Below are positions 1 to 64,000 of a DNA stretch of 64,000 nucleotides, piece after piece (position 1 is the stretch's first letter; each line of letters begins with the position of its first letter). The notes under the pieces are model-generated. The model saw only the letters and a list, made by a program, of their open reading frames with translations, searched no databases and was not told where the DNA came from. A program made the translations under genes and the position numbers. Origin of the DNA: Utricularia gibba (lineage: Eukaryota; Streptophyta; Magnoliopsida; Lamiales; Lentibulariaceae); NCBI GenBank assembly GCA_002189035.1, contig NEEC01000014.1, forward strand, positions 1,056,501 through 1,120,500, read 5' to 3'.

Positions 1-204
1 CTTTTTGTTCCGGGAGGGGAGGGTCTTCTTTTTTCTTGAAAAAGGCATTTGCTTGACGAAGTCAAAACAAAGACTGAAGCTTTTGGTGTGCACTCACTAC
101 GTTCAGGGCAACTTTAGCACAAAAAGTGTTGCCGTTCTTCAAGATAAGGTAGCTACTAGGCAAGAACTCATGCAATGTACAGATCTTGGCCCCTTACTGG
201 AGGA
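1..204. other. Flank downstream of the ARR-B gene
   Basis: Non-coding as far as I can see. It is probably the 3' untranslated region of the ARR-B gene on the minus strand. The open frame at 5-220 on the plus strand has no family resemblance. Confidence 0.4.
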
Positions 205-1899
205 TCAAGACACGGGGTAATCCAACTGTGAATGGACATCAGCAAGGAGCTCTTGATCACTGATGCACCCTAATGAATCCACAGTTTGAAGTCCAGAGAA
301 GGGAGGATACAGCAACTCCTCTCGAGAAGGGTGTGTTTGGAAGTCGTCCCACAGCCCCAGATGTTGTTCGTATACCAGGGAAGTTTGATCCAGCACCTCT
401 GCGCTCCATTGAGAACAGGAAGCCATATCAGCAGAGTATGCCGACGAGGGAGGAGCAGATCCAACTTTAGCTACTTCTTCAATGGCTTGAATCTTGCTTA
501 TTCCTTGGTGAGGGAGCGCGCTGGATCCCACAGACTCGATAGGAGCATATTGAAGATCATCGCAATTTTCATCAGAGATGAAAGCCCTTGGGGATTCCAT
601 GCCCCAAGAACACTGAGGTTGCACCAAGGACTTAGAAACTTGTGGCCCAGAGGGGGGATGAAGCTGGCCTCTCCGGTTTCCTTCCCAAGAGTTGTTTGGT
701 GAGTAGAAGATGCCAAGTGGTTTGGTGATCTTTGAAGGCAGACATTACGCATTGATACTTTGGAAGAGATATTTGCTGCAAAAGCAGCTTTCATCTCCTT
801 TTCTTTCTCCAATCTGTTCAGGAAGAGCCTGTACTTCTGAAACAGCCAGAAAGAGGGAAAGACTTACTACAAAACAGCGAAAGATCTTCTCACAACGTTT
901 AAAGAAACCACCTGTAGATGGCTGGCAACATTTTCCCTGGTTAACCATGGAACTCCCATCAGATCAAGTATCTTTTTGGGTCCAGCTTCTGCAAGGCAGA
1001 GGAAAATCAAGCATTGATCGTTCATATAGCAATACAAAAAAGAGAAAGTGCTCTTACTTTCAGATCCAATCTGATTCAGAGCTTGAACAAATTTCTGATG
1101 AAGATCAACAGTCCAAACAACCCTGGGCTTCTTTGTAGTAACACAGGAAGAAGAAGAAGCATCACTGAAATCTCTATCATCATACACGCTGCTCTCAAAA
1201 TCCATCCTTCGCTTCCGAGTAACATAATCTCCACTAAACAAGTATTGACCTTCTAATGGATTCATCCCTTCCACGCCTTCGTAGCAATCGATTTCCCTCA
1301 TCTCATTAACCCTTTTCCTAAGAACATGCTGCCATATGTTCTTCAGCTCCTTCATTCTTATAGGCTTCAAAAGGTAATCACAAGCCCCATGTTGCACCCC
1401 TCTCATTACCCGGCTCGTTTCGCCATCCACAGACATCACTGGATGCACAAAGTGTTATCAAATGAGGGCACATGATCTAGCAAAGGCGAAAATGAATGGC
1501 ACTGCACAAGAGCACTTACTTATCACAGGAAGATCCATTTCTAAACCAACAAGTTCAAGAAGCTTGAAACCATCCATATCAGGCATGTTCACATCGCTGA
1601 TAACAATATCAAATCCATCCTTCCTCTGTCGAAGCAAGAAAAGAGCCTCTCTAGCCAAATTACATGTCGTCACTGAAATCCACAAAAGAACTAAGCATTT
1701 AATCACAATTCTGCACCCCCCACAGTTCTAAAACATGAAAAGGAGGAACTTTTCTGTCCAATGCCCACAAACGCAAACCTTCATAGTTACACTTTTTGAG
1801 CATTTTCTCCAGAATCTTCAACCAAGTTGGATCATCATCAACCACAAGAACCCGGAGACCGGCCGGAAAACGAATCGAAGAAAACCACGATGAATCCAT
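205..1899 (-). CDS. Type-B response regulator (ARR-B, receiver plus GARP domain)
   Basis: Nuclear transcription factor at the end of the cytokinin His-to-Asp phosphorelay. I model six exons (1899-1779, 1672-1520, 1438-1058, 988-912, 836-759, 663-205), which sum to an open 422-aa protein. The receiver domain shows the acidic pocket VVDDDP near residue 20, the phosphoacceptor Asp in [11 protein letters not shown] near residue 66, and the conserved Lys in LLKPI near 115. The Myb-like GARP domain starts at [15 protein letters not shown] and ends [17 protein letters not shown]. Its recognition region reads VPWLTREN where the family usually has VPGLTREN. The start at 1899 (MDSSWF) is preferred over an in-frame Met at 1938 because the receiver normally begins near the N terminus. 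The last junction, a 95-nt intron from 758 to 664, is inferred from frame and splice dinucleotides. The protein is short for a type-B ARR (often 500-700 aa), mainly in the Q-rich C terminus. Confidence 0.88.
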
Positions 1900-3877
1900 T
1901 GCAAGGACACCAAAGTCAGAATAAAACGACAAGCACACAGTAAGAGTGATGAATCCAAGGACTGAAAAAAATGAAGCAAAGGCATGCCACTAGAACACTT
2001 TGTCTGCAAGCTCGAAGAATTGATATTTATGGCAAGTTGGTGGACGGAAAAGGGAGTGTGGTTTATTTTATAATTTCATCGACCACGACATGAAAGAAGT
2101 TTTATAATGGAGAGTGCATGGGAAGGTGTTGAGTATGGATGGTGACAGAAGAGTATGTTTGTCGTTTGCTCACACCCTTGTCTTGGTTGATTGGAGGAGG
2201 AGGAGGAGTTTAAATAATGTGATTTACGAATAATATCGTATAAGAATAATATAAATCATGATATTTGATATTAAAACTGAAAAATTGAACAATTCTCATT
2301 TTAAAACTTAATTTTTTTTTCACAATTGAGTGCAAAAGTAACAAAACATGGTCATATCAAACATCAATCCTTTTCTTTCTTTTCTTTTTTAACTTCTTTG
2401 AGTATTTATTTATCTTTTTTGTTATATTTAATAATAACGAGTGGAGGGGAGGTTTATGGGTGGGCCCACGCCGCTATGTTGCACAGTGTTTGAACAAGCT
2501 GGGCCCCATAACTTCTCAGTTATTAATATTTTTGTAAAAAGAAAATGAATAGAATTTTGTTTAAATAAAACGTTGGGGGTTAGCGATAATGATTGCATTT
2601 TAAAGCCAAAGCGGTGGATTAAGAGGGTAATTAGGGAGGGCGGACGTGGCATCTTTGACGAGAAAAGGACGTGACGGTGCCGATGGGGTGCGCCGCTGGT
2701 TTCTTTTATAATTAGTGCGTGAGGTGGGAGTCTTGAGTTGCTTAGCTGGAACCACGACTGTTCAGACATTTTCTGTCCCAAAGGCGGGCATGAATAGACC
2801 CCTCCTAACTTCCCCTCCTCCCCCCGGCTGAACAAATTAGGGGGCCATTTTTTCCCGAAATGTGGAGAAAAAAATGAAATTTTATCAAAATTGAAAACAT
2901 TAGGTAATTATTTGTGAGAATATCTAGGGTTTAGGGTTTTCATATCGTTTTAGCGTGAGAATTAGGTCTTGTTTGTGAAAATTGAAAGATTTGGATTTTA
3001 TGGAGATTTTTACTTTCAATAAAAGTAATTATCACAAACTACTAATGTAGAAAATTATAATATGATTTTTTGTAGCAAAATAATTTATTTAATATAAAGT
3101 GATTTTTGAAGTTGATTAGTTGGAGGTAAATTACCCGCGTCTCCTTACCATATTTCTATATTTGCGTTTCATGCCATAAATGGAAGTGTCCCCACCTCCA
3201 ACGGCTCACTAGTAAATGCTACCACGCTCCCATCCGAATTCATCAGGTGAATTCATGCTTGTATCTATCAGAGACCAGTGGCGGATATTGATCGGAAAAT
3301 TGGGGATGGATCAGAGGATTGAAGTGGTGGATCCAAGTGTAATGATCTATCCGTGCATCCATCAGCTTTTTGTATTGTATGATATTATTTATTTTAATGA
3401 TCTAATTTTTACGATTTTACGTTTTTTTATAAGTAAAAAGATTTATATAAGATTAGAAGTATTGTTCTGTTTAAATAGTTACTTTTTATTGTTTATAACC
3501 AATATGGGATATCATTATCAAATTCTTACTGTTACATCTTGCTTGGGTGTTTGATTTCATCCAAACTCGAAGATGTTATAGTGAACGATATTTTTTAGAT
3601 TAAAGAAAAATTTGATTCAATTTTATTATAAAAAAGGTTAAGTTTAAAATAATGAATAAATTAAAAAATGCATTTAATCTACTTTAAAAATGGGGAAGGC
3701 GATCTAGGGTTAGTGATGTAGGTGATGGTTGACTGAGTCAACTAGCAACCCGCTAACATGGGCTTTGGTGTGGGCCTGGAGAGGCTCAAGAGGGTCTGAT
3801 TGTGGTTGATTGGTTCACGAGAGTCCGATACGCTCTCCGATCCATCGCTGCTCTGCTGAGAGAAGAGAGCCCGTGAA
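1900..3877. other. Intergenic, upstream of ARR-B and PPR genes
   Basis: AT-rich spacer between two divergently transcribed genes. It should hold the ARR-B promoter and 5' leader (about 1900-2150) and the PPR promoter. A telo-box-like TAGGGTTTAGGGTTTT lies at 2924-2939; such elements are common in plant promoters. No open frame here resembles a known protein. Confidence 0.5.
2924..2939. promoter_or_regulatory. Telo-box-like motif
   Basis: TAGGGTTTAGGGTTTT, read on the other strand as AAAACCCTAAACCCTA. Telo-boxes (AAACCCTAA) are known in promoters of plant translation and organelle-related genes. This one sits about 0.95 kb upstream of the PPR start, farther than usual, so function is uncertain. 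Confidence 0.35.
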
Positions 3878-5448
3878 ATGGCGTGTAGGCGCCTCGCGGC
3901 GGTGGGTTCACGCGTGGGAAGGGGAATGGGGTTTTCCGGTTCATCTTCCATTGGACTCGCGGCGACGGTTACCCATTTGCTTAGTTTTTCAACCAGAGGG
4001 GAGAAAGCGGAAATCGACAATCGTGGTGAATTGCTGTCCATTGTAGAGAATTTGTACGAACATCGCAGCTGGAAATTCCTGACTCAAAATTTTAGGTCAG
4101 TCAAGTTTTCGGACCCTATGATTCAATATATACTCTTGCAGCTGAAGGAACCGATTAATTCAAGGAAAGCCCTGAATTTCTTCCACTGGTGCGCGAAAGG
4201 AATGGGTTTGGAGCATGGGTATCAACGTATTCCATTATGATCCATATTCTGGCTAAAGCCAGGCTTGTTAAGGATGCCAGGATATTGCTTGAATCTGTTC
4301 TGAACAAAAATATTTTCCCTGATGGAGATTCTAAAGTTTTTGTTGTTTTGAATGCTTTACTTGATACGTATAATGTAGCAGATTCGGTTCCATTTGTTTT
4401 TGACTTGTTTGTGCAAACCTATGCGAAGTTAAGAATGTCTGATGATGTTCTTGCCGCTTGTAAGTTGCTGTCTGATCATGGTTTTATGTTAAGTGTGATT
4501 AGTTTCAATACATTGCTACATGTGACAGAGAAATCCAGCAACGTCGACCTGGCATGGAGAGTGTATGAGCATATGATCATTTGTAGGATATGCCCGAATG
4601 AAGTGACCATCAGAATCATGGTGGATGCATTATGCAAGAGCGGAAATTTAGAGAAGTTTCGTAATCTTGTCTCTAAGATGCACGGGAATAGATGTTCAGT
4701 ACCTGTGGTGATTGTGAATACTTTTTTGATCTATGAACTGATAAGAATGAATAGGATTGAAGAAGGGGTGAGATTATTGAGGTGGATGATGCAAAAAAAT
4801 ATGATCTTGGATAATATATCTTGTTCCTTGGTCGTGTTTGCCAAGATGAAGATGGGGGATTTTGCTGCTGCTCAAGATATTCATGATCAAATGCTTAAAA
4901 GAGGTTTTCCAGAGAATGCTTTCGTGTGCAGTCTATACATCGAGACTTACAGTGATAACGGAAGGATGGATGAGGCATTTGGGCTATTGGAGCAGATGGG
5001 GAAACTGCGATTGAGTCCAACAGAAGAAGCAATGAATAAGCTCTTCAAAGGTTGCTCGCGTATGCCCTTGGACAGTGGGGTCTTATATTGCAAGAGAATA
5101 GTAGAGCAGCAGCAGTTTGTTCCTAGTTGCTCAGCAGTGAATGAGATGTTTGAGAAGCTTTGTGAAAACGGGAAGACGAAGGATGCTGATGAGATAATGA
5201 CCAGTTTGTTGGATAAGGGATTCAAGCCTGATGAAAACACCTACTCCCATCTTGTTTGTGGCTATGGCAAAGAAGGCAAAACTGAAATGTTCCTGAAGCT
5301 TCTGTACGAGATGAAGCACCATCTAGGCATTCCGGTTTTGACTTCAATCGTTTCAAGACTCTCTGGCTATGGCCGTCTGGAAGAAGCAAAGAAATATGTT
5401 GAAGTAATGCAACCATGCCCTTCCCCTGTCACAGTGGAAAGGCGTTGA
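3878..5448 (+). CDS. P-class pentatricopeptide repeat protein, frameshifted in this sequence
   Basis: PPR proteins bind organellar RNA one base per repeat and act in processing, stability or translation in mitochondria or plastids. The protein opens at 3878 with an Arg-rich, acid-poor N terminus (MACRRLAAVGSRVG) suited to organelle targeting. It continues through helical repeats such as YSIMIHILAKARLVKDARILL, TIRIMVDALCKSGNLEKFRNL and TYSHLVCGYGKEGKTEMFLKL, and ends at 5448. No C-terminal E or DYW extension is present, so it is P-class, about 523 aa. The frame breaks at 4217-4219: the upstream frame reads LEHG then runs into a stop at about 4240, while the downstream frame resumes STYSIMIHIL. 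One extra G in the GGG run gives LEHGVSTYSIMIHIL, the normal PPR pattern. The break is either a sequence error or an inactivating mutation. Confidence 0.85.
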
Positions 5449-6540
5449 TGTATACAAAAGCATTCTTCCCAACACGTAGTTCAGGCATTTCGTGAATAGC
5501 AGGATGGTCTCCATGGCGAAGGAGACATTAGGAGCAAGCCCGAGGAGTTTTTGAAACTTAGCCCTGAGTGTACAAAAATGTTTTAAACAAAGGGAAATGA
5601 ACCTTTAAAAATGATAGAATATTCACCATTGATACTGATACCAAGTTCAACCTCGAAGAACTCGTGCGATTCCGCTGGTACTTGTCGTTCAAGTAAAGAC
5701 TCGTGTTATGCTTGCCGTGTTTGTAATAGTTCCTCCGGCGACGTCCGCGGCGGCGACTTCACAAATTCTTGTTTTTGATTATTTTTCAACCACCGCCTCC
5801 TGACAGTGGACGCCGCTGACCCACCGCCAATTCTATTTTGTATGTTAATGTCGTTTAAAAATATACACTTCTGTACCGTGAAACATGAAATGTCGGGTTT
5901 ATATTCATCCACATCGTCAGATCCCCACTGGGTTTTTTTTTTTTTTTGTGAGCTATTTGGTCCCATTGGCTGCTTTTTGTTCACAAAGGGACCACTTTGC
6001 AAGAGATATGACTGATTCGTTTAGCTTGATTTGATTTATTTAGGTGATCAAGATTGCAATTTTGTAGGAAGTTGCAGAGGGTCAGAAAATAGTCTAGACG
6101 GTAAGACCCCGTGCACCTTAACTATAGCTTCGCAGTGACAACCTTGATCGAATGTGTAGGATAGGTAGGAAAAGGTGGACACAGTGATTTTGTGTATGAG
6201 ATTGCAGAGGGTAAGAGGAGATTGATAATCATCATCATGTCTTTTAGAGTCAAGTGGTTTTGGTGAATCCCAACTTGAAAGACGTCTTTTTTCCATGATT
6301 TGTGCTTGAAAATTGTAGTTGGGTTGGCTTCAATCCCAAGCCTGGATTTTTGGATTTCGTGAAGGAATGGGAAGCTTTCACATGGCGGAGGTAGATAAAA
6401 CGGGGGGAATTTTAACGCGGTAAAATGGCCGCACCACATCTCAAAGCAATTACATGTTGAAACTTCACACCTCATGTCTCTAAAGCTTTCTGATTCCCTT
6501 TAAATTACTCAACTTGACGGTGAATATATAGACGAACGGG
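5449..6540. other. Intergenic, PPR 3' region and upstream of RCC1 gene
   Basis: I see no supported gene in these 1.1 kb. Several open frames of 60-117 codons occur on both strands, but none has a recognisable family, signal peptide or repeat. The start should be the PPR 3' UTR. The end holds an AT-rich stretch (GAATATATAGACG near 6523) that could be the TATA region for the RCC1-repeat gene. Confidence 0.4.
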
Positions 6541-7808
6541 GAGGCGTATTCACTCATTTTGATAACAATTTTCTCTGCCTCTATCTTTCTTGGAAAGGTC
6601 TGGTTTTTTTTTCTCAAATATCCCATCAAGAACCCAGTTTCACGACGCCCTCAAACCATCATCTTTGTCTAAGAATCAATCGCCAGTAGTGATTTGTGTA
6701 CAGAATCGGGTGATCGGATTGAAACCCAGTTCAAGAATCTTCATTTTGATCGGATTCTAACGGTCGGGGGGAATTCCACAAGAATCTGTATTATGGGTTC
6801 TGATCAGTCTTGCCTCCCTTTTGCATGTAAACTTTTGAAGTTTTTGTTCATTTAGATCTGTTTTGGCACCGAATGTGCATAGCCCATGACTCCAAGTGCT
6901 TTCGTTTTAACAGTTTCCGATGAAAATCATCCGATCATAAGTGCTGATTGAAGAATTTTTTCTGGGAGATGCTGTGAACTGGAGTATTTGTGGCCGACGT
7001 CTTCATTAGATCTTATTGTTGGGAACATGATAATCACCTGTCGCCTCTTTGTGTCCATCGCCATCTTCGCTTGAGCGGTCCTTTTTTACACAATCCCCCA
7101 TAAAAAGGTTCTGGGATTTATTCTTGATACCTTTTTTTCATTGGAAAATCCTGTCTTTTGGGCTTCCCTTTATGTGGAGTAATATCTTTGATCGAAGTTC
7201 CGGATGCTTCACGAAACTGTATTCCTTGTCCGAGCATACGTTATCTACACGCATGCGTTCGTCCTGTTTAGACAAGCTATTAGTTCTATGTTTCTATTTT
7301 CAACGGTCGGTGTTGGAACTCTGAATGTTACCAAGGTTTGAGGAACCTGGTGGAGTTCTTCGAACAGACCCTGGGCTTTTTTAGCCCTTCTGTGCGTTTT
7401 TCTGTTTGATAAGAACTGGATTTGCTGATGATCTCTCTACTCTTCAATGTTGATATAGAATTGGCGCAATGTCGATGCTTTTTCTTTCCAAGAACTGCAT
7501 TTTTTGAATCCTTCGATATATGAATTTTGATAGTTGTTTTCTTTTGACTTTCAGATCTTCCAACCCATCGCTGCTGATAAGTTACAATTCAGGTAATCAA
7601 TGATCAAGTGTGTAGTTCGACAACGCCCTGGTTCTTTTCCAGATTAAACTTAATTTATTGAGTTTCAGGCATCTGATGAAAATTTTGTGGAAGTTCTGTA
7701 AAACAGTAGGGACAGAATGATGAAAGATTGAGTCTGGTTATTGTTTTCTTAGGAACAAGATCTTCACATCTACAAAATCAGGGCACTGCAGACACAAAGC
7801 GGTGCCCA
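6541..7808 (+). other. Long 5' leader region of the RCC1-repeat gene
   Basis: This 1.27-kb stretch has no coherent coding frame. It is rich in T tracts and short pyrimidine-AG sites, as expected of a spliced 5' UTR or a leader with alternative starts. The coding start at 7809 has an upstream in-frame open stretch that lacks family similarity. The exact transcription start and leader introns cannot be fixed from sequence alone. Confidence 0.4.
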
Positions 7809-9904
7809 ATGGATGCTACAACTACTGGAGCATCGAGCATTCAGTACCATAACGCAACTGAGCAGACAGTTGCCACTCTTGTCTCCCCTTTAGTCTCTCA
7901 TCCAAGACAACAACGTCATTGCTTTGGAAATGCGAGTCCTGGGGAGTTCCCATTGTCTGCCAATCCATCAATTGTTTTACACTTCCTTACTGCTTGCAAC
8001 CTTGATCCACATGATCTTGCAAAGCTCGAGGCAAGAAAATTAGTTGTACGTTATTAGCTAGAGTTGATGCTGCTGCTAATTGCATGATAACCTTTTTCCA
8101 GGCAACTTGTTCGTTTTTCAAACAGCCTGCACATTTTCCTCCTGATCAGGAGCTTTCACTAGCAGAGCTTGCCGCTCTAGATATGTGCCAGAAAAGAGCC
8201 ATATTTAAGCCAATGACTTTTTGCCAGAGACAAAAATTAAAGCAAACCTGTGGGGGCTCATGGAAACTTGTACTGAGATTTTTGCTTGCAGGAGAAGCAT
8301 GTTCCCGCCGGGAGAAGTCACAGGCTGTTGCTGGACCTGGACACAGTATTGTCGTGACTTCTAAAGGAACTGTGTATTCATTTGGCTCTAATAACTGTGG
8401 GCAACTTGGACATGGAACCTTGGTCAAGGAATCATGCCCTCGTCCAATCAGGTCAGTTTTTTGTGTATGCAATTGGTTTATTTTGCAAATCCATTAATGC
8501 TGTAATATAGGCTTACTTGAATTCAGATCCCTCCAAGGAATTCGTATTATTCATGCAGCTGCTGGATCTGGTCGGACGATCCTAACTAGTGATGCTGGAA
8601 AAGTCTATGCATTTGGTGAAGATTCATTCAGGGAAGCCGAATACGTGGCTCAAGGAAATAATTTGGTGACCACCCCTCAACTTCTTGAATCCTTGAAAGA
8701 TATCTTTATTGTGCAAGCAGCCATTGGAAATTTCTTTACTGCTGTGTTATCAAGAGAGGGACAAGTTTACACGTTTTCATGGGGAGATGAAAACAAGCTT
8801 GGTCATCAAACAGATTTAAATGATCTTGAACCGCGACCCCTCTTGGGGCCGCTTGAAAACATACCGGTGGTTCAGATTGCTGCCGGCTATTGCTACCTTC
8901 TTGCCTTGGCTTGTCAACCAAATGGCATGTGAGTTTTTTCTTCAGCTTCCTGGTTTAGAAGCAATGTTCTAAGCTTGGTCTTAAGTTCTAACTACAGAGT
9001 CTGTATCCAATCTGCAAATAAGTTGATCCTAAGAACTTTGTCATCAAGAAACATCTTTTGCAAAGCTTATTTGGATTTTGTGGTTATTGATTGGCATACC
9101 AGGTCAGTCTACTCTGTTGGTTGTGGATTGGGTGGCAAGCTTGGCCATGGTACCAGAACTGATGAGAAGCAACCAAGATTGATTGAGCAATTCCGAACAC
9201 TGAATATTCAGCCAAAAGTTGTCGCTGCAGGGGCATGGCACGCTGCGGTTGTTGGAACAGATGGAAGAGTTTGCACATGGGGTTGGGGCCGATATGGCTG
9301 CTTAGGCCATGGAAATGAAGATTGTGAATCAGTTCCTAAGGTGGTGGAAGGCCTGAAGGATGTCAAAGCAACTACTGTTGCCACTGGAGACTATACCACA
9401 TTTGTGGTTTCAGATAGTGGGGATGTTTATTCTTTTGGGTGCGGGGAATCATCCAGTCTCGGCCATGACACCCTTGTTGCCGATGGCGAGGTTAGTCATT
9501 TACACCATCTTCATCATTTCTTAGTTTGAGGAACCTGCTCCAAAAAATGATTAATATGGTTGCAAGAGCTGCCCAAACTTAGTGTGGTTGCTCAAGAATG
9601 TTCGCCAACATTCTTTTATGATCCTGATACTTGCTGTCTTTCTTGCTGGCCTCAGGGAAATAGGCGCACCAACATCCTAAGTCCAAAGCTTGTGACATCG
9701 TTGAAGAAGGCAAACGAGCGTATCGTTCAAATAAGTCTCACTAACTCTATATACTGGAATGCTCACACATTTGCACTTACAGAATCCGGTAAGCTGTATG
9801 CTTTTGGTGCCGGTGACAAGGGACAGCTCGGTGTGAACCTTGACACCAATCAGGTTGAAAGAGTGGAACCGGAGCGGGTGGCCATCGAACTCAGTGATTC
9901 ATGA
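7809..9904 (+). CDS. RCC1-repeat (beta-propeller) family protein
   Basis: Five exons (7809-8030, 8102-8451, 8527-8928, 9103-9490, 9656-9904) give an uninterrupted 536-aa protein that closely follows the Arabidopsis At3g02300-type RCC1 family member as I recall it. The N-terminal 110 residues are a conserved non-repeat region (MDATTTGASS, then SPGEFPLSANPSIVLHFL). RCC1 blades follow with the hallmark GxxHxxVxTxxGxVYxFGxNxxGQLGHG pattern: GPGHSIVVTSKGTVYSFGSN, AGAWHAAVVGTDGRVCTWGW, ATGDYTTFVVSDSGDVYSFG, NAHTFALTESGKLYAFGAGD. The biochemical role of this subfamily is not established. RCC1 folds serve as guanine-nucleotide exchange or protein-binding platforms, and UVR8 is a relative. The first intron (8031-8101) begins with GC rather than GT if the family sequence LEATCSFF is preserved. 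Exon lengths sum to a multiple of three. Confidence 0.9.
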
Positions 9905-10764
9905 AGCATGTATATCTGTAATTATACCAATCAGCATCATCTTTACTCTGGATTCCCTGTTTTATTTCCTCATCTAGTTTGCTTGTACATAGGTTATCTG
10001 ACTGTGAATAACTGTAGGAATTCAGTTTAGGAGCTGCAAGAATTAGCATGTTAGAAATATGTTAGCTCCTGTCCCTATGATATGATTCATTTGATGACTG
10101 TGAAGTTGGTTGCTTCAAAGTAGTTAAAGAAAATTATTCTGCTTCAGCATAAAAAAAGTAGACAAGAACAACATGGAGATAGCTTAACAATCACAAAAGC
10201 AGGTTATCTGCTGGACATGTAGTTTTATCTTATCCCAGATGCATTCTTTTAGAGCTGTATTCCAGAGTTAACAGGGAGCACATAAATTTAGCGCTATGCT
10301 CCATGTCATGGACGGAGTCATACTGAGAGGTTGTAAACGTATGCTTATCACTACACTAACATACTCTGATCTGACAACGGGAGCCTGAGAATTGAAACTG
10401 GGTCGTGATATGGAGGGATCATGAACATTACTGGCATTGATTGAGTACCAAATAATGTGCTTATGGGGATGCGGCAAGGTTCGTTTCTGTTGCTTTTGCA
10501 TGCATTAGGACATGTTCTTGCGTTGGACAATGGACTTTGCCGCAGATCTGGTATCCCAAGATTAATTTTCCATGGATACATACAAAGAGGCAGAACAAAT
10601 TCTGTGTGTTGTAAAGTGAAGACAGAAGAAGAAAATGATACACCCATGTGAAAAGTTCAGTCATCTTTTCCTTTTTGTTGTAAGCAGAAGCATCATAACA
10701 GTAGGTTTATGAGTTGCCTGAGTAAGTGTAGCTGTGCTGTTGTCGGTTGAATGCAACGCATTGT
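9905..10764. other. Intergenic between RCC1-repeat gene and first SEO gene
   Basis: The first part is the 3' UTR of the RCC1-repeat gene and the remainder is the promoter region of the first SEO gene. I find no additional coding exon that matches the SEO N terminus and no other recognisable gene. Confidence 0.4.
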
Positions 10765-13225
10765 ATGATCATGAGCTTACTTGAAGATTGTGAAGAAGAA
10801 AATTTTTTTTTATTGAGAGACATCATTCACACACATGATCCAGATGATCGTTGGCTCGATACGGAGCTACTGCTGCACCTGGTGGAAAGAACTTTATGCT
10901 CCATCATGAAAGATGAACCTGTCTGTTGGTGTCGTTGATTTTGAACTGTTTGTTTTCAATACGGCCGTCTCTGAAGCTTCTCCTGTTTTTCATCAGGCAA
11001 ACGGGTTGCAAGCTGATGCAGTCGAAATTGATCTGGTGGGATCCCAGAAGCCAATTTCACTAGTGATGAACAGGTTATCCGCTGAGGTAACTAGACTTCT
11101 CCTTTACAGCCGTACAGCCGCTGTTTCTTTTTTCTGGTTGAATCGAAAATTGGAGTCTTTGTTTGCTAGATGCTCCATGGGCAGTGTTCTGTGGAAGACA
11201 ATACACACATGAAAACACTGGCCTTACTCCAAATCCTCAGTCAATATGAGTGGGAGGCAAAGATGGTTCTTGCACTTGGTTCCTTTGCTTCTATTTTTGG
11301 ATCGTTTCGTCTCATACAGAGGCTGCAAACTGGTAATGATTTGGGATTACTCCTTGCAAAAATGATGCAAATCCCCATGGCTCTGGATACCCTTAATCCA
11401 AAGATGAAGGCTATGGACATGCTGGTAAAAACCATGGTGACGCTCTCAAAGAAAGTAGTAAGTTTCCAAGATATGCATTGGCTCGATGAGTATTTAGACG
11501 GAAAAGTTGCAATCTTTTCCAAGTCGAAGATTGTCATAGCTACTTATTGGATGTTGAAGAGCATACTGGAGTGCTCGAATCAGCTTCGAGATTTCAGGAT
11601 CTCGAATATTGAGCAAGTGCATGTTCTTTCTCTTCCCAAACTGCCTGTTAAATCTCCCTTGTTGCGTTTCAGCTTTCTGATCCAATGACACTCTACAGGC
11701 ATTGTGATAGAGCCGTGGGATCAGCTTGGAAACTCCACAGTTTAGGAAGTAAGCTCAACAGCTTGGAGAACGAAATCGGAGCATATATAAACAAATATCA
11801 GAAGCTGATAGGTATCTTTGTATCAGCAAAGTTAGTTTTTTTTCATTGTTCTGAGTTCAATACCGACTGGCAGAGACAAAGTTGCACAAGAAGCTGGAGA
11901 CTATGTACAATGAGAAACAAGTTGACAACCAGAATGCCCTGAGCAGCTTATTTCCTTCAAGGAATCAATTCCCTCTCAAGAAACTCTCCACAGGGGATAA
12001 GGTGGTTCTTTGTTATTCTTCTTGCAAACTGACTTTGGTTCTTTGTCAGTGACTTAGTTTTGTGTCCTTGTCACTTCCTGACAGTGTGGATTCATAGATC
12101 TAAAAGATATGGTTGTAATAATCTTAATCTCAAAACCTGAGCTGCTACCCTTGGAGAAGCTGTTCTTGTTGATGCAAAGGATTTCTCCTCATTCACAACC
12201 AGAAAAGCTTGCTGTACTCTGGGTTCCCATCTCATCTTCGAATGAATGGAGCCGAATCGATAGAGAAAATTTCAACTTCTTCTCAAATCACTTGACATGG
12301 TTTGCCATCAGAAGGCCATGGTCTCTGAATCCATTCACTCTGAACTTCATCAGACGAGAGTGGAAGTTCAATGAGGAACCCATGATGATCATATTGAATG
12401 AAAATGGGGTGATAACCAACACAGATGCTACCAGCATGATTTGGTTATGGGGATCAAAAGGGTATCCGTTTTCATCTTCAAGAGAAAAGGATCTCTTGGA
12501 TACAGATTCCGGTGCTTTTGATATCATTATTGATGGAATCAGCCCTTTGTTAGCTAAGTGGGTAGGCATCTTCACCTTTTCTTCACGCAGTTCATTCATA
12601 TTTTCTTGAACTGAACTCAAGGAACTTTGATCTTTCACTGTGCTAGTTAACTGATGGCAAAACCCTCTGCTTATATGGGAGTCAGAACCTAGACTGGGCC
12701 ATCAGATTCAGTGCAGGTTTAAAGAGGATACCGAGTTCCAAATTCGAGCTCCATGGCGTATACGTTGGATCCAAGAACAATGCTGAACGAACCAGAGCCA
12801 TTGCAGAGCTCATCACTACAGAAAACTTAAGCCTCTGCTTACCTTCAGCCATGGCGCATTTGTTCTGGCTCCAGTTATCTATACTCGCGAACACGTTCCG
12901 CCATGGAACCCGATCGAAACTAGCGAACAAGCTGACAGAGCTGCTAGACTACAACGAGAACTGGGTTATCATAGGAAACTCACAATACGCAGCAACACTT
13001 GATGACGAACAGATCAATTGTTTGGTGGAGGGAATTCCTTTACATGTGCCGGAGATCGGCTTGACGGGTGCGACTGGAGGCGCGGTTGAGCCTCCGTCCG
13101 ACAGAAAAGCTTGCTGCTTTGAACAAGTTGTTCCTTATGAAAACGGACTCATCGGAAAAACCGCAACATGCAGCTCCTGCAAACGCCCCATGGTGAAGTT
13201 CGTCGTGTTCAAATGTGAAGGATGA
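10765..13225 (+). CDS. Sieve element occlusion (SEO) protein, copy 1
   Basis: SEO proteins are the structural subunits of phloem P-protein filaments (and of legume forisomes) that plug injured sieve tubes. Seven exons (10765-10920, 10997-11086, 11170-11616, 11673-11811, 11874-12001, 12085-12561, 12647-13225) give 671 aa. The N-terminal SEO domain includes HTHDPDDRWLDTELLLHLVE and LLQILSQYEWEAKMVLALG. The central thioredoxin-like part holds LAVLWVPISSSNEW and NPFTLNFIRREWKF. The C-terminal domain holds TLCLYGSQNLDWAIRF and ends in the conserved cysteine motif CSSCKRPMVKFVVFKC. Introns are only 56-85 nt. The N terminus is shorter than in copy 2 and the sequence is more divergent. The first donor (CCT|GTCTGT at 10921) is weak, so the exon 1/2 border is the least certain. 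An alternative start is Met at 10771. Confidence 0.88.
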
Positions 13226-13820
13226 ACCTAGAAAACGATTGCCTGTGTGTTTTTGAGATGCTTTAAAATGGTTCGTTTTAAACATAATTTTCACGTGTTT
13301 AATTTATTTTTTTGAATATAATATAACTATCATTTAGTGAAAATCATTCATATAATTAAATGAAAATATGTGAAGTACTATCTTAAAAATAGACCTTTAT
13401 TTTATGATTGGATTTAATTCGAATCGTTCAATAAATCAACACAATTCTCATAAAAAAATTATATATATAATTTTTTTGATTACTAATGATTTTTTTTAGT
13501 TCAATGAAATTTATATTATATATAGTCATATGATATAAATATCATTTAAAGTTTGTATTCAAAATTAAATATTTATGATTATTTTTTTTGTAGTGTTTAG
13601 TGGGGAAGGGACATGGGGTATCTTGAACAGAAGGCCGGTGAAAATAAAGCATGCGGTGGGTTGCCGGCATTTGTCTCTGTAAGCAAGCCAAGAACAGGGT
13701 TCGCTTTCACTTTGCTTCATCCCATGTTTCAGAAGCTACCTCTTTTCACTGCTATAAAACCTGCCCATCCCCATGGCATGACACCAGCATCCCCCACCTT
13801 CCCTTCTCTTGTCATCAGCC
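13226..13820 (+). promoter_or_regulatory. Spacer and promoter of the second SEO gene
   Basis: About 350 bp of very AT-rich sequence follows the first SEO gene. A more GC-balanced promoter-proximal part then contains TATAAAA at 13753-13759, some 60 bp before the ATG at 13821. The short distance implies a leader of roughly 30 nt. No other gene is visible. Confidence 0.55.
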
Positions 13821-16580
13821 ATGGCAGCCATCCCAAGCCAGCCGCCTGTGTTGAGATCCTCCGTCCAGTCTGCGCCGCAGGGGCCGGTCATCGATAAACC
13901 CCATGAAGTCGATCATGCCACTCCCATTAAGCCTCTGACCTCCATTGTGCCCTACGGCCGGAGCTCGGCCGTGAGGGGAGACCGCCAGCTGTACTCCGAT
14001 GAGAGTGCCCTCACTAAACAGATCGAAGCCACCAACGCCGTCGATGTCGAGGAGATCAATGTACGGTCGGTTCTGTCCGTCGTTGAGGACATTCTGCGCC
14101 TGGCTAGGCCGTCTACTTTTGAGATCACTACTACTAACACTACCGCCGGCGGCCATCAGGTACTGTATGGCTTTTTCTATATCGGTTGAGATTTGAATTT
14201 TGAAAAATGACAATCAGTTCGTGTCTGATCTCAAAGATTAAGACACTTGAAGATTCAAAGGCTGCCCATTATCATTCAACCGATGACAAGATTGGGCTCC
14301 CCTCTCACGCCAGGAGCTTCCACAGCGTTGGCTCTGATCATGACTCTGAGATTCTCAAGATTCTCGCTTATCACATAAACAGAATTCACTGTGAGGTGAT
14401 ACCACTTTCAAGAAATATATATGCTTTTGCCAAAATTTAGGGATGATGCCATTGTTTATGTGGTAACAGTTGATAGCGAAATGCACTGGTGGTGGAGAGT
14501 CGCACGCAGTGACCATGGAACTTCTGAAGTCTCTTTCCCACTACGCATGGGATGCGAAAGTTGTGATCTCTCTAGCAGCTTTCTCAATCATCTACGGGGA
14601 GTTCTGGCTGGTGGAGCAGCTCCACACCAAGAATCCATTGGCTAGAAGCATTGCTGCTCTCAAGGATCTCCCTGGGATATTGGCTCACCCCGAGGAACTG
14701 CGCAAGAAAATAGAAGGCGTTCTCGAATTACTCACCGTGGTGCTCAAAGTGACACGGTGCATTGTTGAGTTTAAGGAGCTCCCTTCACAATATATCAGCC
14801 GCCAGTCGCCGGAGATCATGGTGGCGACAGCGCACATCCCCACGGGTGTTTACTGGGTCGTGAGGAGTCTGCTTGTTTGTGCCTCAACTATCGTCAACCT
14901 CATCGGTGCTGGCCATGAGTATGTCCAACACCTCTTTAACATTACCCTCGAAAGCCTATCATAACTTCCAGGTTTCATATTAATGATTCAGGTACATTTC
15001 TTCAACTGCTGAGTCGTGGGAGATTCTGAACCTTGCTCACAAGCTTTCTGTCATACTCGAACATCTGCAAAACCAACTCAGGATCTGCACCGAGTTAATT
15101 GGTTAGTTGAAGATGGTGTCTGGTCTTTTCAACCTCGGTGAGCTTGAGAATGATGCTATTTTTTTGACAGACAGGAAGAAGCACCAAGATATGTACGATG
15201 ATTTTGTGGAGTTAATGAAGGCTGTTCACATTGACAACATGCCAGTAGTCACTGGTATCATTCCCTCTAAAGAGAATCTGAAGCCACTTTACAATGGAAC
15301 AAGACGAACACATGTTTGTAATCTTTTCTTCTTTTTCTGATTGCTTCACTTCAAAGGGGAGTGATTACATGTGTTGATTGACACCTTTCCAGGAATCCCT
15401 GGAAGCTTTGAGGCTCAAGTATGTGCTCCTGCTGATCACAGACCTGGAGGTTCCTACTGAGGAGATAAATGTTCTCCACATGATCTACAGCCAAACTGCC
15501 AATAGGCATGAGTACGAGGTCCTTTGGCTTCCCATCCTCGACTCCAAGACACCGATAACGCAGTTTCAAGAATCAACCTTCCTCAGTCTCAGGAACAGCA
15601 TGCCTTGGTACTCCGTGGATCATCCCGCCTTGGTCGCCCCTGTGGCCATTCGATACATCAGGGAGCATTGGAAATTCGTCCACATGCCTATTCTAGTTGT
15701 CTTGAATCCCCAGGGGAAGCCCTCAAACCTTGATGCTTTGCCCATGATGTGGATCTGGGGGAGCTCAGGCTTCGACTTCACTAGATACAGAGAGATCGCT
15801 CTATGGCAGGGAAGTGTCTGGAACATGGAGTTGGTCGCAGACAACACTGATCCTCGTATCCCCGAATGGGTATGTGTGTGCACACATCAATCAATGAATC
15901 AGTATCGTGCTTCCTGGTTTTACAGCTAACGGAAGATTCTGCATTTGTAGATGAGATTGGAACGGGTGATCTGCCTCTACGGCGGCGAAGACATCGAATG
16001 GATCCGGAGCTTCACCCGGCTAGCGAAATCGGTGGCCGACGCTCTGCGCGTCCCTCTGGAAATGCTGTACGTGGGGAAACGCAACCCCAAGGAGAAGGTC
16101 CGGAGGTGCCACGAAGCCATCCAGCGCGAGAACCTCAGCCACTTCTTCCCAATCCAGGATCACACCGATTACGTGTGGTACTTCTGGGTACGCCTCTGGA
16201 GCATGTGGAGCTCCAAGAAGCAGATCGGGATGAACGTCGAAAGCGACCCGATAATGCAGGAGATCATGGACATGCTGACCTTCGACAGCAGCGAGCAGGG
16301 GTGGGCAGTTTTCAGCCGCGGCAACTACGAGATCACCAAAGGAAGCGGAGGGAAGGTGATCCAAGTCCTGGAGAACAACGCGCAGTGGACTGGCAGAGTC
16401 GATCACCCCAGCAAGTTCGTGGAAGTACTGGACGAGGAGCTCCGTGGTGTCCATCCGGAACACCACTGCCACCGTCTCATTCTTCCAGGGCACGCCTGGG
16501 GGATCCCGGAGAAGGTCTCCTGCTCGGAGTGCGGGAAGATCATGGACAAATTCGTCATGTACCGATGCTGCGACGAGTAA
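13821..16580 (+). CDS. Sieve element occlusion (SEO) protein, copy 2
   Basis: Second SEO gene, same strand and directly downstream of copy 1. Seven exons (13821-14159, 14243-14395, 14470-14918, 14992-15101, 15171-15313, 15393-15869, 15951-16580) give 766 aa. It is a canonical SEO protein: CTGGGESHAVTMELLKSLS, WDAKVVISLAAFSIIYGEFW, FKELPSQYIS and PTGVYWVVRSLLVCAS in the N-terminal half, YEVLWLPILDSKTPITQF in the thioredoxin-like region, and VICLYGGEDIEWIRSFTRL in the C-terminal domain. It ends with the cysteine motif CSECGKIMDKFVMYRC. Exon 6 is 477 nt, the same length as exon 6 of copy 1, and the later intron positions correspond, which supports tandem duplication. The last exon is strongly GC-biased compared with copy 1. 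Expression is expected in immature sieve elements, with the product in the sieve-tube lumen. Confidence 0.93.
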
Positions 16581-17005
16581 CCAGCTCCTCTTGGAGATCA
16601 TGTGTGTCTGCGCCTCCTCTTCTTCTGCAATAACTGTTAACCTCGTACTTTTTCCCCATGTTTGAGCACGTTGCTGCTCATCTTCCCTTCCCTGAATAAA
16701 AGTCCCTGAGTCCGTACATCATCATCCCCAAAATTATCTACTACATCACTCTGACATCATCATTATATCATAATAATAATATGAATTTATGCTTCAAAAA
16801 AATTTAATAGAATTATTTATTAAAGATGCAGAATTTTTATTTATATATTATGAGAAGTATTTATTAAAAATTAATTTTGAGAAATTATATGGAATAGAAT
16901 TTTAATATTATGATTTAGTGGGCATTGGGTTGGGCTGGGAGGGCTACCGTTAGGAGGCCCAAATTCCAGAGAGGCCCAGTTAATACGCCTGAGGAATTGA
17001 GATGG
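16581..17005 (+). promoter_or_regulatory. Spacer with site II-like elements upstream of the GNAT gene
   Basis: AT-rich spacer followed by a cluster of GGGC/GCCC elements at 16918-16980 (TGGGCATTGGGTTGGGCTGG, AGGCCCAAA, AGGCCCAGT). TGGGCY/RGCCCA 'site II' elements are known TCP-factor targets in promoters of housekeeping and organelle-related plant genes. Their position just upstream of the GNAT start fits a proximal promoter. Confidence 0.45.
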
Positions 17006-17943
17006 ATGATTTCTGTGTTGCCAAGAATGGGGAAGTGGGAGTTGATCGAGCTGCATAGATATTCTTCGGGTTGGGGGAGAGTGGTGGATGATATCGTCAG
17101 GATTGAGAAAAGGGTTTTTCCGAAACACGAATCCCTAGCGAGGTCGTTCGATGAGGAGCTTAGAAAGAAGAATTGTGGATTGGTGTACGCTCAAATTGGG
17201 GACGAAGTCGCCGGCTATGCCATGTATTCTTGGCCCTCTTCGCTCTGTGCTACCATCACCAAAATCGCAGGTACCTTTTTAGTATTGATAATGTTGAAGC
17301 AGGGAGAAAGATCCATTTTTGTATTGCCGTTTCAGTTTTAATGATGCCTTCGTATGGGAAGCAGGATATTTCTGGTGAGATTGTATGGCTGGATACATGG
17401 AATCCAAAATGGAAATATATGTGATCAAAACGAAAATGAGTTGGTTGACAACCGCTCCTTTTTTGTTGTTTTTGTTGGATTAAAGCATCACCAATTGTTT
17501 CTTGGAAACCGAATGAAGCTTTGCTGCAAGTGGGCTTTCGAACGTTGACATGATCAGATAAAGGATTGAATTTCTTTTCATACAGATATGATAGATTGCA
17601 CGTTGTGGCATCTACATATCATGAAATCTTGCTTGTCAGAATGAACATTGCGCTTCCATCTCATAATCATTCTCTTTCGTTTCTGAATGAAAACACAGTG
17701 AGAGAGAGCTATCAAGGGCAGGGCTTGGGAGAAGCATTGGCCAGATATGCTATTGAGAAATGTAGGGTGAGAAGGATCCATAGAGTGCAACTACATGTTG
17801 ATCCCACAAGAATCCCAGCCATGAATCTCTACAAGAAACTCGGCTTCGAGGTCGATAGTTTAGTCGAAGGATACTACTCATCCAGCAGGGACGCCTACAG
17901 AATGTACTTGGATCTCGTTGCAGACACTGTTGGTTGCCACTGA
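17006..17943 (+). CDS. GNAT-family N-acetyltransferase
   Basis: Small acetyl-CoA-dependent acyltransferase with two exons (17006-17270 and 17699-17943), 169 aa, or 162 aa if translation starts at the second Met (17027, MGKWELIELH). The GNAT fold is visible as a beta4 strand SSLCATITKIAV leading into the acetyl-CoA pyrophosphate loop V-RESYQGQGLGEALARYAI, which matches Q/RxxGxG/A. The beta5 to beta7 region follows: VQLHVDPTRIPAMNLYKKLGFE and a final GYYSSSRDAYRMYLDL. Architecture resembles Rim1/NAA50-type N-terminal acetyltransferases and other stand-alone GNATs, but I cannot assign the substrate. The intron (17271-17698, 428 nt) is long for this window. The splice reads GCA G|TG, giving A-V. 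Confidence 0.8.
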
Positions 17944-18682
17944 ATTTTGAACTGACTGTCAACCTTGTTTTTTGAAAAAGCCTTGGTGTTGTAATATTAT
18001 CCTTTTGGGAAGAATATTATTAAAATATTTGGTAATGATAAACCTGCCATTTTTGAATTCTCCTTTGCCTGTTCCTCTTCCTCCTTTCTGAACTTTCTGA
18101 AGTCGAACTCGTCTTCTTTCTCTGATTAAAAGTTGAAAATTTTTTGAAACTTTAAATTATTATTTTCGGAAGAGAGAGAGAGAGAGAGAGTTTGATCAAA
18201 CTCAACAGGTTTGACTTGGCTCAAACAAATCATATCCCAGATATGTGTCTACGAATTATCTCTGGGAGGCGCTCTGTTTACGTTGGTGTGCTGCATACTG
18301 CGCCGAGTCGAAGGAACGATTGACGTAGTTCTGGTAAGTGTCGTCTTTCTGGGTCGGGATAGTTGAACTTCATATGGCAATTTTTTGTTAATTTCAGCTT
18401 GTTTTCCGATTCTTTTTGTGGGTACTGCGCGTTCGAGTTCCCCATGTTGGTTTCGTGTTTTTCATAAGGAAAAATTGTTTTTTTTTTGGAGTTTTGTGGT
18501 GCTTTCGATCGGTTTCTGATTAGTCGTAGTGGTCTTTGATTCGGCTTCGCATTTTCTCTCCTGAAGCTTTATGTTTCTGTGCACCATTGGTGCTGCAGTT
18601 GAAAGGTGTTCATGTTCGCTGAAAAAAAGTTGAATATATGTGTTAATACTTGATTGCAAGAGCCCCTTAATACAGTCCAGAA
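17944..18682 (+). other. Intergenic and 5' leader of the MKP1-like gene
   Basis: Contains the 3' UTR of the GNAT gene, a (GA)10 microsatellite at 18171-18190, and the likely 5' leader of the MKP1-like gene. GTAAGT near 18332 could be the donor of a leader intron. No coding gene is supported. Confidence 0.45.
18171..18190. repeat. (AG)10 microsatellite
   Basis: Uninterrupted 20-bp AG dinucleotide tract about 0.5 kb before the MKP1-like start, of the kind common in plant 5' leaders and core promoters. Confidence 0.9.
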
Positions 18683-20712
18683 ATGTTACGAGAGGAAGAG
18701 AAAGATTCAGCATCTGGTGGGAGTTGGAAGACATATTCTAGATCGATGTCATGGACAGAATGTCCGCCGCGGAAGTTGAGCTCTAAGCCTCTATGGAACA
18801 GCAAGGCCAGGGCGTGTTTGCCTCCTCTGCAGCCTCTGAGCATCGTCCGGCCCAGTGTAGAAGAATGGCCTAAACCTGGCTCTGATGATACCGGCATATG
18901 GACAGCTCCTCCTACTCCAACTGCTGTTTATCTCGGGTCTGTAGCCTCTTGTGAGACATCGACTTCAGCTGTGCCTTCGAAAGACAGGCATGTTTCATTC
19001 AATAAAGAATGCTCCAAAGTTTTGGATCATGTGTATGTGGGATGTAATTCTGTGGCCAAGGATCGAGAGATGCTTCACCAGAATAGGATTACACATGTAC
19101 TGAACTGTGTCGGCTACTCCTATCCAGAATATTTCAAGAATGAGTTAGTGTACAAGACACTTTGGCTGCAGGACAGCCCATCTGAGGATATAACAAGCGT
19201 GCTCTATGATGTGTTTGATTATTTTGAGGAGATTCTGGAACACGGAGGCCGTGTGCTTGTTCATTGCTGCCGGGGTGTTTCACGTTCAACTTCACTGGTA
19301 ACAGCAGATGAGCTTTTCTGATGCCTTCCAACAAGTGAAAGCAGCTAGAAGAGTGGCTGATCCTAACGTTGGCTTTGCCTGCCAACTTATGCAATGGCAG
19401 AAGCGTGTGCATGCATTGCCTCCCAGCCCAAACTCATCCCTCCGAATCTACAGGATGGCACCTCACTCACCTTATGATCCTCTTCATATCGTACCAAAGA
19501 TGGTGTGTGAACCAGGTAAAGATAATACACTTGATTCTCGCGGTGCATTCCTTGTTATAATTCCTTCAGCTATATTTATTTGGATTGGAAAACAATGCCC
19601 ACAACTGATGTCAGAGGGTGCCATGAGAGCTGCCAACCAAGCCATTCGATATGAAAGGGCTGAGGGCCGAGCGGTAACTGTTAAAGAAAAAGAAGAGACT
19701 TTGGAGTTTTGGGATGCTTTCGGTTTTAGAAAAGGTTTAGATGGCATCTGGGGTGTAACATCTGAAAAGGAAACAAGGCCTGCGCCAGGATCTAATGTGG
19801 AAGCTGAATGCTTGGCTCAAAGGAAAGTGGACAAGTATGATTCAGATTTTGAAGTCTTTTGGAATGCGCTTGCTGGTGGAGTGATTCCTCCTTTATTATC
19901 TGGAGCAGAACCTGAGATATGCGTTCCTGCTAGAGAGAGCAGATGGGCTGCGTCAAGAGAGAAGCTTGTTTCAGATGATGTCATGGCCCCTTTGGAAGTG
20001 AACCCAAGACAGACCAAGATGGATGCTATCCCAGAGACACACGAGAATAAGGGACTTGATGACACTTCATCCACTCCAGATGTTTGTAGATCTTCAAGGT
20101 CTCAAGGGGGGTCACCCAATTCATCAGCTTCGTATCTTACCTGCAGCTCAAGCTGGTCCAATGACAAGATAAAAGAACCAGAATTCCCCATTAATTTGTT
20201 TTCCCGGTCTCCTTCCTTTAGTTTGGTAGAGTCATTCTCTTCGATTTATCTCCCAAAGCACCATTCAAGCTCACCAGCATCGTCGGTTTCATCTTCAACG
20301 CCCGATTATTCAAGTCCATTCACTTTCTCTCCCTCATCATCTAATTGCTCTGACTCATCTCCTGCTTCTTCATCTCCTTAAGGTCAGCCTTCTCTATACA
20401 AACTTGAATCCGGAGATATTCCTCCTAGTAGGACCCTTGGCATATGCTTCCGGAAGTTGGTATAGTTCCACTAATTAATCAGAAGAACTAGTGAACGCCT
20501 GTGATCCATCGATGGGAGAAAACTTGTGTTCAAGGTCTGAAGAAGCTGCAGCATCCCTTCCTGATTCTACACTTACCCTTCCTTTTCCTCAAGTAATCTC
20601 AGTCAACAGGGATGAAGCTCCTCAGGAGGGGCATAGTGTTGCCATTCGACTCTCAAGGGATGAACCTACTGAACTTCTGCTCCTCTTGTATCATTTCTCT
20701 TCAGAGAGATGA
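18683..20712 (+). pseudogene. MKP1: MKP1-like MAP kinase phosphatase, disrupted
   Basis: Homolog of plant MAPK PHOSPHATASE 1, a dual-specificity phosphatase that dephosphorylates stress MAP kinases. The N-terminal region (SWTECPPRKLSSKPLWNS, then HVSFNKECSKVLDHVYVG) and the DSP core (THVLNCVGYSYPEYFKN) are clear. The catalytic loop VHCCRGVSRSTSLV keeps Cys and Arg. Right after SLV the helix expected as roughly IAYLMWREGQ is missing: 13 nt at 19302-19314 stand where about 33 would be needed, and the frame is lost. The frame then resumes as SFSDAFQQVKAARRVADPN with the gelsolin-like region to 20381. That stop comes early, and open codons in a different register at 20491-20712 may be a decayed C terminus. 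The family protein is about 780 aa; only about 570 are readable here. Two independent lesions suggest a pseudogene, but a local assembly deletion is possible. Confidence 0.7.
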
Positions 20713-20968
20713 ACACTTTCCAGATTGCTGATATGTATATAGATGATGCATGTGGTTACCAGAGACATCAGGCTGTCTCATTGCTGGTTCTACTGTTCTT
20801 TCTTATTGTTATGAACTTGCAAGACACCTTGCTACAGTTCGTTTGCAATTTCCAACTCCATGATCAACTATATAGATTTGATAAATGTAAGTCACAAGAG
20901 ACAACATCATCCTAAGGTGAGAGATCAGACACTACCTAAAGCCTTAAAAACATACAGGAATTTTCTTG

Positions 20969-22551
20969 TCAGCTTAGAGTAATGTAATAGCTCAAATCCA
21001 CCACCATTACTGTAACATCGTCCAAACTTCCCCTTTCTACAGCAACATCTGCAAGAGCTTTACAACCAGCCAACAGTTCATCACCGTGTCCAATATTCTC
21101 TTTACTAATGTTATGGTCATTCTTGACCCGGATTTGTCTCATTGCCGATCCTCTTATCGACTCCTGTGGTGAACTTCCAGTTTGACGCAGGCTTTCGGCA
21201 TCTGATAGTTTTGCATCTTTTTGTTCCCTCCTCTTGGACTTCACCAGCGAAGAAGGCCTTGGTGATCTGGTCAAATGACAGCCACTCGGTTTGACCTTTC
21301 GGAATGCAAGCGAACGCATTACGATATCTACTGCTTCTTGATTGCTGACCCGTTCCCACAGTCCATCTGACGCCAAGATCAGATATTCCATCTCCGGTGT
21401 CATGTTTATGACTTTTGAATCAGGCTCCGCCACCACCCATTGTTTCAAATGAGCGTCTCCAATGCTTCGAGAAACGGCAAGGCTCCCTTGTATCCTCCAG
21501 GTTCCACGGTGAATTTCCACAAAGCCACCCTGTATGAAAAGTATAAAAGCAGTTTCACCTCGGTAAAATATCGCTTATCACATCATTGTTGTTGCAGATA
21601 AAGATCATCTTCTTTGCTAGAATAATGATGAAAATGTGCAAAGGGACACAGAAAAATGTAATGCACTTACGTTATCCTCAATTCGCCTTCGTTCATCTTC
21701 TCGTGCTGGCTTATGATCAGATGTTAGAGCTTCTGCTTTACCTCCTATGCACAGAACAGCTCTGCAATCTCCCAAGTTTGAAACTGTCACCACTTTCCCA
21801 TCGATCAAAGCAGTGACACAGCAGGCTCCACTACTCAAATCCTGATAATCCCAAGAATTTTAAATTTTTGAAAGTCAAAATTGTAATTTATGAACACAGA
21901 AGCACTAGCACAAAAGTGGCAGTGTGGGAGCAGAACCACGTCATATGGAAGTACCTGTCTCAAGAATTCCTCGTCTGTTTTAAGGTACCCTTCTCTGATA
22001 GCTGCTTCTTTTGTCTTGTTATCCGGAAAGAGTTCCAACATTTCAAGAATCCTGAGATGCAAATTTTCCGCCACAAACTCCGCAGCTTTTCTGCCTCCAT
22101 GCCCATCATACACTCCGAAAAACGCCTGCGATTTCAAATACTGTTGAGATTTTGGAGAACCCCAAAAGCACATCTGAAGAAAAAGGAGCCGGGGAAAAGA
22201 AGAACGATTCGCCTGCACCTTGTCGCGATTTGGGGAAGAAAAGATTCTATGAGCATCTTCCATGAACCTCTTCTTCCCTTTCAACGAATACACAGCAGAC
22301 CCAGCATCCACACGACACGAAACACTCGGTTCACTAACACTAGGACACGAGATTTCCCGCAAAACGCTAGGGATTTCAATCCTGGGCGGTCTCTTTCTCT
22401 TCAGCGAAAACGAATGCAAATCTCCCACAATTGCCATCCCACCTTCTTCCTCCCTTCCAACAGAAGAAATCTCAGCATCCCCAGAACAAATCCCATCAAT
22501 TCCCGCGCATTTTGAACCGCTCTCATCGGGTACGCCCTCAGATTTCGCCAT
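20969..22551 (-). CDS. Clade B protein phosphatase 2C (AP2C-type MAPK phosphatase)
   Basis: Mn/Mg-dependent Ser/Thr phosphatase. Four exons (22551-22219, 22140-21955, 21841-21671, 21529-20969) give 416 aa. The N-terminal segment contains [11 protein letters not shown], which fits the kinase interaction motif (basic cluster followed by hydrophobic-x-hydrophobic) found in AP2C phosphatases that inactivate MAP kinases. PP2C motifs follow in order: [81 protein letters not shown] and [13 protein letters not shown]. The metal ligands in ED, DGHGG, SDG and DD are all present. Between the DGLW motif and the C-terminal motif is a Ser/Arg/Lys-rich insertion of about 70 residues. Intron 1 (22141-22218) is 78 nt, a multiple of three, and free of stops. 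The gene is convergent with the MKP1-like locus. Confidence 0.92.
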
Positions 22552-23267
22552 CAAATCTCCTAAAAAAACGCACACACAGAAAACAGGCACGAAGATGAGA
22601 ACTGTAACGGTCAGTGGATTCGCTGCAACGGCTAAAGATTTCTCCGTCGCCGCGCCCCATGTTTATAGCCGTTAGAGGGCCAGTCTTTGGTCAAACCCTT
22701 GAACAATTAGTTGACTTTGATCAGCCATTATGCTCCGACCACCAAATTAAATTTCTATTTCTTTTTTATTTTTATAAATAATTCTAAAAAAATAAAATAA
22801 TTATAAAATTTTCTCTTGATAAAACATAATTTAAGAATCTATTTGATCTAGTTTCAACTTTATGTACTTATTTTGTTTTATATGAAATTAAAATAATGAA
22901 GTATTTCAATTTTTTTAGAATTGAGAAATCTCTAATCCAATAAAAATTGACATATTCAAAGACTAGAAAAATGATATTTTTCAAAATAAAAAGGATTATA
23001 ATATCATTAAATTGGATTTATATTTATTAAAATAGGATTTTCATTCATTTCATTGAAGATGGAACATGGAGGAGAGCTCATCATCTCCATCCACCCTACC
23101 CTTGATTACCTTACAGTACAGTAAAAGCATACCACTGAGGGAGCAGTGCAGGCTTCAGACATGGACACCATAGATATCATTCATACCAGAGTGGCTTCAC
23201 AGGCTTCAGGCCTGCAGCAGCCCACTCTCCTTATTCATACGCCATACTCCGGAGTCCTCCTCCTTCC
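22552..23267. other. Intergenic, PP2C promoter and AT-rich spacer
   Basis: The first 130 bp is the probable 5' leader and promoter of the PP2C gene on the minus strand. The following 400 bp is AT-rich and featureless. The end should be the 3' UTR of the RESWY-repeat gene. No gene is supported. Confidence 0.45.
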
Positions 23268-23854
23268 TCAGTCGAAGATCGCCTTGGCGTTCCACACCGG
23301 CTTGCGCAGCTTGTCCTCGAGGAGGACGCGGCCCACCTCCTGCACCCCCTCCATCACAAGGTTCTGAGGCTTGCTGCCGGAGTACTTATCGGAACTCGTG
23401 TGAAACTTCATCCCCTGAGCTTTTCCGTCGTCTCTCTTGGGAACCCAGAACCCGTTCTTATACTCCTCTTTCCCGTACCAGCTCTCCCGGCGCTTCATCT
23501 TGTCGTCCAGGTTGCTGATTCCGTTTCCGTAGTGGTGATGGGGGTTTGGCTCGAAGCCGTCGTAGTAGCCACCCTGCTGCTGCTTGCTGTGATTCATCTG
23601 AAGCTTGTTGGAATCCCAGTACCCGTTGTTGTCATACTCCTCCTTCTCGTACCAGCTTTCACGGGACTTGACACGGTCGTCCTTGTAGCTCTCCACGCCG
23701 TAGGTGCCGCCGTTCTTCATCCCGGAGAGGTGGTCGTGGTGGCGGTGGTGTTGGTGGTGGTGGGGGGATGCTTCTCATTGCACCGCCCGCATTCGTCCTC
23801 GGCATAGCAGTAGACCTCTTCTTTGTAGGCATGAGGAGGAGGGTACATCTGCAT
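23268..23854 (-). CDS. Unrecognised charged/aromatic repeat protein (RESWY motif), probable frameshift
   Basis: I do not recognise this family. Reading the minus strand from Met 23854, the protein begins MQMYPPPHAYKEEVYCYAED followed by ECGRCNEKHP. In a second frame it continues through a His-rich tract (HHHQHHRHHDHLSG), then MKNGGTYGVESYKDD. Two copies of a motif follow: SRESWYEKEEYDNNGYW and RRESWYGKEEYKNGFWVPK. The C terminus is less repetitive (LVMEGVQEVGRVLLEDKLRK, then PVWNAKAIFD). The two frames join at a run of six G on the plus strand (23762-23767); a seventh base would restore one frame of about 196 aa. The composition (Tyr, His, Lys, Glu; no signal peptide or membrane helix) suggests a soluble, largely disordered protein. 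If the frames are separate, the smaller gene would start at Met 23720. Coding status rests on composition and repeat conservation. Confidence 0.55.
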
Positions 23855-24146
23855 CCTGCTGAAGCTTGTTTTGTCTCGTCGGAGGGGCTCCGGTCGACTG
23901 TACTGCGTCTGTGAAGAGGAGGGATGCTCCTCTTTATAGCAGGCTCTGGATTCCCAAATGATGAGGATGAATCCGATTCTCGTACAGGAAAACATTGCAA
24001 GTCGTTGGTTTCATGATAACGTCGAATGAGTATCCCATGATTTCTTACACTTGTCCCATTGGGAGGGATATCCGGTTCCAATACACTTGTTCTAAACCGG
24101 GGGAGCGGACCGGTTGAACCGCCAAATATTCGGGTCATTTACAAAA

Positions 24147-24306
24147 GTAGGTACTGATAAAAATATATTTTTTTATTTTGGTTCGGCTAAATAATATAGT
24201 TTTTATTTTGGTACGGATAAAAAATATATTTTTTTTAATTTTTGAACGGCTAAATAATATAGTTTTTATTGTGGTACGGATAAAAAATATATGATATTTT
24301 GGTACT
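24147..24306. repeat. Imperfect AT-rich tandem repeat, period about 63 bp
   Basis: CGGCTAAATAATATAG occurs at 24184 and again at 24247. GGTACGGATAAAAAATATAT occurs at 24210 and 24273, with a degenerate earlier copy (GGTACTGATAAAAATATATT) at 24150. About 2.5 units end roughly 90 bp before the TBL start codon, so the array lies in its promoter. Confidence 0.75.
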
Positions 24307-24392
24307 TTATTGTCTAGCTAAGCAAGCAAATCAATTATGGAGAAGCAAAACCGTTTCGCAATGAACTCGGGAGCAGTTGAGTTTCAGTGTGT

Positions 24393-25667
24393 ATGATCGA
24401 AGCGCTTCTCGAGCTCTCAATGAGAAAGGCGCAGGATTTAGAGATGAATGTGAAGGAATCCCCTGCTGTTTTGTTCAGAAGATGGCTTCCTATGAATCTC
24501 CTCTGTGCTTTTCTTCTTCTTCTGTTGCTTCCCATGATCCTCCTTCGTCTCTACGCCTACTACCCTTCTTCAGAGGTCACCGTGAGTGTGAGCTTGGTGC
24601 CGGAATCTTGCGACTACGGCGACGGAGAATGGGTGGCGGATGATTCGGGATGGGTTCTGTACAATGGATCAGCCTGTGAAACGATCAAACAAGGCCAGAA
24701 CTGCATGGTCTCCGGCCGCCCGGATCAGGGTTATCTCCGGTGGAGATGGAAGCCTGATGGATGCGATCTTCCCTGGTTCGATCCCAGGGCTTTCCTTAGT
24801 CTTGTCGAGAACAAGCATGTGGCCTTTGTTGGGGATTCACTGGCGAGGAACCAGATGGAGTCACTTCTTTGCATGGTGGCGACTGTGGAGAGGCCCCATC
24901 TGTTCAATGTGGAGGGGGAAGAAGGCAGGTTCAGGAAATGGCGTTTCCCTTTTCATAATGCCAACTTCTCCATCTACTGGTCGCCTTTTCTGGTAAGAGG
25001 GATCGAAAAATCAGCAGAGAGTAACTACAACAAGGTGTTTCTAGACTCTGTGGATGATCGGTGGGCAGCAGAGCTGAGGGAAATGGACATTCTGGTCATG
25101 TCTGCTGGCCACTGGTTCTTACATTCTGCTGTGTACTACTATGAGAACTCAGTGTTTGGTTGCCATTACCGTGAAAACTGCACAGAAACAGGCTTCTACG
25201 ACTCGTTTAGGAGGGCATTGAAGACGACATTAGAAGAAATCATAAGAAGGCATGATGCATCTTGTGAGAAAGAGCTGATGGTATTCTTGACTACCTTCTC
25301 ACCAGCACACTTTGAGGGGGAGTGGGATAAGCTTGGGTCGTGTTCTAGGACTCAGCCCTACAAGAGAAGTGAGCAGATTCTTGAAGGAACGAACGCAGAG
25401 ATGAGGAAAATTGGAGTGGAACAAGTGAAAGAAGCAGGAACCAAGAGTGGAAGCGGAGTCTCAGTAGAGGCACTTGATGTGACTGAACTTTCTCTTCTGA
25501 GACCTGATGGCCATCCTGGACCTTATATGCATCCATTCCCGTTCGCTGATGGGGTTCAAGAGAGAGTTCAGAATGATTGTGTTCATTGGTGCTTGCCTGG
25601 TCCTATAGACACATGGAATCAGATCATGTTAGACATCATCAAGAGAAGTAAATCCAGTAGACAGTAA
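24393..25667 (+). CDS. Trichome birefringence-like (TBL) cell-wall O-acetyltransferase
   Basis: Golgi type II membrane protein that transfers acetyl groups to wall polysaccharides. It is a single exon of 424 aa from the first ATG (24393); Met at 24420 is an alternative. A hydrophobic anchor (LLCAFLLLLLLPMILLRLYAY) lies near residues 35-57. The TBL domain begins ESCDYGDGEWV and includes CMVSGRPDQGYLRWRWKPDG. The GDS esterase box is FVGDSLARNQMESLLCMV, and the C-terminal DxxH box is DCVHWCLPGPIDTWN, which supplies the catalytic Asp and His. Absence of introns and the short C-terminal half place it in the TBL19-27 group, which includes xyloglucan (AXY4/AXY4L) and mannan acetyltransferases. Which polymer it modifies cannot be decided here. 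An AT-rich tandem array sits just upstream. Confidence 0.92.
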   Translation: MIEALLELSMRKAQDLEMNVKESPAVLFRRWLPMNLLCAFLLLLLLPMILLRLYAYYPSSEVTVSVSLVPESCDYGDGEWVADDSGWVLYNGSACETIKQGQNCMVSGRPDQGYLRWRWKPDGCDLPWFDPRAFLSLVENKHVAFVGDSLARNQMESLLCMVATVERPHLFNVEGEEGRFRKWRFPFHNANFSIYWSPFLVRGIEKSAESNYNKVFLDSVDDRWAAELREMDILVMSAGHWFLHSAVYYYENSVFGCHYRENCTETGFYDSFRRALKTTLEEIIRRHDASCEKELMVFLTTFSPAHFEGEWDKLGSCSRTQPYKRSEQILEGTNAEMRKIGVEQVKEAGTKSGSGVSVEALDVTELSLLRPDGHPGPYMHPFPFADGVQERVQNDCVHWCLPGPIDTWNQIMLDIIKRSKSSRQ

Positions 25668-25947
25668 AACAGTGCCCAAATATTGATGTTCATCTCATAT
25701 TTCAGAGTCTTGTTGCAAAAGAAGAAAAACAGGCACCCCTTTTCCATTGATGGCATCCTGCTTCAGTTCTCAGCCTTCTGTATCCCTTCATCTTGCATTC
25801 GTTATTGGTTGTGGTCCTGAAGCCTAACGTAGAAAGCAGAAACTGATGAATGAGTCATGAAACAACATGCTGAAAGGGAAACAGCAAACCTTTTTTTGGT
25901 CTCTTGGAAGTACAATACAAAGATATTCCTCTTCTGGGGTGAACGTG

Positions 25948-27705
25948 CTACTGAAGATGCTTGGTCGGCAAAAGAGGAGCTGTTTCACTTGTTGATTCAG
26001 AATTTCTCAACAGAGTGTCCTCGCTCACGTTTGCCTCCTTTGCTTTTCCCCACATCACGGAGTAGAAACCAGCAACAATGATAACTGACCCCAATAAACT
26101 GTATAAATTCTTACAAAGCATCATATTGTAGGCAGTGACGAGTATTGCAGTATTCCAATCAACACGTTAGGAGCAAAATAAACAGAGAACCATTTTGGTG
26201 ATGGCACAGTTTTCCAGTTTGCATGACTATTTTGTTGCTGAAAAGCATGAGAAGTGCAGGCAAGGAACAGAGGAAGTTACCTTCCGAGATAGATAACATC
26301 ACCCAAGAAGATAATACCAAGAACAGCTGAAATAACTATGCCCAGGGGTTTGAACATGGCAACAAAAAGTGGACCCCTTTTTTGCAGGCACCATGTATTC
26401 ATGCTCACTTGAAATGCTGAACCAATAACTCCCTAAACAAGAAAAGTGCAAAGGAAAGCATGAGTTCCTAATTGGGTTGCAAAGGAGTGTGCGGAAACTC
26501 ACCGAATACAGAACAGAAAACAAACGAATATTCGGTTGCAATGACCAGGCACTTAGGTCATGATCAAGAACCAGAGAAACAGATGTGGAGAGAATGGCAG
26601 CAAATAAACAGTAGAAAAAGACTATGAATAGCTCTGCAGGATACTTCTTGAGAATGGACGCCTGCAAATGAAACATTCTAATGGTTACTGAATCCTTTTC
26701 TTGTAATGAGATTTAAGAAATCTTAGGTTGTCTATGGTACAACTCCTGCTCAAGCTGAGAAGTTATATACCTGCACAATTATGAATGCAGAGGTAACTAC
26801 ACAATCTGCTGTGAGGAACAGTCCTCCAATCACATAGCTCGACTGTGACGATTGGAGACTCAAGATTTGAGGACCTCTGTACAGAGTTACAACAAAAGCC
26901 CCAACTATTGATACTACCGTTCCAGTTACTTTTGCCAGGAAACTTAGATTTCTAAGAGAAATTCTCTCCATCCTATAAAGCCAACCGAGCGGAACGTAAG
27001 AAGAGAAAACTTAAGCTCGTCTTGCTAAAGAGCATTCAAAATAAGAAAAGCCCAAAATGACTCCGAACCCGAACAATACTGCAAGTATGAAAGTAAATCC
27101 TGGAATCAGATTTAGCATTGCAGAAGCAAATGCAGCTGAAGAGTAGCTTATTCCAGTATAGCCAGTCAGTTGTGCCAAGCACCTACAGGGAGATTCCACA
27201 CACGTAAACACCAGGAATAGAAGATTCAAGACCAAAAAACATCAAAGGTAATGTTTTGGAAAAACATTAAGCCCTCAACTAAGCCGAAGCCAGCAAAATA
27301 CTCGCGTCTTTCCTTCATGTTAACCCGATCAAAATATTACAAGCTCAGCAATTGAAAAAAACAATCAGAAAATCAGCATACCCAAGAACGCCTAGCGTGA
27401 AAAATCCAGCAACCAACAACAAACTGAGCGAGGGTCTACTTGATCGCCTAAAGCAAAAATCATCATTGACTGCTGCATATCACAGTTAAGATAGGAAAAT
27501 AAAAGAATTGATACTTGTGAACAAGTAGAGAGATGGGCAGTAGGAGAACAGCGGCAAGAGCATTGGAATAAGCAACGAAAGTATAATTCGTCATCCCAGA
27601 GGCCAAAGCTCCCTTGCTTATGATTATCAATCCCACCTGCGCCGTCGTCGCCGATACCATACCCAGATATGGCGCGGCGGCGCTATCCTGTAGTCTTCTC
27701 ATCAT
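25948..27705 (-). CDS. WAT1-related (EamA/DMT superfamily) transporter
   Basis: Ten-helix membrane transporter of the plant MtN21/UMAMIT-WAT1 group; members move auxin or amino acids across the vacuolar or plasma membrane. Seven exons (27705-27515, 27447-27382, 27182-27069, 26972-26771, 26661-26503, 26432-26281, 26098-25948) give 344 aa. Family signatures are YLGMVSATTAQVGLIIISKGA in helix 1, GYTGISYSSAAFASAMLNL and IPGFTFILAVLFGMERISL in the first EamA repeat. The second repeat shows FQVSMNTWCLQKRGPLFVAM, FKPLGIVISAVLGIIFLGD and SVIIVAGFYSVMWGKAKE. The usual FRMEK junction reads FGMER because exon 3 ends GG|GTTCGG, a weak donor and the least certain boundary. The cytosolic tail is about 30 residues. 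It lies head-to-tail behind the TPS gene, separated by under 400 bp. Substrate is unknown. Confidence 0.88.
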
Positions 27706-28087
27706 TTCACCAACGTGCCAACAAACTTGATCGAGTGGTAGCGGTACAAGTCCTATAAAACACTCGAGAGTCTGGGACAGAAATTGTTTTTTGCATTTCT
27801 TTTGAATTAGCTGATTGGCTGTCTGTACTCTGTCAGGCCGTCCCTGTACCTGTAATAGAAGAGTTTGATTTGTCCAGAAACAGCAAAATGAGGTAGAGTT
27901 TCATGGAGGCTCGAGTTCAGATCAAATTTACATTACATTACACCATCAGCTATCGTGGCAACCATCCATCAGCTGCATCAACATTTCAAAAACTACAGTT
28001 TTTTCCTGTGAAGAAATGCCACTTCTCAGGGTGAGCAAAACAGAGATGACCCCAGAAAAAACTGAGTCGAAATTCACACATCCTAGA
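27706..28087 (-). other. Short spacer between TPS and WAT1-related genes
   Basis: This 382-bp gap must hold the TPS 3' UTR and the WAT1-related promoter and leader. No gene or structured element is visible in it. Confidence 0.45.
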
Positions 28088-30815
28088 CTATGTTCTCTTG
28101 AACACACTGTCAAAGACCGCCTTGAAGTGAGTGACATCCGGAGGCTTAGGATTCGACGCATCGGCCAGGCCTTGGAGCAACCTGACTACATCAGCGGTAT
28201 CATCAAGATACCACTTGGCTTTACTTGGTTTTTGGCCGACGGTGCAGGCAAAGACCTGTGCAGACGGAAGGAGAGAAGAACAAGAGTTGGCACTTGATAT
28301 TCTCTCAAACATATCTTCATCTGATCGGTCGTCTCCAACACACATAACGAAATCGGGTGCCTCCATGTTAGCCACCATCAACGAGAGCATTTTATCCATT
28401 GCGGACCCTTTGGTCACCCCCTGTCAAGTAATGATTTTGCAATGAAGTTCGGGGAGGGCGATATATGGAAAGGCAACAAGAGTGTACCTGTGGCTTAACT
28501 TCGACAATCTGTTGCCCACTGCATACAACTGCAGGTTCGTTAGCAAGAACAGTTTCCAAATGATCTAACAGCTCCTTTGATTGGCATGAACCGAAGTCAG
28601 GGTCAGCATGTTGGTAATGCCACACAGATGCACTTTCTTTGATTTCCATTGAGGATCCATCGGTTGTTTCGGTGTATACCTTCATTACGGGTTCCACTAT
28701 TACCTTCCAATCGAGGTCAAGGTCCAATGACTGCCATTCAGAGTGTTTGCTCAGCCTGATTACTCACAAACATTTCTTGTTATGCATGAACACTAAGAGC
28801 AGGAAGCGGAAACTAATAGAGCCAGAGACATACCTCATGAAATATCCATGTTCAGCTGCCAGGCCAAGTTTTTCACATGGAGAAAGCCAATCACTGAGAA
28901 CATCTCTTCCTCTCCCGCTGATTATAAATACTGTGTTCTTAGGATCATCACAGAGAGAATTCAGAGCATCAATCACCTCAGTACTGGGAGATCTGATGAG
29001 TGAGGATTGAGATACGATTGTACCATCATAATCAAGAAATATTGCTCGTCTACCGGATTTTTTATATGTTGATACCACATGGTCAATAGAAAGCTTCCTA
29101 AAGCTCGGAGAAAGTGAGATGACCCTGAATTTTAGGCCAAAGCCATAACCCCGATAACGCTTATAGTAGTGCTCGTTGCAAGCCCTCTCCATGTCCCTTG
29201 TGAAGCTTTGAGCCCAGTAGGTCACGTTATGTGAACTAACATACCGGTAGTGTTTTTCATGCCTCAGCTGTTTTTCAGCATCAGACATTGTAATTGCAGT
29301 ATTCATTGCCTCTGCAACGGAGTCAATATCCCATGGATTCACCCTTATTGCTCCACTCAGAGATGGAGAGCAGCCAATAAATTCAGAGACAACAAGCATG
29401 CTAGTTCTTGGAGAATCTTGCCCCTTAACAACACCATTACCTACCGCATTAGATGCCCCCTGCCTACAAACCACGTACTCGTAAGGAACCAAATTCATGC
29501 CATCCCTTACTGCATTAACAATGCAGCAATCTGCCACAGCAAAATATGCAGTCTTCTCACCACGTGGGACATTATCAATTAAAACCACAGGCTCATTATC
29601 AGGGGAACCATGTGTCTCGTTGATTCTCCTTGCGATTGTGTATGTTTCTCTTTTTGCTTCCAGAACATCTTTGCCTGAGCTTCTAGCAGGGTTCACGATC
29701 TGAATCAACACCACCCTTCTTCGCAACTTATCATGTAGCCGCAATAGACGCTCAAATGCTAACAACTTCAGGCTAATACCCTTAAATATATCCATGTCAT
29801 CAACTCCAAGAAGTATAATCTTGTTTTTGAACTTTTGACGTAGCTCTTCTATCTTTTCAGATGTGGAAGTTAGATTTACAACAGATTCCAGCCTCCCCAT
29901 ATGAATACCTGCTGGAAGTATTTTGATATATACTGTTCGGCCAAAGTAGTCAAGTCCGATATGCCCCCTCTTAGATTCATAGCTCAGGCCAAGCATTCTA
30001 CTGCAACAAGACAAGAAGTGCCGTGCATAGTCAAAGGTGTGAAATCCTACCAAATCACAATTCAGTAGCCCTCTCAGGATTTCATCTCTAACAGGCAGTG
30101 TTCTATATATCTCTGATGAAGGAAACGGACTGTGAAGAAAAAAACCAAGCTTGATTCGATAATGTCGCTTCCTTAGAAATGTAGGGAGCACCATCAGATG
30201 GTAATCATGAATCCAAATGTAATCATCATCTGGATTAACAACTTCTATAATTTTATCAGCGAAGATTTTGTTTGCAGATACATAGGCTTGCCATAGTTGC
30301 TTATCAAAGCGATCTCCATGATCAACACACATAGGCAGCATGTAATGAAAAAGGGGCCAAAGCTGCTGCTTACAGAAACCATAATAGAAACTCTCCAGGA
30401 TGTCACGAGGAAGAAATGTGGGCACACATTTGAATTCTTTAAAAAGTGCCTTTGCAACTTCTTCCTGCTCATTTGCTTTTATTTCAACTTTCAGTGAACC
30501 AATGTACAAGATCTCAGTCTCAGGTGGGAAACCATCCTTCAAATGAAACAAGATTGAATCCTCGTCCCAACTAAAGGTCCATCTATGTGTTTCGTCACCC
30601 CTTTGGGCATGCAGAGGAAGCATGTTTGCAACTATTATTTTCCGCTCATGAAAAGCAGACGATGATGTTTCCGAGTCCATGCCACCACTAGCATTAATAT
30701 CTGGTATAATTCCATTAAGAGCAAATGCCCTCGGGAGGCCTCTAGGGGTTTGAAGAACATCAGTTATTTCTCCAGAACCCAAATTAAGCAAATTACCACA
30801 GGAACTTGATGGCAT
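28088..30815 (-). CDS. Class II trehalose-6-phosphate synthase (TPS8/9/10-like)
   Basis: Class II TPS proteins fuse a GT20 glucosyltransferase-like domain to a HAD phosphatase-like domain. Most lack measurable synthase activity and act as sugar-signalling regulators bound by SnRK1 and 14-3-3 proteins. Three exons (30815-28834, 28755-28488, 28420-28088) give 860 aa, the normal length. The N terminus (MPSSSCGNLLNLGSGEITDV, then LQTPRGLPRAF) and ANMLPL instead of ANRLPL match the TPS8-10 clade, which as I recall carries ANFLPL. GT20 landmarks are WPLFHYMLPM, YIWIHDYHLMVLPTFLRKR, FFLHSPFPSSEIYRTLPVRD, DDMDIFKGISLKL, NAVRDGMNLVPYEYVVCRQG and SEFIGCSPSLSGAIRVNPW. The HAD domain shows AIFLDYDGT (DxDxT), FIISGRGRD, VEVKPQGVTKGSAM and GDDRSDEDMFE. 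The two introns are 78 and 67 nt and fall only in the phosphatase part, typical of class II genes. Confidence 0.95.
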
Positions 30816-32598
30816 TGATTAACAACTCAGTTTACGATGCTTCAGAATTGTTGGTTCTGTGAACTGCAAGTCAAGGAGACACATGAAGTGAGAGTTCGCC
30901 ACAAACAATCTATATGTATGTGCAAAAAAGGTCAACAAGAGCAGCTTCACAAGTGAAAAACGAGGTTCTCTGATATAAAACAATTCAACACTTGGTTTCC
31001 TAATACGTTCCGGACACCATTTGTTTTCTTGAAACGTGCAGGATTTGACATCTTGAAAACCCAACAACTTCAAGCAGAATCACTTTATCTAATTCAGCCT
31101 GCCACAAAGCGACGGAACATACAGCGATAAACTTCCGTGTAATTTTGAAAAAAAAAACGCCTGAGAAACATAAAGCTCGTATTTAAGCAAGCATAAAACT
31201 TCCGAGTTGACTTAACATGATTTGCTATTAAAAAAATCGACCTTGTTTCCAAAATCTACGCCATCAAAAGTACTTTTGAGAAACCAAGAACACAAATAGC
31301 CATCGTTTTCAAGAAAAAAAAAGCAAGAAGCAATTGTAACTCGGCATAATCCAAAGATCAATATCCAATCCTCGCACGTCGCAAAGCCAGATCCTTCAAA
31401 TATCATACTTCACCCTTAAAACAAGAAACCTAGTTAACAAAAGAAAATAAAACGAAACCACAAAAAAAGGAACTCCTTTCACTTCCCCCATCCAACGCCT
31501 CACCAAAAACTCAAATTCGCACCAAATCGAGCACTCACAGAGAAGAAAACGAACCACCCGCTATCGGAAATCCCCTCAACGTCTGCGCTGAAGCCGGAAG
31601 CCGATGCGTCGAGACGTAAACCAAAGTAGCGCTAGAGAGAGAAGAGAAGAGGCGAAAATGGTATAAAGCTTCCTAGAGCGAGAGACTACGAATCGCTTTG
31701 TGAGAGAGGAACGGATGAGGATGAAGACAAGTAGTTCAAAGAGTTGGAAAAGCGTACGAGTCAAAACAGCGTAGTGTACACCAGTGACGGAACCCCTCTT
31801 TACAGTTGGATAACGGCTAAAAATGAGGTGGATAAATAAATATCACATTATCACTGGAATTTTTCTTTTTTCTTAATATTTAATTACATTTTCCAATTTC
31901 ATTTAATTATAAATAATAATATCGTGATTTTGGGGAGGTGATTGGATAAGCATCAAAGGACGCGTCTGCCATTCGCCACGTACACCTACCCCACGCGCCC
32001 ACGCGCTCCTGCTTCCTCGGGTGGTGTGGACCCCAGTTACGAATTTAATTTTTATAAAAACAATTATCCAAAATATTAAAACTAATTAAAATATATTATC
32101 GTCCCATCTTCATTTCCAAAATTTAATCATTTTGAACTTTGAATAGTAAATTATAATAATTAAATTAAATTAAATTAAATCGTGATTGAAATTGGACTAA
32201 TTTTACTCATTTAAATTAATGATATTTTATATGTATGATATTATTTATATTTAACGATATTATATTAAATTTCGCTATCTTTCTATCTGAGTGGTTCGGT
32301 CTTGCTTGACAACATAGGTGGACCATCATTATCCACTGCTTGTTCGCCACGTCCACCACATCACGTGACTCTCGCGTGCTGCTATCGCTCTGCTGGGCCC
32401 CGCCGTCACGCTCTTTGATTGGAAGGTACCTTGCCTGGTGCCGTTTCAGGTCTCAAAAAAAAGGAGTTTGTTTTTAAAATATTTGTTTATAATAATAATT
32501 TATTACTTTTAAAATAGTATTTGAAATTACTGTTGTTAATCCGTACATTTTGCGGCGAGAGTGCTCCGGCAGCGGGGTGCGCGGTTCTGCTTCTTCCC
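30816..32598. other. TPS leader/promoter and AT-rich intergenic region
   Basis: The first kilobase probably contains the TPS 5' leader, likely with a leader intron as is usual for class II TPS genes. Purine-rich sequence near 31600-31700 fits a transcription start region. The remaining 0.8 kb is AT-rich with a (TAAAT)4 tract at 32161-32180 and, near 32340-32410, a GC-richer patch containing CACGTGAC. The adjacent gene on the right ends at 32599. No other gene is supported. Confidence 0.4.
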
Positions 32599-33372
32599 CT
32601 AGTGGTGTCTTTGGAACTGAATGATCGCCCACAGAAGATGTCGGAGACCGATGCTCGGCCAAGGGGCTTTCGGGGAATACAGGAGGGAATGCCCACTCTG
32701 CCACAGAAGGAAATTGCTGAGCCTGGTCTCGCCGGAGCTCCTTATTATGATATCCGGATCCGGAGCGCCGGCCATGTGCATATGCTTCTCGATGTCATCC
32801 ACATCAAGAGTCTCGGCTCCGATGGCCCTTTCCCGGCAAGCTCCTTGAACAGCGTGCGCGATCTCCTCCGTCGATGTGTACGCAAGGCAGATCGAAAGCA
32901 CGGCATTCGAATTCTGGGCCGTAGCCTTCATCACCCTTCCGGCCATCATCCTCATCTCCTCGCTCACCAGATCAAGGTTTCCGATGAAGCGTAACCTCAG
33001 GCCGTATTGTTTCGCTATGCTGTCTTCTCTGGTCAAATCTTCGACCTTGTCGCGTATCAGTTGCAGGGTGGAGCTGATCTCTTCAGGGCGTCTTTTGAGG
33101 TTGTCGATGCTGAAGGCGTAGATCGTTATGTACTTCACTTGCAATCCGCAGCAGTATTTCAACACGTTCAAGAGGGCGGCGTACCCCGCCTTGTGGCCTT
33201 CTCCCTCGACGAGCCCACGGCGCTTGGCGTACCGTCGGTTTCCATCCATGATGAATGCGATGTGCTTCGGAATGGGACCAACATGGAGAAGCATAGCTAT
33301 GCAACTGTAAACAAACCTGCACATATCTCTGTATAGCTGTTTCGTTCTAGCCATGAACTGCTTGTCCGCCAT
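32599..33372 (-). CDS. cis-Prenyltransferase (dehydrodolichyl diphosphate synthase family)
   Basis: Condenses isopentenyl diphosphate onto an allylic primer in cis to make polyprenyl diphosphates, precursors of dolichol or other polyisoprenoids, usually at the ER. A single coding exon of 257 aa starts at MADKQFMARTKQLYRD. Conserved regions are HIAFIMDGNRRYAKRRG (catalytic Asp), EGHKAGYAALLNVLKYC, YITIYAFSIDNLKRRPEEI (conserved Asn) and the C-terminal diphosphate-binding box IRSSGETRLSNFLLWQ. The protein stops soon after LLWAIIQFQRHH, so it has little C-terminal tail. There is no plastid transit peptide, which argues for the cytosolic/ER-associated type. An AG acceptor just before the start (GCTACTCAAGAAGCT after CAG) suggests a 5' UTR intron. 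Chain length and primer cannot be predicted with confidence. Confidence 0.92.
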   Translation of the reverse strand: MADKQFMARTKQLYRDMCRFVYSCIAMLLHVGPIPKHIAFIMDGNRRYAKRRGLVEGEGHKAGYAALLNVLKYCCGLQVKYITIYAFSIDNLKRRPEEISSTLQLIRDKVEDLTREDSIAKQYGLRLRFIGNLDLVSEEMRMMAGRVMKATAQNSNAVLSICLAYTSTEEIAHAVQGACRERAIGAETLDVDDIEKHMHMAGAPDPDIIIRSSGETRLSNFLLWQSGHSLLYSPKAPWPSIGLRHLLWAIIQFQRHH

Positions 33373-34082
33373 AGCTTCTTGAGTAGCCTGAAAGCAAATA
33401 CACATATGAATCTGCAGTGAGCCACTTGAAGCTATCAGAACAGACTGAAAAATCCCAAGATCTCTACACAAGAAATCATGTTAACTACCCACATTCACAT
33501 CTGTGAAAGCGGTGCATCTGAATACACAACACAAAGGAATGAAAGTGCACCTTTAAGAGGCAAATGGACAATCTGCGAAGAAGGTTTGGAATTTAGATGG
33601 CTACTTGTAGAAGAAGCAGCACTGAAATAGCAGAAGAAATGAAAGCACGAGGTCCCCATGTGTTGAAGCAGAGTGTCCCGTGGGGTTCACTCAAGGGAGG
33701 CATTGCAGTAGTGTGACTGTTCTTCAACCAACTTTCAAGAACTGCTTTTTAAATGGAAATGCTCATGGGGCTATCTCTTCAATCCAAAAGACAAGATCTT
33801 GCAGTTGCCCCAGATGTTCACTTGGTATATGATGATGTTGAGCCAAGTTTCAGACAACTCTGGAAGCTGGATTTGTCATCTCGAATCGATGCATGGGAGA
33901 AAATTATATGCAGAAACTGTAATGAAAAGGTTCAAGCACAAGCAAACACTAAGGGCATACTTTATTTCAACACATCACAGGACACTACATTTGCAGAAAC
34001 TACAGTAGCAAGGTTCATCACAAGCAAACACCAAGAGCACCCTTTATTTGGATACAGCCCTTTTTTCCTCATTCATCAGTTA
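33373..34082. other. Spacer between cis-prenyltransferase and enone reductase genes
   Basis: Holds the cis-prenyltransferase leader (first 300 bp or so) and the 3' end of the reductase gene, including a diverged 83-bp tandem duplication that is listed separately. The 202-codon open frame on the plus strand at 33753-34361 has no family resemblance and overlaps the reductase antisense. Confidence 0.45.
33910..34075. repeat. Diverged 83-bp tandem duplication
   Basis: Two adjacent units begin GCAGAAACT at 33910 and 33993. Unit 1 then reads GTTCAAGCACAAGCAAACAC and CATACTTTATTT. Unit 2 reads GTTCATCACAAGCAAACACC and CACCCTTTATTT. The units differ by scattered substitutions and small indels, so the duplication is not recent. 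It lies just beyond the stop codon of the enone reductase, within its probable 3' UTR. Confidence 0.75.
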
Positions 34083-35354
<1,272 letters not shown>

Positions 35355-35517
35355 TTAGAAGCCACAATATATAGAAACAGTGCAGCTAGTGTATTTTCAT
35401 TTTTGACGGTGGAAAATGAGAGAACTCATCAAATCACCAACGACCACCAGAAAGAAGAGATCCGGGTGAAGGAAAATGAAGAGTCGGATGTTTGATTCAA
35501 GGTCCTCAGTTGATTCT

Positions 35518-36649
35518 TCAACATGGGTACACTTGAAAGCTCGAAGCTTTGGCCATCGTGCAGACAGGGCAAACATTCACAACAAGATCACATTCTGCAC
35601 ACAGACAGAGATGTTTACAAGGCATCAACAACACAGAAGCCCTATTTACTCCGCAACATCTACAGCCCGTATCACTCATCATCCACTGTGTCGAGCACTC
35701 GTTCGACGCGGGATCATGCTCTCCGAAGCCCTCTTTCCCTAGAGCTTCTTGGAGGCTGTGTTTCAGATTCTTAACCACTGATTCGTTGTAGGTGGCTATC
35801 CGCCGCCACTTACGTGCCTCCGCGGCCTGCTGCTTGATAGTTTCGGAGAGTTGTTTGTTCCTGTTGACTACGCTTGCCAGCTCAAGATCTTTTTCATATA
35901 GTTTCTGTGCATATGCTTCCTCCAAAGCTGCCTTTAAGGCATTTCTGTGTCTCTTAGTCATTGCATGAATTCCCTTCGCTAACTTCTCCCCCTGACAAAA
36001 CAACCATTAAAGCCGTAGCTCAAAAAGCTCTGGTTTCTGTCATTCAGCGAAAAGAAAGTTGCAGATAACTACCTGTTCTGCTACGAAGTAGTGAAGCTCC
36101 GAGCTTTGAAGATCACTCTGAAATCTCAAATCATTGCTCAGGGAAGGGAAGGCCTCATTTACCGATAGCAATGACGAATTTCGTCCGGCAAGGTCATGAT
36201 ACTGACTTAAACCAGTTGTCACACTATTCTGGTTGCCGAAGTTGGGATTAACTGCATCTTTTCGTCCAGAAATTGTGATACATTGAGCCTTCCCCGGCAT
36301 TGCCAAAACCGGGGCTTGCATGTTGTTTATGGTCTGCAGTTGCATTGGCATGATCGACTGATTCCCATCAAAATTTGCAGGAACACCATGAAAATGCAGA
36401 GGCACTACGATGAGCAAAAAGACATTCAGTAACTATCACAGCAATGGTGGATTCAGTGTGCACTCTTGCAATGAGGAAAAAAAAACCGCTCACAGTTTAC
36501 CATAAGAGCGACACAAAATACATACAGTTTCCGCTCAATGCGAGTAGATTAGACGGATCAACATTAAGCTGACACTGCTCATTTATCAGAGGCAGAGGCG
36601 GAACCCCGCTCACAAACTCCCTGATCATTTGCCAGGATTCAATTGGCAT
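35518..36649 (-). CDS. BOI-related RING E3 ubiquitin ligase
   Basis: RING ligase of the BOI/BRG group, which limits pathogen- and stress-induced cell death and interacts with DELLA proteins. Three exons (36649-36526, 36404-36073, 35991-35518) give 309 aa. The first exon encodes MPIESWQMIREFVSGVPPLP. A poorly conserved Gln/Asn/Ser-rich stretch follows. A long coiled coil starts GEKLAKGIHAMTKRHRNALK and runs through the WRRIATYNESVVKNLKHSLQ region. The C-terminal C3HC4 RING is CRCCGVNRASVLLMPCKHLC plus LCAECDLVVNVCPVC, and the chain ends KASSFQVYPC. The RING at the very C terminus and the preceding coiled coil are diagnostic of this family. Additional 5' UTR exons probably extend toward 37200. 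Confidence 0.92.
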
Positions 36650-39327
36650 GCCAAATTCCCTGACGACACGAAAGCATTATGAGGTAAGCAGTTTCTAAAA
36701 CTCCAATAAAATAAGCACAGAACGATTGCGACTGAGAAGGGTAGGCGAACAAATGCTATCTTGTGGGTAAAGAAAACAATGTGAATCTTGGATTTCTTGC
36801 ATTCCGCTGATGCTGTGCAATAGACACTTTTTTCATTGTTTTTGCATCATTTCGGTTTCAGATTTTTCAGGCCGAACGCAATGTGCAAAATGGATTGATC
36901 GACAGAACACTGAGACATATGCAATAAAAACCATGCGATTCTTGGATTACCTCGCATTCCTCTGACTGTAGTCAAGTTCACCATCTTCATTCATTACGGG
37001 TATATCACGCACACAAGGCGCAAAATGGATTGATTCATTCTACAAAACCATTCACCAGAAAAGCGTGATCCTTGAGACATATAATCAAACACAACGCCAA
37101 CTCAAACTTACCACGTAGTTGAAGAATCCAAATAAATGAAATCTCGATATGGGTCTTGAGCCTCCGATCTCACCAGTCAATGGAACACCCAACCGGAGAC
37201 GATCACAGTTGGGATTGTAGAAGCAGGTAGAAATGAACGGGGAAATAAAGCAGAGAGTGCGTTAAAGACTGTTTGGGAGGTCGGAGATGATGATGAAGAA
37301 AAGAGGTTTTGGTTTCAACAAACCGAAACAACCACACAAACCACAAGACGCAAGAAACAGCCCCCGCAATGAATTCGAAAACCTTCAAAAGAAGGAAAAA
37401 ATCAACCGCTTTTAAGGGGCAAAAAGCACGTTGGAATGTGAGTTTTTTCAAATCCCCCCACATGGATTCAACAAACCAACCAACTTCCCGGTTACGTTGT
37501 CAGGTGCTAGATTCTTCAAACAACCGTCGCCATCACTGTCCCTGTGTATCGGCCACACGACCGGTCTCCTCCGGCCTCGTCGGTGCGTATGGGCCTGTGG
37601 CCTGCGTATGACCTTGATGAACGGGCCCGATATCATTTGGGCCTCCTTGTTTCGTACAGCCCAAATTCCAATTAGTGAAAATTATGTTGGGTCAGGCTCG
37701 TTTCAAGTCATTATTTATCTTTTTTTTAAAAAAAATAAGAATTCGAGAAAAATCCCAAGCCAACAGTCATGGGCCCGAGACTCACGCAGCCAGCGTCGTT
37801 GACTACTTCTCGAAAACGACGCCGTGTCGCTTATTGGGCCACGTGACGTGTCTCCGGCCCTAATTCGTGTACTCCCAAATTGTCGCCATCTTTCACGTTC
37901 CCATGCAGTTGAAACTTCATTGTCATGTGCATTAAGTACAAGCTGAGAACAATTTTTGTGGAATGCATTTTTATGATGAAAAATGAAATGCAAAGAGGAC
38001 AATCTGAATCGTATGGTTCCAATGCATCTGCCGAATGCGATTTTTCTTTATATTATTATATACGTGTTACACATTTTTACGTTTTTCTTTTATATTAGTT
38101 TTCTAACTAGTCATACATCAAGGTTCTACATTAAAATTTTGATAGAATTGTGGTGCAAAGAATAAAGTTTAGTACACATTTCGCATGTTCATGTTAGAAA
38201 CCCCGCATTTAGAATTTATTCAAAGTACGTCATATATCATCTTAATAGAATTTGAAGTTTATAAGAGTCATTGATAGTAAAGTATTAATATGTTTAAGTA
38301 AATCGTAATTGAATATGCATATACTCAATTGTATATAATATTTTAATATTTAATAATAAAAGTTTGAGTATGTAATATATATATATATATATATAATTAG
38401 TCATTTTTACATCTGTGCATATTATCCATATGTTCAAAAAATGAGTATGTGATTTATATAATCATATAAGATTAATATATATATATATATATTTGAATAT
38501 AAATTTTATATATTATACTATTAAACACTTTTTAAGTATGACAACTCCCCAAGCCAGATGCACTAATAATGCATCAAAGCTTGGGGATTTTCGATAATGC
38601 CGTTTCTTATTGGTGGGCGAACAATCCAACACTAATTGTTAGATTTGGTTGAGATTATGTGATAAGATGAGATGAATACCACATGAAACTATGGGCTTTC
38701 TTGGGGGATTTGATCCCCATGACGTGGTGTTGCTTGGTGCATAAATGTTTGTCCCCAACACCTTCACATGGCCAGCCCCTCTTCCAATTTCCAACTAGAA
38801 GGCCACTTAATGTGTCCATAGATTGCATTAAAAAACTTACAAATTTTAAAAATACTTTTTATTTAATTAAAATCACTCCTCAAAAAACTATATTTGAAAT
38901 TCGAAAAAAAGTACAACACTTTAGAGGGACAAGGAAGATGGGTTTGGTGTAGTGTCGTCCCCTCGTGCGGATGTCATAACGGGTGCAATTGTAAGAGATG
39001 ATGGGGATGAAAGAAGATGAGAGGGCGGTGAGGAGGAGACATGAGAATGACGCAGCAAAACAACAAGACGGAGCTGATGAAGCTTTCACCTGATTTCTTA
39101 CAGTAAATGTGGATCAGACCAAAGAGGGTGTTATTGTAATGATGACGATGACCAGAAGTTAGTTGGAGTTTCAAGGGACACGAGCCAAGTAGAAGAATAG
39201 GACACGGCAGCAGCAGCCCCTGCCTTAATGCGCACACACAAGTAGCACTGTTTTTTCTGTTGGCTTCTGTGTCTCCTTTGCCATCCATCGTCTCCTATAC
39301 AATTTCCCACCGCTCAGCACAGAGGGG

Positions 39328-39362
<35 letters not shown>

Positions 39363-39373
39363 GGAAGCTTCTT
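36650..39373. other. Long intergenic region between RING-ligase and PADRE genes
   Basis: A 2.7-kb stretch between two divergent genes. The first 550 bp is the RING-gene leader. At 37560-37670 several GGGCCC/GCCCA-type elements (GGCCTGTGGCC, GGGCCCGATATC, TTGGGCCTCC, CAGCCCAAAT) suggest a proximal promoter. From 38000 to 38660 the sequence is extremely AT-rich with (AT)n tracts at 38375-38395 and 38474-38492. The stretch before 39332 is the PADRE-gene promoter. No coding gene is supported. Confidence 0.45.
39332..39359. repeat. (AG)14 microsatellite in PADRE-gene leader
   Basis: Uninterrupted 28-bp AG tract ending 14 bp before the ATG at 39374, hence within the 5' UTR. Length polymorphism here could alter the leader. 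Confidence 0.9.
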
Positions 39374-39925
39374 ATGGGAAACTGCCAGGCAGTGGACGCC
39401 GCCGCCGTCGTGATGTATCATCCTGACGGCAGGCGGGAGAGGATGTATTGGCCGGTGCTTGTGGGGGAGGTGATGAAGATGAATCCCGGGCACTATGTTT
39501 CTCTGGTTATTCAGGTTGATGAAAACGAATCCGATGGCGTCAAGTTTTCGCGTGTCAAGCTTCTCCGGCCGACCGACACGCTTCTTCTTGGCCATGCCTA
39601 TCGCTTGGTTACTTCTGAAGGTAGGTATCCTGTGGAGCCAGCCTTTCCCTGTAGAAAAAAGATTTGATTTTGAGAAGTGGGGTATCTTTGCTTTGTTGCA
39701 GAGGTTGTGAGAATGATTAAAGCAAAGAAGTGTGCTAAGCTGATGATGATGAAGAAGAAGAACCAGGAAGCATCAGGTGAAAATCAGATGCAAACACAGT
39801 ATGAACAGAAGAAAAAGAATCAGGTACCTGTTATTTCAATTAAGGATCAGTTAGGATACTCAAAACACCCCCATCTAGACAAAGCATTTGATGCGTTGCT
39901 AGGCATTGAAACCAGAGAGAAATGA
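39374..39925 (+). CDS. PADRE (DUF4228) domain protein
   Basis: Small plant-specific protein of a family induced by pathogens and abiotic stress; no biochemical activity is established. Two exons (39374-39620, 39702-39925) give 156 aa. The start MGNCQAVDAAAVVMYHPDGR carries an N-terminal Gly-2 and Cys-4 suited to myristoylation and palmitoylation, so it is probably membrane-associated. The conserved core follows: RRERMYWPVLVGEVMKMNPG, HYVSLV, FSRVKLLRPTDTLLLGHAYR and LVTSEEVVRMIKAKK. A Lys/Gln-rich linker leads to a C-terminal HPHLDKAFDALLGIETREK. The single intron is 81 nt, phase 1. The leader carries a long (AG)n tract. Confidence 0.88.
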
Positions 39926-40326
39926 ACAGAGATGTGGTTCTAGTTCAACAAATCTGGACTCAAGAAGATCAAGGTCATGGCGCCCATCATTGCAGAGCAT
40001 TTCAGAATCTTGAGGATGATAATCCAGCATGATTTGTTATTACTGATTTTCAAAGCATCTTTCTTGTAACTCCTGAGTTTCATTTAACAAAGTAACTAGT
40101 AGCTTTTATCAGAGATTTGAATTTATCTGACTAACCTCTGAATCTTGGTTTAAATGATTCTGTGCCAACTGCAACTGGAATCTTTGAGTAGATAAGAACA
40201 ACTGCAACTGGTTAGCATTGAAATGATTCAAACCATATGCTGGTTCCAAGTGTCCACAAAGCAAGGTTTGGCAACAAGAAGGATAATCCAATCCAGTCGA
40301 TTTCAGAGGATATCTAGAGGAACTAC
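39926..40326. other. Short spacer between convergent PADRE and OB-fold genes
   Basis: This 401-bp gap between two converging genes holds both 3' UTRs. Nothing else is recognisable. Confidence 0.45.
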
Positions 40327-41000
40327 TCAAACAACAACATCGACACGCTCAAACTCAATCAAAGACAAGTTGTTGGTTTGGTCCACAGAGAAGCTGGCAG
40401 GTTGCACGACATCAATCCTGCCAGTTCGATCCACAGCAAGCCTCATCGATCCCTTGAACATGTCGATTCTTGCATTTGAGAGGACAAGAGTGTTCCCTTC
40501 TTTGGCCAGGTCCACTGAAAGAATAAATGCTCAGTGGTTGTGGGCAAAAGAAACAAGGGGAGAGAGAGAGAGAGAGTTTACGCATAGGCAGGCAATCAAG
40601 AGTGAATAAAGCAGTGGCAAAATACACAAAAACTTCAGTTTGCAACAAAAAAATGCATTCAACTTCCATGACGATCTATAAGTTCATAAATATGCTAAGT
40701 AATACAAATTCAGTCATAAACACCATGCAACAAATATCGTGCTCTTGGCTTCAGAGATCTTGATGAATCAGAAATAAAAAAAAAATGTGTCGGAATTGTA
40801 AAAGTATGCATACCTTGGTCATTTCTTGCGGTTAATACAATTATTCCAGTTTCATCTCCAACTAAGCACTCAGCAAATCGCCCCTGACTTCTACCTCTCT
40901 GCTGTACAATCTTGGTGTCGATAACTTTTACGGTCAAGTTAAGGCCAGCACTCAATGGGCGCAGCTCATTTACCTTGGTTGCCTGCTTCTTGTCAGCCAT
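40327..41000 (-). CDS. OB-fold single-stranded nucleic acid-binding protein (SOSS-B-like, At4g28440 type)
   Basis: Small nuclear or cytosolic protein with an OB fold related to the SOSS complex subunit B (hSSB1) and to plant At4g28440-type proteins. It probably binds single-stranded DNA or RNA. Two exons (41000-40814 and 40514-40327) give 124 aa. Conserved parts are VNELRPLSAGLNLTVKVIDT, GRFAECLVGDETGIIVLTAR, NTLVLSNARIDMFKGSMRL and VDRTGRIDVV. The chain stops soon after the fold, without the disordered tail of animal SOSS-B. The 299-nt intron carries a (GA)8 tract at 40561-40576. Upstream sequence to about 41520 appears to be a spliced leader with TAGCAGGCCCATT and CGGCCCAATAAT elements near 41475-41512. 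Confidence 0.88.
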
Positions 41001-41816
41001 TTGATAATGCCAAATGCTCTACAAGAAAAACAGAATCTTTGTACAGAATTGGAACATAGAAACCCAGAATTTGACTCTCACAACGCAATTCATACCAAGT
41101 TCCTTTAAATGACCGACACAAGCTTCCGACATTGATAATGGAATTCTAGAATGGGCATCACTAACAGGGATCGCACATGCATTAACCAATGATTTTCACC
41201 AAACCACTGAATCGAACAGAAAATCACCGCAAATTCTTAGATACTAGCACAAGAACCAACATTTATTGTGGATCATACTCAAATCCTATTGCATATCCAG
41301 ATCAAGCAACAAAATGCCATAACAACTCAACAGACAAACCAGGAAATTTGTGAATCACATCAATTTGGGAAAAGGGATTCTACCTGACAACGAAGAGGCG
41401 AAAGAATCACTAAAATCTGCAGCAGGAGGCTCGAACAAGTGTCAATGATTTCAAGCGACGAAAAACAGCAACGTAGCAGGCCCATTATCATACCCTGCGT
41501 CGGCCCAATAATACATTCCTGTTCCATGGCCTTTCCCTGGTTAATCTTTTTTCTCGACAAAGAAACCTTTTTTATCGGAAGAGAAGAAGTGTTCGATACA
41601 ACGTAAGAAGTGTTCAGTACTGCGTTGTCACCCCAAGAAAAATGAGTGTCGCTAGTTTTATTTTTTTACCGCTGTCCACGGTAAGAAATTCATTTACAAC
41701 ATGGGAGCTGATGAACACAGCACCCAGCATTCAAGAGCAAATGAGAGCAAATGATAACTAAGATCCCTTATTGGCAGCAAAGAAGATATCGGGAAGCCGT
41801 TTGAACAAAGCTTTAC
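41001..41816 (-). other. OB-fold gene leader/promoter and PDH E1-alpha 3' region
   Basis: No separate gene is supported. The left half is the probable leader and promoter of the OB-fold gene, with two RGCCCA-type elements near 41475-41512. The right half is the E1-alpha 3' UTR. Confidence 0.4.
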
Positions 41817-44071
41817 TCACGGGAGAACGGTTCTCACTTCTTTCCTATCAGCTCCAAAGCTCTGAAATGAATAAAACAGGCTTCCGTTACCTACTGTTGA
41901 AACTCAGGAGATTCGAACCACGGATATGGGAAAGAAGAACTGTACCTCAGATCCCAAGCCTCTGACGTATATGTTTGTGAAAAGCTCGGATGGATCGGGT
42001 AAAGGGCTCTCCTGCAAAGTCAGATGAGTGAAGTGAATCGAGTTTAAAGAAGGAAGGTTTGACAATGGTGTGTGGTCTAACCTTAGCTTTTGCAATGGCT
42101 TCTTCTACTTGTTTCTTGGCTTCCTTTTCTGTATCCTGAGATGAAAAAAACAGCTGATTTTGTAAACTGTGCAAACCACTTGCCCTCAACATATATGCCC
42201 GCAACTAATGGGGAACTATATGGCAACAAATGGGTTTGCGTTTACCTTCAATTCCTTTTCAGTGGCTAAGTCATGAGCTAGAATAAGCTTTCTGACTCTC
42301 TCAACTGGGTCACGCTCCTGCATAAATTGTTATTTTATTTATTATGGAAGGCCAGATAGTAATCAAGACAGTTTGGCGTCAAAATCTATACCTGCCGAAT
42401 TCCAGAAATCTCATCACGTGTGCGATATGTGCTTCCGGGATCTGACATTGAGTGCCCATGATATCTGTAGGTATCCATTTCAAGGATCTGAAACAATATA
42501 TTATTAAGCTCATGTTAAAGTGATTCACTTACAATAAGTATACAGTGCACTGGCTGGAAAACAAAACTCTTGTGTCAAAGCATGGAGAGTGAAACCATGG
42601 AACAAAACAAAAATTTCCAATACGAATGAATACTCCAGGTACAATACGATATAATGTGCACTCACAATAGGTCCATTCTTCAAGACATAATCCTTTGCAA
42701 ACTTGGCTGCTTGCTTGACTGCAAGCACATCCATTCCATCAACCTGTTATGCACCACGAAAGGAATGTTGAGGAAGCAAACAACGTTTTTGAGGTCAATG
42801 AATCATCAGGAAGACTCAGTGGAGAACCCAAAATAGCAAGGCACAGCAATGTCCCGAGTCAATAACAATAACTAAATAAAGGTCCTTTGGCTAAGTGCAA
42901 GCTAAAAAAAAGTGTAAAACATCACGTCCCATTACAATTTTTCCCAGCAGTAAAATGGACCATGTGACATAAAAGTCGACAAAGAAGATGTCTGGCTGAC
43001 CTTCAACCCAGGTACATAATCTCCTCTCTTGTAATATGCTGGGCTCTTTGCTGCTCTCCATTCTGCTGTTCCCATTCCATCTATATATGATATGAAACGT
43101 AGCATATCAAAAAACATGCAAGAACCAGATGATAATTTCACCTAGAAGCTTCGAGAAATGATACTTATGCATAGTCTTTAAGTAACTAGAAGTAACCTAT
43201 TGAACTCATGAGGTTCAGACAGAATATAACAAGAAGAATATAAACAAAAAGAGTTAGCAAACACTGTCGTTCATCCAAAGAGTTAACTAGAAGATAACAG
43301 GAATATTATCCCACTATAAAAAGGGAAAACAAAGGTAAAACTTTCCATATCAAGGCATCGTTGCAACCTAAATTTCAGCTTTTCTGAAAAATTCTTACAG
43401 TGATTGTTCTCGCAAACAAGGATAACAGGCAGATCCCAAAGGGCTGCGATGTTGAGGGCCTCAAACAACTGTCCTTGATTCGCAGCCCCATCTCCATATA
43501 AAGCAAAAGTAACATTGTCTTCCTTCTTATATTTCTGCGCAAAAGCCAACCCGCACCCTAATGGCACTTGAGCCCCAACAATGCCATGGCCACCATAAAA
43601 CCCGTTCTCCTTCCTATAAAAGTGCATCGAACCCCCCTTTCCCTTAGAACAACCATCCCTTCTCCCCATGAGTTCCGAAAACGATTCCAAAAGCGTGCCC
43701 CCACGCCCCAAGAAAGTGCAATGATCACGGTAGGCAGTGATAATGCAATCATTCTTAGTGATTCCAGCTTCCATCCCCACGGCCACAGCCTCCTGCCCAT
43801 CATAAAGATGGCAAAACCCACGGATAAGCTTCGACTTATAGAGCGAATCCGCGGCAATTTCCATTCTTCTCATCAAGGACATATCCCAAAAAAACGATAG
43901 CAGTTCTTTCGGAGATGTTTCCACAGATCGAGAAGGCGGATCGATCTTGTGTCCCGTAAAGGGAAGCGACGTCTCGATAGTGATCGGATCCGCCGACGCG
44001 GTCGAAAGGCATCGGAAGGCGGTCCCCATAGGTTTCAGTAGGTCGCCGGAGCGACGAGCTATTTGAGCCAT
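41817..44071 (-). CDS. Pyruvate dehydrogenase E1 component subunit alpha, mitochondrial
   Basis: Catalytic alpha subunit of the mitochondrial pyruvate dehydrogenase complex: thiamine-diphosphate-dependent decarboxylation of pyruvate and acetyl transfer to E2 lipoate. Eight exons (44071-43399, 43080-43001, 42743-42666, 42487-42392, 42317-42246, 42135-42082, 42011-41946, 41861-41817) give 387 aa, matching the plant protein. The N terminus ([14 protein letters not shown], then FRCLSTAS) is an Arg/Ser-rich mitochondrial presequence. Core motifs are [51 protein letters not shown] and the ThDP-binding [20 protein letters not shown] ending CENN. The regulatory phosphorylation loop [20 protein letters not shown] is intact. 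It ends [11 protein letters not shown]. The first exon carries more than half the protein, and all junction phases agree. Confidence 0.96.
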
Positions 44072-46186
44072 TCTACACACAAATCCGATAGCCACCGAGA
44101 GATGCTCCCGTCGAAAAATCCCACGCAGACACAAATGAAACCGGACGGAAGAATGGCTGAAAATTGATTTAATACCCAATTCCTAACTTTCCCTAAATAA
44201 AAAAGAAAGACTCACCATTCTAAGCCCATATTGTTTGGGCCTTTTACCTATGCACTCACAGAGCCCAGCGCAATAAAAGCCCATACTGTCTGAGCCCGTT
44301 AAAAATGATTTTTTAAATTTGATTATAAGATTAAATTTTTTATTATACATATCATTTTTATGATCAAATATAATAATTTATAAAAAAAAATTAATATATA
44401 AAATTATTATTATTAAAATATTTTTAATATAAAAAATTTTATTTCTATTGGACTCCCTTAGTACAATTGTACTACTACTATTGACTTGATTATTTAAAAT
44501 AAAATAAAATAATTAATAATCTAAAAACCATTATTTTATCGAATTTATTCGAAAATGGTCCTTTTTTCTTTTATTTATTGGGTTGATTTTAATAGCCATC
44601 CTGGGAGGCCCAATCCCCACCTACCGAGGCCAGTGACCATTGCCACGTTGCAAGAGGAGTCGCCTTCAGCCGGCTGGGGCCCAGGCCCAATAGCCGTTGG
44701 GAGGCTGCCCGCCGTCAACATTGACGAAGCCCTGGCCATGTGGGTTCCCCACGTGGCGACGACCGCGTGGTCGGAGACGGGCCCACCACGCTTCTTTAAT
44801 GACCAAAATATCCAATTGCTTGGAAACAAAAGGTCAACATCCCCAGTGGATGATGTTGAAGTGGGTGTGCACTAACATGCGACTCCTGTCCAAATTATGC
44901 CAAGATTCATGTATTTTTTTTCTTTTACAATTAATTTTCAACTTTATTAAATTATTTTTAAACCCCCCAAGAATATACAATTTTTAATCTTGATCACATG
45001 AAGCTAAATTCAGTTGAAATTTTGGGCACCACGAACATTTTGTGTGTGTTTGGGTTCATAGATGTGGGACACTTATTTCAGACAATTTTCAGTTGGGTCC
45101 TTGAGAACTCAAAAAGTTCAGCTACAGTCCCTCCATATGCTGAAATTGTCATTTTCCCTCTGGCCTTTGCTCGCGTCCCCATCTCTGTTTCAGCACATGA
45201 TTTAAAAAAAACAACGTGACGTTGATGCGCACCATACATTAATATTCATATTTTTTATATTTATTTCATTAAATTAAAATAATATTATTTATCAATTAGC
45301 AAATTGGACTTCCATCACTTCTTGAGCTAAAGATTAGTCTTCTAAATTTAAATGGAATATTAAAATCATGCTTCGTTAAAATTATTTAGAATTTCAAACA
45401 CATATGTGTCGAGAATTAAATATGTTTGATGTATATATATATTTCAATAAATACGAGATTTTTTAAGTGAGGTATATTTTTTATTTATTTAAAATGCATA
45501 TATTCTAAAAATTAGATCTATTTAATAGAGATGTATTATGAATACATATATGGTTTTTAAGTTATTTGAATAATCTTCGTAAGATTAGGGCCTTGGTATT
45601 TCAGATTGATTATGAACGAGGAGGGGGATGTGATTAAATATAAAACCTTCATAATTTTATACAAGATATTTTTCTCAAAAAGGAAAAATATAAAATCGTA
45701 AAAGTTGTATATTTGAAAGGATAATATTATAATGTAGATAATGATAATATTTTTGAAAATTTTTATGCAACTTGAATTTTATTAGTCAATAAATTTTGGT
45801 TTATTCTATAAAATATCTATTAAATATAATATTATTTTAATATATATTTGATATAAATTTATTTTAACTATACAATATATATATTTAAATATTAAATATA
45901 TTAATAATTAAATTAACGGACAAAAATTTATCTAGGGGTGTTGATTTTATTTTTCACGTGGGAGAGATGTATAAAAAGGACAATGTGGGGAAAAGGGACG
46001 AATTTATTGCAACCCGAGGGCGTAAATGTGATTTCCTCCAATGCAGAGGACCGGAATGCAAATTTATTTAAAAGCCCCCGTCGAATGCTCCGGCCCAGGA
46101 GAATAAAAAATTACAAATCCAGCTTGTCGTTTATCGACATTTCCATTTCACGGACAGTAGATGTTTGTTTGGAATTTTGTTGATCT
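44072..46186. other. Intergenic between PDH E1-alpha and HD-Zip I genes
   Basis: Starts with the E1-alpha promoter: repeated AGCCCAT / GGGCC elements at 44221-44305 (AAGCCCATATTGTTTGGGCC, AGCCCAGCGC, AAGCCCATACTG). A GC-rich island at 44590-44800 with a CCACGTGG G-box stands out from AT-rich surroundings; it holds a 106-codon open frame of no recognisable family. From 45230 to 45930 the sequence is strongly AT-rich and featureless. No gene is supported. Confidence 0.45.
44221..44305 (-). promoter_or_regulatory. Site II-type promoter elements of PDH E1-alpha
   Basis: Four TGGGCY/RGCCCA-like elements within 85 bp, 150-235 bp upstream of the E1-alpha start codon. Site II elements bound by TCP factors are known to coordinate nuclear genes for mitochondrial proteins, which fits the product. 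Binding itself is inferred. Confidence 0.5.
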
Positions 46187-47112
46187 TCAGAAACGCCATA
46201 GCCAGGTTCCTTGATACTGAACTGGGAACCCCAAATTGCACGAATTGGGCTGAAGATCCTCGCAATTTTCAGGTTCAACTTTCGGGAACGACAGTAGTGG
46301 CTGGAGAAAACTCATGCTTTCATCTGAGAAATCTGGTTTGAAACTCTCTAACGGCGAACTGCTTTCTGAATCGATTATGTCGCTTCTCACGGAGCTCGCC
46401 GCCGCAGCGGGAGATGATGTCTTAGTCTGGGGGTCGGGGGTGAGTTCGTCCTCCGCCACGATAGGATTCCCAGCTTCTGGGTCAGTTGAAGAACCTGAGT
46501 TTCGGGAAAAAACTGATCGGTAAACGAACATACACAGTAAATGATCTTTGGACTAAATGGAAAAGAGATGGACCTGGTTTCGGAGTTGTTGGTTTTTGGC
46601 GAAAATGGCGTCATGATCCGATTTCAGCTTGTCGTATTTGGCTTTCAGGGAGTCAAACTCCTTCTCAAGAAGCTTGGATTTGCAGCGGGCTCTTCGATTC
46701 TGAAACCAAATTGCGATTTGCCGTGGATGCAGTCCAAGTTCTTCAGCGAGTTGCTGTTTCCTGCACGCTTCAAGCTTATTTTCGACTTCGAAAACCTCTT
46801 CAAGAACCCGAACTTGATCCGGTTTCAGCCGCCGTTTCTTCTCCGGGCGGCCGTCGTCCGACTCTCCGTCCATGTTACCGGCAGCCTTTTCGCCATCGAA
46901 ACTAGCCCCAGAGTCTGTAACAGAGAAAAACAGTGGGTTGAGCTTTGATTAATTGCCCAGAAGCATAGACAAATGAAAGCTAGCAATGACACTGAGAGAT
47001 CACCGTTGAAAAAGAGAGAGGGTGAGGAAGAAGTCGGGATCCAGATGGACTCAAAATTGCTTGGGTTCTTCACTGAAAATTCATTCTCAGAGCTGGGACT
47101 CGGAACCTCCAT
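46187..47112 (-). CDS. HD-Zip class I transcription factor, frameshifted in this sequence
   Basis: Homeodomain-leucine zipper I proteins bind the CAATNATTG pseudopalindrome as dimers and act in stress and developmental responses. Exons are 47112-47004, 46914-46574 and 46494-46187. The homeodomain runs from [20 protein letters not shown] to [20 protein letters not shown]; position 56, normally Trp (RARWK), is Cys. A zipper of five to six heptads starts [20 protein letters not shown] and runs to [13 protein letters not shown]. The frame then breaks at a GGG run (plus-strand CCC 46469-46471). The zipper frame ends in a short unrelated tail. The adjacent frame gives a plausible class I C terminus ([45 protein letters not shown]) ending in an aromatic TWLWRF. 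One extra G joins them into about 253 aa. Either a sequence error or a real lesion. Confidence 0.85.
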
Positions 47113-47285
47113 GGCTTTTTTCAGTTTTTCCTCAAGCAGAACTGCAGACGCGCTGCTTCTGGGAACAGACAAAATTTGGAAGAGGTGATGGGGAAACCGA
47201 TACACACGACAATGCCTTTGACTGTGAGTGAGGTATGTATAGAAACTATATTATCTGTATTATTATTTAGTTTTCTTCATATCAT

Positions 47286-47357
47286 GGGGATGTAGCTCAG
47301 ATGGTAGAGCGCTCGCTTAGCATGCGAGAGGTACGGGGATCGATACCCGCATCTCCA
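47286..47357 (+). tRNA. tRNA-Ala (AGC anticodon)
   Basis: 72-nt cloverleaf with no intron. The acceptor stem GGGGATG pairs with CATCTCC and includes G3:U70, the alanine identity pair; A is the discriminator. The D-arm is GTAGCTCAGATGGTAGAGC. The anticodon stem CTCGC/GCGAG encloses TTAGCAT, giving anticodon AGC at 47319-47321. The T-arm contains GGGATCGATACCC with the B-box. A T7 tract at about 47371-47377 is a suitable RNA polymerase III terminator. It sits between the HD-Zip I and DYW-PPR genes. Confidence 0.97.
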
Positions 47358-47693
47358 TGCAATGCCTTGACATTTTTTTATGCTTATTTTTGTTGTTATT
47401 TCTCTCTCTGGTCGGTCAACATTGGTGTACGATGCGTTGCTTCATTTCTCAGGTTATTTATTTGAAGGGGGGCGACAAACAACTTGTTATTCCGCTTGGG
47501 ATATTGGAGCACATTTGCTCAGTTTGAAACCCATTGTTTGGACCTGTACACAGAGCATCTTCTCTGACTTCTTTGTCATCATGAGAGCACATTCTGAGCT
47601 CATCAGATGTCGGTTGGAATATGCATCACGTACAGGGGATCAACATTGAAGTTGTTCTGCTGATGTGCAGGGTGTCTGGGATCAACAGAAAAT
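47358..47693. other. Spacer between tRNA-Ala and the DYW PPR gene
   Basis: 336 bp holding the tRNA's T-rich terminator at the left and the 3' UTR of the DYW PPR gene. No other feature is visible. Confidence 0.45.
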
Positions 47694-49634
47694 TCACCAG
47701 AAGTTAGAGCAGGAACATGATCCACCATGGAAATGATGGAATCTCATGTTGTCTCTCACAAGTATTTTCCTTGAAATAAGTTTAGAGACGCAGCACATAA
47801 ACATGTGACAGTCCTCACAGATTCTAAGGTTTTTCACGATTCTGATGACTGAGCCATCTTCAGTAGTCACCAAAGCGTAAGCTAAAGCTAACTTCTCACT
47901 GTGACTCATCAGAATCCTTCTTTTCTCCTCATCACTGACATCGTACACCACGCAGCTCATGTCAGGTTTGTATCCTTCGATCTTCAGCTCATTCACAAGG
48001 GTCTCTAGTCTTTCCCTTATCTGGATGGATCTTGGATGGGTCATCTCGCCTGCATGGAATTTGTGGATCACGCCATTTTCTCCTTCGACCCAACTGAATC
48101 CGGGGCTTTTTTGCAGGCCCTTTTGTTTCATTACCTTTTTCAGATTCAGAACGTCTTCCCATCTTTCTGCCTTGGCATAAACATGAGCAAGCAGAATGTA
48201 ATTCCCTAAATTCCAAGGTTCAAGCTCGAATAGGTTCCTTGCAGCAACTTCGGCTACATCTGGATCTAAATGTTTACGGCATGCTCCAAGAACAGCTCCC
48301 CAGATACCGGCATTGGGTTCCATAGGCATACTTTTGATTAGAGCAAGAGCTTCCTGCAGCCGTCCGCTTCTACTGAGAAGATCCACCATGCAGTTGTAAT
48401 GATCTATACATGGTTTGATGCCGTAAGATGACTCCATTATCTTGAAGAAATGCTGACCTTTGGATACAAGCCCTCCATGGCTACAAGCCGTGAGGACAGC
48501 CATGAAAGTCACCAAATTCGGTTCCACACCACTGGTTTTCACCATCTCCTCAAATAACTCTACTGCTGCATTTGCACTCCCGTGAATAGCAAGAGCATTG
48601 ATCATCGAACTGTAGGCATAGACATTCTTTTCCCGCATAGAATTGAAGACATCGTACGCTTCAGCAATGGATCCACATTTTGAGTACATATCAATCAACG
48701 CTGAACCCAAGTGTACGTCTGTTTCTGGGCTAAAAGGCGAATTTTCAACCACATTCATGACCCATTCAGCATATTTCACAGATCCCAGCTGCGCACAAGC
48801 GTTGATGATGCCTACCAGCGTTACCTCATCAACTTGCACCCCTGCGTTCTGCATTGCTTCGAAGTACTCCAAGGCTTCTTTTGGCTTCGCATTCTGCACA
48901 AAACCAGTTACCATTGCTGTCCATACCACAACATCCTTATCAGTCAAAGTAGAGAACAGTTCACTTGCAGAAACCATATCTCCAGCCTTGGCATAAGCAA
49001 CAATAAGAGTAGTCCATGAAATCATATCACGGTCAGGCATTTCGTCGAACATCTTTCTTGCCCAATCTAACCTTCCGCAATTCAAGTACATGTCAATCAA
49101 TACATTACCCACATGCGTATCTTCGATAAAGCCACCAAGTTTCAAGCTCTCACCATGGAGCTGCCGACCAAAATCAACGTTCATTTCTCTGGAAGACGCC
49201 TTCAGCAGGGCAGAGAAAGTAAACGACAGGGGAATGAGACCCACCTTTCTCATCGACTTATACGCAGAAACCGATTCACGGACCATCCCATCGATCAAGT
49301 ATCCCCTAATCAACGCTGTATATAGAAAAGCATTGGGACATCTCACCTGGGAAAAAACAGAAACTCCGTAACTGTTCATCGTCACGTTCATCCTTGATAG
49401 CGTCCTTAGAAGCTTCGCTACTATGTAAGAGGACTGATGGAGGCATTTCCGCACTAAAGAAGCATGGATTTGTTTGACGTGAGTGAGGCTCTTGCAACCT
49501 TCAAGTTCGTCAATAAGCCGGTTTTCTAACTGCCTGATTCGCTGCAGCTCTGAAAAGGGGATAAACGGAACCTTCTGAGACGGAAATTTGAAGGGCCTGG
49601 AGGAAGCCACCGAATCCGCAACGATGGAAACCAT
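47694..49634 (-). CDS. DYW-class pentatricopeptide repeat protein
   Basis: PLS-type PPR with E, E+ and DYW domains, the plant organellar C-to-U RNA editing factor architecture. It is a single exon of 646 aa, resembling the At5g44230-type protein. An N-terminal targeting stretch (MVSIVADSVASSRPFKFPSQ) is followed by about a dozen P, L and S repeats, for example NVLIDMYLNCGRLDWARKMF, SWTTLIVAYAKAGDMVSASE and TFMAVLTACSHGGLVSKGQH. The E domain includes WGAVLGACRKHLDPDVAEVA. The DYW deaminase shows the HSE zinc/catalytic motif (SHSEKLALAYAL) and the CxxCH ligands (ICEDCHMF). The final triplet is NFW (CSCSNFW) instead of DYW; NFW-like ends occur in functional members. The gene is intact, unlike the P-class PPR near 4 kb. 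Confidence 0.94.
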   Translation of the reverse strand: MVSIVADSVASSRPFKFPSQKVPFIPFSELQRIRQLENRLIDELEGCKSLTHVKQIHASLVRKCLHQSSYIVAKLLRTLSRMNVTMNSYGVSVFSQVRCPNAFLYTALIRGYLIDGMVRESVSAYKSMRKVGLIPLSFTFSALLKASSREMNVDFGRQLHGESLKLGGFIEDTHVGNVLIDMYLNCGRLDWARKMFDEMPDRDMISWTTLIVAYAKAGDMVSASELFSTLTDKDVVVWTAMVTGFVQNAKPKEALEYFEAMQNAGVQVDEVTLVGIINACAQLGSVKYAEWVMNVVENSPFSPETDVHLGSALIDMYSKCGSIAEAYDVFNSMREKNVYAYSSMINALAIHGSANAAVELFEEMVKTSGVEPNLVTFMAVLTACSHGGLVSKGQHFFKIMESSYGIKPCIDHYNCMVDLLSRSGRLQEALALIKSMPMEPNAGIWGAVLGACRKHLDPDVAEVAARNLFELEPWNLGNYILLAHVYAKAERWEDVLNLKKVMKQKGLQKSPGFSWVEGENGVIHKFHAGEMTHPRSIQIRERLETLVNELKIEGYKPDMSCVVYDVSDEEKRRILMSHSEKLALAYALVTTEDGSVIRIVKNLRICEDCHMFMCCVSKLISRKILVRDNMRFHHFHGGSCSCSNFW

Positions 49635-50722
49635 CAGAATAGATATATAACCTTAGTTTCAGAAATCGAGTTCCCCTTCAATCTCTACTATCATATTTAG
49701 GCTTCTTCTCTTTCAATCCAAGATTTCTGGCGATAATCGATATCCTGCCCAACCTGCCAAGCAGCGTGCTGATGGCGCGCTGCCCTCTATCTTGAATCCT
49801 GGCATAGGAATTGGGGATGCTGAATACGAAGAGAGTCTAAATCGCGGTTACCATGCGTATCAGCGACGGCGCGACTTGCAGCGCAGATTGTTCGTCGGAA
49901 CCTCGTTGCGGTTGAGTTGCGAAGAGCGAGGTTTCCGATGACACGGAGTGCTGCCCACAGTTATTGGGCCCGGGCCCATAAGGAAAACAACAAAAACAAG
50001 AAAAAAATAGAAAATTTATTTTCTTGTGCATTCAGGGGAATCAAGAAGATCACTGTCTCCATAGATGAGTTGAACTTGAGCGTGGTTTCATGTATCCGAA
50101 ATCTCAATTGAATTGAAGAGTTGTAGTAGGTCATATGTACTTGAACCATATAATTAGTTTATTGGCTCTGGGCATTGAAAAATCATAAAATGGTCAGCTT
50201 TCATAGGGTGTTGTTTTCTTTGAGATTCCGATATTCTCTGGGGGGACGTGTTTTTGGGAATAGATGTCCATTTCGAGTTCTAGTCTGATCCCTGCGCCCA
50301 GCTTCGAAGGTCAAGCGTGTGATCTGCAAAATTACTGAGCTTTATTTCATTTTCCTGGCTTCACGGTGATGCGAAACTTCATCTTTCTTCTAGGTCTGAG
50401 CTAATTCGCTTGTTTTGGTTTGGGTTTGAATTGAAAAGTAAGAGGGAAAGAAAATTGCTATTTTGGGTCAAGCTTCTCTTGTACTTTTCCTATCTTTAAA
50501 GGGAGAGGAGTTTAAAAGCTTGTGTTTTGATTGTGTTTTCTTGTGAGCTGGAAAAGGGTGATTGTAGCTATGCTTGACCTGTTTTGAGGGTAGCTTGAGG
50601 TATACTTGGTTGTTGTTCTGTTTTTTTGTTGGGTATGGAAAAGAACAGTTAAATGTGATTGAGAACCGATTGATGGAATTTTGGGGCGTTCGTTTTGTGA
50701 AAAGCTTTTAGGTTTGTCAAAG
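49635..50722. other. Bidirectional promoter region between DYW PPR and PBL kinase genes
   Basis: Non-coding 1.1 kb between divergent genes. A palindromic TTGGGCCCGGGCCCATA at 49964-49980 combines two site II-type elements and could serve the PPR gene. The region 50300-50722 is T-rich with ATTTTG and GTTTTG repeats and is the probable leader of the kinase gene. Confidence 0.5.
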
Positions 50723-52613
50723 ATGGGACTTGCTAATCATAGCTTGAAAACTGAATTCGTTGATGGTAAGAGATCGAGGAGAAAGAGGACAGAAGATGAT
50801 GATGATGCTGTTGATACTGGTTGTTGGTTTAAGTTGAGCTTTACGGGTAGTTGCATTCCTTCAAGATCTAAAGTTGATAGTTCAACAACTGGGACCAGGA
50901 ATCAGGGTAACTTCTTATATTCTCCTCGCTATATCAATTTTACGTTACCATTTGGAGGTTTTGCGTCTAGATTTTCTGTAGCAACAACCATGCCGGTGAA
51001 GTGATTGGCTGGTGTCAACACTTCAGTACATGTTTCTGATTAAACTCATCCATTATTTGATTCAACAGAAACTAAATCTGCTGATGACACCAGCAAAAAT
51101 GGAACAGCTGCTCCTGTTATCCCTCCCTCGAATACAAGCAACACTGAAAGCAGTTCTTCTTTGTCAAAGCTCGAGGAAGAGCTCAAGGTTTCTTCTCTGT
51201 TGCGGAAGTTTAGTTTTAATGATCTTAAGTTGGCAACAAGAAATTTCCGGCCAGAATCTCTTCTCGGTGAAGGAGGTTTCGGTTGTGTGTTCAAGGGATG
51301 GATTGAAGAGAACGGCACAGCGCCAGTTAAACCAGGAACAGGGCTCACCGTTGCTGTCAAAACTCTGAACCATGATGGGCTTCAGGGTCACAAAGAATGG
51401 CTGGTTTGACACTTTCTTTGCTATGTTTTTCTCTATTTCATAGTTGTGAAGCTGTATTTTCTTATTGCAGGCTGAAGTGCGCCTTTTGGGTGACCTTGTT
51501 CATTTCAATTTGGTTAAACTAATAGGCTACTGTATCGAAGATGATCAGAGGCTGCTGGTATACGAGTTCATGCCAAGGGGAAGCTTGGAAAATCACCTCT
51601 TCAGGAGTAAGTACCATACCCTGTGTTTGATTCACAATCACAGAAGAAAATGGGAAAATCCCAGACATTATCTGTTCTGCTTCACAGGGTCCCTGCCTCT
51701 TCCATGGTCCATTAGGATGAAAATAGCTCTTGGTGCAGCAAGGGGCCTCGCATTTCTTCACGAGGAAGCCGAGAGACCAGTAATATATCGTGATTTTAAG
51801 ACATCTAATATTTTGTTGGATGCTGTGAGTGTTCCATCTTTTGCTTCAAGCTTTCCAGTTCATGGAGTACATCCTTTAGCTCTCTTGATTCAGAAAATTC
51901 ATTCAACTCTCGTTCAGGAGTACAATGCCAAACTTTCTGACTTTGGGCTTGCAAAGGATGCCCCTGATGAAGGGAAGACACATGTTTCCACCCGAGTTAT
52001 GGGCACCTATGGGTATGCTGCCCCAGAGTATGTGATGACAGGTAAACAAGCATCCTCCATCCCTGCGATTTTCAAGCTCCATTTCTACCTCCATGGTCAG
52101 CTGTACAAGTTTGCTCTTCTTCTGTTATGATCGGCATTTGCAGGACACCTGACATCCAAAAGCGATGTGTATAGCTTCGGGGTTGTCTTGCTCGAAATAA
52201 TCACCGGAAGAAGATCCATGGACAAGAAACGACCCAATGGAGAGCACAACCTGGTGGAATGGGCAAGGCCGCATCTTGGTGAAACGAGGCAGTTTTACCG
52301 CTTGATAGACCCTCGTCTAGAAGGCCATTTTTCCATCAAGGGAGCTCAGAAGGCTGCCCTCGTCGCTGCAAGATGCCTTGCCCGTGATTCCAAGGCACGG
52401 CCTCTGATGAGCGAGGTCGTTGAAGCGCTCAAGCCTCTGCCTAACCTCAAAGACATCGCTAGCTCGTCTTACTACTTCCAGACGACCGGAAAAAGCGGCC
52501 TGAGAAGCTCCTCCAGAAACGGAATACAACACCCGAGAAGCCTCTCAATACCAAATGGTCATCAAGGTTCACCTTCCCATCAGCAGCTGGTAAAACCAAG
52601 TGGCAAGCCATGA
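50723..52613 (+). CDS. Receptor-like cytoplasmic kinase, PBL34/35/36 type (RLCK VII)
   Basis: Membrane-associated Ser/Thr kinase relaying signals from pattern-recognition receptors. Six exons (50723-50906, 51069-51403, 51471-51606, 51688-51824, 51918-52041, 52144-52613) give 461 aa. The N terminus [11 protein letters not shown] offers Gly-2 for myristoylation, and [20 protein letters not shown] is the segment typical of the PBL34-36 clade. Kinase motifs are [20 protein letters not shown] (P-loop), VAVKTLN (Lys), [12 protein letters not shown] (catalytic loop), [20 protein letters not shown] (activation segment) and [20 protein letters not shown]. Arg precedes Asp in the catalytic loop, so it is an RD-type kinase. 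The C-terminal tail is Ser/Arg-rich ([20 protein letters not shown]). All introns are 66-162 nt. The domain is complete and probably active. Confidence 0.95.
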
Positions 52614-53106
52614 GAGAACGGTTACTGTTGTCTGTCTTTTTTTTTGGCATTTGTATTTTTACTGTTGTTACTACAAAATGGGAATACAAGGAAAAGCTAG
52701 TGATTTTCAGATGAGGATTTTCAGGTCTTTGCCTTCAGGCATTTTCCGAAGTTCCGGCCTACCATGCAGCCAAATTTCCCTGAGCAGACACTAAACTAAA
52801 TGGTGATCAGGGACTGCCTCTCTGATCTTCTGTGTTTTGATATTTTTTCCACAGGCAGAGAGCTCTAAAAGCAAATGAATCAATTCACCCCAATTTCTCC
52901 AGTTGCTTATGCACTGTTCAACTGTTTACAATGAATCAATCATTCTGATTCCCTCCTAACCCAACTTATTATCCCTCCCATTTTTTGATCACTTGCTGTT
53001 GTTTCCTGAGGCCTTGCAAAATTCTTTACAGAGGCAGCTGCCTGAAGCAGCAGATCCATTAACTCAGTTGCCTAACGCTGTGCACGGTATGTGTAAATGC
53101 TTTGTC
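52614..53106. other. Spacer between convergent PBL kinase and DUF616 genes
   Basis: 493 bp between converging genes, comprising the 3' UTRs of both. No gene or repeat is visible. Confidence 0.45.
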
Positions 53107-55178
53107 CTATGACTCAGCCCTGTGGTGAAATAGCTTTGTGATCGCCCTCCGTTCGCAGTCCTGAAAAAAAAAACATAAGGCTTTTAAGGTACGAGGAACA
53201 TGAAATGCTTTTTCTACTGTGAGTCTGTGATTGTGTGATGTCTGACCCTGAACATGTTCAAGTAGAAGGGGTTTCCAGGGTTGAGTCTTCTCAGCTTCAA
53301 GTAAGTGTAAGCAAAGCTCAGCTGATCACGCGATGTGAACCGATCAACTTCATTGAACCAAAGGCAAGAGAACAAGTTTGACATTGGTGTGTGAGCTCTG
53401 ACGATGAAGGAACCTTCAGGGACATCTGCAGAACAACAAGAATCCACAATCAATTCAAGCAGAAGAAAAGCATGTAATGCACACTTTGAGTGCACAAGAA
53501 AGGGGACGCACAGCTTGGGAGAGGAACATCTGAGCCAGACAACTCGTACTTTGTGAGACCATCATTCTGATAAAAAGTGAACTGCTCATCAATGGCCGAG
53601 TGGCTATACTTATTCAGGCGCTTGTTTTGAAGAACCTCCTCCCAGACACAGCGACGAGCATAGTGACTTGAGATTGCGTACTCAGAGCCATTCCGCCATA
53701 AGAAGTACTCGATGATCAGCATAGGGTCAGCATTCAGCCTCAGCTTGCTGTCCAGCCAAATGGAATACCTGTAGATAAGCGAAGAGAAGGTATTACTATG
53801 GCCACCTTTCTAACAGAAACATATGACAGAAATGAAAAGCATTACCGAGAAGCCGGAAAGAGCCGATGTGACAAAAATTTCGGAACTTTTCCAACTTTTC
53901 TCAAGTCCTCATACGGTAAGTTCCTCACAACAACAATCCTCCACAGCCCGACGTTTCCATTTTCATCAGGGGCCTTTCCCTCTGTCGAAAGCTTAGCCAG
54001 GCTTTCCTCATCGACAAACATAACAAAGCAAACATTTCTCTTAGAGAAATCACTGACCTGCAGATGGGAACTTCTATATCAAGATGATAGCAGCCAAGAC
54101 ATTGCAGGCATAGAAGCTGGAGCAGAAGTCAAAAGACAAAAGAATAATTTCTTACCAATTTACTTGCTGGTCTTCTCAGGAAGTCAGAGCTTCCAAAGAT
54201 ACATGAGGATACAACAACTCTACAGGTATTCATATATCTTTTGTCATCCTCACGTAAGTCAAATCCAGTGCTCGAATATCCATCATGGTTCTTAACAAAG
54301 CCACAGTGAACAGTCTGGTTTCTTGCATGATAGGAGTTCTCTCTGGCTTGAAGTGTCTGATGACCTCCAAATCTAGGATCAGTGAAGGAACTCATGTTCT
54401 CTCTTTCAACGAAAGACAATGCAAAACGATTGAACTTGATGTTATCCTCCGGTTCGTAGATGTTCGAAACAGAGTCCAGAAAGTGTATTTCACAAGGAAA
54501 GTAACCTGCAGAAACACAAATGAGCATTGTATTTCAGGAACCCACAGTCTCAAACCATCCGACGAACAACGCAGAGAGGTGGTTTTAAATCGGATTTCAG
54601 TTCACCTTATGGGGCAACAATACTATCTAAGCAAGATGAAACAACCTCAGGCATCATTTTGAATCAACTAATCTGTAAGAAACAGGGAGCACATTTGGCA
54701 TTTTTTTCACTCACGCTGTCTGTGTGGTTTCACTGGGGTCTTCCCTCCCTGAAACACAACTGGTTCTTCTTCATCATTCCTGATATTTCTCAAAGAAGAA
54801 AGTGTGCCTACAGATAACACAGAAAAGAAAACACATCATGAGACCACATATAAAATGAAGACTGCCAGCCAGAACCAAGCATTTTATGGTACCCCTTCAC
54901 ACAATCCAAAGATTGAACTCATGAATTGAGATTTTGGCCCAGTACCCTGTTTCGATTTGCTTCGCAATCACTAAAAATGAAAACGAGATCAACTCAGAAA
55001 TTAACTAACCATGAAGATGAATCTTTACTCCGAAGTAAGCCACAAGCAGGAGAAAGATTACTGCTAAGGACACCAACCAAAACCGGAATCTTTGCCTATG
55101 AATCCTTCCAAGTTTCCTCAATCTTCGGAAAGCCCATGAGTTTACGTCGCTGTGATCTTGAACTTTGTGATATCCCAT
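53107..55178 (-). CDS. DUF616 (TOD1/MUCI70 hexosyltransferase-like) membrane protein
   Basis: Member of the plant TOD1/MUCI70 family. MUCI70 is needed for pectin (rhamnogalacturonan I) production in seed mucilage, and TOD1 was described as a ceramidase. Seven exons (55178-55010, 54807-54715, 54505-54156, 54057-53846, 53768-53512, 53425-53247, 53160-53107) give 437 aa. The start MGYHKVQDHSDVNSWAFRRL leads to a basic stretch and one signal anchor (FWLVSLAVIFLLLVAYFGV), so it is a type II Golgi-like protein. The catalytic-like domain shows HCGFVKNHDGYSSTGFDLRE, VVVSSCIFGSSDFLRRP, SIWLDSKLRLNADPMLIIEY, FLWRNGSEYAISSHYARRCV and FIVRAHTPMSNLFSCLWFNE. WLDSK is the DxD-like position. It ends NMFRDCERRAITKLFHHR. 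Phases of all seven exons agree. Confidence 0.88.
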
Positions 55179-56442
55179 CAATACAAAGCTCCCAAAAACA
55201 GCTCATCTGAGAACAACAGAAGCTATGATTCCAAGAATCTTTCAGCTACCCCCGTGGCACATCATAAAAAAGAGACCAGAAGACATTGCATTGAAACCTC
55301 CAGATTTCGGGAAGAATGCAAGTCGAAATGGATCAAGAAATGACGATCCGCGAAGACCGGTGTCAGCGTTTGGACATGAAGTAAACTTCCCGTCAGATTT
55401 CCATGGATTTAGAAGAAAACCAGATGACCAGGCCTGACCCGGTCGTTTTCTATGGACCTAAAGCCCACCTTCTATGACCCAGCGTAGGCCCAGCCCTAGG
55501 GGATTATGGGTCCAAAGGGTTTGACCATAACTGATAATTCCCTCCCAACAATACAATTAAATTGTAATTGAATAGCTTAAGATCGCGAGATATCCCTAAC
55601 AATAGTTAGTTAAAATCATACCTGTTTAAAATAGAAAAAAATAAAAATACGTTTCAATGATGATTTAATAATTATTCAATTTGATATCAGAAAAAAACGA
55701 ATTTTTCAATTTCCAATCGCCTAAATCATGGAACTAGAAGTTAAAACTGGCAAGAGTTTTTCATCTTTCTTTTTTAAGAATAGTTGTGGATTGACATTTT
55801 TTAAATTAACAATTAGATGACTTAAGTGAACAAATGTAAAATCAAGGTATATAAAAAACATTAAAAAAATTATATTCAATCGATTATTAATAATTTATAA
55901 GTTATTATATATGTTACGATTTTATTTTCAATTCTCAATTTTTGGTTTTTATTGTAATGTCATGATAGACCTAATATTTAATTCGGTTAAACTTTATTTA
56001 TTTTTTTATAATTGTAAATAATGCTCTAATTATAGATTGATATGATTTTTGTCACATAATCTCAATGTATCTCTTTATTTTTTAACTTAAAGTTAGATAA
56101 TATGAGATACATCTTGACCACTCAAATTATATAATAAGTAAAACATTTTGATGTCATGTTGAAATTAAGAATTCAATGAATCAGATAAATACATGTAAAA
56201 TATAAATACATAATAAATATAAATCATATTATAAAAAATTAAATCTAATTGATCAATAGTAATTTGTTATATAATAATTATTTAACTCTAAGTTTCAATG
56301 CAAGATTCTTTATTATAACGGGTACGACTAGGTTTTCACATTTGATTTATGAAAGTGAACAGTGATAACCCACCCACTTAACTCTTTAACCGAAAACACG
56401 ATGTGTTTCACGCAGGCGCACAGCCGTCGAGGACTTAAAACT
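55179..56442. other. AT-rich intergenic region
   Basis: The first 300 bp includes the promoter and leader of the DUF616 gene, with GGCCCAG/AGCCC elements near 55461-55495. The rest to about 56330 is very AT-rich and without recognisable structure or coding potential. The end is the 3' UTR of the CLE gene. Confidence 0.45.
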
Positions 56443-56705
56443 CTAGTGTCGATTGTGAATGGGATCAGGCCCTCTTTGAACCCTCCTTTTGCTGGAGCTG
56501 CTCGCATCGAACTCGCTGCCCTGAGTAGAACGATCTGTTCCCTCGTTGCCCCGGAGCGGTACGCACTCCGCGTCCGCAACGGCCTCCGATGGCAGTCCTG
56601 CCGGTCGACCGGCGCCGTCATGGTGACCAGGCCTCGGACTGTGGAAAGGGCTAAGCAAGCGAAGAAGAGGAAGAGTGCCATGTGACAGCAGTTGCGCGCG
56701 ATCAT
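56443..56705 (-). CDS. CLE peptide hormone precursor (CLE25/26/45-like), frameshifted in this sequence
   Basis: CLE genes encode short secreted precursors that release a 12-13 residue arabinosylated peptide read by LRR receptor kinases. On the minus strand, one frame from Met 56705 encodes a signal peptide (MIARNCCHMALFLFFACLAL, then STVRG). A second frame ends SSSSKRRVQRGPDPIHNRH and stop at 56443. RRVQRGPDPIHN (56452-56487) fits the CLE consensus with the G-P-D-P-I-H-N core and resembles CLE26 (RKVPRGPDPIHN) and CLE45 (RRVRRGSDPIHN) as I recall them. The usual second hydroxyproline context P is Q here. The span is 263 nt, one short of a multiple of three; one extra base joins signal and motif into an 87-aa precursor, the usual size. 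The most likely site is the CCCC run at 56549-56552. A short intron is the alternative, though most CLE genes have none. Confidence 0.75.
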
Positions 56706-57921
56706 CTTGTGGGTGGGGATATCGGTAGCCTTTCCACTGCGCTTCGATCCAGGCGCAAAAGCCCTCATAAGGACTCACAGGAGAATCCAGTGAATTGCGT
56801 TCAATCGTATCAGCGCAAATTGCAGCATAAGAATGTCAGAGGAAGAATAAAGATGGCTGGAACAAAACCCTCATGAAGTTAAGCATCTTTTCATTTTTTT
56901 TTTCAATGCGTTTATTTCAACTAATAATAGTAATAATTGCAAAACAAAATATGTAAATAATTGATTATTTTAAAAAAACATAAATTGTGAAGAAAATTAA
57001 ATGAAATTCAAAATATTTAAGAGAAAATGTCTTTTTTTCAAAAAAGAAAAAGAAGGAAATTTTTTTGATGAACCTTTCTGGTATGGTAAAGATTCCTTTC
57101 ATGGTTATGAGCCTTTCCATTCATGGGAGCAAATCATATATTTGTCTAAATAAGGGAGACAAATGCTATTCCTCACATCTGGAAGGACTAAATAGCAAAT
57201 TCTATGAACTATAAAAAAATCACTACAAAGTTTATTTTATTTTCCAATCTCTATTCCCACTGTTAGTCCCATGATCAATCCCTTCATACATTTTCCACTA
57301 GAATATATTTATTATATTTATATTCAATTTTATTTTAACCCTACCATTTAAAACTCATTATCAATTTAATTTTTCAGCTTTGATTCATAAAATTATTTTT
57401 AATCTATTTTCACTCAATGAATTCAAAATGCGATTTTTGAAATGGTTATTATTTCTAATTTTAGGTTAAAATAAAATATTTTTAATCTATTAAAACTTTT
57501 TTTACTTTGAAAATAAAATAATTAATTTTATAAATATGTAAACTCTAATAGATAATTCTCAATTTAAAAAAAATTTAAATAAATATGTACAATCATTTAA
57601 TAAGTAATTTTAAAAAATAATGAAAATATATTAATTAATTTAATATTTTGAAATTCATACCCTATGGGGGAGAAACGTGAGGGTTTGAATTATGAGGTAA
57701 AATACAGTGGAATGTTGGTTTCGTTGTCCATCAGAGGATCTGACACCCAAAACAAACTTGCAACAATGTGGATAGTTTCCGGTGACCACCCGAATCCGAA
57801 CCAGAGAAGGAGGCCATTAATAGCAAGAGTGAGATCTCCGGCAGCGGTAGTAGTAGTAGTAGGTGATGGGTAGCTCCATCTGAACGACAACGACGTCACA
57901 GTGAGAAATAACAGCTTCCGG
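56706..57921. other. AT-rich intergenic region between CLE and MYB genes
   Basis: Holds the CLE promoter (about 56706-56880) and then AT-rich sequence without coding potential to about 57660. The final 260 bp is the 3' UTR of the MYB gene. No additional gene is supported. Confidence 0.45.
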
Positions 57922-58916
57922 TTACTCTTCTCTCCTGCTTCGTCTGGAGGTCCCTCCATCTCCATGTCTTTCGTTCTGGGGAACCTCCACGCCCAGAAAG
58001 TCGATGAATGGCGGTGGAGGGGCGGAGGCACCGGAAGGGTTGAATGGGAGGATCCTGTGTTGCGCAGAGAGGGTCTGGTTCTGGGTGTGCACGCGTAGTT
58101 CTCCTCCTCCTTCTGCTGCTGTCTCCGGGAATAATGATGATGACCTTCCCCACGTGTGGTACTGGGCTCCTGTGATGATCACGATGACGTGGGTTCGGTG
58201 AGGAGGGTAATAATGATAATTGGGTCCGGAGATGAGAGAAGGCATACCGGGGAAGAAAGCGAGCGGGGGCGGAGGCCAGAATTCGACGGGGTTTCGTTGT
58301 GGGGATGTGTTGTCGGAGACGTAGTGCTGGCCGAATTTTCTTCTTCTGTTGGCGGAAGAAGATTGCTGCTGCTCGCGGTATTTTCTCGCCATGACCACGT
58401 GCCAATGATTCTTCACGGCGTTGTCGGTTCTTCCCGGAAACAGCCGCGCGATCATCGCCCATTTGTTGCCGTACAGCCGGTGCGCCGCCATCAGCTTCTC
58501 CTCCTCGTCGTCGGTGAAGGCCCTCCTATTTATCCGAGGATCCAGCTGGTTGAACCACCGCAGCCGGCAGCTTTTCCCTTCCAAAACCAACAAACAGACG
58601 CCTCAGCAGATGCCTTCCATCACCGGAGAGAAACACTATAATGTAGATGTAATACTAAGTCACCTGATCTCCCCTGAAGCTTCTCCGCAATGAGATTCCA
58701 GTTCTGGGGTCCGTAAGTGGCAACAAGCTCCTTCAGCTTCAAGTCCTCCACGGGCTTCCAATGCCCTCTACAGCACATCTTGCTAAACTGCTGCTGCTGC
58801 GGCACCAACCCTTCAGCTTCTTCATTCAGATCAAGCCCCCATCTCTTCAACACGTAGCTCCTCCTGCTACTAGTATCAGTAGAAGAAGAATCCGCAGCAT
58901 TGCTCGCAAAGGCCAT
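57922..58916 (-). CDS. R2R3-MYB transcription factor (MYB52/54/56/105/117 group)
   Basis: Nuclear DNA-binding factor of the subgroup linked to secondary-wall, seed-coat and lateral-organ boundary control. Two exons (58916-58664 and 58577-57922) give 302 aa. An acidic/Ser-rich N terminus precedes the MYB domain. R2 starts [20 protein letters not shown] and ends [21 protein letters not shown]3 includes [20 protein letters not shown] and [20 protein letters not shown]. The regularly spaced Trp residues are as expected, with the first R3 Trp replaced by Phe ([10 protein letters not shown]), normal for the family. [11 protein letters not shown] and [12 protein letters not shown] are group signatures. 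The C terminus contains [19 protein letters not shown]; the group typically ends FIDFLGVGAS or similar, so the extra residues after LGV are unusual. The single intron is 86 nt; many R2R3-MYBs have two. Confidence 0.92.
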
Positions 58917-61037
58917 TTCTTTTGCTAAGTCTGAGACAGAGAGAGAACTGGGTGTGGGGACTGAAGAACTGGGAGTTGATTGCCAGATAAAATAACAAGA
59001 AGCAGAGAGCTCCCTCCCTCCCTACCTCCCTCCTTCTCCCTCTCTGGTGCGTGTCCCTACAGAAGAGTTAGCAGTTTTCGTGCTCATTTTGGGGTCTGAC
59101 ACGGGAAATTGGCGTTTTGTTGACGGGGCCATTCATCGTATTCGATGAAGGAAGTTGATCCACAAAAGTAAAAGATTTTGAGAAGATAGCTTTTTTCAGA
59201 CACAGAAGAAAGAGAAGCATCACAACTAGTAGTCAAGTGAAGTCTAACAGAAAGGCACTGCTTCCCTTGATGATGCTAATAATGAGCTTACTGTTTCTTT
59301 TTCTTTTCTGTTGCTTGCTTCTTCCAAGGGCTTTTGACCGCCATAAATTTCCTCCATAAACAATAAAATAACCCCAACCTCCATGCACAACAATACAGAA
59401 ACACCCTAGAAAAAAATCTCTTGCTTCCTCCCATGGCCACCATCCTGTGCACACACTTTTTTACTAGGAAAGCCTGTACCTCCCTCAAACCTCAGTTCCC
59501 ACAACACAAACACCATTACCCATAGTTACAATACCAGAAGAAAATGAAAACAAAGAACTGGCGTAATGTGATTGTCTGATACAGATTTTGACTGGCAGAT
59601 TCCACCGATGGCATCCATTTTTGGGACTGCGATGGGATGATGGAGGATGGGGAACGGTAACTTTTGAGTGGTTAAAATGGGGTAATCCATATGGGCGTCT
59701 GCTGGATCCACAGTGTGTAAGAATCTCAGTGCAGCTCTTTTACCAGATTGAATGCTGCTGAAGATTTTGATTTTAACCCCGTGGGATAAAAACCCAAAAA
59801 AAAAAGAAGAGAAGGGAGTTGCAATAATGCCGATGGTTTGAACATTTGACGACAGATGGAGGTGTAAAAGGAGAAAGACGTGGAGGAGCAAAACCAAGCG
59901 CAGACGAAACCAGTTAATTTATTTCCTCTGCGCGAAGACTACCCAGAGGACCGCCACACACGCAGATATCCATCCTCTCCCCTTCAGTGAAACCTGGGGC
60001 CACAAATGTAAATTCCGCTTCCTCTGGTCTCCTCCATCCACAAAATCTACGTTCTTTTTCTTCTGTGTGTTCACACGCGTTCATGAATTTCGCATTTTGC
60101 ATCCGCGCCCCTCAACTTTTGTATATTTAATAATTAATATATAGGCCCTCCACCCGGAATTAAAGTCAGAATATTTGATATTAGTTAGTATTTGATTGAT
60201 GCGATGCCATAGGACTATAAATATTTAATTAATAGTTTTAAATAATCTAGATATTGTATGAATTTTTTTTAATTCTGCATATATAAATTATTTAAAATTA
60301 TATCATTTTAATTTAATAAAAATCAATTAATTCTATTTTCAATCTCAATAATAAAAAGTATCTAAAAAATCAATCTATTTGAATGAATTTTATTTAAATC
60401 CAAGTAAATTAAATCTATTTAATTTATTTTATCAAGCATATGCAATTCAATCTTGAACTTTTTAGGATACGTATTCCAACCAAACCATCATTTTAAGAAT
60501 TGATTAATTTATAATAATCTAAACCATTTTAATTTATATCCACCTAACAAACTTGGACTTCCACTTAATATGCAAGCACAAAAACTATCCTCGAAAACAA
60601 CCATTTTCCCCTTTCAAACATGAAAGTAAATGAAAAAGAACCTGAAAATCAGGTTTGCAGGTCCTGCCACAAAACACTGCATTGATTTATGAGCTTAAGC
60701 ATTCTGGTAATCTTCAACTTCAAATCATTTTACAGAATTAAGCGCACCCTGGTAGGTAGGGAATACCCCCCTGAATGCGGTGTTCTTGAGCATTGCAGAG
60801 CTTTGTTTTCAATGGCCACTGGCATTGCAGGGCAGGTGGATATAGTAGGCATGGTAACTAATTCTATGCTTTAGAAGGATTGGAGTTCAGTCATGCCTCA
60901 ACAATGGCGCAGAGCGCGCGCAGCAAACCACATATATCATAAGGATGTCACAGTTGATCAATTGAACCACAGAGCAGTCTCATCATCGTTCGGCATTTTG
61001 TAAGTAAATGTACAAATGAAGAAGCAAGGAAGATGAC
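58917..61037. other. Intergenic region upstream of the MYB gene
   Basis: 2.1 kb without a supported gene. The region 58917-59060 is the MYB leader, with CCCTCCCTCCCTACCTCCCT pyrimidine repeats. Between 59230 and 60110 several open frames on the minus strand lack any family signature. From 60110 to 60560 the sequence is AT-rich. The end contains the mTERF 3' UTR. Confidence 0.45.
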
Positions 61038-61910
61038 TTACAGGGGTTTGGTCTCAGTCAGCTGCAACCGCTTCTCAACCAGGCGCACAATGAATTCGCC
61101 ATCGCTCACCTTCAGCATTTCCGGGAGAGGCATCAGAAAACCGTAGTCCATCAAAAGCCGGTGTCTTGGCTTGATCTTCCTCTCTAAGCTGAAGGAGAAG
61201 TACTGAGGGAACCTCTTGATTTCCTCCAAGTCTCCATTCATTTCCTTCAAGAAGTACTCAACTTTGGGTCGGTAATTCTTCTCGACGCTCAAGGTCAGGA
61301 GTCTGGGCGACCTCAGGACCATATTTCTGACAACATCGTATTCGATCCCGAGACCCATAAAAAACTCGAGTTTGGGCATGAAAGTGGTCTCGACGCTGGA
61401 AACTAGGAGCAGGGTGGTTTGGGAGGTGAGCCTATTGGGACCTACGAACCCCAATCCGGTGAGGAAATCGAAGGCGGGCTTCAATTGCGAATCGACGTCG
61501 GAGACTAGAAGCCGCGGGCAGCGGCAGATCGATTTGCCGATTTCGGGGAACGGGAGCTGCACGACGTGAAGTAAAAAATCGACAACGGGGTAAATGTGAG
61601 AGTACGGATCTACCGTGAGAAGCTGGGGGTACATATCGAGAATCCTGCCGATGGCGGCGGCGTCGAGGCCCATGGAAGATAGTGATTGAGCGACTGAATC
61701 GATGGTAGAGATGGGAGCGGAACGGAGGTTCGGGTTTAGCTGGAGGGCTTTCGTAGGGTTTATCTTCAAGGATTGAAGGTAGACAAGTTTTTGCCTGAAT
61801 TTGACGCCGGCGTCCTCCACCACCGCCGCCGAGCCTTGCGAAGCGCCGAGATGAGCATTTACGGCGGTGCGGTGTGCGTTCAGCCACAGGCTTTGCGCGT
61901 GGAGCATCAT
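61038..61910 (-). CDS. mTERF-family organellar protein (MTEF1-like)
   Basis: Helical-repeat nucleic-acid-binding protein imported into plastids or mitochondria, where mTERFs act in transcription termination, RNA splicing or ribosome assembly. A single exon of 290 aa starts at 61910 (Met at 61907 is equivalent). The N terminus (MMLHAQSLWLNAHRTAVNAH) is a weak targeting sequence. Repeats carry the mTERF Leu-x3-x-hydrophobic pattern with Pro at position 8: MGLDAAAIGRILDMYPQLLT, FPEIGKSICRCPRLLVSDVD, EYDVVRNMVLRSPRLLTLSV and DLEEIKRFPQYFSFSLERK. The C terminus MLKVSDGEFIVRLVEKRL is characteristic of this mTERF subgroup. No frameshift or intron. Confidence 0.92.
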   Translation of the reverse strand: MMLHAQSLWLNAHRTAVNAHLGASQGSAAVVEDAGVKFRQKLVYLQSLKINPTKALQLNPNLRSAPISTIDSVAQSLSSMGLDAAAIGRILDMYPQLLTVDPYSHIYPVVDFLLHVVQLPFPEIGKSICRCPRLLVSDVDSQLKPAFDFLTGLGFVGPNRLTSQTTLLLVSSVETTFMPKLEFFMGLGIEYDVVRNMVLRSPRLLTLSVEKNYRPKVEYFLKEMNGDLEEIKRFPQYFSFSLERKIKPRHRLLMDYGFLMPLPEMLKVSDGEFIVRLVEKRLQLTETKPL

Positions 61911-62010
61911 CTGCTAACGCTTGGCTCCGAAGATCACGCACGCGCGTTATTTATTGGGCCTATTGATATCATTGGGTCCATTCCCACGAATGACATATGG
62001 GCCTTCATCA
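61911..62010 (-). promoter_or_regulatory. Site II-type elements upstream of the mTERF gene
   Basis: TATTGGGCCTATTG at 61953-61966, ATTGGGTCCATT at 61971-61982 and ATATGGGCCTTC at 61995-62006, all within 100 bp of the start codon. TGGGCC site II elements are common in promoters of organelle-targeted proteins, consistent with the product. Confidence 0.5.
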
Positions 62011-63517
62011 CCACATAAAAAATTAGAGCTGGGCATGAGTTCGACCCGTTAGATTACGGGTTGAACCGGCCTAGTCGAAAATCAATCAATTTTGTGACTA
62101 CGGGTACGGGTTGATGGGTCAAAATGGTCAATGCGTCCCATGTCATGGGTTGACTCTGGTCATTATAATATTAATTTTTGTATTTTAGGTAACCCAAACA
62201 TAGAATTGTAGTGTGTCGACGCCAAATAAGTATATTGTTTATCTTAGGCACCACAATCATAACATTGCGGTACCTCAACATTATTTTTAGATAATCATAA
62301 ACCTACCTTTTTGACGGTTACCAAACATTGCAAATAACATGATATTTATGAATGAAGCTTCAATGGTGGTTCCAAAAACGCAGCTAACTCACAATTTCTC
62401 TCCAAATGCATGATGAAGAGTAGCGACGAACTTCTTAAACAATGGAAGAGTAATAAAATTCAAACACATTTGCAAACCATGTATTTATACTCACACGAAT
62501 TGGGCTTAATTGGATTGTGCTAAGCCCAACGATAGTGCTGTCCAACCCATTTTTTATTGGGCTACGTGTCAGGCCCAATCCCACTAGCCCACCAAGTCGA
62601 CCCGTACCCATGTATCATGAACTAATACCATACCCATTTTTTATGTTGATGGGTCACATGTCTCACCCGTACCGTACCCTACTTTTAATAAATTACCTTA
62701 CTTTTGTTATTTGGTTTGCATTTTATCATACTATTGAATAAAAATTTTAATTAAAATGAAAAAAGTAAGTAAATTTTTTATATCATATTTTCTTTTGAAT
62801 TATGCATTTCTTTTATTCAAAATTTTTGAAAATACAATTTATTATAATATTTTATAATACATATATTATACATTTGTATTGTTTTGATTTATATTTCTTT
62901 ATAAGTAATTTATTTATTTCAATCATATGTAATATTATGAAAAAAGTATTAAAATCTATTTTCACTTTTCGATAAATAAAATAGTTTAATTTACATTTGT
63001 ATTGTTTGATATTTTTCATGAAATCTATTTTATTTTTTTATCATTAATATAGTATTAAAAAATTTTAACAAAAATAATGTACCATATTTTATTATTTTGA
63101 TAATTAGATTTTGTAATCTTTTAAAAAAGTGAAATGAATATACTATTGATGAAATTATAAAGTTATTTTTTTTATTTTTAATACAGATAAATTGCAAATA
63201 AATGTTATTAGTAAGATAAAATGCAAATAAACTATATTAGTAGGGTAAAATGCAAATAGCAGACGTCTGACAGCGGTTAGGTTAAAGGTCGACAGAGACG
63301 GCAGCAGCGGTTCATTCTGAAAATTACCCATTGTCCATTTCTCTCTCACACACCACGTACAAAAAATTGCACAGGGTGGTAGGTATATTTCTAACAAACA
63401 CAAAACATAATGAGTATTTTTCAAAAAAACCCCGGCAGCACCTCCGACATAAATGCTACTGCTTTAACTAGACCAAAGGAATACAGTCTGATGGTGAGAC
63501 TCAAGTAAATACTGAGT
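62011..63517. other. Intergenic, possible decayed mobile element and AT-rich tract
   Basis: 62030-62690 contains recurring GACCCGT/ACGGGTC-type words (TCGACCCGTT, ACGGGTACGGGTTGATGGGTC, TCGACCCGTACCCAT, GATGGGTCACATGTCTCACC) in both orientations, which suggests an eroded repeat or non-autonomous transposon. A perfect inverted repeat TTGGGCTTA...TAAGCCCAA lies at 62500-62529. From 62690 to 63260 the sequence is very AT-rich. The final part is the expansin 3' UTR. No coding gene is supported. Confidence 0.4.
62500..62529. repeat. Short perfect inverted repeat
   Basis: Arms TTGGGCTTA (62500-62508) and TAAGCCCAA (62521-62529) with a 12-bp loop. It could be a paired site II-type element or part of the surrounding decayed repeat. 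It is not followed by a T tract and is not a terminator. Confidence 0.6.
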
Positions 63518-64000
63518 TTATGGAAACTGACCGCCGACGAAGGTGCCTCCGAAGGACCAGCCTTCCGGCGTAACATTCTCTGAGAGGATGCTACGACCGT
63601 CGCTGGTGGTGATGTTGAAAGAGAGGCGCTGGCCATCAAGGAATGAGTTGCTTTTCCAAAGCTGACCGAACTCTTTGGACATCGACTTCCAGCCCGTCTT
63701 GGTTCCCTTTACAGATACTGCGACCACGTCACCGGCGCCACCCACGTTGGAAATGAGTACAAGATTGAAGTAGGAGCGGCCCTTGATTGTGAATCTTATG
63801 CCACCAGAGACCTTACAGGAAACCCTCCGGTAATTGACAGGAAAGGTGCTTCCCCACAGAGCACTGGCATCGTATTCTGGTGGTTCCAAGACGATATGCC
63901 GCAATGGAGGGTTGGCATCCGTCAAAAAGCCGGAAATCTTAACAGAGATGGGAGCAGGGAGGAAACAATGCTCATAGGTAGCACATCTTATCTCCAAACA
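63518..64000 (-). CDS. Alpha-expansin, C-terminal part (5' end beyond the window)
   Basis: Secreted wall-loosening protein acting on cellulose-xyloglucan contacts. Only the last 160 residues are present; the gene continues past the right edge. The visible part begins in the six-Cys GH45-like domain (EIRCATYEHCFLPAPISVKI) and passes through FPVNYRRVSCKVSGGIRFTI. It then enters the C-terminal pollen-allergen-like domain with the conserved aromatics (SYFNLVLISNVGGAGDVVAV, KGTKTGWKSMSKEFGQLWKS), and ends FGGTFVGGQFP. The HFD motif normally expected before the YRRVPC segment is not seen; the aligned stretch reads EPPEYDASALWGSTF, keeping the Asp but replacing His-Phe by Glu-Tyr. The family position is secure from the GGQF end and the tryptophan spacing. 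The subgroup cannot be fixed without the N terminus. Confidence 0.9.
   Translation of the reverse strand, partial: CLEIRCATYEHCFLPAPISVKISGFLTDANPPLRHIVLEPPEYDASALWGSTFPVNYRRVSCKVSGGIRFTIKGRSYFNLVLISNVGGAGDVVAVSVKGTKTGWKSMSKEFGQLWKSNSFLDGQRLSFNITTSDGRSILSENVTPEGWSFGGTFVGGQFP

Follow-up and report, generated by a model that had tools for sequence, protein, structure and literature searches.

A probable CLE25/26/45-like peptide gene divided between two reading frames in the genome assembly of Utricularia gibba

Background

The published Arabidopsis peptides CLE25 (RKVPNGPDPIHN), CLE26 (RKVPRGPDPIHN) and CLE45 (RRVRRGSDPIHN) all end in DPIHN (PMC5538625). In roots of Arabidopsis, CLE45 suppresses the differentiation of protophloem by way of BAM3, and the action of CLE26 is similar (PMC5538625). 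Position 4 of the published Arabidopsis peptides is occupied by Pro, by His (CLE16 and CLE17), by Lys (CLE20) or by Arg (CLE45) (PMC5538625). The SL4.0 assembly of tomato contains a one-base frameshift in SlCLE31 that Sanger sequencing showed to be an error (PMC9670457).

The locus described here lies in the window, the stretch of 64,000 nucleotides of the U. gibba genome that was analysed. It is a new entry in a known family, and an ordinary member of it.

Results and discussion

A signal peptide and a CLE motif in separate frames

The locus occupies the minus strand from 56705 to 56443; with both the ATG and the stop codon included, its length is 263 nucleotides, one nucleotide fewer than a multiple of three. 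In frame A, the ATG at 56705 starts MIARNCCHMALFLFFACLALSTVRG, a strong and typical signal peptide (56631 to 56705), and upstream of it the in-frame ATG at 56768 offers another possible start. Frame B (offset 2, which is one base back relative to frame A) terminates as SSSSKRRVQRGPDPIHNRH-stop, with the stop codon at 56445-56443. Thus, in the assembled sequence, KRRVQRGPDPIHNRH and its stop codon are found in the other frame, 70-odd codons downstream of the ATG of the signal peptide. The C-terminal 12-residue CLE motif, RRVQRGPDPIHN, is located at 56452 to 56487, is preceded by SSSSK, and is followed by RH and the stop codon (56443 to 56451).

Between the signal peptide and the motif is a variable propeptide region (56488 to 56630), and the change from frame A to frame B occurs somewhere within it, as if one base were missing. 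The sole run of four or more G or C residues in the gene is a GGGG at 56549-56552, which makes it a candidate site for a lost base; to place the break exactly there is plausible but only a guess. A weak trend in GC3 favors frame A up to about 56560. Codon usage was derived from GRAS genes, which are a poor fit to a G+C-rich CLE gene, and it neither located a switch nor gave any frame a positive score. A Pfam search returned nothing useful for either half of the gene, a PDB sequence search gave no match for it, and a search of the genome for another copy or haplotype of the locus found none.

Both halves very probably are real and belong together, because of the motif pattern, the paralogue-like flanks and the results of shuffling. 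The degenerate CLE core pattern VxxG[PS][DN]P[IL]H[NH] has 13 matches in the 100 Mb assembly and none in the reversed control. Most of the 13 sites have a signal peptide roughly 35 to 100 codons upstream, and a stop codon at the end of the motif or a few codons later. The SSSSKRR..IHNRH-stop context of the window motif follows the same flanking pattern as that of its paralogues. When the 300 nucleotides upstream of the motif were shuffled and scored for an ATG-initiated open reading frame resembling a signal peptide, such a frame arose in just 0.5% of shuffles. The hydrophobic core of the signal peptide scores 2.78 (Kyte-Doolittle, 12 residues), which matches the 2.69 to 2.78 obtained for five further CLE precursors encoded in the genome. 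The location of the two halves in different frames and the lack of support from codon usage are what would be expected if the motif or the signal peptide were a chance string and no gene were present, but the pattern counts, the shared context of the motif and the rarity of such signal peptides among the shuffles leave this very remote. The initial annotation had read the locus as a CLE dodecapeptide with a strong signal peptide upstream in another frame, and hence as a CLE gene split across two frames, and the analysis agrees with it on all of these points.

Related CLE genes in the same genome

The nearest intact paralogue, L014 (C255:2675812, RRVYRGPDPIHN), reads KRRVYRGPDPIHNKC, with DPYQSQKRRVYRGPDPIHNKC-stop in a single frame with its own signal peptide. 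It has 11 of the 12 motif residues in common with the window peptide, and both genes have a Lys before the motif, a basic residue after it, and two residues before the stop codon. In contrast to the window gene, L014 has one intact frame and a Tyr in place of Gln at position 4, and its propeptide cannot be aligned. Conserved neighbors were not found in 20 kb around L014 or in 10 kb around L001. L009 and L018 each carry SSSKRQVRKGSDPIHNKS-stop in a single frame. Reading of the genome loci revealed no intron at the corresponding place in the intact CLE genes of the window gene's group.

Thirteen other CLE genes were read, and at least two of them contain a one-base break. Comparison with its intact relative L019 shows that L008 is missing a base close to a CCC run. 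In the CLE9/10-like gene L005 (G000:C2:6041239), the break falls within the motif, where a one-base shift places KRLVPS and GPNPLHN in two frames; L005 was matched by a pattern one base too short, because the gene itself is without one base.

Some of these CLE genes are located near GRAS genes. L013 and L014 (G000:C255:2671023 and 2675812) are different CLE genes on opposite strands, separated by 4.8 kb and located next to the GRAS gene L026. Also, a DELLA-like GRAS gene occurs on the same contig at a distance of about 5 to 10 kb from each of four CLE genes of the RLVHTGPNPLHN/RFVHSGPNPLHN type (L008/L048, L011/L047, L017/L046 and L019/L023). This repeated CLE-DELLA neighborhood probably stems from genome duplication.

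One-base losses across the assembly

The GRAS domain is usually contained within one exon, and GRAS genes are normally without introns. These genes were used as an independent test set for frame breaks, in which a break was counted if the gap was less than 60 nucleotides or the matches overlapped. Frame breaks that leave no room for an intron are present in about 14 of some 40 GRAS genes, and about 25 are open in one frame. Twelve of the 15 breaks in these 14 genes belong to the class in which one base is missing (binomial p = 0.035). Fitting to intact relatives favored a missing base at 11 of 14 GRAS sites, five of which span C runs of 5 to 6 residues, and the sites of lost bases often lie within a run of G or C. 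The broken genes include three DELLA genes, in each of which the long reading frame before and after the break is otherwise uninterrupted. Some GRAS copies have the look of genuinely decayed genes. Because some of the breaks lie away from homopolymers, a part of them may represent true gene decay.

Within the window, a PPR gene (3878-5448, plus strand) is split over two frames near 4220 at a GGG, CATGGGTATCAACG, as if one G were missing. A frame break is therefore not special to the window CLE gene, and many such breaks occur in the assembly. Their frequency, as estimated from the GRAS genes, is roughly one per 3 kb of coding sequence, so one break in a small CLE gene is unremarkable.

Explanations for the frame break

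The halves in two frames are most likely an effect of the assembly, because the assembly drops single bases in many genes. We consider it somewhat probable that the locus is a continuous CLE25/26/45-like prepropeptide gene from which the assembly dropped one base, somewhere downstream of the signal peptide and upstream of the CLE motif, although an error at this one site is inferred. In the plant, the gene would be a single intronless reading frame of about 87 codons. If a base were restored at the GGGG at 56549-56552, a change of the kind called for by most of the GRAS breaks, both halves would be joined. By analogy with the family, processing of the secreted precursor would release RRVQRGPDPIHN.

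A true frameshift, either in a duplicated CLE copy that has lost its function or in a null allele of the sequenced plant, is unlikely but deserves serious consideration. The several related CLE copies in the genome may be redundant with one another, and the GRAS breaks outside homopolymers, together with the copies that look decayed, suggest that genuine lesions may occur. In so short a gene, a real and recent frameshift would look the same. Against such a loss of function, the motif, the SSSSK flank, the stop codon and the signal peptide are all intact and no further lesions were seen in this short gene, and a single break is explained well enough by the general rate of one-base loss in the assembly. 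Alternately, an intron between the signal peptide and the motif might restore the frame on splicing. Introns are known in some CLE genes (13 in poplar; PMC4776436), and the best candidate here, 56627-56521 (107 nucleotides), has an acceptor, CTACTCAG|GGC, that ranks at the 94.5th percentile among the AGs of the window. However, CTG|GTCACC makes a poor donor, at the 68th percentile of all GTs, the G+C content of the candidate, 67% against 42% for the window, is unlike that of usual plant introns, the remaining in-frame pairs of donor and acceptor score worse, and the intact CLE genes of the same group have no intron at that place. An intron is thus quite improbable, and a working gene whose halves are joined by this unusual G+C-rich intron to yield a CLE26/45-type ligand with Gln4 is highly improbable.

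With this locus, the plant's set gains one likely phloem-type CLE ligand, whose gene automatic annotation would miss. Before a frame break in a gene model from this assembly is interpreted as biology, the model should be examined for lost bases.

Comparison with known CLE peptides

Gln at position 4 had initially been singled out as a notable ligand variant, a view that the comparison does not sustain. Gln is also present at this position in L017 of the same genome (RLVQTGPNPLHN), and because position 4 varies in the published list as well, Gln4 alone is no surprise. The exact RRVQRGPDPIHN and close Gln4 or Tyr4 variants were not found in the searchable main text of the literature.

The choice of CLE25, CLE26 and CLE45 as the appropriate comparison was well founded, since the window peptide has the same DPIHN ending as the published peptides (PMC5538625). 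By its motif, the window gene is an ordinary member of this CLE25/26/45-like (phloem) group. A phloem-type function is inferred from the activities of CLE45 through BAM3 and of CLE26 (PMC5538625), and the peptide might act on BAM-class receptors in phloem, as those two peptides do. CLE25 of Arabidopsis has the GPDPIHN core in common with the window peptide, and differs at positions 2, 4 and 5. CLE26 of Arabidopsis is identical to it at 10 of 12 residues, including RGPDPIHN, and the differences are Lys2 to Arg and Pro4 to Gln (CLE26 sequence from PMC5538625). Arabidopsis CLE45 is likewise identical at 10 of 12 residues, which include RRV and DPIHN, and differs from the window peptide by Arg4 to Gln and Ser7 to Pro.
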